Assembly (NCBI RefSeq): GCF_029851875.1
Contig: NZ_JARKVC010000010.1
Coordinates: 1 to 43,734, forward strand
Direction of reading: 5' to 3'
Origin: Actinomyces sp.
Lineage (GTDB): Bacteria > Actinomycetota > Actinomycetes > Actinomycetales > Actinomycetaceae
DNA length: 43,734 bases
Shown here: positions 1-43,734 of the stretch, in pieces
Layout: each line of letters opens with the position of its first letter
How positions within the stretch are numbered: the first letter of the stretch is position 1
Notes under the pieces: generated by a model
What the model was told of the DNA's origin: nothing
The model's input: the letters and a program-made list of their open reading frames with translations, nothing else
The model's database searches: none
Made by a program: the position numbers and the translations under genes

Positions 1-53
1 CCGGGCACAAGTGGTCTGACTCGTGCCCGGCCGCCCGCCCCGTGAGACCACTT
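1..53. repeat. Nested inverted repeats upstream of serC
   Basis: Two interlocked inverted repeats are visible. CCGGGCAC at 1-8 pairs with GTGCCCGG at 23-30. AAGTGGTCT at 9-17 pairs with AGACCACTT at 45-53. The two pairings are mutually exclusive as simple hairpins because 9-17 lies in the loop of the first. The first hairpin may be the end of an upstream transcript. The second reaches the -35 region of serC and could be an operator. The function is inferred only. Confidence 0.45.
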
Positions 54-88
54 TGCTCATCCGATGAGATGTGGGTGAAAATGGAGTA
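53..88 (+). promoter_or_regulatory. Putative serC promoter, possibly leaderless
   Basis: TTGCTC at 53-58 and TGAAAA at 76-81 are separated by 17 bp, which would place the transcription start at or next to the ATG at 88. The only purine-rich stretch before the ATG (GGAG at 83-86) is too close to act as a ribosome binding site. A leaderless mRNA is therefore the simplest reading. The -10 match is moderate. Confidence 0.35.
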
Positions 89-1176
89 TGCGCGTGCATA
101 ACTTCTCAGCAGGACCCGCCCAGCTCCCCCTTCCCGTTCTTGAGCAGGCCTCCGCCGAGTTCACCAGCTGGCGAGGTTCCGGAATGAGCGTCCTCGAGGT
201 CTCTCACCGCGGCAAGGACTTCACCGAGTGTGCTGCTGACGCCGAGGCCACGATCCGTCGCCTGGCCGGAGTCCCGGACGACTACGCCGTGCTCTTCCTC
301 GCCGGTGGCGCCACCGGCCAGTTCTCCGCTATCCCCGGCAACCTCACCCAGCGCGGAGACACGATCGCCTACCTCAACACGGGTCAGTGGTCGAAGAAGG
401 CCATCAAGGAGGCCACTCGTCAGGGCCTTGACGTCAAGGTCGTTGCCGACGAGGCCGACTCCTCTTACACCACGACCCCCGCTCCCGGTTCCTTTACCGT
501 CCCTGCCCGGGCCAAGTACCTCGGCTACTGCGCCAACGAGACCATCGGCGGCGTCGCCATGCCCTACGTGCCCACCGAGGAGGCTGCGGGCGTGCCGATC
601 GTGGCCGACGTGTCCTCCATGTACCTCTCGCGCCCTGTTGACGTCACCAAGTTCGGCGTCATCTTCGGTGGTGCCCAGAAGAATCTCGGCCCAGCCGGTA
701 TGGACATCTCCATCATTCGCCGCGACCTCATGGGTCACGCCCGCTCGGACGTCCCGGCCATCTGGGACTGGCAGGTCATGGCGGACAACGACTCCATGCT
801 CAACACCCCGCCCACCTTCTCCATCTACCTGCTCGGTCTCATCCTGCACTGGATCGAGGACGAGGGCGGTCTGGAAGCGATGGCGCAGCGCAATGACGCC
901 AAGGCCGCGCGCCTGTACGAGGCCATCGACTCCTCCGGCTTCTACCACAACCCGGTCGAGCCCGGCTCGCGCTCAGCAATGAACGTCCCCTTCACGCTGG
1001 CTGACTCCTCCCTCGATGCCGACTTCCTCGCCGGCGCCAGTGCTGCCGGGCTCGTCAACCTCAAGGGACACCGCAGCGTCGGCGGCATGCGCGCCTCGAT
1101 CTACAACGCCATGACGGACGAGGGTGTGAGCGCCCTCATCGACTACATGGCTGAGTTCGAGCGCACTCGCGGATGA
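88..1176 (+). CDS. serC: Phosphoserine aminotransferase
   Basis: A PLP-dependent class V-type aminotransferase that converts 3-phosphohydroxypyruvate and glutamate to O-phosphoserine and 2-oxoglutarate, the second step of serine synthesis. The protein has 362 aa and opens with the family-typical HNFSAGPAQLP. The PLP-binding lysine is in FGGAQKNLGPAG (K198). The C-terminal VGGMRASIYNA segment is the conserved phosphate-handling end of SerC. The length is normal for the family. serA, which makes its substrate, follows 163 bp downstream on the same strand, but a strong hairpin lies between them, so the two may be separate transcripts. The start is the first ATG after the putative promoter, with no usable Shine-Dalgarno. 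Confidence 0.97.
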   Translation: MRVHNFSAGPAQLPLPVLEQASAEFTSWRGSGMSVLEVSHRGKDFTECAADAEATIRRLAGVPDDYAVLFLAGGATGQFSAIPGNLTQRGDTIAYLNTGQWSKKAIKEATRQGLDVKVVADEADSSYTTTPAPGSFTVPARAKYLGYCANETIGGVAMPYVPTEEAAGVPIVADVSSMYLSRPVDVTKFGVIFGGAQKNLGPAGMDISIIRRDLMGHARSDVPAIWDWQVMADNDSMLNTPPTFSIYLLGLILHWIEDEGGLEAMAQRNDAKAARLYEAIDSSGFYHNPVEPGSRSAMNVPFTLADSSLDADFLAGASAAGLVNLKGHRSVGGMRASIYNAMTDEGVSALIDYMAEFERTRG

Positions 1177-1182
1177 GCATGA

Positions 1183-1223
1183 GGTGAGCCGACGGCGATG
1201 CCTGCCTGCGCCGTCGGCTCACC
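1183..1223 (+). terminator. Hairpin terminator after serC
   Basis: A perfect 15-bp stem (1183-1197 with 1209-1223) and an 11-nt loop lie just after the serC stop. There is no T-tract, as is usual for high-GC actinobacteria. Confidence 0.6.
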
Positions 1224-1339
1224 CCGGCCCGTGGCTACCTGAGCACGGGAACCGGAAGACGGTTTCCTGTGTGTTTCCTACGTGACTGTTCCACCCTGAT
1301 TCACTACGCCTGCAAGCCGCCAGCACCGGAAGGACCATT

Positions 1340-2524
1340 ATGACCAAGCTGCGCGTCAAGACCCTCAATGCCATTTCCGCCAGCGGACTGACCCGGTTCC
1401 CTGCCGAGAGCTACGAGGTTGGAGAGGGTGTGGAGTCTCCCGACGCCTTGCTCGTGCGATCGGCCAAGCTGCACGACACCCCGATCCCCGAGTCCGTCCA
1501 GGCCATCGCCCGCGCCGGCGCCGGGACGAACAACATCCCTGTAGCCGAGATGACCAAGCGTGGTGTCCCTGTCTTCAACACCCCGGGTGCCAACGCCAAC
1601 GCGGTCAAGGAGCTGGTCCTGGCCGGTCTGTTCATCACCTCGCGCAACCTCATCCCCGCTGCCCGCTTTGCCCACGAGCTCTCGGGGACCGACGCCGAGA
1701 TCGCCAAGGCGGTGGAGGCCGGCAAGAAGCAGTTCGTCGGTTTTGAGCTGCCGGGGAAGACCCTCGGTGTCATCGGCCTGGGGGCGATTGGCGTGCGCGT
1801 GGCCAACGCGGCGCTCGGGCTCGGCCTGAAGGTGGTGGGCTACGACCCAGCCATCTCCGTGGACCATGCCTGGAACCTGTCGGCTGAGGTTGAGCGTGCG
1901 GAGTCGATGGAGGAGGTCTTCAAGCGGGCTGACATCCTCACGGTCCACGTTCCCCTCATTGACGCTACGCGTGGTCTCGTCTCTACCCAGCGCCTGGCGC
2001 TGATGAAGCACTCAGCAGTCATTCTCAACTTCGCCCGCCCCGAGATCGTGGACGAGACAGCGATTGTCTCCGCCCTCGACCAGGACTACCTGGCTGGTTA
2101 TGTCTGCGACTTCCCGTCGACGGCGGTTCACAAGCACCCCAAGTGCATCTCGCTACCTCACCTGGGCGCTTCCACCAAGGAGGCAGAGCGCAACTGCGCC
2201 GTCATGGCGGTGGATGAGCTGCGTGGCTTCCTGGAGGACGGCCAGATTCACAACTCGGTCAACTTCCCTGAGGCGGTCATGGCGCGTGAGCCAGGTACCT
2301 TCCGCCTGCTCATCGTCAACAAGAACGTGCCGAACGTGGTTGGTCAGGTCTCCACGATCGTCGCCCAGCGCGGACACAACATCGCCAACCTTCTTAACCG
2401 CTCGCGTGGTGAGCTGGCGGTGACTCTTGTTGACGTTGACGGTGAGGCGGATGCTCGGCTGGCTGAGGAGGTCCGCGGGATCGACGGCGTCCAGAGCGTA
2501 CGCCTGATCCCCGCGCGAGCCTGA
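1340..2524 (+). CDS. serA: D-3-phosphoglycerate dehydrogenase, short ACT-domain form
   Basis: Oxidises 3-phosphoglycerate to 3-phosphohydroxypyruvate with NAD, the committed step of serine synthesis. At 394 aa it is the short E. coli-like form, without the extra allosteric-substrate-binding domain of the ~530-aa mycobacterial type. The Rossmann motif GVIGLGAIGVRVA is near residues 140-152. The catalytic region includes the ARPEIVDE segment and H274 in PHLGAST. The last ~75 residues form an ACT domain (LLIVNKNVPNVVGQVSTIV), the expected site of serine feedback inhibition. A GGAAGGA ribosome site at 1328-1334 supports the ATG at 1340. A 413-bp non-coding stretch filled by a repeat array follows. 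Confidence 0.97.
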   Translation: MTKLRVKTLNAISASGLTRFPAESYEVGEGVESPDALLVRSAKLHDTPIPESVQAIARAGAGTNNIPVAEMTKRGVPVFNTPGANANAVKELVLAGLFITSRNLIPAARFAHELSGTDAEIAKAVEAGKKQFVGFELPGKTLGVIGLGAIGVRVANAALGLGLKVVGYDPAISVDHAWNLSAEVERAESMEEVFKRADILTVHVPLIDATRGLVSTQRLALMKHSAVILNFARPEIVDETAIVSALDQDYLAGYVCDFPSTAVHKHPKCISLPHLGASTKEAERNCAVMAVDELRGFLEDGQIHNSVNFPEAVMAREPGTFRLLIVNKNVPNVVGQVSTIVAQRGHNIANLLNRSRGELAVTLVDVDGEADARLAEEVRGIDGVQSVRLIPARA

Positions 2525-2579
2525 GACTGTGTGCGGGTGTGATCTCCTCGTGGGCCTGATGCCCATGAGGGCCTGAGAG

Positions 2580-2854
2580 GGCGTGCTTCCAGCACGGGGG
2601 CGTGGATCCGTGCCGTGGCGGCGTGCATCTATGTCGTGGCGGCGTGGGTGAAATCTGAGGGCGTGTCCTGATGCGTTGAGGGACACGCCCCCAGTGTCTT
2701 AACACGCCGCGACTAGGTGGAAGTACGCCGCCATCAGATGAATCCACGCCCCCACCTGGCCGGAGCACGCCCCGCTCAGGTGGGAGCACGCCTGCCTGGG
2801 CGAAAACACGCCGCGACTGGGCGAAAACACGCCCCGGCCAGGCGAAAGCACGCC
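2580..2854. repeat. Array of CACGCC hexamers at ~21-bp steps, inverted about a centre (copy 1)
   Basis: GGCGTG occurs at 2580, 2599, 2620, 2641 and 2660 (steps 19, 21, 21, 19). CACGCC (one copy TACGCC) occurs at 2684, 2703, 2724, 2745, 2766, 2787, 2807, 2828 and 2849 (steps 19, 21, 21, 21, 21, 20, 21, 21). The 30-nt centre, 2660-2689, is a hairpin with a 9-bp stem (GGCGTGTCC / GGACACGCC). Between hexamers the sequence is loosely conserved, with a tendency to end in GGAAG or GCGAAA. Reading outward from the centre, both arms show 5'-CACGCC. The array fills most of the serA-GH42 gap and ends about 10 bp before the -35 box of the GH42 gene. A second copy lies at 32758-33007. The function is unknown. 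Possible roles are a binding platform for a DNA-bending or condensing protein, or a transcribed structured element. Confidence 0.85.
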
Positions 2855-2862
2855 GCCAAGGC

Positions 2863-2910
2863 TTCACAGAAAGGGTTCTCATCCTCTACTATCTAGTAAC
2901 TACTAGATAG
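2863..2910 (+). promoter_or_regulatory. GH42 promoter with palindromic TetR-type operator
   Basis: A likely -35 TTCACA (2863-2868) and -10 TACTAT (2887-2892) are 18 bp apart. Overlapping the -10 is a perfect palindrome: CTATCTAGTA at 2889-2898, a two-base centre AC, and TACTAGATAG at 2901-2910. The 10-mer CTATCTAGTA recurs in the promoter of the MFS carrier at 8771-8780, next to which the TetR gene is transcribed. Binding here would block RNA polymerase, so repression relieved by a sugar ligand is inferred. Confidence 0.7.
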
Positions 2911-2937
2911 GCGGCGAGGGCGCCGCAGGAGGTCACC

Positions 2938-5055
2938 ATGACAAGCCCGATGACGAGCTCCGCGAACCGTCTCCTGTTCGGCGCGGCCTACTACGACGAG
3001 TACACCCCTGCCTCGGCGGGCGAGGACCGCCTCGAGCGCGACATGCAGATGATGGTCGAGGCTGGCTTCACCACGATCCGCATCGCCGAGTTCACCTGGG
3101 GCACCTGGAACCCCGCGCCCGGCGTCTTTGACTTCACCCACGTCGACCGCGCGATTGACGCCGCGGCCACCCATGGCCTGGACGTCATCATCGGCACCCC
3201 CACCGCCGCGGTGCCCACCTGGCTCGCCGCCCGCCACCCCGAGGTCATGGGCGTCAGCGCCCAGGGGACCCCCAACGGGTACGGTCCGCGCCAGAACATG
3301 GACATCACCGCCCCGGCCTACCGCTACTACGGCGAGCAGGCCATCCGCGCGCTCGTGGCCCACACCGCACCGCGGGACAACGTCGTCGGCTTTCAGCTCG
3401 ACAACGAGACGAAGTACTACGACGCCTACAACGTCGACATCCAACGCGCCTTTGTCGACTCCCTCAAGGAGCGCTTCGGCGGGGACCTCGACGCCCTCAA
3501 CGCCGCCTACGGCCTGAACTACTGGGCCAACCGGGTCAACGCCTGGGAAGAGTTCCCGGACGTCGCCCAGACGGTCAACGCCTCCCTGGCCGCCGCCTTC
3601 GACGCCTTTCGCCGCTCGCTGGTCACCGACTTCCTCCTGTGGCAGCGCGCCATCGTGGATGACTACCGCCGCGAGGACCAGTTCGTCACCCAGAACTTCG
3701 ACTACGAGTGGCGCGGCTACTCCTTCGGGATCCAGCCCGCCGTCGACCACTTCAAGGCGGCCGAGGCCGTCACCCTGGCCGGGGTCGACATCTACCACCC
3801 CACCGAGGACCAGCTCACCGGCAAGGAGATCGCCTTTGGCGGGGACATCAACCGCGCCCTCAAGGACGGCGCTCCCTACCTGGTCCTGGAGACCGAGGCC
3901 CAGGGGCAGATGGGCTGGCTGCCCTACCCCGGTCAGCTGCGCCTGCAGGCATACTCCCACCTGGCCTCTGGCGCCATGGGCGTCATGTACTGGCACTGGG
4001 GATCGATCCACAACTCCTTCGAGACCTACTGGAAGGGCCTGGTCTCCCAGGACTACTCCGCCAACCCCACCTACCTGGAGGCTGCTCGCTTCGGCGCGGA
4101 GGTCAAGGAGCACGCCGCGTCGCTGGCGGGGCTGACCAAGTGCAACAAGATCGCCGTCATGGTCTCCAACGAGGCCTACACGGCCCTGGAGTGGTTCTCC
4201 ATCGACTCCGGCTTCCCACGCCGTGTCAGCGGTGGCGGCGCCAGCTACAACGACGTCTTCCGCCTAGTCTACGACGCCCTCTTCGAGGCCAACCTCGAGG
4301 CTGACATCGTGCCCGCTGACGCCCCGGCCGAGCGTCTGGCCCGCTACGACGTCCTGCTCACCCCGGCCCTGTACGTCACACCCCAGGAGACCATCGCCAA
4401 CCTGCGTTCCTTCGTTGAGGGCGGAGGCCACCTGGTGACCACCTTCCGCACTGCCGTCGCCGATGAGAACGTCCAGGTCTTCACTGACCGCCAGCCCCAC
4501 GGACTGTCCGACCTGCTCGGTCTGGGCACCGACCAGTTCACGCGGCCCGACGGCGTCCGCCTGGCCCCTGCGGGCGCTCTTGCCGCCGCCCTTCCTGAGG
4601 GCACGGACCTGGGGCTGACACACTTCATGGAGCTGATGACCCCGATAGAGGGGGTCGACGACGTCGAGGTCCTGGCGACCTACGACCACCACGCCTGGTC
4701 CGGCCCGGCGATCGCGACCCGCGCCGTCGGTTCCGGCTCCGTCACCCACCTGGCTACCTGGGCCAGCCCCGAGGTGGTGCGCGCCGTCGTCACGCTCGTG
4801 GCTGAGCGAGCGGGCGTGACGGACTGGGCCGGCGAGCTTGCCGGCCAGGTGACCGTGCGCAAGGGCGTCAACGGCGCCGGCCGCTCGCTGGCCTACTTCC
4901 TGCGCTACAGCCACGTGCCCGTCACCCTCACCCTCCCGGTAGGCGGCACCGACGTGCTGGGCACCCTCGGCGAGGCCGGTGCCCTTGTGCCGGCGGGCAC
5001 CACCATGACGCTGCCCGGCTGGGGGGTGCTCGCCCTGGAGGGGGAGCAGGCCTGA
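2938..5055 (+). CDS. GH42 beta-galactosidase
   Basis: An intracellular glycoside hydrolase family 42 enzyme that removes beta-linked galactose from the non-reducing end of oligosaccharides. At 705 aa it has the usual size: a TIM barrel from about residue 8 (LLFGAAYYDEY), a trimerisation domain with a class I glutamine-amidotransferase-like fold, and a C-terminal beta domain. The proton donor is E157 in FQLDNETKYY. The nucleophile is most likely E318 in LVLETEAQGQ. There is no signal peptide, so substrates must be imported, which fits the MFS sugar carrier at 7382-8710. AGGAGG at 2927-2932 selects the ATG at 2938. The upstream palindrome implies control by the TetR protein at 6655-7296. The exact linkage preference cannot be read from sequence; the GH30 partner suggests beta-1,6 or beta-1,3 galacto-oligosaccharides. 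Confidence 0.93.
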   Translation: MTSPMTSSANRLLFGAAYYDEYTPASAGEDRLERDMQMMVEAGFTTIRIAEFTWGTWNPAPGVFDFTHVDRAIDAAATHGLDVIIGTPTAAVPTWLAARHPEVMGVSAQGTPNGYGPRQNMDITAPAYRYYGEQAIRALVAHTAPRDNVVGFQLDNETKYYDAYNVDIQRAFVDSLKERFGGDLDALNAAYGLNYWANRVNAWEEFPDVAQTVNASLAAAFDAFRRSLVTDFLLWQRAIVDDYRREDQFVTQNFDYEWRGYSFGIQPAVDHFKAAEAVTLAGVDIYHPTEDQLTGKEIAFGGDINRALKDGAPYLVLETEAQGQMGWLPYPGQLRLQAYSHLASGAMGVMYWHWGSIHNSFETYWKGLVSQDYSANPTYLEAARFGAEVKEHAASLAGLTKCNKIAVMVSNEAYTALEWFSIDSGFPRRVSGGGASYNDVFRLVYDALFEANLEADIVPADAPAERLARYDVLLTPALYVTPQETIANLRSFVEGGGHLVTTFRTAVADENVQVFTDRQPHGLSDLLGLGTDQFTRPDGVRLAPAGALAAALPEGTDLGLTHFMELMTPIEGVDDVEVLATYDHHAWSGPAIATRAVGSGSVTHLATWASPEVVRAVVTLVAERAGVTDWAGELAGQVTVRKGVNGAGRSLAYFLRYSHVPVTLTLPVGGTDVLGTLGEAGALVPAGTTMTLPGWGVLALEGEQA

Positions 5056-5188
5056 GCCCACGGGTGGCCCTCGTCAGCCACGACGACGGCGACCAGTGGC
5101 CTGCCACTGCGCAGGAACCTCATCCGTACCCGGGCCAGAGCGGCCCGGGACCACTGCAAGGACGCACGAGACAGACAAGGAGACTTCC

Positions 5189-6580
5189 ATGACCTCACAG
5201 CCCACCTGGGTCGTCACGACCGAGCACGAGTCCTGGTCCACGCCCGACACGGGTGTGGAGATCACCCCGATGGACGAGTTCCCCGGCGCCCTCATCCAGA
5301 CTGACAAGCCTGCTCAGGAGATCGAGGGCTTCGGCGTGTGCTTCAACGAGCTGGGCTGGACCTCACTGGCCCGCCTGACACAGGCTGAGCGTACCGAGAT
5401 CCTTACCGAGATCTTCTCCCCCCAGGGCGGCAACGCCTCGGTGTGCCGCATGCCCGTGGGCGCCAACGACTTCTCGGTCGACTGGTACTCCTATGACGAG
5501 ACGCCCGGCGACTTTGAGCTGAGGGACTTCTCCGTCGAGCACGACGAGGCTACGCTCGTGCCCTTCATCAGGGCTGCCCAGGCCGTGCGAGGCGACCTGC
5601 GCCTGTGGGCCTCGCCGTGGTGCCCGCCGACCTGGATGAAGACCAACGGTCACTACGCCTGTGCGGCCCCGAACCCGCTGGTGACCCAGGCCCGTTTCGA
5701 CAACGGGCTCACCCCGGACCGTGCCGTCCCCGAGGGCACTGACGGCTTCATCCTCGACGAGGAGTACCTGGACGCCTACGCCCGCTACTTCGGCAAGTTC
5801 GTCGACGCCTACGCCGAGCGCGGCATCGACATCTCCATGGTCATGCCGCAGAACGAGTTCAACTCTGACCAGGTCTTCCCCTCGTGCACCTGGACCCCGG
5901 CGGGCCTGGCTCGCTTCCTGCGCCACCTCGTGCCAGAGATGAGCAAGCGTGACGTCGAGGTCTTCCTCGGCACCATGGAGCGCCCCGACGAGCAGCTGGT
6001 CGAGGAGGTCCTGGCGGATCCCGAGATCGGGGACAAGATCCGTGGTGTCGGCTTCCAGTGGGCCGGCAAGGGCGCGGTGCCCTACATCCACCGCGCCCAC
6101 CCCGAGCTCAAGATCTACCAGAGCGAACAGGAGTGTGGTGACGGCAAGAACGACTGGCGCTACGCCCGCTACGCCTGGACGATGATGCGCCATTACCTCA
6201 ACCACGGCGCCAACGTCTACGACTACTGGAACCTCTCCCTGGAGAAGGGCGGTGTCTCGCGCTGGGGCTGGAGCCAGAACTCCTTCGTCACGGTGGACCC
6301 GGTAGCGGCCACCTACACCTTCAACTACGAGTACTACATCTGGAAGCACCTGGCTCACTTCGTCCAGCGCGGTGCCCGCTTCCTGCCGACCCTGTCCTAC
6401 ACCGGCTACGAGAACGTGCTGTCCTTCGCTAACCCGGACGGATCGATCGTCATCGCGGCCCACAACGACATGACCAACCCGATGCCGATCGTCTTCGGGG
6501 TCCGTAACAGGCTCGTCAAGGCCACGCTCCCGGCCGACTCGGTCTCCACGATCCACGTGCCGGCCGAGCTGCTGGCCTGA
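5189..6580 (+). CDS. GH30-family glycosidase, intracellular
   Basis: A clan GH-A retaining hydrolase of family 30. E223 in MPQNEFN is the expected acid/base. E313 in KIYQSEQECG aligns with the SE nucleophile segment of glucocerebrosidase-type enzymes. The protein has 463 aa: a TIM barrel followed by the short beta-sandwich that wraps GH30 enzymes. There is no signal peptide or cell-wall anchor. An open frame extends upstream to 5096, but AAGGAG at 5177-5182 selects the ATG at 5189. The gene follows GH42 by 133 bp, in which two small hairpins (5095-5108 and 5129-5149) may tune or process a shared transcript. Some GH30 subfamilies in bifidobacteria release beta-1,6-galactobiose; with GH42 next door that activity is plausible here, but beta-glucosidase or beta-xylosidase activity cannot be excluded. 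Confidence 0.88.
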   Translation: MTSQPTWVVTTEHESWSTPDTGVEITPMDEFPGALIQTDKPAQEIEGFGVCFNELGWTSLARLTQAERTEILTEIFSPQGGNASVCRMPVGANDFSVDWYSYDETPGDFELRDFSVEHDEATLVPFIRAAQAVRGDLRLWASPWCPPTWMKTNGHYACAAPNPLVTQARFDNGLTPDRAVPEGTDGFILDEEYLDAYARYFGKFVDAYAERGIDISMVMPQNEFNSDQVFPSCTWTPAGLARFLRHLVPEMSKRDVEVFLGTMERPDEQLVEEVLADPEIGDKIRGVGFQWAGKGAVPYIHRAHPELKIYQSEQECGDGKNDWRYARYAWTMMRHYLNHGANVYDYWNLSLEKGGVSRWGWSQNSFVTVDPVAATYTFNYEYYIWKHLAHFVQRGARFLPTLSYTGYENVLSFANPDGSIVIAAHNDMTNPMPIVFGVRNRLVKATLPADSVSTIHVPAELLA

Positions 6581-6608
6581 CCCGGGGCCTGACCAGGGAG
6601 CAGCGTGG

Positions 6609-6644
6609 GCGGGCCGGAACGGTGAGGCCAGCGTTCCGGCCCGC
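6609..6644. terminator. Bidirectional hairpin between the convergent GH30 and tetR genes
   Basis: A perfect 13-bp stem (6609-6621 with 6632-6644) and a 10-nt loop sit in the 74-bp gap between two convergent genes. It can serve both strands. Confidence 0.6.
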
Positions 6645-6654
6645 AGCGTCGTCC

Positions 6655-7296
6655 TCAGCGGTAACCGTCCCACGCAGGCGAGGGGAAGAGCAGCGGCTCC
6701 CAGCGCGCCCACTCCTGGCGCAGTGAGACCGCGGGTCTGCGGAAGGATCGGATCTGAGCCCCGTCCATCGCCTCGATCGCCATCTCCACCAGCGGTCGCA
6801 TGCTTGACCAGCCGCCCTGGTCGTGGACGTGGGGCGGCAGGCGCCAGGTGAACCGGGAGTAGAAGTCCCAGACCTGGTCGGGCCGGTTGATGAAGCGCTC
6901 ATAGGCCGGGTGCTCGGGGTCGGTCGCCTCCACGCCGAGCGTCATGTACAGGCCCATGAGCTGGGGGCGGGCCTCGTTGAAGGCCACGAGGTAGCGGAAG
7001 TAGGCCGGCAGGCTGATGCCCTCGGGGTGGGTGGCAGCCGGGTCCCCGGAGTCGATGAAGTCCTGGGGGGTGCCCTGGCGGTCATAGCGCTGGTCCAGGA
7101 GCAGCTCCAGCAGCCCGTTCTTGGTGCCGATGTAGTGCAGCAGACCGGCCTGGGTGATGCCGACGGCGTCGGCCACCTCCTGCAGGGACAGTCCGCTAAA
7201 GCCGTGGCGGGCCACGAGGTCGGTGGCGACCTGGACGATCTGCTCGCGTCGCTGCTCGGCAGTGAGACGGACGCGCTTGGTGCGGCTGGTGGTCAT
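6655..7296 (-). CDS. TetR-family transcriptional regulator of the beta-galactoside module
   Basis: A 213-aa TetR-type regulator. The N-terminal helix-turn-helix spans about residues 10-58, with the recognition segment SLQEVADAVGITQAGLLHYIGTK. The C-terminal ligand and dimer domain is divergent. The gene lies 85 bp downstream of the MFS carrier gene on the same strand, so the two are probably co-transcribed from the promoter at about 8790. The same 10-bp motif occurs at that promoter and at the GH42 promoter, making a divergent regulon with autoregulation the likely design. The inducer is probably a galactoside or its breakdown product (inference). Confidence 0.9.
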   Translation of the reverse strand: MTTSRTKRVRLTAEQRREQIVQVATDLVARHGFSGLSLQEVADAVGITQAGLLHYIGTKNGLLELLLDQRYDRQGTPQDFIDSGDPAATHPEGISLPAYFRYLVAFNEARPQLMGLYMTLGVEATDPEHPAYERFINRPDQVWDFYSRFTWRLPPHVHDQGGWSSMRPLVEMAIEAMDGAQIRSFRRPAVSLRQEWARWEPLLFPSPAWDGYR

Positions 7297-7381
7297 GATG
7301 GCTTTCTGGGTCGGCAGGAGCGGGGAGACGACGACGGCGGCCCCGCCAAGCGGAGCCGCCGTGCCTGAGATCCGGTGCAGG

Positions 7382-8710
7382 TCAGCGCACGGACCTGATC
7401 AGGAGGATCGAGACGCAGCCCGCCAGCGCGAAGGCGATCGAGATCGGGAAGACCAGCATGTAGCTTCCGCCCTGCGCCGATACTACCGAGGCGGTGATGA
7501 GTGGACCGCACATCTGGCCGAGCGTCGTGGACATGTTGAGGATGCCCAGGTCCTTGCCTGCCTCCTCGGGGTTGGGCAGGACGTCGACGTTGAGGGCCTG
7601 GTCGACGGCGCCGTAGACGGCGTAGCCGAAACCGGCGATGAGGGCGAACAGGTACATGCCGGTGGTGGTGGGCATCAGCCAGGGCATGGCCACACCGACG
7701 GCGAAGCAGACCGAGGCGAAGACGACCGGCACCTTACGGCGGCGCAGCAGGTCGGAGATCGGCCCGGAGATGAAACCGCCGACCAGGCCAGCGACCATGA
7801 TGATGGAGTTCGTCAGCGCCACGGTCGCGGCCACCTGGCCGGCGGACAGGGCCTGGCCGGACTCCTTGAGGTGGTCCTGGATGATGTAGAGCTGGTAGGC
7901 GTTGATCATCTGGTAGGACAGCAGCATCGTGAAACGGCCGATGAAGGCCTTCCAGAAGTCCCCAGCGCCGCGGATGGGCGGGACGAAGGACATCAGGACG
8001 TCCTTGAAGGAGGAGGCCGGGGCCTCAAGCTCCTTGGCCGAGCCCTCTCGGGGCCACAGCAGGACGGCCGCGATACCGGACACGCCCATGAAGACGCCGC
8101 CGAGCACGAAGCCGGAGGTCGAGGCGGCGTCGCCCTTGATGAAGCCGGCGGCGATGATGGCACCCAGTGGGTAGCCGATGGAGGCACCCACGCCCCAGAA
8201 GGTGGACATGGTGCCGCGGACGGCCTCGGGAACGCGGTCAGACAGGACGGCGACGGCGGGGGCGAGCATCATGTTCAGCCCCACCATGCACAGGCAGTAG
8301 TCGACAGTCAGCCACAGGGTGGAGTCGATCAGACCCACGCCCAGCAGGGTGAGGCCACCGAGCAGGCCACCGGCCACCACCCAGGGCGTGCGCCGCCCCA
8401 GGCGGGAGCGGGTGCGGTCGGAGAAGTTGCCGAAGACGAGGTTGGACACCAGGGAGACCACCGCGGTGATCGCGCTGATGGAGGCCAGCAGCGCGTTGGG
8501 GTCCGCCACGCCCAGGTCCTTCAGGCGCTGGGGCAGCAGCACGGTGGCAACCATGCTCAGGCCCAGAGCCCACAGCACCGAGATCGACAGGAACCCGGCC
8601 GCGAAGCGCAGGAAGGTTCCTCGTGCCAGGGACGCAGTGGTCTCGGGCGCAGCCTGGGGGGACGCGCTCGTGACCGTGGTCATCGTGGAGTCACTTGGCT
8701 TCGATGCCAT
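7382..8710 (-). CDS. MFS/GPH-like sugar transporter
   Basis: A polytopic carrier of about 442 aa with 12 predicted membrane segments. The loop between helices 2 and 3 reads DRTRSRLGRRTPWV, the signature of the glycoside-pentoside-hexuronide:cation symporter and related sugar MFS groups. It is therefore expected to import an oligosaccharide with a cation. The frame remains open to 8737. I prefer the ATG at 8710 because an AGCAGG-like ribosome site precedes it; ATG 8683 is a further option. Its position with tetR downstream and the shared operator makes it the probable importer for the GH42 and GH30 substrates. Confidence 0.88.
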   Translation of the reverse strand: MASKPSDSTMTTVTSASPQAAPETTASLARGTFLRFAAGFLSISVLWALGLSMVATVLLPQRLKDLGVADPNALLASISAITAVVSLVSNLVFGNFSDRTRSRLGRRTPWVVAGGLLGGLTLLGVGLIDSTLWLTVDYCLCMVGLNMMLAPAVAVLSDRVPEAVRGTMSTFWGVGASIGYPLGAIIAAGFIKGDAASTSGFVLGGVFMGVSGIAAVLLWPREGSAKELEAPASSFKDVLMSFVPPIRGAGDFWKAFIGRFTMLLSYQMINAYQLYIIQDHLKESGQALSAGQVAATVALTNSIIMVAGLVGGFISGPISDLLRRRKVPVVFASVCFAVGVAMPWLMPTTTGMYLFALIAGFGYAVYGAVDQALNVDVLPNPEEAGKDLGILNMSTTLGQMCGPLITASVVSAQGGSYMLVFPISIAFALAGCVSILLIRSVR

Positions 8711-8764
8711 GACACCTGCTCTTTCAGAGGGCCGCATTCATTGCGGCACAGGGCGGTACAGAGA

Positions 8765-8820
8765 TATCTACTATCTAGTAGATAGTTGGTAACGGTAGTA
8801 GCGGGGCCTGACGGCGTCAA
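8765..8820 (-). promoter_or_regulatory. Promoter and operator of the MFS-tetR transcript
   Basis: Reading the minus strand, TTGACG (plus-strand 8815-8820) and TACCGT (8792-8797) are separated by 17 bp, a good promoter. Just downstream lies a dense palindromic site. CTATCT (8771-8776) and AGATAG (8780-8785) flank three bases, and an overlapping repeat TATCTACT / AGTAGATA spans 8765-8784. The 10-mer CTATCTAGTA is identical to the left arm of the GH42 operator. The half-site spacing differs from that site (3 bp against 10 bp between the CTATCT and AGATAG arms). Confidence 0.7.
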
Positions 8821-8896
8821 TGCGGTGCGGCGTGCGTGGTATCACGTCGGCTCGTGGTGCGGGTGCCGGGCGTGGGCGACGTGGGAGGCTGTTCCT

Positions 8897-10237
8897 ATGC
8901 GCCTGACCGAGGACCTCAAGGACCTTGCCTCTGTCCGAGCCTTTCGGCTGCTGCTCGCCGTCAGGCTCGTGTCCCAGAGCGGTGACGGCATGGTCCAGGC
9001 AGGGCTGGCCACCCTCTTCTTCTTCCAGCCCCAGAACATGACCACCGCCAGCGGGGTCGCCTGGGCGCTGGTGGTCATGCTGCTGCCCTTCAGCATCGTC
9101 GGCCCTGTCGCCGGGCCCTTCATCGACCGCTGGCGGCGGCGCGACACCCTCGTGGTCGGCAACCTCCTGCGCGCCGGCCTCATTGCCGTCACCGCCCTGG
9201 TCCTGCGCCAGTGGGGGATCGGGGCGGCCGTCTACGTCCTGGTCCTCGTGGCGCTCGGGATCAACCGCTTCCTGCTGTCGGTACTGTCTGCAGGCCTGCC
9301 TCAGGTCATTGATCACAGGCGTCTGCTGGTGGCCAACTCCCTCGTACCCACCCTGGGCGGGGCGGCGACGGCGATTGGTGCCGTGATCGGCGTCGTCCTG
9401 CGCCTGGTCCTGCCAGCCGGAGGCGTGCAGGACAGCGCGAGCCTGGCCTGCGCCGTCGTCCTGTACGTGGGCGCCGCCGCGGTGGTGGCTCGGCTCGGGC
9501 GTGAGGGGCTGGGGCCGCAGCGCCGCCAGCAGGGGAAGGGACTGGGGCGGGCGCTGGTTCGGACGGTCGGGGACCTGGCCGACGCCGTGCGCTACCTGGT
9601 CCGGCGCGGGACTCCGGGGCTGGCACTGAGCACCATGGCCCTGCACCGCTTCGTCTACGGCATGGAGCTCATCACCCTCATCCTCACCTCTCGCAACCTC
9701 CTGGCCCCCGGTGGCGACGCCGATGCGGGCCTGGCCGTCTTCGGCACCCTCATGGGGGCGATGGTGGCAGGCCACGGTCTGTCCGTGCTGCTTACCCCAC
9801 TGGCTCACGAGCGGATCGCGCCCTCGACGTGGATCGTGTGCTGCCTGCTGGGAGGCACGGTGGGCCAGCTCGTCCTCGTGATCACGCACCAGCAGCTGGC
9901 GATGACGATCGGCATCTTCATCTTCGGCGTGGGTGTGCAGGGTGCGAAGATCGCCGTCGACACGATCGTCCAGGCCGACACTGACGACGCCTACCGAGGC
10001 CGGGCCTTCTCCATCTACGACGTCCTGTTCAACACCGCCGAGTGCGCGGCGGCCGGCGTGGCGGTCCTCGTGCTGCCAGACACCGGCTGGTCGCGGGCCG
10101 TCCAGGCCCTGCTCGTGGTCTTCGTGTGGTGCGTGGCCGCGTGGTACGGCCGCGGGGTGCGGCGTCTAGGAGGCCGGCCGCGGCACGTGACAGGACTGGC
10201 GGGCCTGGAGGGCTCGGAGGGTTTGGGGCGGGCCTGA
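8897..10237 (+). CDS. MFS transporter, exporter-like
   Basis: A 446-aa membrane protein with about 12 hydrophobic helices. It has the MFS cytoplasmic loop FIDRWRRRDTLVVGNLLRA after helix 2. This loop and the overall layout resemble the EntS / macrolide-efflux-like MFS group rather than sugar symporters. The substrate is unknown. The frame opens at 8786, but the upstream residues lack membrane character, and GGGAGG at 8883-8888 supports the ATG at 8897. The gene is divergent from the MFS-tetR transcript and is not obviously part of the sugar module. Confidence 0.8.
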   Translation: MRLTEDLKDLASVRAFRLLLAVRLVSQSGDGMVQAGLATLFFFQPQNMTTASGVAWALVVMLLPFSIVGPVAGPFIDRWRRRDTLVVGNLLRAGLIAVTALVLRQWGIGAAVYVLVLVALGINRFLLSVLSAGLPQVIDHRRLLVANSLVPTLGGAATAIGAVIGVVLRLVLPAGGVQDSASLACAVVLYVGAAAVVARLGREGLGPQRRQQGKGLGRALVRTVGDLADAVRYLVRRGTPGLALSTMALHRFVYGMELITLILTSRNLLAPGGDADAGLAVFGTLMGAMVAGHGLSVLLTPLAHERIAPSTWIVCCLLGGTVGQLVLVITHQQLAMTIGIFIFGVGVQGAKIAVDTIVQADTDDAYRGRAFSIYDVLFNTAECAAAGVAVLVLPDTGWSRAVQALLVVFVWCVAAWYGRGVRRLGGRPRHVTGLAGLEGSEGLGRA

Positions 10238-10400
10238 TCCCTCCAGGTTGGCGCGTTTTGCTGGTATATGGCGCACATGGCATCAATCTTGCTGGCTCAT
10301 CTGAATAAAGTGATTGACACAAGGACAGGGAAGCTCACCAGGAACAAGCCCAACCTCATCCACGGGAGCTTCCACCGCAATCGAGACTCAGGAAGACCTC

Positions 10401-11192
10401 ATGGCACTTGCACTGATCACCGGCTCGTACGGCGGGCTCGGCACCGAGTTTGTCAACCTGCACGCAGCCCGCGGCGGCGACCTGATCCTGGTCGGCCGCA
10501 GCCAGAAGAAGCTGGACGAACAGGCTGCCCAGGTCGAAAAGACCTACGGAGTCAAGGCCTACACCATCGCTGCCGACCTTTCTGTCGCTGAGTCTGCTCA
10601 GCAGATTTTTGACGACTGCGACAAGCGGGGTCTCCTGCCTGACTACATCATCAACAACGCCGGCTTTGGCGGCCAGGGAGACTTCGCTCGCGAGCGCTCC
10701 ATGGAGCAGGACCTGTCCATGATCGCTGTCAATATCGAGACCCCCACCCGTCTGCTCAAGCTCTTCCTGCCCGAGATGATCAAGCGCGGTTCCGGCAAGG
10801 TCCTCAACGTCTCCTCTACCGCAGCCAGCACCCCGGGGCCCCTGCAAGCGGTCTACTACGCCACCAAGGCCTACGTCACCAGCTGGTCCAACGCTCTGTG
10901 GCGAGAGGTTCAGGGCACCGGCGTGACCGTCTCCTGCCTCATGCCCGGTGCCATGGCTACCGGTTTTGCTGCCGCCGGCGGCTTGGACGACACCAAGCTC
11001 TTCGCCAACGCGGTCTCACCAGCTCAGGTGGCCAAGGAAGGTTATGAGGGCATGCTCAAGGGCAAGATCAACGTCGTTTCTGGCCTGGTCGCCTGGCAGC
11101 GTCCCCTGATCGGGCTCTCACCCCTGATGCCCCGCAAGGCCATGCTCAACTTTGTCTACGACCAGCAGATCGCTGGCAGCGCAGGGAAGTAG
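10401..11192 (+). CDS. Short-chain dehydrogenase/reductase
   Basis: A classical SDR of 263 aa. It has the cofactor motif TGSYGGLG (residues 7-14), NNAG (85-88), catalytic S139, and the Y152-x3-K156 pair, all at standard spacing. The absence of an acidic residue after the second strand and the presence of VGRSQKKL suggest NADP preference. The substrate is unknown. AGGAAG at 10390-10395 selects the ATG at 10401, although the frame is open from 10314. It is followed 31 bp later by an AraC regulator and then an aldehyde dehydrogenase, so oxidation or reduction of an alcohol/aldehyde pair is a reasonable guess. Confidence 0.9.
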   Translation: MALALITGSYGGLGTEFVNLHAARGGDLILVGRSQKKLDEQAAQVEKTYGVKAYTIAADLSVAESAQQIFDDCDKRGLLPDYIINNAGFGGQGDFARERSMEQDLSMIAVNIETPTRLLKLFLPEMIKRGSGKVLNVSSTAASTPGPLQAVYYATKAYVTSWSNALWREVQGTGVTVSCLMPGAMATGFAAAGGLDDTKLFANAVSPAQVAKEGYEGMLKGKINVVSGLVAWQRPLIGLSPLMPRKAMLNFVYDQQIAGSAGK

Positions 11193-11223
11193 ACCCTGAA
11201 CGGCTCTTGAGAGTGACTGCCTC

Positions 11224-12207
11224 ATGAAGAACTATCTGCTGGATGGCAGCTTTCCCCAGCTTTTCGCGGCAGCCGGACTGAACCCGGAGGAGGTGCTTCG
11301 GCTGGCTCAGCTGCCTGAGGACCTTTTCAGCAAGCCTGAACCAGCGGTCTCGGGAGCGGGCTACCTGCGTCTGCTAGAGGCTGTCGGGCAGCTGGCTCCC
11401 ACCGATGACATGGCTGTCACCCTGGCCACTCAGGAGGGCGTTGAGCAGTTTAGTCCTCCTATTTTCGCGGCCTACTGTTCTCGTGACGGAGCCAGCTGTA
11501 TCGCGCGTCTGTCAGAGCTGAAGCCACTGATTGGCCCAGTGCGTTATCGTCTGGAGACCTTGGGGCCCGAAGCCGCCCTCTACATTGAGAGTGACGAGGT
11601 TGGGACTCAGCTTCCACGCTTTGTGGTGGAGGGGGAGATCGCCTTGATCCTGCATGTGATGAGATCTGCCACCAAGCAGAAGATCACCCCGGTGAGGATT
11701 GAGTCGGTGCAGCCTGTGAGTGCCGCCCTCGAGAGGCTCGCCGGGATACCGGTGGCGGTGAGCGGGGTGAACGCTGTGACCTTCACGGTCAAGGACCTCG
11801 CCATCCCATTCATCTCTCGCAACGAGAGCATGTGGAGCTACTTCGAGCCTGAGCTGAGGCGTCGTCTGTCTCAGCTGGAGGTGGACGACTCAACCGCAGC
11901 CCGCGTCCGTGCGGCCTTGGTCGAGCTTCTGCCGACTGGTGAGACCAGCATCGAGGATGCGGCTCGTCGGCTGGCTGTCAGCAGCCGGACGCTGCAACGG
12001 CGCCTGGCTGAGGAGGACACGACCTTCAGCAAGCAGCTGAGCCATGTCCGCCTTTTGCTGGCCAAGCAGTACCTGGCTTCTCCGCATATGAGCACGGACT
12101 CCATCGCCTTCATGCTGGGCTACCAGGAGGCCAACAGCTTCGTGCGCGCCTTTACTCTCTGGACTGGTAGGACACCCTCTGACTACCGGGCAGAAAAGAC
12201 CCACTGA
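11224..12207 (+). CDS. AraC-family transcriptional regulator
   Basis: A 327-aa regulator. Roughly residues 1-200 match the long, OruR/ArgR-like N-terminal ligand domain of the 'arabinose-binding' AraC subgroup rather than a cupin. The C-terminal ~100 residues carry the two AraC helix-turn-helices (SIEDAARRLAVSSRTLQRRL and SIAFMLGYQEANSFVRAF). The ending GRTPSDYR is typical of the family. It lies between the SDR and aldehyde dehydrogenase genes and probably controls one or both. No strong ribosome site precedes the ATG at 11224. Wobble positions are less GC-rich than in the flanking genes. Confidence 0.88.
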   Translation: MKNYLLDGSFPQLFAAAGLNPEEVLRLAQLPEDLFSKPEPAVSGAGYLRLLEAVGQLAPTDDMAVTLATQEGVEQFSPPIFAAYCSRDGASCIARLSELKPLIGPVRYRLETLGPEAALYIESDEVGTQLPRFVVEGEIALILHVMRSATKQKITPVRIESVQPVSAALERLAGIPVAVSGVNAVTFTVKDLAIPFISRNESMWSYFEPELRRRLSQLEVDDSTAARVRAALVELLPTGETSIEDAARRLAVSSRTLQRRLAEEDTTFSKQLSHVRLLLAKQYLASPHMSTDSIAFMLGYQEANSFVRAFTLWTGRTPSDYRAEKTH

Positions 12208-12356
12208 CACTCTTTGTCCTGAGACAGGACGAATTTACTTTCACTCTGTGGGCGACACAGCTTCTAGGAACCTCAACGGAAGGTTCTCAGGTTTTGTCGT
12301 CCGACATCATTTTTCATCCTTGAGATAGGGATGAAGCTGTCGAAAGGAGAACACTG
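12208..12356 (+). promoter_or_regulatory. Intergenic region with small hairpins before the aldehyde dehydrogenase gene
   Basis: GTCCTG / CAGGAC at 12216-12230 and GAACCT / AGGTTC at 12268-12286 can each form a 6-bp hairpin. The second is followed by a short T-rich stretch and could end the araC transcript. This AT-richer gap is a likely site for the promoter of the downstream gene and for AraC binding, but no clear -35/-10 pair was found. Confidence 0.3.
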
Positions 12357-13784
12357 ATGACTCAGCTGCTGACCCATTACATCGACGGTGCCTGGGTGCG
12401 GGACTGGTCCGGAGACACCAGGAACCTGACCAATCCTGCCACCGAGCAAGTCACCGATCCCGTGGCCCTGGCAGGGGTGGCTGAGGTAGACGCCGCCGTG
12501 GCGGCTGCCCGTCGGGCCTTCACCACCTACTCCGTCTCCTCTGTCCAGGAGCGTCGCGAGCTGCTGGAGCGGATCTCTGAACAGCTCGAGGCTCGGGCTG
12601 AGGACCTAGCGGCAGCCGTCACCCTAGACATGGGTATGCCTCTGGCGGGCTCTCGAATTGCCGTGAGCGCAGCCCAGATGCAGTTTGCCTCCATGGCTCA
12701 GCTGCTGGATACCTACGACTTCACTGCTGACACTGGTCACGTCATCATCCAGAAGGAGGCCATTGGCGTCGCCGCCTTGATTCCGCCGTGGAATTACCCG
12801 GCCCTGCAGATGGCGGAGAAGGTTGCCCCTGCTCTGGCGGCCGGTTGCACCATGATCCTTAAGCCGGCAGAGATCACCTCCCACGCCGGTGTGGTCTTTG
12901 CCGAGGTCATGGATGCTGCCGGAGTCCCGGCCGGTGTCTTCAATCTGCTGGTGGGCAAGGGCTCTACCGTCGGTGACGCTCTTTCGAAGCATCCCGGCGT
13001 CGATATCGTGGCCTTCACCGGTTCAACTGCTGTGGGTATCCAGGTGCAGAAGGACGCGGCTGATACCGTCAAGCGAGTCACCTTGGAGCTGGGCGGAAAG
13101 TCAGCACATATCGTCCTGGAAGACGCTGACATGGACCTGGCCGTCGCTACCGCTGTTCAAGGCGTGATGTCTAACTCTGGACAGACCTGCGCTGCTCCCA
13201 CCCGGACCTTTGTCCCGGCTTCCCGCCTCGAGGAGTTCCTGACCAAGGCCAAGGCCTCTGTCGAGGCACTGACCGTGGGTGACCCCCTGTCCGGCAAGGA
13301 CCTGGGGCCGGTGGCGAACGCGACCCAGTTCAAGACCGTCCAGAAGTACATTCAGATCGGTCTGGACGAGGGCGCCACCCTTCAGACCGGTGGCCTGGGT
13401 AAGCCTGAGGGTCTGGACGCGGGCTACTTTGTCCGCCCGACCATCTTCAGCGGAGTGACTAATGACATGCGGATTGCTCAGGAGGAGATCTTCGGCCCGG
13501 TCATGTCCGTGATCAGCTACGAGGACGTGGACCAGGCTGTCGCCGAGGCCAACGACAGCCCCTACGGTCTAGCCGGATACGTGACCGGTACCGACCTGGA
13601 GGCCGCCCGAGAGGTCGCCTCCCGGATGCGGGTCGGACAGATCGTGATCAACTCGCCCATTCCTTCTCTGGAAGCCCCCTTCGGTGGCTACAAGATGTCA
13701 GGCAATGGCCGCATCTGGGGTGAGCACGGTCTTGAAGAGTACCTGGAGACGAAGGCGCTGGTCGGCCAGCTCTCCCATGAGTAG
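12357..13784 (+). CDS. NAD(P)-dependent aldehyde dehydrogenase
   Basis: A 475-aa enzyme of the ALDH superfamily that oxidises an aldehyde to its acid. The catalytic cysteine is C278 in NSGQTCAAPTR and the general base is E244 in TLELGGKSAH. The FTGSTAVG cofactor loop and the EEIFGPVMSV segment are both present. The length is normal. AAGGAG at 12344-12349 fits the ATG at 12357. The natural substrate cannot be assigned; closest in style are broad-range and succinate-semialdehyde-like ALDHs. It probably works with the SDR at 10401 under the AraC protein between them. Confidence 0.92.
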   Translation: MTQLLTHYIDGAWVRDWSGDTRNLTNPATEQVTDPVALAGVAEVDAAVAAARRAFTTYSVSSVQERRELLERISEQLEARAEDLAAAVTLDMGMPLAGSRIAVSAAQMQFASMAQLLDTYDFTADTGHVIIQKEAIGVAALIPPWNYPALQMAEKVAPALAAGCTMILKPAEITSHAGVVFAEVMDAAGVPAGVFNLLVGKGSTVGDALSKHPGVDIVAFTGSTAVGIQVQKDAADTVKRVTLELGGKSAHIVLEDADMDLAVATAVQGVMSNSGQTCAAPTRTFVPASRLEEFLTKAKASVEALTVGDPLSGKDLGPVANATQFKTVQKYIQIGLDEGATLQTGGLGKPEGLDAGYFVRPTIFSGVTNDMRIAQEEIFGPVMSVISYEDVDQAVAEANDSPYGLAGYVTGTDLEAAREVASRMRVGQIVINSPIPSLEAPFGGYKMSGNGRIWGEHGLEEYLETKALVGQLSHE

Positions 13785-13860
13785 CACCCCGTTCCCCTCG
13801 TCCCAGGCCGGGGAGGCTGGTGGTTGACGGCAGTCAGCCTCAGCGTGACGAGCGGATCCT

Positions 13861-13895
13861 GACCGGTGCCCACCTTCTGAAGGTGGGCACCGGTC
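13861..13895 (+). terminator. Hairpin terminator after ALDH
   Basis: A perfect 16-bp stem (13861-13876 with 13880-13895) has a 3-nt loop (CTG). It is very stable and lacks a T-tract. Confidence 0.7.
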
Positions 13896-14112
13896 TGTCG
13901 TCTCAGGGTGAAGGGCGGGACCGAGCGGAGGCTGGCCCACCTGAACGTGGGTTGATGCGCTGCGCGGTCAGCCCCCGAGACTCCTCACCATGGGCAAACC
14001 TGCATCGGCGTCAAGTGTCTCCATGTGCAGAGTGTCTTGCCTCCGACACCCTGTTCGGCTCCTTGATCAACGACCGCTCTGCGAACCTGTCTAGCTGGCG
14101 TCCGCATGGGGC

Positions 14113-14143
14113 TTGACCCTCACGTGGTGTGAGACGGCAGAGT
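14113..14143 (+). promoter_or_regulatory. Putative MerR-type promoter/operator
   Basis: TTGACC at 14113-14118 and a weak CAGAGT at 14138-14143 are separated by 19 bp, the long spacer characteristic of MerR-activated promoters. CTCAC (14119-14123) and GTGAG (14129-14133) form an inverted repeat inside the spacer. Autoregulation of the adjacent MerR gene is inferred. Confidence 0.35.
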
Positions 14144-14180
14144 CGAGGTCGTGAATGATCGCGCTAGAAGGAAGAAGGGC

Positions 14181-14972
14181 GTGGCTGACGACGCTGAGCT
14201 CACGGTCGGACAGGCCGCACGGCTGGTCGGGGTGTCTGTACGCACCCTGCACCACTGGGACGAGATCGGGCTGGTCAGCCCGTCAGCCCGCTCGAAGGTC
14301 GGTTACCGCCTCTACGGCAGTGACGACGTCGCCCGCATCCACCAGGTCCTCGTCTATCGGGAGACCGGCATGGGGCTAAGCGACATCGCTGTTGTCCTCG
14401 CTGATCCCTCGACGCGGACTGAGACGCATCTCCTGCGACAGCGGGAGCTGCTGACCCGACGCATCGCTCACCTGACCCGCATGGTGCGGGCAGTGGACAC
14501 GATGATGGAGAAGACGATGACAGGACAGACGCTGAGCACCCAGCAGCGCACCGAGATCTTCGGCCAGGACTGGGACCCGGCCTGGGAGGAGGAGGCTGAG
14601 CGGCGCTGGGGAGACACTGACGACTGGAAGGTCGCCACCCGGCGCCTGGCCTCGCAGAGCAAGGACGAGCTGGCGGCGGCCAAGGAACACATGGAGCAGG
14701 TTGAGGAGCGCCTGGCGCAGGCCCTGCGTGAAGGCGTCGAGCCCGGCAGCGAGCGGGCCAATGCGCTCGCGGAGGAGCATCGGGCGTCGCTGAGCTGGTT
14801 CGACGTGACACGTTCCAAGCACGTGCTCATCGCGTGCGGATACGTGGACGCCCCTCGCTTCACGGCTCACTACGACGAGCGCGAGCCGGGACTAGCCCGA
14901 TGGCTCAAGGACGTCGTCGACGCCAACGCCGCCGCCTACGGCATCGACCCGGCTACTGCCCAGTGGGAGTAG
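14181..14972 (+). CDS. MerR-family regulator with TipAS-type effector domain
   Basis: About 263 aa. A winged-helix MerR domain (residues ~5-75: LTVGQAARLVGVSVRTLHHWDEIGLV) is followed by a coiled-coil linker and a C-terminal TipAS-like domain (EIFGQDWDPAWEEEAERRWG onward). In TipA and albicidin-binding relatives this domain captures bulky peptide drugs and activates the promoter. A GTG at 14151 is also in frame, but GAAGGAAGAAGG at 14167-14178 places the better start at GTG 14181. The gene stands alone; any target beyond itself is unknown. Confidence 0.87.
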   Translation: MADDAELTVGQAARLVGVSVRTLHHWDEIGLVSPSARSKVGYRLYGSDDVARIHQVLVYRETGMGLSDIAVVLADPSTRTETHLLRQRELLTRRIAHLTRMVRAVDTMMEKTMTGQTLSTQQRTEIFGQDWDPAWEEEAERRWGDTDDWKVATRRLASQSKDELAAAKEHMEQVEERLAQALREGVEPGSERANALAEEHRASLSWFDVTRSKHVLIACGYVDAPRFTAHYDEREPGLARWLKDVVDANAAAYGIDPATAQWE

Positions 14973-14998
14973 CCGGGGCGTGTGCTTGATGAACGGGC

Positions 14999-15036
14999 CT
15001 GACGCCGAGCGCATATTCGTCATACGATATATGTCA
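14999..15036 (+). promoter_or_regulatory. Toxin-antitoxin promoter with overlapping palindrome; leaderless
   Basis: CTGACG (14999-15004) and TACGAT (15023-15028) are 18 bp apart, putting the transcript start at the antitoxin ATG (15036). No ribosome site is present, consistent with a leaderless message. The palindrome TCGT-CAT-ACGA (15017-15027), with CATAT / ATATG flanks (15012-15016, 15029-15033), covers the -10. This is the expected layout for autorepression by a ribbon-helix-helix antitoxin. Confidence 0.5.
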
Positions 15037-15299
15037 TGGGAAAGCGAGTGATCGGGGGGCGGCCTGTCTCAGATGCGCAGGTCCAGGCCTGGGCTGATGA
15101 GGCGGAGGCTGGCTACGACGTCGAGGAGCTGTGCCGACGCTGGGGGCGTCCTCCGCGTGCCGACCAGGCGGCGCGCGTGGTGGCTACTCGCTTTACTGAC
15201 GCCGAGTTGGAGCACCTGATGGATCGCGCGAGGCGTGAGGGCATGGATCGTTCGGCTGCGATTCGGGCGGCGGTGCGTCAGTGGGCTGACGCCTCATGA
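15036..15299 (+). CDS. Ribbon-helix-helix antitoxin
   Basis: An 87-aa protein. Its C-terminal half (RVVATRFTDAELEHLMDRARREGMDRSAAIRAAVRQW) is a ribbon-helix-helix DNA-binding domain: a short beta strand followed by two helices. The N-terminal half is acidic and helical and may contact the toxin. The stop codon overlaps the start of the next gene (ATGA), implying translational coupling. The palindrome over its own promoter supports autoregulation. The arrangement is that of a type II toxin-antitoxin pair. Confidence 0.75.
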   Translation: MGKRVIGGRPVSDAQVQAWADEAEAGYDVEELCRRWGRPPRADQAARVVATRFTDAELEHLMDRARREGMDRSAAIRAAVRQWADAS

Positions 15300-15535
15300 T
15301 CGTTGCGCCGTCAGCCCGTAAACATGGCATCCGAGACGAGGACGCCATCGCAGCGGCGCGCTCGGTGCTGGTGGGTGGTCCGCTGGACAAGGAGAACCCA
15401 CAGCGTGAATTGCGCATCGGACTTGATACGGCGGGGAGACTTCTCGAGATCGTTGTGCTGCTGTGGGATGACGGCGAAGTTGAGATCATCCATGCAATGA
15501 AGGCACGGGCTGAGTATCGGCGGCTACTGCCCTGA
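15296..15535 (+). CDS. Putative toxin of a type II toxin-antitoxin pair (BrnT/RelE-like)
   Basis: A 79-aa basic protein that overlaps the antitoxin by 4 bp. The N-terminal KHGIRDEDAIAAA segment, the central strand pair (LLEIVVLLWDDGEVEIIHAM) and the basic C-terminal helix with RAEYRRLL recall the compact BrnT / RelE-fold RNases. The resemblance is by pattern only. No catalytic residue set can be fixed with confidence, so RNase activity is an inference. The pair sits next to the restriction-modification gene in what may be a defence patch. Confidence 0.6.
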   Translation: MIVAPSARKHGIRDEDAIAAARSVLVGGPLDKENPQRELRIGLDTAGRLLEIVVLLWDDGEVEIIHAMKARAEYRRLLP

Positions 15536-15607
15536 AGGCATGTCGATATGCAGACTTCTTGAGCGCAGGTCGTCAGCCCGGTGCGATTGGAACGTGCTCT
15601 CGCTGAT

Positions 15608-15681
15608 GAGACCGGCCCTTGGTGATTGGGCGCGCCTCCCGAGAACTGGGAGACACGCCCCAGTCACCAGAGCACGGTCTT
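15608..15681. repeat. Imperfect hairpin element A (downstream of the restriction-modification gene)
   Basis: An outer arm AGACCG (15609-15614) pairs with CGGTCT (15675-15680). Inside, GGTGA (15621-15625) pairs with TCACC (15664-15668), and GGGCG pairs with CGCCC around a CTCCC / GGGAG tip. The element is a close relative, in the same orientation, of the element at 18656-18730. It lies just past the stop of the minus-strand gene at 15712 and may serve as its terminator. Confidence 0.6.
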
Positions 15682-15711
15682 GTGGCCCAGAGGCTGTTTT
15701 CGTCGCATCTC

Positions 15712-18636
15712 TCAGGTCGCAGGAACGGCGGTGGCCTGTGCATAGAGGGCGAAGAGATGGGCGACGATGGCGCGCTCCTTCTCTTCGTTGCTGGCCTGGG
15801 CGGGGAGGTTCAGGCCGTAGGCCTGCTCGACGGCGTGGTCGAGGTCGCGGTGCGCGGCTGTGAGTGCCGGGTAGAGGAAGTCGTTGTCTGGGTCGTACAG
15901 GTCTGCCAGGCTCGCCCCCGCGTACTGTGTCCGAGCATCAAGCACGGTCTGGGCGCAGCGTTCGATTTCGGCGCGTTGGGTATCGGTGGCTTTCGGCCAG
16001 ACCAAGGTGTTGTAGACGATCGTGTTGGCGTAGTTGTAATCGGACTTCAATCGTCCGGCGACAACGCGCATCCAGGCGTTGTGGACTCGGGACATGAGGA
16101 TTCCAAAGATATCGAGGCGATCAGTGGGGATGAAGTAGAGCTTGTTCCCAGGAATCATGCCGTTGCGTACGAATCCCATCGGAATATACCGACGACGTTC
16201 CGATGAGACCGCGGGAACTGCGATGTAGACCGGACCAGGTTCGCGGATCTCGTCAAAGAGCCACGGTGTCTCTGCCTTCTTGCGTGTGGCAGCCTTAGCT
16301 GAGGCCTCGCGCATTGCCTTCACGGCCAGCACGCGCTCACGGGTGAGAGGCATCTTCGCGATTTCCTGCGGTGGACAATCCAGCAACCATAGGCAGTAAC
16401 GGTCTTGCCCTTTGATGAACTCCGCGCCCATTGAGAACGGGCGAATCCATTGTTCCGACTCAGGTTCATGGTTTACGAGCGCGGCTTTCTCATCAGCTGT
16501 GAGAAGGAGATGCCCCGCATCGGTCGGTTGGCAACCACGTGACATCGCCGGAACATCACCCAAGGGCTGACTTCGACGCTCAATGAAGGCATCCAGTGCG
16601 TCCACAAGGTAGGCGTTGATATGCGAGACCTCACGTACGGACGTGGCTTCGCCGTCGTGCTCGAAGAGAAGCCGCATGCCGGAGGCGCGGTAGCTGAAGC
16701 CCACGATGACGACGTGCACATGCGCTTGGTCGGAGGCCTCGTTGCCCCAGACGAAGCTGCGGTGCGCGAAGGTGATCTCTACGCCGTCGTCAAACATCGG
16801 CTTCCAGATCGGGGCGACCTGCTGACCCTGACAGATCGAGTTCGTGGAGACGAAGGCGGTCTGGGCTGCTGTGCCGCGCATGTACTGTGCCGCCTTGACG
16901 TACCAACAGGCCACGTAGTCCACCGTCTTAACCTTGCCGAAGAGTCGGGTGCGGTCGGCATTCTGCTCCGGCGTGAGATTTGAGTAGCCAATGAACGGTG
17001 GATTGCCCATGACGTAAGAGCAGCGATCGGCCGGAAGGACGTCGTTCCAATCCATGTCGAGGGCGTTGCCCTCCACGATCGTGGCGGCGTCCCGCAGCGG
17101 CAGGTCCTCAACTTCGCGCTGGATGATCTCTGCTGTCTCGGCGTTGGCCTGGAGCTCGGCGATCCACAGCGCGGTGCGTGCGACGGAGGCGGCGAAGTCG
17201 TTGATCTCAATGCCGTGAAACTGAGCGAGCTGGACCTTGATCGCGGACTTTCCCACGCCTTCGAACTCCAGCGCCGTCTGTGGGCCCTGGAGAACAGAGA
17301 GCACCTTGTTCTCCAGGCGTCGCAGGCAGATGAAGGTCTCGGTGAGGAAGTTGCCGCTGCCGGCAGCCGGGTCCAGGAAAGTGAGTGACGCCAGCTTTTC
17401 CTGGTAGCGGCGTAGACGGGTCTTACGTGTGCGCTCGGTGACGGTGGTGTCGGCCAGGATCTCCTCAAGCTCTGCCGTCAGTGCGTCGAGAAACAATGGA
17501 TCGATGACGCGGTGGATGTTCTGCGGGCTCGTGTAGTGCATCCCGCCCGCGCGTCGGGTCTCCGGGTTCAGCGTGGACTCGAAGACGCCGCCAAAAACGG
17601 TTGGAGAGATCCCAGACCAGTCCACACCGGTGGAGACCTCATATACCAGCAGGTCACAGATCTCCGGAGTGAGCTGAGGAATCTCGATAGGTTCCGCGAA
17701 GAGCCCACCGTTGACGTAGGGGAAGCGGGACAGCTCAGAGGACAAGTAAGCGCTGCGTACCTCGTTCGGGGTGTCGAGGACGGAGAACAGGTCCAGCAGC
17801 GCCTGTCTCATCTGGGGCGGGCCGAAGCTGCGCAGATAGATACCAAAGGCATCCTTGGGGAAGAGGCCCGCGTCCTCTGCATAGAGACAGAAGACCAGTC
17901 GTACGCACAGGACGTTGAGATCGTGCCAGTGGTCGTCTCCGGCAGTGCGGTACTGCTCATGGAGTGCGTCGCGCAGCTCTCCGATGACTTCACCGGCTTG
18001 GACCGAGACCTGGCGTTCGCGTTCTGACCGGGATCGCGAGGGATCAATAAGAAAGTCGAGGAGGTGATACTGCTCGGCCAGCTCCGCCAAGGTGAAGGAG
18101 ATGTAATTGTGCTCCGGGTCCTCGCGGCGCAGGTCGTGGATACGGAAGCACTCGAAGTTGCAGACGACGATAAAGTCAGGGCGCTGCGGGTTGGGCAAGC
18201 TGTCTGCGTAGCGCTTGGCCTGCTGGTAGGGGGTGACCATGCTGCCCTGCCGAGGCTCAGGCTTGTCGAGGTCGATATGGGAGGCTTTTTGCTCCACGAG
18301 TGTGCGGGCCTCAGGAATGAGGACGTCAATAAACCCTCCGGCAGAGGTCTTCTGCTCGAAGAATGCGGCGGTGGCTGCTCCCTCGATCCCGACGACACTG
18401 CCAAGCAGATCTATCCAAAAGGACTGGGTCTCACCCTTCTCGTATCCGTGACCGCTCCAGCGTTGCGAAAAGGCTCTCGCAGCTAAGCGCTGGTCGTTGA
18501 GGTGAGGCTTGTGCCCAGCCGCTGGGGGGGGGTCTTTGTTGCAGGGGTCACGATGTGAAGCATACGGTGCGCCACCACATCTTTCGGGCAGCTCGTTCGT
18601 GGGCGCCGGTGTGGGACAAGCGGAACTGGCACCCAT
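15712..18636 (-). CDS. MmeI-like single-chain restriction-modification enzyme (type IIG/IIL)
   Basis: A fused endonuclease and adenine-specific DNA methyltransferase. The domain order on the minus strand is as follows. First comes an N-terminal PD-(D/E)XK nuclease (FIDVLIP...LVEQKA, about 18335-18281). Next is a helical spacer (VRLVFCLYAEDAGLFP). The methyltransferase has motif I FLDPAAGSGNF near 17378-17343 and motif IV NPPF at 16993-17004. A target-recognition and C-terminal region follows. This is the MmeI architecture, in which one protein cuts and modifies. The frame is intact, but the start is unclear. The only standard in-frame start is ATG 18636, with no good ribosome site. Homologues normally begin only a little before the AARAFSQRW segment. 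ATG 18563 would fit better but is out of frame because of a C9 tract (plus-strand G9, 18524-18532). GC and codon bias are lower than in neighbouring genes, suggesting acquisition. Confidence 0.85.
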   Translation of the reverse strand: MGASSACPTPAPTNELPERCGGAPYASHRDPCNKDPPPAAGHKPHLNDQRLAARAFSQRWSGHGYEKGETQSFWIDLLGSVVGIEGAATAAFFEQKTSAGGFIDVLIPEARTLVEQKASHIDLDKPEPRQGSMVTPYQQAKRYADSLPNPQRPDFIVVCNFECFRIHDLRREDPEHNYISFTLAELAEQYHLLDFLIDPSRSRSERERQVSVQAGEVIGELRDALHEQYRTAGDDHWHDLNVLCVRLVFCLYAEDAGLFPKDAFGIYLRSFGPPQMRQALLDLFSVLDTPNEVRSAYLSSELSRFPYVNGGLFAEPIEIPQLTPEICDLLVYEVSTGVDWSGISPTVFGGVFESTLNPETRRAGGMHYTSPQNIHRVIDPLFLDALTAELEEILADTTVTERTRKTRLRRYQEKLASLTFLDPAAGSGNFLTETFICLRRLENKVLSVLQGPQTALEFEGVGKSAIKVQLAQFHGIEINDFAASVARTALWIAELQANAETAEIIQREVEDLPLRDAATIVEGNALDMDWNDVLPADRCSYVMGNPPFIGYSNLTPEQNADRTRLFGKVKTVDYVACWYVKAAQYMRGTAAQTAFVSTNSICQGQQVAPIWKPMFDDGVEITFAHRSFVWGNEASDQAHVHVVIVGFSYRASGMRLLFEHDGEATSVREVSHINAYLVDALDAFIERRSQPLGDVPAMSRGCQPTDAGHLLLTADEKAALVNHEPESEQWIRPFSMGAEFIKGQDRYCLWLLDCPPQEIAKMPLTRERVLAVKAMREASAKAATRKKAETPWLFDEIREPGPVYIAVPAVSSERRRYIPMGFVRNGMIPGNKLYFIPTDRLDIFGILMSRVHNAWMRVVAGRLKSDYNYANTIVYNTLVWPKATDTQRAEIERCAQTVLDARTQYAGASLADLYDPDNDFLYPALTAAHRDLDHAVEQAYGLNLPAQASNEEKERAIVAHLFALYAQATAVPAT
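18524..18532. repeat. G9/C9 homopolymer near the start of the restriction-modification gene
   Basis: Nine consecutive G on the plus strand (C9 in the coding sense) lie about 10 codons after ATG 18563 and about 35 codons after ATG 18636. With nine bases the frame from ATG 18636 stays open, while the frame from ATG 18563 stops soon after. With seven or ten bases the reverse holds. Such a tract can slip during replication and switch expression on or off. Confidence 0.7.
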
Positions 18637-18655
18637 GGGCCGTGCCTTCGCCGAT

Positions 18656-18730
18656 GAGACCGGCTTGTGGTAACTGGGGCGTGCATCCCAGCTCTTGGGA
18701 TGCACGCCCCAACCGTGAAAGCACGGTCTC
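18656..18730. repeat. Hairpin element B (upstream of the restriction-modification gene)
   Basis: The outer arm GAGACCG (18656-18662) pairs with CGGTCTC (18724-18730). The core is a perfect 15-bp stem (18676-18690 with 18696-18710) with a 5-nt loop. It shares its flanks and layout with element A at 15608-15681. It also carries GGCGTG and CACGCC in its two arms, the hexamer found in the large arrays. It lies between two minus-strand genes and could terminate the one starting at 22225. Confidence 0.65.
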
Positions 18731-18745
18731 GTGGTCTGGTGGCTG

Positions 18746-21700
18746 TTACTTACCGTCCACCGGCTCACCCGCGGCGAGCTCGGGCTGGAGGCCGAGGGTG
18801 CCCACGAGGCTCTCACGGTAAGCAGGTGAGGTGACCTCCTCCAGCCACGCGCGTGCTGCCTCCAGCCGGCCGTCGATGTCCAGGCGGTCGGACACGACCT
18901 GGTTGCCCTGGGTCTCCACGAAGCGCGCCAGGGCGCGGATCGAGGACTCAGCCTGCTTACGATCGCGCTCCACCTTGGCGTCCAGACGCTCGGCGTACCA
19001 CTGCGAGGCCAGGATGTTCTCCCGCTCGAACAGGGCACGGAACTGCGGGCTCGCCAGCGTCCATCCCTCGGCCGAGGTACCGGAGTACATGATCTCCAGC
19101 AGCGCCCGGATGGGCGGCACGGCCTGGGAGATCGAGCCGTCGTCAACGTAGTGCTTGGCCACCACCTGGTGCGTGGTGACGATGACGTCGACGGAGTCGG
19201 CAAAGACCTCGGGGTCCTGCAGCTCGGGCCTGAGCATGGCCTCGGTGAAGACGACGTCGGGGTGGAGGAAGATGCGGCCGAAGAAGTTTGAGGCGAAGGC
19301 CTTGTTCATGCGGTAGCCAAGCCGCGAGGCCTGGACCGTGCGGCCACCGAGCTCGTAGTCCTCCAGCTTCTCCAGGTAGCCGGCCTCAAGGAGGTGGTGG
19401 GCGTCGCGCTCCTCGGGCTCCATCCGGGAGAAGACCTCGGGGATGAGCATGGAGATGTCGTGGGCCACCGCCACCTTGGGGCCGATGTACCCGGCAGAGG
19501 ACAGCCAGCCGTCATAGCCGCTCAGGGCGTAGGACAGCAGGGCCGCGTTGAGGTCGTAGACCGGGGGCAGGGCGTTGAAGGGCGACTTCGTCAGAGCGCC
19601 CTCGCTGCCGGCTCCCGTGGTCGAGGGCGACTTGCCGGTCATCGAGGAGATGAACTCCATGAACAGCTCGGGCAGCTCCATGAAGTGCAGCGGGTTGTAC
19701 GCGCACAGGGCCGGCACGCCCTCCTCCGGCGGGTTGTTGCGTCGCCCGGCCGCCACGATGTCCACACTGTGCCGGATCGGCTCGTCCAGCGGGATGTCAG
19801 AGAACAGGTGCGTGGCCAGATCGGCCAGATGAGCCTCCTGCGGGCGTGCGATGTCCGGGCGCACCTGCAGGTAGCGCGGGTTCTTGGTGGGAGCACCGCC
19901 CACGATGCGCGGGTTGGCGGTGGAGACCCAGTAGGTCTGCTGGTCGGGGTCCCCAGAGTCCTCGATCGCCGCGGCGCGGCGGACAAGGTCCTGCATCGGC
20001 TCAGTGAACTGGGACAGCCCCGGGGCGTCGTCGACCATGGCCCGCGCGTCAGCCGACGTGAGCGGGGCGTAGTTGGAGAGGAACAGCCCGGTGCCGGACA
20101 TGTCGAGCTCGGTCTGCTTGTCGTAACCACGCACGATCGCGTCGTCGGGCCGCTGGAAGAGCAGCGACTCGGCGTTGGTGACGTACTTGCGTGACAGGCC
20201 GACGTTGAAGGCCGGCTCGTCGGCGCTGGCCGGAGCCACGGTCGAGGCGGTGATGTCGTCCTCGGTCTGGACCTTGGCCGCCGCGGCGAAGTCCGGGCGC
20301 AGGGAGAACAGCCGCCAGGAGCCGTCCTCCTCGAAGCCTACGCGCAGCATGTTGATCTTGACGGTGTCCCCGTCCAGGCGCACCGCGTTGCCGGGGCGAC
20401 CGTTCATGATGCTCACCGAGAAGTGCGAGCGCCAGTCCTCGCCCCACTCCGGGCGGTAGTAGCGCTTGACGGTGAAGATGAGCTCCTTGATGTGGGCCGG
20501 GATCGACTCCAGGAAGGCGTTGTACTCCTCGGTGTACATCGCCGAGGGGGTCAGCAGCTTGATGACGCTGCCCAGCGAGCGGCGCTCGGACAAGATGTGG
20601 CGGTGGTGAGCGGACTCGTTGGCCTTGTCCACGAAGCGGTGGGTGTAGTCACCGTCGAAGATCCGCTGCACGGCGTCCAGGTCGGCCTCCAGGTCACCGA
20701 CGTAGGCCTCGCCGAAGACGAAGGCGTCCAGGATCGACTTGGAGATCTCCGACTTGCCGCCGCCGGAGACGGTGGCCGGCTTGTGGAGCTGGGTGTGCCA
20801 CGGGGCGGTACCGATCATGTGCCACTGCTTGGGGCTGCCCACGGCCGCCTTACAGTGCACCTGGTATCCCGACGGCGTGATGTAGGTCTTGCCCGCGCGC
20901 ATCGGGATCGACCGCTCCTCGCCGTCGGCCTGCCAGGTGATGGTCTGGGTGAGCATGGAGTAGAAGGCGCCACCCGGCACGAGGACGACCGAGTCGTCGG
21001 TCAGGTCCAGTGCGTGCCCCTCGGCCTGGAGCTCGAAACGGCCAGGGTTGAGCTTGAGCACGTGAGCGAGCGTGCGGGAGGCAGGGGTGTGCACGTCGTG
21101 GAACTCGCGGCCCAGGTCGTAGCGAGGGAAGGCGACGGCACCGCCGGCGTGCTCCTCCTCGACGCAGCCGAAGAGGTTGGCCGAGTACCCGATCTGGGTC
21201 TTGACCTCCTTCTTGCAGTAGCCGAAGTAGTTGTCCGCGATGACGGTGACGATGACGCCCCGCTCGTCGCGGGCCACCAGCTTGAAGGCCTTGCCCTCGT
21301 TGTAGAGCTCGCCCTCGTCCTTCCAGCACATGCCGTCGCGACGCTGACGCTCGGTGGCCTCCTCCCAGCGGGGCAGGCCGAGTTCCTTCTTGGTCAGGGT
21401 GTTGAGGTGCGGTGCGAGGATGACGCAGCCGGTGTGACCGGTCCAGCCCTCTGGCGCCAGCGAGGCGTCGTTCTCCGGCAGGAAGGGGTCGCCGGCGTTG
21501 CCAAAGATGCCTTCGACGAAGTCGAGGTTGGAGACCAGGCCACCAGGGGCGATGAAGCGGATCTCCATGCGGCGCTCGGCAGAGAAGCCGGTGACCTCGG
21601 GGACGACGACGGGGCGCAGCAGCAGTGAGACGAAGCAGCGGGCGGGCTCGTCCTGGGTGGAGGCCCATGGCAGGGTGAGCAGGTCCTGCGGGGCGTCGAC

Positions 21701-22225
21701 GGCGGCCGCCAGGATCCGGGCGAAGACGTCACGTGGGACGGCCTTCTTGTCGTCCGGGATGGGCAGGCCGCCCTCGGCCACGTGGAAGACGCCAGCAGTG
21801 GTGCGTCGGTCGTTACGCGGGTTGTGCAGCACGCCCTGCAGAGTGCGGTAGCTCTCGACGTAGGGGGAGGTGAAGCTGGTGGAGTCCAGCGGAAGCGACA
21901 GCGCGCGTGCGAGGCCGGGCTGGTCGAGGACGAAGGTGTCGGCCGGCAGGTGCGGGTGGAGCTCAGCGTCCTCGAGGTAGGAGTCGAGGAAGGCCTGGAT
22001 GCGGCGGTCAGCAGCGCACAGGCGACCGGACAGGCGCCGGCTCATCTCGCGCTGGCGCGCGAGGATCGGGGACATGAGGCGATCAGTGACCGGATCGCCG
22101 GCTCCCTCAGGAGCAGGAAGGCCTAGCAGGTCCAGTCGCAGCGCGATGGCGGAGTTGAAAGCGGCGTCCTGGTTGGCAGGAGCAGTCGCAGCGTCGGCGC
22201 GCCGCGTGGTGCGGATCATGTCCAT
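18746..22225 (-). CDS. Putative diphosphate-dependent phosphoenolpyruvate carboxykinase (PPi-PEPCK-like)
   Basis: An 1159-aa soluble protein with no signal or membrane segment. The size and the P-loop-like ATVSGGGKSEISKSILDAF segment (around residue 500) match, from memory, the PPi-type PEP carboxykinases of Entamoeba and propionibacteria. Those use pyrophosphate in place of ATP or GTP to interconvert PEP and oxaloacetate. The SGGGKSE loop would correspond to the kinase-1a loop of nucleotide PEPCKs. No standard PEPCK lies in the window. The call rests on recognition of size and motif rather than alignment. Starts at 22225 and 22219 are both possible. TAGGGT (minus strand, 22237-22232) sits 6 bp before the first ATG with no ribosome site, so the mRNA may be leaderless. 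Confidence 0.55.
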   Translation of the reverse strand: MDMIRTTRRADAATAPANQDAAFNSAIALRLDLLGLPAPEGAGDPVTDRLMSPILARQREMSRRLSGRLCAADRRIQAFLDSYLEDAELHPHLPADTFVLDQPGLARALSLPLDSTSFTSPYVESYRTLQGVLHNPRNDRRTTAGVFHVAEGGLPIPDDKKAVPRDVFARILAAAVDAPQDLLTLPWASTQDEPARCFVSLLLRPVVVPEVTGFSAERRMEIRFIAPGGLVSNLDFVEGIFGNAGDPFLPENDASLAPEGWTGHTGCVILAPHLNTLTKKELGLPRWEEATERQRRDGMCWKDEGELYNEGKAFKLVARDERGVIVTVIADNYFGYCKKEVKTQIGYSANLFGCVEEEHAGGAVAFPRYDLGREFHDVHTPASRTLAHVLKLNPGRFELQAEGHALDLTDDSVVLVPGGAFYSMLTQTITWQADGEERSIPMRAGKTYITPSGYQVHCKAAVGSPKQWHMIGTAPWHTQLHKPATVSGGGKSEISKSILDAFVFGEAYVGDLEADLDAVQRIFDGDYTHRFVDKANESAHHRHILSERRSLGSVIKLLTPSAMYTEEYNAFLESIPAHIKELIFTVKRYYRPEWGEDWRSHFSVSIMNGRPGNAVRLDGDTVKINMLRVGFEEDGSWRLFSLRPDFAAAAKVQTEDDITASTVAPASADEPAFNVGLSRKYVTNAESLLFQRPDDAIVRGYDKQTELDMSGTGLFLSNYAPLTSADARAMVDDAPGLSQFTEPMQDLVRRAAAIEDSGDPDQQTYWVSTANPRIVGGAPTKNPRYLQVRPDIARPQEAHLADLATHLFSDIPLDEPIRHSVDIVAAGRRNNPPEEGVPALCAYNPLHFMELPELFMEFISSMTGKSPSTTGAGSEGALTKSPFNALPPVYDLNAALLSYALSGYDGWLSSAGYIGPKVAVAHDISMLIPEVFSRMEPEERDAHHLLEAGYLEKLEDYELGGRTVQASRLGYRMNKAFASNFFGRIFLHPDVVFTEAMLRPELQDPEVFADSVDVIVTTHQVVAKHYVDDGSISQAVPPIRALLEIMYSGTSAEGWTLASPQFRALFERENILASQWYAERLDAKVERDRKQAESSIRALARFVETQGNQVVSDRLDIDGRLEAARAWLEEVTSPAYRESLVGTLGLQPELAAGEPVDGK

Positions 22226-22610
22226 GCATAGACCCTATCGGTTCACCTGCCTGCCCGCACAGGGACGGTTGGTCCCGCGGCGTTTCGTGGCCTTCAGGAC
22301 GCAGCCGGCGCCTGCCCGCACAGGGCCAGGTGGCCTGCACCAGGGCGGGGAGTGAGGAAGACGGTGACCAGCTGTCCGAGGTCTTCGACCTGCCCCTCAT
22401 CCCCTGATGCTCCTGGGCAGGCCGCGGCCCGGTCGCCACGCGTGCGTGGCTGCCTCGCGCTGAAGCCTGACAGGTTCCTGGACGTGCCTCCGGACCATGT
22501 CACAGGCGCCGCATGCTGTTCTCCTCGCTCTGGTGTGGTCATACTGGACAGCAGCCTGAGGCGGCGTGATGCCGTCTCAGCCAGTGTCCGCGGACAGAAA
22601 CGAGGAGCGC
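22226..22610. other. Divergent intergenic region between the PEPCK-like and PBP genes
   Basis: The 16-bp sequence GCCTGCCCGCACAGGG occurs twice in direct orientation, at 22249-22264 and 22310-22325, and each copy contains a CCTG...CAGG dyad. The first lies just upstream of the likely promoter of the minus-strand gene. Nothing else recognisable was seen in the remaining ~280 bp. Confidence 0.5.
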
Positions 22611-24947
22611 GTGGCAGACAGCGCGAGGCCCAACGGTTCCAGCCGCCGAGGCGGCAAGCTCGCTGAGGCGGCCAGGAACGGCAGGCAGGACGGCGGTCGT
22701 GGCCGCCGCTCAGGCTCGTCACGGTCGTCCTCCCGGTCGGCCAGCAGCCCAGCCCGCCGGGAGACGCGCAGCGTCCGGGCCGGGGCCGCAGGAGCGTCGT
22801 CGGACAGCAGGAAACGGCTGCTGAACTACCCGCGTGCCGGCAAGGGACCGGTCCGCCGGTGGCTGCCCAGCTGGAGATTCGTGCTCGGGGCCTTCCTGCT
22901 CATGATCGCGGCGATGGCGACCACCTTCGTCATCGCCTACAACGTCATCAAGATCCCTGCACCCAGCGAGTTCGCCCAGGCGCAGTCCACTACCGTCTAC
23001 TACGCGGACGGTCAGACCAAGATGGGCACCTTTGCGGAGGTCAACCGCACCATCATCGACGCCTCAACGCTGCCGGACTACGTCGGCAACGCCGTCATCG
23101 CCTCGGAGGACCGCACCTTCTACACCAACAACGGTGTGGACCCCAAGGGCATCGCGCGCGCCTTCTGGAACAACCTGCGCGGCGGCGCGACCCAGGGCGC
23201 CTCGACGCTGACCCAGCAGTACATCAAGAACTACTACGTGGACACCACCAGCTCCTACGTGGGCAAGTTCAAGCAGGCCATCATGGCCATCAAGATCGAC
23301 CGTGAGATGTCCAAGCAGGACATCCTCGACTCCTATCTCAACACGGTCTACTTCGGACGCGGTGCCTACGGCATCGAGGCTGCTGCACAGGCCTTCTTCG
23401 GCCACAGCGCCAGCGAGCTGACGGTCTCGGAGTCCGCGCTGCTGGCCGGCATCATGCCCGCCCCCAGCGCCTGGGACCCCGCGGTGGACCCGGAGCAGGC
23501 CCAGGTGCGTTTCCAGCGCGTGCTGGACTTCATGCTCGCCGACGGCTACATCACCCAGTCTGAGTACGACTCCGCGGCCATGCCTGAGACCACCACGCAG
23601 CAGGCTGACGAGGTCTACGCCGGGCCCAACGGGTACATCCTGCAGCTGGTGCGCTCCGAGCTCGTGGCCAAGGCCGGCCTGACCACTGAGCAGATCGACA
23701 CCGGCGGCTACCGCATCACGACGACGATCAGCAAGACGGACCAGGACGCGGCCGTGGCTGCCGTCCAGGCGCTGCCGGAGGGGCACTCGGAGAACCTGCG
23801 TGCCGCGCTGGTGTCCATCGACGCCACCAACGGCGGCGTCCTGGCCCTGTACGGAGGAGCGGACTACCTCACCAGCCAGGTCAACTCCGCCACGGACGCC
23901 GTGGCCCAGGCCGGCTCGACCTTCAAGCCCTTCGCCCTGGTGGGTGCGCTGGAGAACGGGGCGACCCTGTCCAACGGGTACAGCGGCTCCTCGCCCATGA
24001 CGATCGAGGGCGCGACCTTCCAGAACTACGGCAACATCTCCTACGGCTGGTCCAACCTTGTCACGGCCACGGCCTACTCGATCAACACGCCCTACGTCCA
24101 GCTCAACCGGGACCTGGGTCCGCAGGTGACCAGTGACGTCGCGGTGCGTGCCGGCTACCCGAAGGACACGATGGGCCTGGACGCCACGCTCCAGAACGTC
24201 CTGGGCTCGGCCTCCCCGCACACGATCGATATCGCCACGGCCTACGCCACCTTTGCTGCCCAGGGCACCAGGCACGACACCCACGTGGTGGCCCAGGTGA
24301 CTAACGCCGGCGGGGACGTGGCCTACACCGCCAACACCACCGGTGAGAAGGTCTTCTCCGACGAGGTCATGGCGGACGCCACCTACGCCATGCAGCAGGT
24401 GGTGAACGAGGGGTCGGGCAGGACCGCCAGGTCGCTCGGGCGGCCGGTCGCCGCCAAGACCGGCTCGTCCTCGGAGAACAAGTCCGCCCAGTTCGTGGGC
24501 TTCACCCCGCAGGTCGCCACCGCGGTCACGCTCTACCAGACCGGTGCGGACGGCTCGGAGGAGTCGATCACCCCGTGGGGCAGCTACGACGAGATCACGG
24601 GGTCGACCTATCCGGCCGACATCTTCACCCAGTACATGACCACCGCCCTGGCGGAGCTTCCGGTCGCTGAGTTCCCGCAGCGCACCTCAGGCTCCTACAA
24701 GCGAGGCAGCCTCTACGGCACCGCGGCTCCCCAGGAGGAGTACACGCCGCAGGAGGAGTACGTCGAGCCTGAGGAGGAAGAGGAGCAGCAGCCCGAGGAG
24801 GGCTCGGACACCTCAGGGGGGTCGGAGCCCGCCCAGCCGGATCCGGCTCCGGTCGTCACCCTGGAACCTGCCCCGGATCCCACCCAGGGCGGCGGTGAGG
24901 AGGCTCCCGGCCAAGGCGGGGGCGCAGTCCCCCGAGGCAACGGCTAG
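22611..24947 (+). CDS. Class A penicillin-binding protein (glycosyltransferase-transpeptidase)
   Basis: A bifunctional peptidoglycan synthase of about 778 aa. After a Ser/Arg-rich cytoplasmic tail comes one membrane anchor (FVLGAFLLMIAAMATTFVIA). It is followed by a GT51 glycosyltransferase domain with E166 in ASEDRTFY and the GASTLTQQYIKN motif. The transpeptidase domain has S436-x-x-K439 (STFK), SIN (490-492) and KTG (616-618). The last ~90 residues are rich in Glu, Pro and Gly and probably lie in the wall. I chose GTG 22611 because GAGGAG sits just before it; ATG 22569 or GTG 22566 would add 14-15 residues. It is divergent from the PEPCK-like gene. Confidence 0.93.
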   Translation: MADSARPNGSSRRGGKLAEAARNGRQDGGRGRRSGSSRSSSRSASSPARRETRSVRAGAAGASSDSRKRLLNYPRAGKGPVRRWLPSWRFVLGAFLLMIAAMATTFVIAYNVIKIPAPSEFAQAQSTTVYYADGQTKMGTFAEVNRTIIDASTLPDYVGNAVIASEDRTFYTNNGVDPKGIARAFWNNLRGGATQGASTLTQQYIKNYYVDTTSSYVGKFKQAIMAIKIDREMSKQDILDSYLNTVYFGRGAYGIEAAAQAFFGHSASELTVSESALLAGIMPAPSAWDPAVDPEQAQVRFQRVLDFMLADGYITQSEYDSAAMPETTTQQADEVYAGPNGYILQLVRSELVAKAGLTTEQIDTGGYRITTTISKTDQDAAVAAVQALPEGHSENLRAALVSIDATNGGVLALYGGADYLTSQVNSATDAVAQAGSTFKPFALVGALENGATLSNGYSGSSPMTIEGATFQNYGNISYGWSNLVTATAYSINTPYVQLNRDLGPQVTSDVAVRAGYPKDTMGLDATLQNVLGSASPHTIDIATAYATFAAQGTRHDTHVVAQVTNAGGDVAYTANTTGEKVFSDEVMADATYAMQQVVNEGSGRTARSLGRPVAAKTGSSSENKSAQFVGFTPQVATAVTLYQTGADGSEESITPWGSYDEITGSTYPADIFTQYMTTALAELPVAEFPQRTSGSYKRGSLYGTAAPQEEYTPQEEYVEPEEEEEQQPEEGSDTSGGSEPAQPDPAPVVTLEPAPDPTQGGGEEAPGQGGGAVPRGNG

Positions 24948-24983
24948 CACGACGGCGCAGCCTGCCTGAGCGGGCGAGTCACC

Positions 24984-25017
24984 ACGGCCCCACGTGTCCG
25001 ACGGCACGTGGGGCCGT
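24984..25017 (+). terminator. Hairpin terminator after the PBP gene
   Basis: A 13-bp perfect stem (24984-24996 with 25005-25017) and an 8-nt loop lie 36 bp after the stop codon. Confidence 0.65.
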
Positions 25018-25120
25018 CGTCGTCCCGCCTTCCGCGCCGGGGTCGGCTCCGGTAGGCTCGTGGACTGGCTGCGCCGTCTGGCAACCTGCCGGTGGGGCAA
25101 CCGACACGCATCACCCTCCT

Positions 25121-25158
25121 GTCACGGAAAGACCGTGACCGCCACAGACCAGAGGAGG
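25121..25158 (+). promoter_or_regulatory. rpsF leader hairpin and ribosome site
   Basis: GTCACGG (25121-25127) and CCGTGAC (25133-25139) form a 7-bp hairpin about 30 bp before the rpsF ATG, followed by AGGAGG at 25153-25158. Many bacteria regulate this operon through an S6:S18-binding leader RNA. The hairpin is at the right place, but I cannot identify the defining CCG-loop structure. Confidence 0.35.
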
Positions 25159-25170
25159 TGGGTACCAAGC

Positions 25171-25458
25171 ATGCGTCACTACGAGATCATGATCATCCTC
25201 GAGCCCGAGACCGACGAGCGCACCGTCGCTGCGTCCCTCGAGAAGCTGCTGCAGGTCGTTCCCAGCAACGGGGGCACCGTCGACAAGGTCGACGTCTGGG
25301 GCAAGCGCCGTCTTGCGTACGACATCAAGAAGAAGTCCGAGGGCTTCTACATCGTCGTCGACATGACCACCACGCCCGAGATCGCCCAGGAGCTTGACCG
25401 CCAGCTCGGCCTCAACGAGACCGTCCTGCGCACCAAGCTGCTGCGCCCCGAGGCCTGA
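25171..25458 (+). CDS. rpsF: Small ribosomal subunit protein bS6
   Basis: A 95-aa protein beginning [16 protein letters not shown], the canonical bS6 opening, with the [19 protein letters not shown] core. It binds 16S rRNA together with bS18, encoded two genes downstream. The open frame extends upstream, but the strong AGGAGG at 25153-25158 and family length fix the ATG at 25171. The spacing of 12 nt is a little long. It is the first gene of a four-gene operon with ssb, rpsR and rplI. Confidence 0.97.
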
Positions 25459-25484
25459 GCCCGGGTCAGGGAACGGAGACACGC

Positions 25485-26066
25485 ATGGCTGGTGACACCG
25501 TCATCACGATCATCGGGAACCTCACTGCGGACCCGGAGATGCGCTTCACCCCCTCGGGTGCGGCCGTAGCGTCCTTCACGATCGCCTCGACCCCGCGCAC
25601 CTTCAACCGCCAGGCGAACGAGTGGCAGGACGGCGAGACGCTGTTCATGCGCTGCTCGATCTGGCGTGACGCGGCTGAGAACGTCGCGGAGTCCCTGACC
25701 AAGGGCACGCGCGTGATCGCGCAGGGCCGTCTCCAGCAGCGTTCCTACACCGACCGCGAGGGTCAGCAGCGCACCGTGGTGGAGATGCAGGTCGACGAGA
25801 TCGGCCCCTCCCTGCGCTACGCCAAGGCTCAGGTCACCCGGCAGTCGCGCGGCGGTGGCCAGGGCGGCTTCGGCGGCGGGGCCCCGCAGGGGCAGGGCGG
25901 CTACAACAACGCCGGCCAGGGTAACCAGGGTGGCTACAACGCCAACCAGGGTGGTTACAACGGTGGCGGCCAGCAGCCGAGCTACAACGCTCCTGCCGGC
26001 GGTGCCGTGGACGACCCGTGGGCCACGGGCGGCGGCACCTCCTTCGGTGACGAGCCCCCGTTCTGA
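25485..26066 (+). CDS. ssb: Single-stranded DNA-binding protein
   Basis: A 193-aa SSB. The OB fold covers residues 1-~115 ([22 protein letters not shown] at the start). It is followed by a Gly/Gln/Asn-rich linker with recurring QGGYN units and the acidic tip DEPPF, which recruits replication and repair partners. It coats single-stranded DNA during replication and repair. It lies 26 bp after rpsF, the usual operon position. A GGAG-type ribosome site precedes the ATG. Confidence 0.97.
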
Positions 26067-26167
26067 TCCCGAGCCCGGATCCCGTTCCCTTCTCGCGCGG
26101 CACGCGCTGCGCACCACACACCATCTCGTATGAGCGCCACGGGCGCTCGATAGCAAGGAGTACCACC

Positions 26168-26404
26168 ATGGCGAAGCCTCAGCTTCGTAAGCCGAAGAAG
26201 AAGATCGGCCCGGTGAAGGCCATCAAGGTCGGCACCATCGACTACAAGGACACCGCCACCCTGCGGAAGTTCATCTCAGACCGCGGCAAGATCCGTGCCC
26301 GCCGCGTCACCGGCGTCTCCGTCCAGGAGCAGCGCAAGATCGCCAAGGCCGTGAAGAACGCCCGCGAGATGGCCCTCCTGCCCTACTCGAGCTCTGCTCG
26401 CTGA
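26168..26404 (+). CDS. rpsR: Small ribosomal subunit protein bS18
   Basis: A 78-aa basic protein with the bS18 core ([19 protein letters not shown] and [29 protein letters not shown]). It lacks the Zn-binding cysteines found in some bS18 paralogues, so it is the zinc-independent form. It forms a heterodimer with bS6 on 16S rRNA. An AAGGAG ribosome site lies just before the ATG. rplI follows by 15 bp. Confidence 0.97.
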
Positions 26405-26419
26405 TCGGAGGCTGCGGAT

Positions 26420-26875
26420 ATGACCACCAAGCTCATCCTCACCCACGACGTCAGCCACCTCGGTGCCGCCGGCGAGGTCGTCGAGGTCAAGGACGGCTAC
26501 GCCCGTAACTACCTCCTGCCCCGCAAGCTGGCCACTCCGTGGACCAAGGGCGCCCAGCGGCAGATCGACCAGATGGCCGAGGCTCGCCGCAAGCGCGCCA
26601 TCGACTCCCTGGAGCAGGCCCAGACCGCTCGTGCCTGGCTGCGCGAGAACGTCGTGACCGTCTCCGCCACCGCCGGTGCCAACGGCCGCCTCTTCGGCGC
26701 CGTCACCACCGCGGACCTGGCTGACGCCGTCAAGGCCGCCGGCGGCCCGGCGCTCGACCGCCGCAAGATCGAGGTCGTTCCCCCGATCAAGTCCACCGGT
26801 CGCCACAGCGCGACTGTGCGTCTGCACACCGACGTCGTTGCTCCCCTCGAGGTCAACGTCGTCGCCGCTCGCTGA
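26420..26875 (+). CDS. rplI: Large ribosomal subunit protein bL9
   Basis: A 151-aa protein with the bL9 N-terminal domain (MTTKLILTHDVSHLGAAGEVVEVKDGYARNYLLP compressed to its usual length), a long connecting helix and the C-terminal rRNA-binding domain. It binds 23S rRNA near the L1 stalk. It is the last gene of the rpsF operon and ends at a strong hairpin. In many bacteria dnaB follows directly; here a minus-strand MATE gene and a DnaA-box region intervene. Confidence 0.97.
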   Translation: MTTKLILTHDVSHLGAAGEVVEVKDGYARNYLLPRKLATPWTKGAQRQIDQMAEARRKRAIDSLEQAQTARAWLRENVVTVSATAGANGRLFGAVTTADLADAVKAAGGPALDRRKIEVVPPIKSTGRHSATVRLHTDVVAPLEVNVVAAR

Positions 26876-26907
26876 GCGCCCCTGACTCGGCGACGCTGAG
26901 CCTGGAC

Positions 26908-26945
26908 CTGAGGGCCCGCCACCGTCACAGGTGGTGGGCCCTCAG
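26908..26945. terminator. Hairpin between convergent rplI and MATE genes
   Basis: A 16-bp stem (26908-26923 with 26930-26945, one G-U type pair) and a 6-nt loop lie between two convergent genes and probably act on both strands. Confidence 0.7.
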
Positions 26946-26966
26946 TCTGTCTGGCTGCGGTGGCTC

Positions 26967-28343
26967 CTAGCGACGCCAGGCGTCGGTGCGGGCGCGCAGA
27001 CCGGTGGCTAGACCCCTGGCCGCCATGAAGACCCAGGCGAAGCCGACCCACAGGGCGACCAGGCCGGCGGTTCCGGGACCGAGGAGGCCACGTCCGACCG
27101 CGATCGCCACAGGCAGGTAGGGCACGAGGGTGACCAGACCCGCACGGGCGAGGTAGCGGCCGTCGCCAGCGCCCATGAGTACGCCGTCAAAGAGGAAGAC
27201 GGCACCGGCCAGCGGCATCGCGGAGGCGGTGACGATGAGAGCGGGCCGGGCTGCGGCAACGACGGCAGGATCAGAGGAGAACAGGTGCGGCAGCCAGGGA
27301 GAGGCCGCCGCCAGGACGAGCCCGATCACCGCGCCGGTAGCCAGGCCCCAGGCCAGGCACCGGCGCAGGACGGCGTCGACGTTGAGCGGCTGGGCGGACG
27401 TGGCGTTCGCCGTCGAGGCGCGGTCAGCCCCGGCCTCCGCCTGCCCGAGAGCAGTGCCGATGAGCGCCTGGGCGGCGATGGCCAGGGCGTCCAGCGCAAA
27501 GGCGGAGAAGCTCCACAGGGAGCTGACGACCTGGTGGGCTGCGAGCGGCACCTGGCCCAGCGCCGTCGCCGCCCACACCGTGGTGAGGATGGCCACGCGC
27601 AGGGACAGCGTGCGCACCAGCAGGGGCAGGCCGGTGCCCAGCGAGGTGCCCAGGCCCGCCCGGTGCGGCCGGAGAGACACCTGGGCCTGGCGGGCCGCGC
27701 GGGTGACCGGCAGGGCCAGTGCCACCGCCATGAGGCTCTGGCTGATCGCGGTCCCGGCTCCCGAGCCGGCGATCCCGGTGTGCAGTGCGTAGAGAAAGGT
27801 GGCGTTGAGGGCCACGTTGGTCACCGCACCGGCAGCGGCGACGACGAAGGGCGTGCGGGTGTCGAGCAGTCCGCGCAGGGTGCCGGTGGCGGCAAAGACG
27901 ATGAGCATGCCCGGCAGACCGGGGGCGGAGGCGCGCAGGTAGGCCACGGCTGCGTCGGCCAGCTCGCCGCGGGCACCGAGGGCCTGGGTGACCCAGGGGG
28001 ACAGGAGCCACAGCAGCAGGCAGGCAGCAGTCCCCAGGATCGCGGCCAGCCACAGGCCGTCGACGCCCGCGCGCAGCCCGCCTGCACGGTCGCCGGCCCC
28101 GAAGCGGCGGGCGGTGGTCGCCGTCGTCGCGTAGGCCAGGAAGACGAACAGGCCGACGGCGGTGGTCAGCAGCGTCGAGGCCAGGGACAGACCTGCCAGG
28201 CTCGTGGCGCCGAGATGACCGACCATCGCGGAGTCGATGAGCACGAAGAGGGGCTCGGCGACCAAGGCCCCGAGGGCAGGCAGGGCGAGGGAGAGGATCT
28301 GGCGGTTCAGCCCTGTGGGGGCTGAGGGGCGGTGGCGGGTCAT
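26967..28343 (-). CDS. MATE-family exporter, DinF subgroup
   Basis: A 458-aa membrane protein with 12 predicted helices in two related halves. The opening (ILSLALPALGALVAEPLFVLIDSAMVGHLG) is characteristic of the DinF branch of MATE cation/drug antiporters. The start has the usual short cytoplasmic tail. MATE proteins export organic cations or antimicrobial compounds in exchange for Na+ or H+; the substrate here is unknown. It is inserted, on the opposite strand, between rplI and dnaB, genes that are often adjacent. Confidence 0.9.
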   Translation of the reverse strand: MTRHRPSAPTGLNRQILSLALPALGALVAEPLFVLIDSAMVGHLGATSLAGLSLASTLLTTAVGLFVFLAYATTATTARRFGAGDRAGGLRAGVDGLWLAAILGTAACLLLWLLSPWVTQALGARGELADAAVAYLRASAPGLPGMLIVFAATGTLRGLLDTRTPFVVAAAGAVTNVALNATFLYALHTGIAGSGAGTAISQSLMAVALALPVTRAARQAQVSLRPHRAGLGTSLGTGLPLLVRTLSLRVAILTTVWAATALGQVPLAAHQVVSSLWSFSAFALDALAIAAQALIGTALGQAEAGADRASTANATSAQPLNVDAVLRRCLAWGLATGAVIGLVLAAASPWLPHLFSSDPAVVAAARPALIVTASAMPLAGAVFLFDGVLMGAGDGRYLARAGLVTLVPYLPVAIAVGRGLLGPGTAGLVALWVGFAWVFMAARGLATGLRARTDAWRR

Positions 28344-28802
28344 CGGTAGCGCAGGTGGTGGTCGGCGGGAGGACGTGAGGTGGCCATGGCGGGCCTGCAG
28401 TCTCTCACGGCAGCCTTACGGCACCTGGGAATCTCATCCTCGCCTTGAGGTCTATCCACAGAATGAGCTGGTTATCCACATCTTTGCAGGGTAGTCGCGA
28501 ACTTGGTGAACCACAGGGGTGGTCGCCGACTTTTCGTTGCAGGAGCAAGGGGAGTGGTTTACGCCTCCACAAGGGGGCTCATGTTGCCCCCAGAGTTATC
28601 CACATATCTGGCCCCTCTCTCACCCAGGAAGCAGGGGGTGCTCCACAGCAGTAGGGTGGGGTGTCCACATCAGGTGCGGCTCGAGCGTTTGCGACTGGCG
28701 CAGCTGCTGGTTAGGGTCACGCGCGCGGCGTGCTGCCCGTACTGACGGTCCGCGGTCGTCGCGGCGCGATCGTGTGGTGCCGAGGTCGGTCAGGAGCAGC
28801 GG
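28344..28802. other. 459-bp intergenic region upstream of dnaB
   Basis: No gene is visible. It holds the DnaA-box cluster at 28452-28669, described separately, and must contain the dnaB promoter, which I could not place with confidence. Confidence 0.6.
28452..28669 (+). promoter_or_regulatory. Cluster of DnaA boxes upstream of dnaB
   Basis: Two perfect TTATCCACA boxes (28472-28480 and 28596-28604) and two near matches, CTATCCACA (28452-28460) and GTGTCCACA (28661-28669), all point the same way. The first two are 20 bp apart, two helical turns. No strongly AT-rich unwinding element or dnaA/dnaN gene is present, so an origin is unlikely. Control of dnaB by DnaA, or a DnaA-titration or reactivation site, is more plausible. 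Confidence 0.65.
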
Positions 28803-30335
28803 ATGACGGAGATGGATCCGGCAATCGAGCCGGTGGGTGACGAGCGGCAGGGTCGCGAGCGTGCCGGGCGCTGGGACGAGGGCGAGGGACCGGTGCCTCG
28901 CGCACGTCGCGAGGGCGGCTTGGGGCGTGGTGACGCCTCGGGCTCTGGCGGAGCCCGTTTCGATGGTGTCTTCGACCGTGTCCCGCCTCAGGACCTCGCC
29001 GCTGAGATGGCGACCCTAGGTGGCATGCTCATGAGCAAGGAAGCCATCACCGACGTCATTGAGGTGCTGCGTGGACCGGAGTTCTACAAACCGGCTCACG
29101 AGATGATCTTCGATGCCATCGTCGAGGTCTACAACCGCTCCCAGCCTGCTGACGCCCTGCTCGTGGGGGACGAGCTGGCCAAGCGCGGCGAGCTGGAGCT
29201 CGTCGGCGGCGCCCCCTACCTTGCTGACCTTATGGGGCAGGTGCCCACGGCAGCCAATGCCGGCTACTACGCCCGCATCGTCAAGGAGAAGTCCCTCATG
29301 CGCGGCCTGGTGCAGGCCGGAACGCGGATCACCCAGCTGGGCTACACCACCGACGCCGGGGACATCGATGAGCTCGTGACGATGGCGGAGGCCGAGGTCT
29401 ACGCCGTCGCCCACCGGGAGGGGGAGCGGGAGGACTACTCCGCCGTCGGCGAGCTGCTCAACGACGCCAATATGGAGATCGAGGCCGGCCAGTCGCGCGA
29501 GCACGGTCAGATGACTGGCGTGGCCACGGGCTTCGCTGAGCTCGACGAGCTGACGGGCGGCCTCAAGGGCGGGCAGATGATCATCGTCGCGGCGCGTCCG
29601 GCTATGGGTAAGTCGACCCTCGCCGTCGACTTCTGCCGCTCGGCCTCGATCCACGCTCGGGACCACAGCGGCAACCCCTTTACCAGCTGCTACTTCTCCC
29701 TGGAGATGGGCCGCATGGAGCTGATGATGCGCATCCTCTCCGCCGAGTCGGGGGTGGAGATGACCAAGCTGCGCGGCGGCAAGTCGATGGATGACCGTGA
29801 CTGGAAGGACGTCGCCTCGGTCTACCACCAGGTCAGTGAGGCGCCTCTGTTCATTGACGACTCCCCGAACCTGACGATGCCGGAGATCCGCTCCAAGGCG
29901 CTGCGGCTCAAGCAGCAGCAGGGTCTGGGACTCATGGTCATCGACTACCTCCAGCTCATGAGCTCAGGCAAGCGCGTGGAGTCGCGTCAGCAGGAGGTCA
30001 GTGAGTTCTCCCGTTCGCTCAAGCTCCTGGCCAAGGAGCTGGACATCCCGGTGGTCGCCGTGGCTCAGCTCAACCGTGGTCCCGAGCAGCGCACTGGCAA
30101 CAAGCCGCAGATGTCCGACCTGCGTGAGTCTGGCTCGCTGGAGCAGGACGCGGACATCATCATGCTGCTGCACCGCCCGGAGTACTACCAGCCCGAGGAG
30201 CGTCCCGGCGAGGCGGACATCATCGTGGCCAAGCACCGTAACGGCTCGACCCGCACGATCCCCGTGGCCTTCCAGGGACACCTGTCCCGCTTTGCCAACA
30301 TGGCCCGGGACATGGCTCCGGAGCCGGAGTACTGA
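28803..30335 (+). CDS. dnaB: Replicative DNA helicase DnaB
   Basis: A 510-aa hexameric helicase that unwinds DNA at the replication fork. After a ~55-residue basic/acidic extension, the N-terminal primase-interacting domain begins at VPPQDLAAEMATLGGMLMS. The RecA-like motor has Walker A ARPAMGKST (K270) and Walker B LMVIDYLQLM (D381). It also carries the KHRNGSTRTI arginine-finger region near the end. No intein is present, unlike many actinobacterial dnaB genes. AGGAG at 28792-28796 fits the ATG at 28803. Confidence 0.97.
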   Translation: MTEMDPAIEPVGDERQGRERAGRWDEGEGPVPRARREGGLGRGDASGSGGARFDGVFDRVPPQDLAAEMATLGGMLMSKEAITDVIEVLRGPEFYKPAHEMIFDAIVEVYNRSQPADALLVGDELAKRGELELVGGAPYLADLMGQVPTAANAGYYARIVKEKSLMRGLVQAGTRITQLGYTTDAGDIDELVTMAEAEVYAVAHREGEREDYSAVGELLNDANMEIEAGQSREHGQMTGVATGFAELDELTGGLKGGQMIIVAARPAMGKSTLAVDFCRSASIHARDHSGNPFTSCYFSLEMGRMELMMRILSAESGVEMTKLRGGKSMDDRDWKDVASVYHQVSEAPLFIDDSPNLTMPEIRSKALRLKQQQGLGLMVIDYLQLMSSGKRVESRQQEVSEFSRSLKLLAKELDIPVVAVAQLNRGPEQRTGNKPQMSDLRESGSLEQDADIIMLLHRPEYYQPEERPGEADIIVAKHRNGSTRTIPVAFQGHLSRFANMARDMAPEPEY

Positions 30336-30343
30336 TCAGCGCG

Positions 30344-30361
30344 GGGACCGCACCGGGTCCC
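30344..30361 (+). terminator. Small hairpin after dnaB
   Basis: GGGACC (30344-30349) and GGTCCC (30356-30361) flank a 6-nt loop 8 bp after the dnaB stop. It is a weak terminator candidate; the AT-rich hairpins further on may assist. Confidence 0.35.
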
Positions 30362-30435
30362 TGGTTGACTTCTCTCAGGGGCGTCCCGGTCGGGGTGCCT
30401 AACGGTCCTTGGTTTCCCGCGGTATCGCGCCAAAT

Positions 30436-30498
30436 GTTGATTTAGCCTACCCCTAAATCAACCAGGTTTCGTCAAAAGACGGAACGCTGGTTGATTTA
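30436..30498. repeat. Three copies of GTTGATTTA giving alternative hairpins
   Basis: GTTGATTTA occurs at 30436-30444 (+), 30454-30462 (inverted, TAAATCAAC) and 30490-30498 (+). The middle copy can pair with either neighbour: a short hairpin with the left copy, or an 11-bp stem with the right one (30454-30464 with 30488-30498). The patch is strikingly AT-rich for this genome and lies between convergent genes. Confidence 0.6.
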
Positions 30499-30544
30499 CG
30501 GACGGGGCGACTGCAGGTGGCTGGTGCGTCAGGTTACGGGGGTC

Positions 30545-31384
30545 TCACTGACGCCCGTAACGTCCTTGGTAGACGCAGTCGAAGGGGGCGTTGCCGTGCA
30601 TCCGGTTCTCGATGGAGGAGACGACGACGTCCTTAGCCGTGCGGCAGGCCTCGAGCGGGCTGGCGCCCTTGGCTAGCTCGGCCGTGATGGCAGCGGCCAG
30701 CGTGCAGCCGGCACCGGAGACCCGCTCCTGGCCGATGGCAGGGACCTCAAGGACCTCCAGGGTCTGGCCGTCGTAGAAGACGTCCAGGGCGGTGCCGGTT
30801 CCCAGGAGGGTGCCAGCCTTGGCGAGCACGTTCGGCACGCCGTGGTCGTGGATCCGCTTGGCGGCGTCCTTGAGGGCGGCCACCGTGGTGATCTCCTCGA
30901 CGCCGGCCAGCACCTGGGTCTCAAAGAGGTTGGGGGTGGTGATGGTGGCGTAGGGCAGGACCTTCTCGCGCAGGGCGTTGTCAATGTCCAGGGCGGCGCC
31001 CGCCTCCTGGCCCTTGCAGATGAGGACGGGGTCGACGACGACGTTGGGGAAGCGGTACTGCCCCAGGGCGTCGGCGACGGTCTCGATGGTGGGGATCGTG
31101 CCGAGCATGCCGATCTTGACGGCGTCGATGTCGCCGTGCACGCCGACGGCGGCCTCGATCTGGTCAGCCAGGACCTGGGGCTCGATCGCGTGGAGGCGGT
31201 GAGCGAAGTCGTTCTCGGGGTCGAAGGAGACGATGCAGGTCAGCAACACGCAGCCGAAGACGCCGAGCTGGGCAAAGGTCTTGAGGTCAGTCTGGGCGCC
31301 GGCGCCTCCGGAGGCCTCAGAACCGGCGATAGCCAGGGCGATGGGCGGGTTGGTGGGGCGGACGGTCGCGTGGGTGGCAGTCAT
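30545..31384 (-). CDS. pdxK: Pyridoxine/pyridoxal/pyridoxamine kinase (ThiD-fold)
   Basis: A ribokinase-superfamily kinase of about 279 aa. It opens with IALAIAGSEASGGAGAQTDLKTFAQLGVFG, has VVVDPVLICKG and TPNLFE in the middle, and the anion-hole GAGCT near the C-terminus. The ICKG and FDPEN segments match the Bacillus subtilis-type pyridoxine kinase, which is ThiD-like, better than true hydroxymethylpyrimidine kinases. It is expected to phosphorylate vitamin B6 vitamers for PLP salvage; activity on HMP is possible. No other thi genes are nearby. A GTG at 31417 is in frame upstream, but the family start matches ATG 31384. A hairpin (30533-30540 with 30554-30561) overlaps its stop codon. Confidence 0.82.
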   Translation of the reverse strand: MTATHATVRPTNPPIALAIAGSEASGGAGAQTDLKTFAQLGVFGCVLLTCIVSFDPENDFAHRLHAIEPQVLADQIEAAVGVHGDIDAVKIGMLGTIPTIETVADALGQYRFPNVVVDPVLICKGQEAGAALDIDNALREKVLPYATITTPNLFETQVLAGVEEITTVAALKDAAKRIHDHGVPNVLAKAGTLLGTGTALDVFYDGQTLEVLEVPAIGQERVSGAGCTLAAAITAELAKGASPLEACRTAKDVVVSSIENRMHGNAPFDCVYQGRYGRQ

Positions 31385-31460
31385 AGGTGAAGCCTGCCCC
31401 CTGGCTGGCGTGCGCACGTGGTGGTTGCCCGCGTGTCTCGCCTGCTTCGGTGTCGTATCA

Positions 31461-31515
31461 GGCCCTGAACAGTCGATCCCCGTGCTCCCCGCAATGGGAT
31501 CGACTGTTCAGGGCC
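31461..31515. terminator. Long hairpin between the NAD(P)H-binding gene and pdxK
   Basis: A perfect 20-bp stem (31461-31480 with 31496-31515) and a 15-nt loop. It lies 38 bp past the stop of the minus-strand gene at 31553 and probably ends that transcript. Confidence 0.65.
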
Positions 31516-31552
31516 GGAAGTGAAGTGATGGGACAGGTGCCCGCCGCGGCTG

Positions 31553-32167
31553 TCAGGCGCTGGCGACGGCGAAGCGCGCGCCTCGGTGGGTGTCCGCCTC
31601 AGCCTCGTCAACGAGCGCGATGGCCATGTCTGCGGCGGAGAGGGTCTCACCAGCAGGCGTGTCAGCGGCTGTGACGTAGGAGCCCGAGGAGGCTGGCACC
31701 GGGTAGGCCGGGGCGGGGGAGACCAGGGTCCAGGCGATCGAGCTGCCAGCCTCACGGAAGAGCTCCAGGACCTCGGAGAAGGCCAGGGCCTCGCTGCGGT
31801 AGGCCTCAGGGAAGGCCGGGTCGTCCACGAGGCGCTTGCCAGATGCGTCCAGGAGTGAGCCGGCGCCGCCGACGACCACGAGGCGGCCGGTGGGGCGGGC
31901 GTTGATGAGGGCCTTGAAGGCGTCGATCACCGGCTGGGGCGAGCCGCCGGTGCGGTCAGGGGAGACGGCGATGATCGTGGCGTCGGCCTGGTTGACCAGG
32001 TCCACGACGGCGGCGGTGTCGCCCAGGTTGGCGGCGACGGCGTGCGTGGCGCCCTCGGGCTTCGTGCCGGAGCGGGAGACGGAGGTGACCTCGTGGCCGC
32101 GGCGAGCGGCCTCAGCGACGGCGGCCGATCCGGTGGCGCCGGTTCCTCCGATGACGGTGATCTTCAT
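31553..32167 (-). CDS. NAD(P)H-binding protein, NmrA/YwnB-like atypical SDR
   Basis: A 204-aa single-domain Rossmann protein with MKITVIGGTGATGSAAVAEAARRGHEV at the N-terminus. It lacks the YxxxK pair of classical SDRs. Related proteins act as NAD(P)H-linked oxidoreductases or redox sensors in stress responses. It is divergent from an HxlR regulator across a 136-bp gap, a very common pairing in which the HxlR protein controls the oxidoreductase in response to electrophiles or oxidants. The substrate is unknown. Confidence 0.85.
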   Translation of the reverse strand: MKITVIGGTGATGSAAVAEAARRGHEVTSVSRSGTKPEGATHAVAANLGDTAAVVDLVNQADATIIAVSPDRTGGSPQPVIDAFKALINARPTGRLVVVGGAGSLLDASGKRLVDDPAFPEAYRSEALAFSEVLELFREAGSSIAWTLVSPAPAYPVPASSGSYVTAADTPAGETLSAADMAIALVDEAEADTHRGARFAVASA

Positions 32168-32256
32168 GGTGACTCCTCGTGTGTCAGATACGGGCCGTGG
32201 CCCGGGTCGGTGGGTGGCGTCTCGGGTGTCGCCGAGGCGCTCGCGATGACTTCATG

Positions 32257-32303
32257 ATATGTTTTAGATAGTAGGTACCTCAACGTAACTAAGGGTATGG
32301 TCT
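32257..32303. promoter_or_regulatory. Divergent promoter region of the HxlR / NAD(P)H-binding pair
   Basis: The 8-bp palindrome AGGTACCT (32273-32280) and an AT-rich flank sit between the two start codons. TAAGGG (32290-32295) lies at the right distance for a leaderless hxlR transcript, since no ribosome site precedes its ATG. TAGATAGTAG (32265-32274) also matches part of the MFS-tetR operator, possibly by chance. Confidence 0.4.
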
Positions 32304-32681
32304 ATGACACACGAAGCGCCGCTTGTCACCTTCGACGTGCTCTCGCCCCAGTGCCCCTCGCGCACGGTGCTGCGCCACGTCGTCGATCGCTGGACACCGC
32401 TGGTCGTCGTCGTCCTGTCCGACGGACCGCGTCGCTTCAGCGAGCTGCGCCGTGAGGTCGGGGGTGTGACCCCTAAGGTCCTCACCGAGACCCTGCGGTC
32501 GATGGAGCGCGACGGGCTCGTGGTGCGCAGCCAGACTCCCGGGGTCCCGCCACGGGTGGACTACGAGCTGACTGAGCTCGGCCGCAGCCTGACCGGACCG
32601 CTGACGGCTCTGCGTGACTGGGCGCAGGACCATGCTGGGCAGGTGCTGGCGCACCGCGAGAAGCACGACGCCGCGCAGTAG
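32304..32681 (+). CDS. HxlR-family transcriptional regulator
   Basis: A 125-aa winged-helix protein of the HxlR / DUF24 type: the conserved start (CPSRTVLRHVVDRWTPLVVVVLSDGPRRFSELRR), the recognition helix (VTPKVLTETLRSMERDGLVVR) and the wing region VDYELTELGRSL. One cysteine precedes the DNA-binding domain, at the position used for thiol sensing in several relatives. It is divergent from the NAD(P)H-binding gene and most likely represses it. No Shine-Dalgarno is seen. Confidence 0.9.
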   Translation: MTHEAPLVTFDVLSPQCPSRTVLRHVVDRWTPLVVVVLSDGPRRFSELRREVGGVTPKVLTETLRSMERDGLVVRSQTPGVPPRVDYELTELGRSLTGPLTALRDWAQDHAGQVLAHREKHDAAQ

Positions 32682-32757
32682 CGTGAGGTGGTGACGTGAG
32701 CGTGGTGGCGCGCGCCAAGGTGCAGATCGAAGTGCGACGACGTCACTGCATGACGGC

Positions 32758-33007
32758 GGCGTGCTTCCCAGGTATGGGCGTGCTTCCAGGGTGTGGCGGC
32801 GTGTTTCCACGGTGCCGTGGCGTGCGTGGGATGTGAGGGCGTTCGTCAGGACGTTTGTAGACACGCCGTCAAGATGGAAGTACGCCGCCCTAGGGTGTAA
32901 ATACGCCTTCTCGAGGCGTAGGCACGCCCCTAGGGTGTAAGTACGCCTTCTCAGGGTTGTAGGCACGCTCCCAGAATGTATCTACGCCCTCAGGACGTAG
33001 ACACGCC
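32758..33007. repeat. Array of CACGCC hexamers at 19-22-bp steps, inverted about a centre (copy 2)
   Basis: GGCGTG at 32758, 32777, 32798 and 32819, and GGCGTT at 32838 (steps 19, 21, 21, 19), are followed by CACGCC/TACGCC/CACGCT at 32862, 32881, 32902, 32923, 32942, 32964, 32983 and 33002 (steps 19, 21, 21, 19, 22, 19, 19). The 30-nt centre (32838-32867) has the same length as that of copy 1, and the five left-arm positions have identical spacing. Units tend to read CACGCC, a variable stretch, then CTGGAAG or GGTGTAAG. It fills the gap between hxlR and the amylosucrase gene. Together with copy 1 it defines a repeat family of unknown role. Confidence 0.85.
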
Positions 33008-33130
33008 GCGAAAGGTCTGGTGCGAAAGGCCTGGGAGGCAGGAGGTGGCACACGTCGCCTCGTGGCCCGCTGCGCGAGCGTGTTTGCTCGCCTGGCCCCA
33101 TCAGCGAGCAAAATCGGCGACTATAGAGGT

Positions 33131-35167
33131 ATGAGTGCCACCACATCTTCTGCTGCCGAGACCAGCCCAGCCGTCTACGGCCTGCCGCCTGCGGTGTGGG
33201 ACGCCGTTAGTCCGGCCCTGAAGGGCATGGGTGCCACCAGGCGAGAGGTCTTCTGCTCACGCCTGAAGCACTGGTACCCCGACCTTGTGGACGGCCTGAC
33301 CACCCTGTACGGCGAGAAGGCCGAGGACACGGCCGCCCACCTGGTTGCCAAGGCCGCTCGGGCCTACGCCGAGCGTTCAGGTGAGCTGCGCCGCCTCGAC
33401 CTGGAGCGCACGCTTGACCCGCTGTGGGCCCAGGACCCCTCGCGGATCGGCTACGCCGCCTACACCGAGCGCTTCGCTGGTGACCTGCGCGGGGTCGAGG
33501 AGCGCATCCCCTACCTGCGGGAACTGGGCGTCACCTACCTCCACCTCATGCCGCTGCTGACTCCGCGCCCGGGTGACTCCGACGGCGGGTACGCCGTTGC
33601 TGACTACCGCAGCGTGCGTGCAGACCTCGGGGACATGGGGGACCTGGAGCACCTGACGGGAGCGCTGCGCCGCGAGGGAATCAGCCTTGTCGTCGACCTC
33701 GTGCTCAACCACGTGGCCCGCGAGCACGAGTGGGCCCAGCGTGCCCGCGGCGGCGAGGAACGCTACCGCGACTACTTCTACATCTTCCCTGACCGCACCG
33801 AGCCGGACGCCTACGAGCAGACTCTTCCCGAGATCTTCCCGGACTTCGCCCCCGGAAGCTTTACCTGGGACGAGGAGGCCGAGGGCTGGGTGTGGACCAC
33901 CTTCAACTCCTTCCAGTGGGACGTCAACTGGCGCAACCCCGACGTCATGGAGGAGTACGCCCAGATCATCCTGGACCTGGCCAACCGGGGCGTGGAGGTC
34001 CTGCGCCTGGACGCCATCGCCTTCACCATCAAGCGCAAGGGCACGGACTGCCAGGGCCAGCCTGAGGTCCACGCGATCACCGAGGTGCTCAAGGCCCTGA
34101 CCCGCATCGCCTGCCCCGCCGTGGATCTCAAGGCGGAGGCGATCGTGGCGCCGACAGAGCTCCTGCAGTACCTGGGCCAGGGCAAGTACACCGGCAAGGT
34201 CTCTGACCTGGCCTACCACAACTCCCTCATGGTGCAGGTGTGGTCGATGCTGGCCTCGAAGAACGTCCGCCTGGCCGCCCGGGCCCTGTCCGCGCTGCCG
34301 GTGGAACCGTCCAGCGCCACCTGGATCACCTACATCCGTTGCCACGACGACATCGGCTGGGCGATCGACGACGCCGACGCCGAGGCAGTGGGCCTCAACG
34401 GCTACTGGCACCGCCAGTTCCTGGCTGACTGGTACCGCGGTGTCTACCCCATGTCTGACGCTCGCGGTCTGGTCTTCCAGTACAACCCCGTCACCCAGGA
34501 CAGACGCGTCTGCGGGACCGCCGCCTCGCTCATCGGCATCGAGGCGGCTGCCGAGGCGGTGGCCGGGATCGGGGAGGAGACCCCCGCCTGGCGCGAGGAG
34601 GAGCTGCGTGGCTGGCTCGCCCAGCGTCTGGACGCCCTACGCCTGGCCAACGCCATCATCTACGGCTGGGGAGGTGTTCCGGTGCTGTGGAGCGGCGACG
34701 AGCTCGGCCAGCTCAACGACCCGAACTGGGACACCGAGCCGGGCCATGAGGCGGACTCACGCTGGGTCGGTCGCCCGGTCCTCAGCGAGGAGGCCGTGGC
34801 CCAGCGTCACGATCCCACGACGATCCCCGGTCGGGTCTTCGGCGACCTGGTGCACCTGGGCAAGGTGCGTGCCAGCCTGCCGCAGCTCGGGGCTGAGGTG
34901 CGCACCGTCGTCGCCCCGGTGGATGACGACGGCGTGCTGGTCACGGTGCGTGAGCACCCACGCGGCAGCTTCGTCGGCGTCTACAACGTCACCGGCGACT
35001 GGCGGGCGCTCCCGGCCTGGCGCCTGGCGGAGTACGGGGTCCTCGGGGCCGTTGACGTCCTGACGGACACGGTCCCGGCGGGTGCGGCGAGCCTGGAGGG
35101 CAACGGCGACGGCATGGTCCCGGTGCCGCCCTTCGCGGCCTGGTGGCTCGTGCGCTCGACGGACTGA
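33131..35167 (+). CDS. Amylosucrase-type GH13 enzyme (sucrose-active)
   Basis: A 678-aa alpha-amylase-family protein. Its sequence follows Neisseria amylosucrase closely: an N-terminal helical domain, then FPDRTEPDAYEQTLPEIFPDFAPGS, FNSFQWDVNW, the nucleophile D294 in RLDAIAF, the acid/base E336 in LKAEAIV, and RCHDDIGW. The +8 offset against the Neisseria catalytic residues (D286, E328, from memory) is constant. Amylosucrase splits sucrose, polymerises glucose into alpha-1,4-glucan and releases fructose without nucleotide sugars. Sucrose hydrolase is the closest alternative. There is no signal peptide. The frame is open from 33020, but the ATG at 33131, with GAGG just before it, matches the family start. 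A TATAGA box overlaps this leader. Confidence 0.88.
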   Translation: MSATTSSAAETSPAVYGLPPAVWDAVSPALKGMGATRREVFCSRLKHWYPDLVDGLTTLYGEKAEDTAAHLVAKAARAYAERSGELRRLDLERTLDPLWAQDPSRIGYAAYTERFAGDLRGVEERIPYLRELGVTYLHLMPLLTPRPGDSDGGYAVADYRSVRADLGDMGDLEHLTGALRREGISLVVDLVLNHVAREHEWAQRARGGEERYRDYFYIFPDRTEPDAYEQTLPEIFPDFAPGSFTWDEEAEGWVWTTFNSFQWDVNWRNPDVMEEYAQIILDLANRGVEVLRLDAIAFTIKRKGTDCQGQPEVHAITEVLKALTRIACPAVDLKAEAIVAPTELLQYLGQGKYTGKVSDLAYHNSLMVQVWSMLASKNVRLAARALSALPVEPSSATWITYIRCHDDIGWAIDDADAEAVGLNGYWHRQFLADWYRGVYPMSDARGLVFQYNPVTQDRRVCGTAASLIGIEAAAEAVAGIGEETPAWREEELRGWLAQRLDALRLANAIIYGWGGVPVLWSGDELGQLNDPNWDTEPGHEADSRWVGRPVLSEEAVAQRHDPTTIPGRVFGDLVHLGKVRASLPQLGAEVRTVVAPVDDDGVLVTVREHPRGSFVGVYNVTGDWRALPAWRLAEYGVLGAVDVLTDTVPAGAASLEGNGDGMVPVPPFAAWWLVRSTD

Positions 35168-35222
35168 CTCCCGGCAGCGCGGGGGAGTGCCGCGCGCAGG
35201 TCGAGGCGTGCATGATGGGCTC

Positions 35223-36839
35223 ATGACCGCCGACGCCGTCGACACGACCCTGCACCCCACCGCCCTGGACGCCGCGACACCGGCCGCCCTGCTGGCGGGA
35301 GAGATCACTGCCGAGGAGGCCTCGCGCCCGCTGAGCGTCTTCGACCTCATGCGCATCGGCATCGGCCCTTCCTCCTCGCACACCGTGGGGCCGATGCGTG
35401 CCGGACGTGCTTTCGCTGCGGAGCTGGCCGACGTCGTCGCCGCTGACACCGCCGTGAGGGACCTGCTCGCCCCTGGTGACGTGGCTGGGCACGATTCCTC
35501 ACCGGCGTCCTCTCACGGTGACGGCCAGTGCACCGAGCCGGTCACTCGCCTCACCGTCGAGCTCTACGGCTCCCTGGGTGCCACTGGCCGCGGCCACGCC
35601 ACCGACCGCGCCGTCGTCATGGGTCTGGCTGGCTACGAGCCGGAGAGCGTGCCCAGCCAGGTCTGCGAGAACCTCATGGAGCAGGTCGAGGACAGGGGCG
35701 TCCTGGAGGCAGGGGAGGTGGGCTGCGTCCCCTTCGCCCCCTCCTCTGACATCCACTTCCTGCCCGGACGCGTCCTGCCCTACCACGTCAACGGCCTGAC
35801 CCTGACCGCCTACTGCGCCGCCGGCGGTGAGATCCTGCGGCGCACCTACTACTCCGTGGGCGGTGGCTTCGTGATGGAGGACGTCGGCAAGCCCGGTTCT
35901 CCCTCGATCCGTGCCCTGGCCACCACGGTGGTCGCCCAGGCCCACGCCACCCCGGCGCCCTACTCCTTCTCCTCCTCGGCCGAGCTGCTGGAGATCTGCG
36001 CCCGCGAGGGACTGCGCGTGTCTGAGGTCGTCATGGCCAACGAGGTCTCGGTGCGCGAGGAGAGTGAGGTCCTGAGCTACCTCGACCGCCTGCGCCAGAC
36101 CATGACCGCCTGCATCGAGGCCGGCATGGCAGCGGACGGGACGCTGCCGGGCGGGCTGGGGGTGCGTCGTCGGGCCAAGGGCCTGCACGAGCGCCTGCTG
36201 GCTCAGGCCAGCGGGCCGGCGGCCGCCTTCACGATGGCTGATCCTCTGCGCGGCATGGACTGGGTGGACCTGTTCGCGCTCGCGGTCAACGAGGAGAACG
36301 CCGCAGGGCGGCGCGTGGTCACTGCCCCCACCAACGGCGCGGCCGGGATCGTACCGGCGGTCCTGCGTTACTACGAGCAGTTCATTCCCGGGGCTGACGA
36401 CGACGGTGCTCGTCGTTTCCTCCTGGCTGCCACCGCTGTGGGGGCGCTGATCAAGACCAACGCCTCCATCGCCGGGGCCGAGGTGGGCTGCCAGGGTGAG
36501 GTGGGATCGGCCTCGTCCATGGCGGCGGCAGGACTCGCTGAGGCCCTGGGGGGTACGCCGGCGCAGGTCGAGAACGCTGCGGAGATCGCCATGGAGCACA
36601 ACCTCGGCCTCACCTGTGACCCGGTGGGCGGTCTGGTCCAGATCCCCTGCATCGAGCGCAACGCGGTGGCTGCGGTCAAGGCGATCAACGCCGCGCGGAT
36701 GGCGCTGTGGGGCGAGGGCCGTCATCAGGTCAGCCTGGACACCGTCATCGAGACCATGCGCCAGACCGGCGAGGACATGCTCGCCAAGTACAAGGAGACC
36801 TCGCGCGGGGGACTGGCCGTCAACGTCGTCGAGTGCTGA
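35223..36839 (+). CDS. sdaA: L-serine ammonia-lyase, iron-sulfur, single-chain
   Basis: A 538-aa serine dehydratase that converts L-serine to pyruvate and ammonia. The N-terminal beta domain begins around [21 protein letters not shown] and is fused to the alpha domain. The [4Fe-4S] cluster ligands are C423 ([10 protein letters not shown]), C465 (LTCDPVGG) and C476 (IPCIERNA), the standard set. The frame is open from 35082, overlapping the preceding gene; the ATG at 35223 restores the family length, although its ribosome site is weak. It lies between two sugar-active GH13 genes without an obvious metabolic link; pyruvate is the common product. An insert around residues 85-105 is Ser/His-rich. 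Confidence 0.95.
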
Positions 36840-36907
36840 GTGCTGGACGGAGGGCCACAGCCATCACCAGGTTTTGCGCTACACGCCAACCTGGCAGGAT
36901 GCCGCCC

Positions 36908-38746
36908 GTGACTAGCTCGACCCACGCAACCGCACCGACCGGCCCCAGCCCCGCCCGGACCGCTGAGGTCCCGACTCGTCAGTGGTGGAAGGACGCCGTC
37001 GTCTACCAGATCTACCCGCGTTCCTTCGCGGACGCGGACGGCAACGGCATCGGTGACCTCGCTGGTGTCACCAGCCGTGTCCCCTACCTGGCCCGGCTCG
37101 GCGTGGACGCCGTGTGGCTCTCTCCCTTCTATCCCTCTGCCCTGGCCGACGGCGGCTACGACGTTGACGACTACCGCGACGTGGCTCCACAGATCGGCAC
37201 GCTGGAGGACTTCGACACCATGGTCGCTGCCCTCCACGAGGCCGGGATCCGGGTCATTGTCGACCTGGTCCCCAACCACACCTCCAACCGCCACGCCTGG
37301 TTCCGTGCTGCGCTGGCCGGTGGGCCGGACGCCCCCGAGCGCCGGCTCTACCACTTCTACGAGGGTCGAGGTGAAGGGGGTGTCGAGCCTCCCAGTGACT
37401 GGCGCTCCTTGTTCGGTGGCCTCATCTGGGAGCGGGTGGAGGACAGGGCGCAGGACGGCACGCCTCTGACCGGCCCCGGCACGAACCGCCCCTATCAGTG
37501 GTACCTGCACGTCTTCGCTCCTGAGCAGCCTGACCTGAACTGGGCCAACCCGGCGGTTGGCGAGGACTTTGAGGACACGCTGCGCTTCTGGTGCGACCGT
37601 GGGGTCGACGGCTTCCGTGTGGACGTGGCCCATGGCATGACCAAGGACATGGGGCAGCTGGAGCGCCCCTTCGCGCAGATGCCCTACTGGCCGCTGCCTG
37701 ACGACGGCTCCCATGCTCTGTTCGATCGCGACGAGGTCCACGAGGTCTATGCCCGGTGGCGCACGGTCCTGGACTCCTACGACCCGCCGCGCTTCGCTGT
37801 GGCTGAGGCCGGCGTCCACCCTGCGCGCCGCGCGCGCTACGCCGCCTCGATCGGCCAGGCCTTCAACTTCCAGCTCCAGGACGCTGACTTCACAGCGCCC
37901 TCCTACGCCTGGGCGATCGACGCCGGCCTGGCGGATGAGGCTGCCTGCGGCTCGACCACCTGGGTGCTGGGCTGTCACGACACCTTCCGGGTAGCCACGC
38001 GCTACGGCTTCGATCCCGAGGAGAAGGTGGTTGAGCAGGTGCGCGCTGAGCACGACCAGGCCCATGACGCGGGTGCGGGGGCGGACGGCACGCCGGCTGG
38101 GCGCCAGATGCGTCTGTCGCGCCTGTGGGTCCTGGCCGACGGCGGGTCCCCGGCTCATGACGCTGCGCTGGGGGAGCAGCGGGCCCGCGCGGGCGCCGTG
38201 CTCACGATGGCCTTGCCGGGGTGCATGTACGTCTACCAGGGGGACGAGCTCGGTCTGCCCGAGGTACCCGACGTCCCGGAGGACCGGCTGCAGGACCCCA
38301 TCGCCCTGCGCAACCGCGCGGTGGAGAAGGGGCGCGACGGCTGCCGTGTCCCGCTGCCCTGGAGCGCGGCGGGCGCGAGCTACGGTTTCGGGCCCGACGA
38401 CGGAGCCGAGCCCCACCTGCCTCAGCCGGCGGGGTGGGGGAGCCACGCCGTCGACGTCGAGGAGGAGGACTCCGGCTCGACCCTGGCGTTGTACCGGCGT
38501 GGGCTGGCGCTGCGTCGCCAGCTGTGGGGCGCGGCCAACCGGGAGCCGCTGAGGTGGCTGCGCCGCGACGAGCACGTCCTGGGCTTCGCGCGCGGCGAGG
38601 TTGAGTGCTGGACGGCCTTTGACCGGGACGCTGAGCTGCCCGTGGGTGAGGTGCTGCTGGCCAGCGGGCCGCTCGCGGAGGACGCCGCGGCGGGGCGCGG
38701 TGGCGTGCTGCCTGCGGCGACGACGGTCTGGCTGCGCCGGGCCTGA
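36908..38746 (+). CDS. GH13 alpha-glucosidase
   Basis: A 612-aa intracellular exo-acting alpha-glucosidase. The (beta/alpha)8 barrel starts with [26 protein letters not shown]. Conserved regions include [17 protein letters not shown] (nucleophile D239), FAVAEAGV (acid/base E300) and GCHDTFR (transition-state Asp; the usual NHD Asn is replaced by Cys). It resembles bifidobacterial and actinobacterial AglA-type enzymes acting on sucrose, maltose or isomalto-oligosaccharides. The start is uncertain: GTG 36908 has an AGGA about 9 nt upstream, while ATG 36899 would add three residues. With the amylosucrase gene at 33131 it can serve sucrose and alpha-glucan use. Confidence 0.9.
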
Positions 38747-38779
38747 GACTCGGCGTCGTCGACCTCCTCGGGGGCGACC

Positions 38780-38847
38780 GACCGCCAGTGCCCGGTCCGA
38801 CCACTGGATTCACGCGAATCAGGTGGTCGGACCGGGCACTGGCGGTC
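38780..38847. terminator. 25-bp perfect hairpin between convergent genes
   Basis: The left arm 38780-38804 pairs perfectly with 38823-38847. Within the loop GATTC (38807-38811) and GAATC (38816-38820) form a second stem around ACGC. It lies between the convergent alpha-glucosidase and lipoprotein genes and probably terminates both. The stem is much longer than required for termination. Confidence 0.75.
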
Positions 38848-38874
38848 CGTCGGGGATCTGATGGTCGGTGGAGG

Positions 38875-40614
38875 TCAGCGTGGGCCCATCTGGCCGCCCA
38901 GGCCGCCTTGGCCGGGCTGTCCCGGGCCTCCCATGCCCGTCGACAGTGTCGAGGCGGTGCTGGTGGATGAGCCGCCCGACGTCGTCGCTACCGTGTACTC
39001 GGTGCCCTCGGTCAGGCCGAGGACGGTGATGTGGTCCGAGGAGATCGTCGAGGTCAGCGTCCAGCTCGTCCCGTCCGTGCTCGTCACGGTGATGGTGTCC
39101 CCGACGGCGACGCTCGGCGAGCCGGTGACGCCGACGACGTCGGACTCGCCGTTGACGTCGACGGCGCCGTCCATGGAGCCGGTCGAGCCGGCGACCACGA
39201 CCTGGCCGCCGGTGATCGAGGCCGAGCCGTTGGAGTCGATGCCGTCGGAGCCGGCGTAGTCGATCTGGACGCTGCCGCCCGTGATCGTCAGGTAGGCACC
39301 GTCGTCGGACTCGGAGTCGGCGTTCTCGTAGCCCTCGATCGTGTAGTCCCCGTTGGTGGCATTGATGCCGTCGTCGCCTGAGGCGATGGTGAGCGTGCCC
39401 CCCGAGACGGTGACGAAGGCGCCCTGGAGGCCTTCGTCCGCCGCGTCGACAGCGACAGTCCCAGAGTCCTGGGAGTAGGCGACACCGGCGTTGACGCCCT
39501 TGGGCTTGACCGAGTCGTCGGTGGAGGACTCGGCCTCGGAGCCCGCGGGGGCGGCCTGCTGTCCTGGCTGGGACTGGGCGGTGGAGGCGTTGGACTGTCC
39601 ACCGCCGGCGATGACGGACAGCGTCGTGCCGTCCACGGTGACGTCGGTGGTGGCTGAGACACCGTCGTCACCGGAGGTGATGGCGATCTCGGCCTCGCCC
39701 AGGGCGACGAAGCCCTTGGTCTCGTCATCGTCCTCCGTGGACTTCAGGCCATCGCCCCCGGCCGTGACGGTCAGGGAGCCGCCGGAGACCAGCAGCCAGT
39801 CCTTCCCTCGGACGCCGTCGTCGGTGGCGGTGACGGTGATGGTGGGTGAACCGGTGATCGCCAGTCCGTTCTTGGAGGACAGGGCGTCATTGTTGTTGCC
39901 GGTCACGGTCAGGGAGCCGGTGCCGGTGATGGTGAGCGTGTCAGAGGAGAAGAGGGTGGCGGTGGGGGCGTCCTCGCTCGTGTCTGTGTAGCTCTGGCCG
40001 TCCGTGAGGGTGTTCTCGGTGCCGTCGGCCAGGACGACGACGGCGCTGCCCGCGTCCTGGACGTCGATTGCCGGTCCGTCGGCGTTGGTGATGGTGGCGC
40101 CGTCCAGGACGAGGTGGACCTCGGCGTCGGCGGCGTTGACGACGACCTCGCCGTCGTCAAGGCTGCCGGTCAGGACAAAGGTTCCTGAGCCGGTGATGGT
40201 GACGGTGGAGCCGTCCACGCTCACGGACTCTGCCGCGTCGCCGGAGACGGAGGCGGAGTCGCCGCCCAGGGTGATGGTGGTGGCAGAGGCGGTGTCCCAG
40301 GAGCCGGACTGTTCCGCGGAGGTGGCTGCGGCGACCGCCTCCGCGGTGTCGGCGTTGGCCGCCAGGACATCGCTCACGCTGGCGCCGATCGAGGCCTGGC
40401 GTACCGCGGAGGAGATCGTGGTCCACGCGGTGGAGGAGGACTCGTCCGACGCGGAGGAGGCTGAGGTCGCTGAGGCTGAGTCCGTGGTGGCAGCGGAGCC
40501 GCAGGCAGCGCTCAGGGCGATGGCGGTGGCGAACGCGAGGGTGCCGCTGACGCGTTGTGTACGACGGCGAGGACCGAGGCTGGAGGCGCCGTGGCGGCTG
40601 AAGGGGTTCTTCAT
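38875..40614 (-). CDS. Secreted lipoprotein with carbohydrate-binding beta-helix (Cthe_2159-like)
   Basis: About 579 aa. The N-terminus has a basic stretch, a hydrophobic core (TLAFATAIALSAAC) and a probable lipid-attachment cysteine C38. A Ser/Thr/Ala-rich linker follows. The remainder is a long run of short beta repeats rich in DG, GGS and TITG motifs (GSLTVTGNNNDALSSKNGL, SGDDGINATNG), as in the Cthe_2159 family of calcium-dependent, parallel beta-helix carbohydrate binders. The C-terminus is Gly/Pro-rich (GPGQPGQGG). AGGAG just before ATG 40614 fixes the start. It is the last gene of an operon-like set with a VTC-domain and a DUF4956 gene, a recurrent bacterial cluster, often with CotH kinases. 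A surface role is inferred. Confidence 0.82.
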   Translation of the reverse strand: MKNPFSRHGASSLGPRRRTQRVSGTLAFATAIALSAACGSAATTDSASATSASSASDESSSTAWTTISSAVRQASIGASVSDVLAANADTAEAVAAATSAEQSGSWDTASATTITLGGDSASVSGDAAESVSVDGSTVTITGSGTFVLTGSLDDGEVVVNAADAEVHLVLDGATITNADGPAIDVQDAGSAVVVLADGTENTLTDGQSYTDTSEDAPTATLFSSDTLTITGTGSLTVTGNNNDALSSKNGLAITGSPTITVTATDDGVRGKDWLLVSGGSLTVTAGGDGLKSTEDDDETKGFVALGEAEIAITSGDDGVSATTDVTVDGTTLSVIAGGGQSNASTAQSQPGQQAAPAGSEAESSTDDSVKPKGVNAGVAYSQDSGTVAVDAADEGLQGAFVTVSGGTLTIASGDDGINATNGDYTIEGYENADSESDDGAYLTITGGSVQIDYAGSDGIDSNGSASITGGQVVVAGSTGSMDGAVDVNGESDVVGVTGSPSVAVGDTITVTSTDGTSWTLTSTISSDHITVLGLTEGTEYTVATTSGGSSTSTASTLSTGMGGPGQPGQGGLGGQMGPR

Positions 40615-40684
40615 GGTGTCTCCTGTGTCACTGAGGTGATGATGTGGTGAATCGGGCTGTGTGCCGGGCAGGGGAGCAGCGGCT

Positions 40685-41461
40685 TCACGCGGCTGCCAGC
40701 TCCCGGCGGAGTACACGGCTCCACTTGTTTGACGGCAGCTGCGGGTGCAGTGCTGCCATCCCGGTGGCGTACTTCGAGATCGTTGTTGGTCGGTACCCGG
40801 TGCCCCACAGCCAGCGGTCAGCCGGCGAGGGCGTGGCCGGGTTCTTCGTCTCGACCACCACGAGACCGTGCGCCGTGCGGCGCGTCCCGCGGCCGCCGTC
40901 GGGCAGGGTCTCCTGCCACGCCAGGCGCGTGTCCAGCGTGAGGCGAGCGTCGTCGCCTGGCAGCAGCAGGGTGCTGCGCGCGTACGTGGTGGCCATGACC
41001 GGCTCCAGGTGGTGGGCGGATGCGGGCGTGATCCCGGCCTCGTCCAGGCGCTGGGCGACGAAGGCACGTCCACGCGCTGTGAGGCGATCAGCGTCGTCGG
41101 CCCCGTAGGGCACCCGCTTCTTGACGGTCGCGCCACGTGCGCCGCGGGTCTTGACCTCCAGGAAGGTCAGCCCGGAGTCGAGGTAGCTGCGTGTGCGGAC
41201 CTTGAAACGACGACGGCGCTTGCGGGCAGCCGCCAGGTAGCTCTCCAGTCCGGGGGTGTCGAAGTAGGTGGAGGCGTAGGAGAAGCTGCGCGTGCCCTCG
41301 ATCTCGAGCACTCGTGCGCGCGGTGCGAGAGCCTGCACGAGTCCCTGGGCCACGTGGGCCGGCACGAGGTACTTGCGGTCGACGCGGGTGAGAAGGCTCG
41401 CGGCCGCGTTGAGCGCCTCGAGCGAGATCGGGTGTAGGTCGTCGGTTCTGAGCATCTCCAT
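40685..41461 (-). CDS. VTC-domain protein, polyphosphate-polymerase-like
   Basis: 258 aa spanning a VTC catalytic tunnel domain: RVDRKYLVP (residues 26-34), YFDTP (66-70), RRRRFKVRTR (82-91), LEVKTRG (101-107), KKR (114-116), LVVVETK and ISKYATGMAAL. The basic and acidic residues that line the polyphosphate tunnel in yeast Vtc4 and the metal-binding Glu are represented. Whether the bacterial form makes polyphosphate or another phosphorylated polymer is not settled. GAGGAG before ATG 41461 sets the start. It lies 14 bp after the DUF4956 gene and 70 bp before the lipoprotein gene on the same strand. Confidence 0.85.
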   Translation of the reverse strand: MEMLRTDDLHPISLEALNAAASLLTRVDRKYLVPAHVAQGLVQALAPRARVLEIEGTRSFSYASTYFDTPGLESYLAAARKRRRRFKVRTRSYLDSGLTFLEVKTRGARGATVKKRVPYGADDADRLTARGRAFVAQRLDEAGITPASAHHLEPVMATTYARSTLLLPGDDARLTLDTRLAWQETLPDGGRGTRRTAHGLVVVETKNPATPSPADRWLWGTGYRPTTISKYATGMAALHPQLPSNKWSRVLRRELAAA

Positions 41462-41475
41462 GGCGGCTCCTCGCA

Positions 41476-42168
41476 CTAGGCGGCCGGGTGGGCGGTGCGC
41501 GGCTGGTAGGACCGTGGGACGTCAGTGAGCCGGGTCGGCGTGGTCCACGGCTCGCCCGCGGTCGCCGTCGTGGCGGAGGGGGCGCAGAGCGACGGCGTGG
41601 CGGCGGAGGCGGCGCGAGAGGTCAGGACCTTGTACCGCACGTCCACCACCGTGGTGTCGTTGACCAGGTCGAGACGCTGGACCTCCATGGAGCGGACCTG
41701 TGCGCCAAGCAGGTTCTCCAGGTGACTGCGCAGGGCAGCCTCGTCGGCGAGGGCGCGGTCCAGCATGATGACCTGGTGTTGGTGACGCGGCAGCAGCCGT
41801 GGACTGTCGACGACGGCCAGTGCGACCACGATGAGTCCCATGAGCATCGCAACCAGTGGCAGCGAGGCAGTCTGGATGCCGCCGAGCAGGCCGATGGCGA
41901 GGGCCGCGAAGAAGTAGGCGATCTCGCCCTGGGAGATCTCCGCCGAGCGCAGGCGGATGATGGACAGGACCCCGAAGAGCCCGAGCCCCAGGCCTGCTCC
42001 CACCGAGGCGGAGGACAGCAGGAGAGTGACCGCCAGGACGCCGACGTTGACGCCGACGTAGGCGGCCAGCAGGTCCTTACGTCCGTGGCGCGGCAGGTAG
42101 AGGGCGCCGACGAGGACCGCGAGGGAGATGAGGTCGACGCCGATATGGGCGAGCGTTGTCAGGCTCAT
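41476..42168 (-). CDS. DUF4956 membrane protein
   Basis: A 230-aa protein with about four N-terminal membrane segments (residues ~8-130, including LGLFGVLSIIRLRSAEISQGEIAYFFAALAIGLL). The IRLRS segment is the conserved core of DUF4956. A soluble domain of about 80 residues (QVRSMEVQRLDLVNDTTVVDVRYKV) and a low-complexity tail follow. The function is unknown. It regularly accompanies VTC-domain genes, so it may anchor or feed the polymerase at the membrane. GAGGAG seven bases before ATG 42168 gives a confident start. Confidence 0.85.
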   Translation of the reverse strand: MSLTTLAHIGVDLISLAVLVGALYLPRHGRKDLLAAYVGVNVGVLAVTLLLSSASVGAGLGLGLFGVLSIIRLRSAEISQGEIAYFFAALAIGLLGGIQTASLPLVAMLMGLIVVALAVVDSPRLLPRHQHQVIMLDRALADEAALRSHLENLLGAQVRSMEVQRLDLVNDTTVVDVRYKVLTSRAASAATPSLCAPSATTATAGEPWTTPTRLTDVPRSYQPRTAHPAA

Positions 42169-42326
42169 GGACTGGCTCCTCGAGTCGTAGTGGTGATGAC
42201 CTGAGTGAACGAGACAAGTCCGTGAGATTGCTGTGAAGGATGTATGACCTGTGTGTGGACTGAGTGGGGGTCTGGTGGGTGCGAGGTGGCTGCGAGCCGA
42301 TCGGCGGGTGGGTCCCGGCTGCCGCC

Positions 42327-42845
42327 TCAGCCCTGCCTGTGGAGGAAGCCGAGCCTCTCCAGGGCCTGCTCGACGGCGTCCAGCGCCTCCTCGCTCTCGG
42401 CCTCGATGGTGTGGGTGTGCCAGCCGTCGGTCAGGGTGCACAGGGGGGTGGCACCCGGTGCCCGGTTCAGGCGGGTGAGAAAGTCTTCGAGGTCCTCGTG
42501 TGAGCGGATGAGCAGGTCAACGGTGATCTGTCCGTACAGACCGTGCTCGATCGAGGTGTCCAGCACCGTCCCTCCGGCTGCCAGGACAGCCCGCAGCTCG
42601 GCGGCCGTCTCGCTGCTGCTGTGACGCACCGTGACTGAGCGCCTGGGTGCGTGAGACGGGCGGACCAGGACGTATCCGCGGTTGGTGGCGCGTACGGGGT
42701 GTCCTGCGGCCCGCAGGAGGGCCACGTCGCCGACGACGATCTGGCGGGAGACGCCCATCTCCTCGCCGAGCGTGGCGGCGGGCAGGGGCGCGCTGGCTCG
42801 GGAGAGCCGGGTGAGGATCGCCTCACGTCGTTGAGCAGCCTCCAT
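42327..42845 (-). CDS. niaR: NiaR/YrxA-type transcriptional repressor (3H domain)
   Basis: A 172-aa protein with an N-terminal helix-turn-helix (REAILTRLSRASAPLPAATL...GVSRQIVVGDVALLRAAG) and a C-terminal 3H domain. The domain's histidine motifs are visible: SIEHGLYGQ, IRSHEDLEDF and GWHTHTIE. The family represses NAD-synthesis and niacin-uptake genes in response to nicotinic acid. A strong AAGGAGGAGG site immediately before ATG 42845 sets the start, although the frame is open further upstream. No nad or niacin-transport gene is in the window, so its targets lie elsewhere. The next genes downstream on the same strand are the DUF4956-VTC-lipoprotein set, 158 bp away. Confidence 0.85.
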   Translation of the reverse strand: MEAAQRREAILTRLSRASAPLPAATLGEEMGVSRQIVVGDVALLRAAGHPVRATNRGYVLVRPSHAPRRSVTVRHSSSETAAELRAVLAAGGTVLDTSIEHGLYGQITVDLLIRSHEDLEDFLTRLNRAPGATPLCTLTDGWHTHTIEAESEEALDAVEQALERLGFLHRQG

Positions 42846-43391
42846 GTCCTCCTCCTTGCTCGGCTGTGAGGCCGATGTGGGGTGCGGTGAGATGTGTGGA
42901 ACGTAGCACGGTGGGTCTGCGGTGTGGGATGTGGGCGACACGCCGAGGCTGCGGGTGTGAGCAAGGTGGTCTTGCCGAGCTTGTCCCCAGGGTGGGGACA
43001 GCGGGGGTGGGGGCGGGGTGGGGGCCTGTGGGTTGGGTGCAGGAATGTGTGTCGTACCCCCAGGAGACGATGGTTCTGCCGTTTCACGGACCTGGGAGCA
43101 GGTGCTGGTGAGGGGCGTCGGGGCTGCTCCTGGGGCGCTTGCCCACAGGGGTGCGTGAGCTGTCCACAGGAAGGAAGGTTGTGATGCACAGTGACACACC
43201 GGCCACATCATCTTGGGGTGATGGCGTGCCTCTACCCCAAGGGGTAGTGTCTTGCCCCGCGAGGTGCTCTTGCCCTCCCGCGAACTACACCCGTGTGCTT
43301 ACACCGTTGGAATCCCGCCAGGGTGCCCCTCAGTCAGGCCCGCGGAACCACATTGACCACCCGTCCAGACCAGAGCCAGGAAGTGACTGAT
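42846..43391. other. 546-bp divergent intergenic region between niaR and nrdH
   Basis: It contains an 8-bp stem hairpin (42982-42989 with 42993-43000), a DnaA-box-like CTGTCCACA (43160-43168), and a perfect 16-bp palindrome (CTACCCC at 43232-43238, AA, GGGGTAG at 43241-43247). CTTGGGGT at 43213-43220 can also pair with ACCCCAAG at 43234-43241. No gene is visible and no NrdR box was recognised. Confidence 0.5.
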
Positions 43392-43637
43392 ATGGCGATC
43401 ACCGTCTACAGCAAACCCAACTGCGTCCAGTGCAACGCCACCTACCGTGCCCTGGACAAGGCCGGCCTGGAGTACTCCACGGTGGACATCTCGGTGGACG
43501 TCGAGGCTCTGGAGCAGGTCAAGGCTCTTGGCTACGCCCAGGCACCGGTCGTCATGGCTGGTGGGGACCACTGGTCTGGCTTCCGCCCGGACAAGATCAA
43601 GACCCTGGCCTCCGCTGTCGAGGCCGTCGCGATCTGA
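43392..43637 (+). CDS. nrdH: NrdH-type glutaredoxin-like protein
   Basis: An 81-aa thioredoxin-fold protein that reduces the class Ib ribonucleotide reductase. The redox pair is C11-V-Q-C14. The cis-proline loop is QAPVV (P52), and the C-terminal WSGFRPDKI (61-69) is the signature that distinguishes NrdH, reduced by thioredoxin reductase, from glutaredoxins. AGGAAG about 10 bp upstream precedes ATG 43392. In actinobacteria nrdH normally leads an nrdHIEF operon, and the frame after it supports that. Confidence 0.95.
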   Translation: MAITVYSKPNCVQCNATYRALDKAGLEYSTVDISVDVEALEQVKALGYAQAPVVMAGGDHWSGFRPDKIKTLASAVEAVAI

Positions 43638-43656
43638 GACGGGGCGACCCACAGCC

Positions 43657-43734
43657 GTGAGCGCCTCGACCACGCAGAGCGAGGCTGCGTCGTCCGCCCC
43701 ACTCACCACAGGGACTGGGGCCCACCACGCCCCC
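43657..43734 (+). CDS. Start of the next gene, probably nrdI (partial)
   Basis: A frame opens at GTG 43657, 19 bp after the nrdH stop, and runs to the window end (26 codons, Ser/Thr/Ala-rich). The position fits nrdI, the flavodoxin-like partner of class Ib ribonucleotide reductase, but no NrdI motif is visible yet. This would be an unconserved N-terminal extension. Confidence 0.35.
   Translation, partial: MSASTTQSEAASSAPLTTGTGAHHAP

Follow-up and report, generated by a model that had tools for sequence, protein, structure and literature searches.

The window examined here, a 43,734-nt stretch of DNA from an Actinomyces species, holds a regular array of a six-base word in the gap between a serA-like gene and a gene encoding a GH42 beta-galactosidase. 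The locus raises the question of what is kept in such an array: sites on double-stranded DNA, pairing in a transcript, or the copies of a mobile or slipping repeat.

A mirrored array of a six-base word between two genes

The relevant features of the window are listed below.

1340..2524, plus strand: serA-like gene (D-2-hydroxyacid dehydrogenase family), upstream of the array, which begins 55 bp past its end
2546..2570, plus strand: separate short hairpin seen by eye (stems 2546-2555 and 2561-2570), located past the serA-like stop codon and ahead of the array
2580..2665, minus strand: left arm, five GGCGTG words at 2580, 2599, 2620, 2641, and 2660 (steps 19, 21, 21, 19)
2660..2689, unstranded: dyad center, GGCGTG-N18-CACGCC, a 30-bp imperfect palindrome
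2684..2854, plus strand: right arm, nine YACGCC words at 2684, 2703, 2724 (TACGCC), 2745, 2766, 2787, 2807, 2828, and 2849
2938..5055, plus strand: GH42 beta-galactosidase gene, downstream of the array
32758..33007, unstranded: second array of the same family (family A), four GGCGTG words on the left and YACGCC words on the right

The initial annotation described 14 hexamers at steps of 19-21 bp, five as GGCGTG to the left and nine to the right of a 30-nt hairpin center. All five left-hand and all nine right-hand words were found where it had placed them, and the spacing held within the arms. Two details differed: the third right-hand word reads TACGCC while the other eight read CACGCC, so we write the motif as YACGCC, and the step between word starts is 24 bp across the center. 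The central palindrome is present but imperfect, and the arms show 71% complementarity over 73 nt. At steps of 19-21 bp, the longest chain comprises nine words, whereas a set of 100 first-order Markov copies made from the window gave at most two words (12 copies) and otherwise one (88 copies). The array is real and lies far above chance. The array had also been said to end right at the GH42 promoter. A promoter-like match does lie between the array and the GH42 gene (2863-2892), but the start codon of the GH42 open reading frame is 83 bp beyond the array end.

Several identities could be set aside directly. In CRISPR loci, unique spacers separate repeats of some 23-50 bp that share one orientation; the six-base word, the spacers of 13 or 15 bases, and the two orientations of the 2580-2854 array rule them out. 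A microsatellite was also rejected. A step of 21 bp would correspond to seven codons of a coding repeat, yet the 19-bp steps break the frame.

Distribution of the array family

We searched the 2.45-Mb genome to which the window belongs (G000, 47 contigs) for spaced words. A paired-word pattern gave 82 + 60 matches, compared with 6 + 3 for the same pattern read backward, and a triple-word pattern gave 47 + 25 = 72 matches, compared with none for the reversed control. By our own count, this corresponds to about 24 family A arrays, with the ends of contigs C22 and C43 taken as one array. These ends (positions 1-127 of both L078 and L087) have 127 bp in common, so that the assembly breaks inside an array, and the two contigs probably join within it.

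Two sister genomes also gave triple-word matches (39 in G007 and 9 in G044), and any such match was found in 12 of 49 genomes of the genus. The nine non-sister genomes among these are G009, G010, G019, G021, G024, G025, G030, G041, and G047. Eight loci from six of them (G010, G024, G025, G030, G041, and G047) contained other repeats and no family A array, while the matches in G009, G019, and G021 are known as matched strings only. Among these six genomes, G030 has three CACGCC units 19 bp apart in a single orientation beside a GC-rich hairpin (L046), which may be distantly related to family A. A four-word family A pattern had no match in a genome-contig collection that may lack records of the window itself or of its closest kin. 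The same pattern matched 2 of 213 genomes of the taxonomic family, both from the window's genus, and it misses G044 despite the few arrays there. The search of related genomes that the initial annotation proposed thus returned the spaced pattern in multiple copies in G000, outside predicted genes, and in two sister genomes. Word and spacing are conserved as well (below). The array is not a gene fragment that was duplicated and then decayed.

Geometry and conservation of the word

The center, GGCGTR-N18-YACGCC, could be read by pattern in 28 family A arrays; the others have a degenerate center word (for example, 32758-33007) or a center step of 25 (L095). Outward from the dyad, the steps run 24 across the center, then 19, 21, and 21 or 19. 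The first left step is 19 in 28/28 arrays and the first right step in 27/28. After five close copies were dropped, the left and right arms agreed at step 1 in 22 of 23 arrays and again at step 2 in 22 of 23; agreement past the second step was not significant, being reached by 179 of 2,000 shuffles. The logo of the units (80 of 19 bp and 159 of 21 bp) shows YACGCC followed by S-Y-S-A. An A also marks the third position ahead of the next word, and the remaining positions are nearly free. Arms reach up to 12 units.

Ten arrays were aligned with the array at the same site in a sister genome, eight in G007 and two in G044. With the core taken as five bases and the first base of the word counted apart, 12 of 374 core positions differed, compared with 191 of 1,018 in spacers and 352 of 2,285 in flanks (Fisher P = 5e-16), a comparison in which the aligner could favor words. 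The one array aligned gap-free inside the array (L075) had differences at 0 of 40 core and 15 of 100 spacer positions. The first base of the word differed in 9 of 74 cases. Per-position profiles anchored on either species gave 12/379 and 5/336 differences in the core, with smaller dips at positions -3 and +9. Since the core changes far less than spacers and flanks at orthologous sites, the word of family A is, on this comparison, under selection in place. The proposal that spacing and hexamer are conserved while spacers vary is thus borne out by both the family geometry and the orthologs.

Placement relative to genes

Using our own codon-based gene predictions, we found all 36 family A detections (34 loci) outside predicted genes. 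Among the 34 with both neighbors, 23 lay between co-directional genes, 10 between convergent genes, and one between divergent genes. By comparison, among gaps between genes of 100 bp or more, 72 of 298 were divergent in 20 other species (Fisher P = 0.003), as were 27 of 135 within the array loci themselves (P = 0.018); the placement points are not independent, because orthologous arrays were counted separately and L078 and L087 are one array. Convergent placement was borderline enriched (10/34 versus 46/298, P = 0.052), and the distance from stop codons varied from 17 bp to several hundred. Family A arrays avoid divergent promoters.

Arrays of other words in other species

G044 also carries arrays of CGCTACCC/GGGTAGCG with a step of 20 and a center step of 24 (51 pair matches versus 0 in the control). 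Arrays of GGTTGGACC (family C) occur in G010, G024, and G041, with steps mostly of 19-21 and a center of 30. In two G010 loci (L041 and L053), the GGTTGGACC arrays lie inside an element with TIR-like ends (CTAGGTC.TGTTGTGTAAGT in L041). The pattern TCGACCG-N12-TCGACCG-N20-CGGTCGA, searched on both strands, gave 53 matches in G026, 3 in G011, and 40 in G012 (control, 0), and a mirrored four-word TCGACCG form was found in one record of the genome-contig collection, from Actinomyces haliotis JCM 18848. By eye, we identified further words at steps of about 19-22: GGTTCGTAC (G024 and G035), GATGAACGC (G034), GACGAGCC (G030), CTCACA (G043), and GCGAGACCGGT (G016).

A six-letter detector run on 20 other species returned 22 inverted matches, 11 of which were judged by eye to be elements; shuffled DNA gave five. 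A seven-letter detector, applied to 799 kb from 20 other species of the genus, returned eight matches at steps of 17-23 (in G016, G026, G034, and G035). Seven of the eight look real, and the match at 9993 in G016 looks like chance. Across nine step windows, this detector gave 8 matches at 17-23, 4 at 13-19 (the 19-bp ones of G026 again), 1 at 30-36, and none in the other six. It found no arrays outside the genus, where it was run on 316 kb drawn from 20 genomes (less than 11 kb each for five of these). Taken together, these sequence comparisons show what we read as one layout class shared by several of the genus's species: the word is particular to each species group, and the dyad and a spacing of about 20 bp are kept.

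The 72-bp elements of G026 (n = 27) resemble family A in placement: 11 are convergent, 14 co-directional, one has a single neighbor, and one lies inside a predicted gene, so that none of the 25 with both neighbors is divergent. Where a stop codon faces them, it lies a median of 31 nt away; for start codons, the median is 110 nt. For G012, which shares the TCGACCG word, we read seven elements; two of six with both neighbors are divergent, and the distances to genes range between 153 and 990 bp. At four G012 loci (L311, L312, L315, and L316), an IS of about 1,335 bp encoding an rve transposase directly adjoins a repeat of about 370 bp, always at the same end. This repeat holds the TCGACCG element, and the arrangement looks as if the IS targets it.

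RNA pairing and recognition of double-stranded DNA

Folded as RNA, the array strand reaches -213 kcal/mol (z = -10 versus shuffles); good folding of the strand is expected because the array is inverted. The fold nonetheless agrees with a terminator built as one long RNA hairpin or as several, in which the transcripts of the arms would pair word to word and end transcription in both directions. The avoidance of divergent promoters and the nearness of the G026 elements to stop codons point the same way. Covariation offers a little more: in the first spacer, it was slight (P = 0.04 with all 27 rows included; with the 7 nonredundant rows, 0.14 or 0.04 depending on the measure), and the paired fraction there was reached by 10 of 2,000 shuffles. 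This slight signal speaks for RNA or for quasi-palindrome repair. Pairing might also be needed by the words only.

The remaining observations argue against a terminator. No covariation was found at the center (P = 0.31 with all 27 rows included and 0.29 with the 7 nonredundant ones), nor between the arms of the 27 G026 elements (0.710 versus 0.700 and 0.844 versus 0.836), where only the spacers are informative because the search pattern demanded invariant words, and where lost pairing could be explained by neutral decay after spread. In co-directional arrays, facing words with mixed first bases formed A.C as often as G.U (12 and 11, counted). The arms are unequal and change apart: at the serA-GH42 site, the unit counts of the two arms are 4 and 8 for G000, 4 and 2 for G007, and about one each for G044. 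Within 2480-2960, terminator-like matches numbered none on the plus strand and one, weak, on the minus strand (5-bp stem), and the serA-like stop codon already has its own separate hairpin. We consider such a terminator unlikely. Because the arms are unequal, A.C is not avoided, and the center lacks covariation, recognition of double-stranded DNA is favored, and the evidence favors the view that RNA pairing is not what is kept in the arrays.

Two more specific RNA identities were not supported. For an intrinsic terminator (a hairpin followed by a T-run), the sole match within 2480-2960 is on the minus strand, and both neighboring genes are on the plus strand. A known structured RNA was rejected, the array having no Rfam match: Rfam gave none in the window, and the 10 matches among 15 array-bearing loci were all tRNAs.

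Dispersal and turnover of arrays

Arrays about 75-93% identical to one another occur at unrelated sites (L071, L072, L074, L078/L087, and L086), with homology limited to the array region. When 15 further G000 array sites were sought in the sisters, 14 were found in each; by the detector, a family A array was present at three of those in G007 and at one of those in G044. These counts cover loci extending no more than 1.5 kb beyond the probe, and the detector misses degenerate remnants such as the window's second array in G044. Several sister sites are short intergenic stretches without any array, and at 3 of the 14 G044 sites (L170, L174, and L154), a CGCTACCC array stands in place of family A. 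As judged from these sites, arrays change unit number and disperse.

Such behavior could mark a non-autonomous mobile repeat of MITE or REP type, whose words would be transposase or recombinase sites with no host use. Near-copies at unrelated places, homology ending at the array region, and sister sites lacking the family A array all suit this explanation, as do the distinct outermost units (n = 53: GCCA 29, GCGA 5, CCCA 4), in which the GCCA tetramer is found in 29 of 53 compared with 45 of 247 inner units, and the location of family C, by eye, within a TIR-bounded element in L041. A dead copy, however, is not predicted to keep its words at orthologous sites while the spacers drift. No Y1 transposase (PF01797) was found in eight genomes, while controls matched in 5 of 14. 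The picture for rve transposases is mixed: G010 has none and G007 and G044 have weak partial matches, but G000 has three over the cut-off and G012 and G026 have many. In view of the first three of these genomes, an rve transposase was rejected as the general cause. We saw no clean target-site duplication by eye, at sister sites too diverged to show one. On balance, a purely mobile repeat seems improbable to us.

Neutral tandem slippage from a small palindromic seed, leaving a functionless array, would fit the differing unit numbers of orthologs and the greater likeness of units within an arm (0.592) than between opposite arms (0.451 and 0.438). It does not fit words conserved in place, a fixed 24|19|21 geometry, or the similar geometry of arrays made of other words, and we regard it as very improbable. 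The unit count alone may be neutral.

Comparison with known repeat systems

REPs are described, in one report (PMC3733652), as dispersed and intergenic, with some of them species-specific; most are located downstream of a gene, in gaps flanked by convergent or co-directional genes. That report and a second (PMC8266576) give them as 20-40 bp hairpins tagged GTAG or CGTC, the GTAG types being tied to single-strand-acting Y1 transposases. The arrays are likewise intergenic (36/36) and rarely divergent (1/34). They differ in that their outermost tetramer is mostly GCCA and that they consist of short words near 20 bp apart in long arms. Neither tag is among the eight commonest outermost tetramers, which cover 45 of the 53 family A outermost units. 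A REP/BIME with RAYT was rejected on these ends and on the lack of a Y1 transposase in the eight genomes. The initial view that the array is unlike a CRISPR, a microsatellite, or a known REP has stood, given the word size, the two orientations, and ends without REP tags.

In theta plasmids, iterons recur in direct orientation every 19-22 bp or so along the same helix face, and Rep dimers bind inverted half sites. The arrays are phased alike, whereas they are chromosomal, in two dozen places, and have mirrored arms. No Rep_3 domain (PF01051) was found in eight genomes, and an iteron array was rejected on the absence of this initiator. Blastn of the 2580-2854 array against 72,556 plasmid records and against phage gave no match, and a phage or plasmid origin was rejected on that basis. 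By the tests made, the arrays resemble REP/BIME in placement and iterons in phasing and belong to neither.

Ends of the Tn7, Tn5053, or Mu type carry several transposase sites per end, spaced about 19-22 bp and inverted between ends. The arrays, in contrast, enclose no genes, have arms of up to 12 units, and show selection in place, and G010 has no rve transposase. Uptake words of Neisseria and Pasteurellaceae are described, in one report (PMC1852404), as short, group-specific, and found as inverted pairs after genes. These are enriched singly genome-wide, whereas the array words are phased in arrays. A DNA uptake word was rejected because the window has no strong excess of single words outside arrays (74 versus 63.2 expected, SD 7.8). 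In the open-licence PMC literature, we found no description of such arrays among the matches listed.

A candidate docking platform for a cooperative protein

Of the three readings first offered for the array (a platform for a cooperative DNA-binding protein, a chromosome-organization site, or a structured RNA), the protein platform fits best, and the structured RNA is weakened by the unequal arms and the near lack of covariation. We hold with about even confidence that the array is a double-stranded-DNA docking platform for a cooperative protein, located between genes and acting as a roadblock, insulator, or organizer. In this model, a sequence-specific protein would bind each unit with a footprint of about AnrYACGCCsyca. 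Since the units are about two turns apart, bound copies would sit side by side on one helix face, with the arms facing away from the dyad. The two-turn sites, the dyad, the kept word, the free spacers, and a first base that can be either pyrimidine, C or T, with a purine opposite it, suggest a major-groove reader acting from one face. Judging by where the arrays lie, the platform's most likely role would be that of a nucleoprotein roadblock or an insulator close to the ends of genes, or else of a chromosome-organizing site. Binding, cooperativity, and this role are all inferred from sequence.

Several observations sit uneasily with a protein platform. One word per species group would demand fast-changing specificity or several proteins, and dispersal with distinct outer ends suits a mobile repeat too. 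The fold (z = -10) and the slight first-spacer covariation also count against it, as do the G012 elements, which lie far from genes and are divergent in 2 of 6 cases.

More tentatively, and with well under even confidence, we suggest that the arrays form a new class of chromosomal platform in the genus, read by one conserved protein architecture, in which the word is swapped between species and the geometry stays constant. The CGCTACCC arrays that replace family A at 3 of 14 G044 sites look as though the site mattered rather than the word. In this view, the word would evolve like a dialect while the geometry stays, and this type of dispersed intergenic repeat would be set by geometry and not by sequence. 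A short word would be under measurable selection and yet turn over rapidly among close relatives. Bacterial gene ends might then be insulated by a DNA-bound protein rather than by RNA hairpins, a testable proposal that opens the questions of how binding specificity shifts genome-wide and which protein reads the arrays.

Two other features were seen near genes of this locus. Ahead of the GH42 gene, the near-perfect palindrome TATCTAGTAACTACTAGATA (2890-2909), identical in G007 and G044, is probably an operator. Downstream of the serA-like gene in G047, L125 has a long near-perfect hairpin (TGTGCATTTTGGCTTGACTGGTGCC...), and ACTGGTGC stretches resembling it occur in L085 (G000) and L121 (G043).
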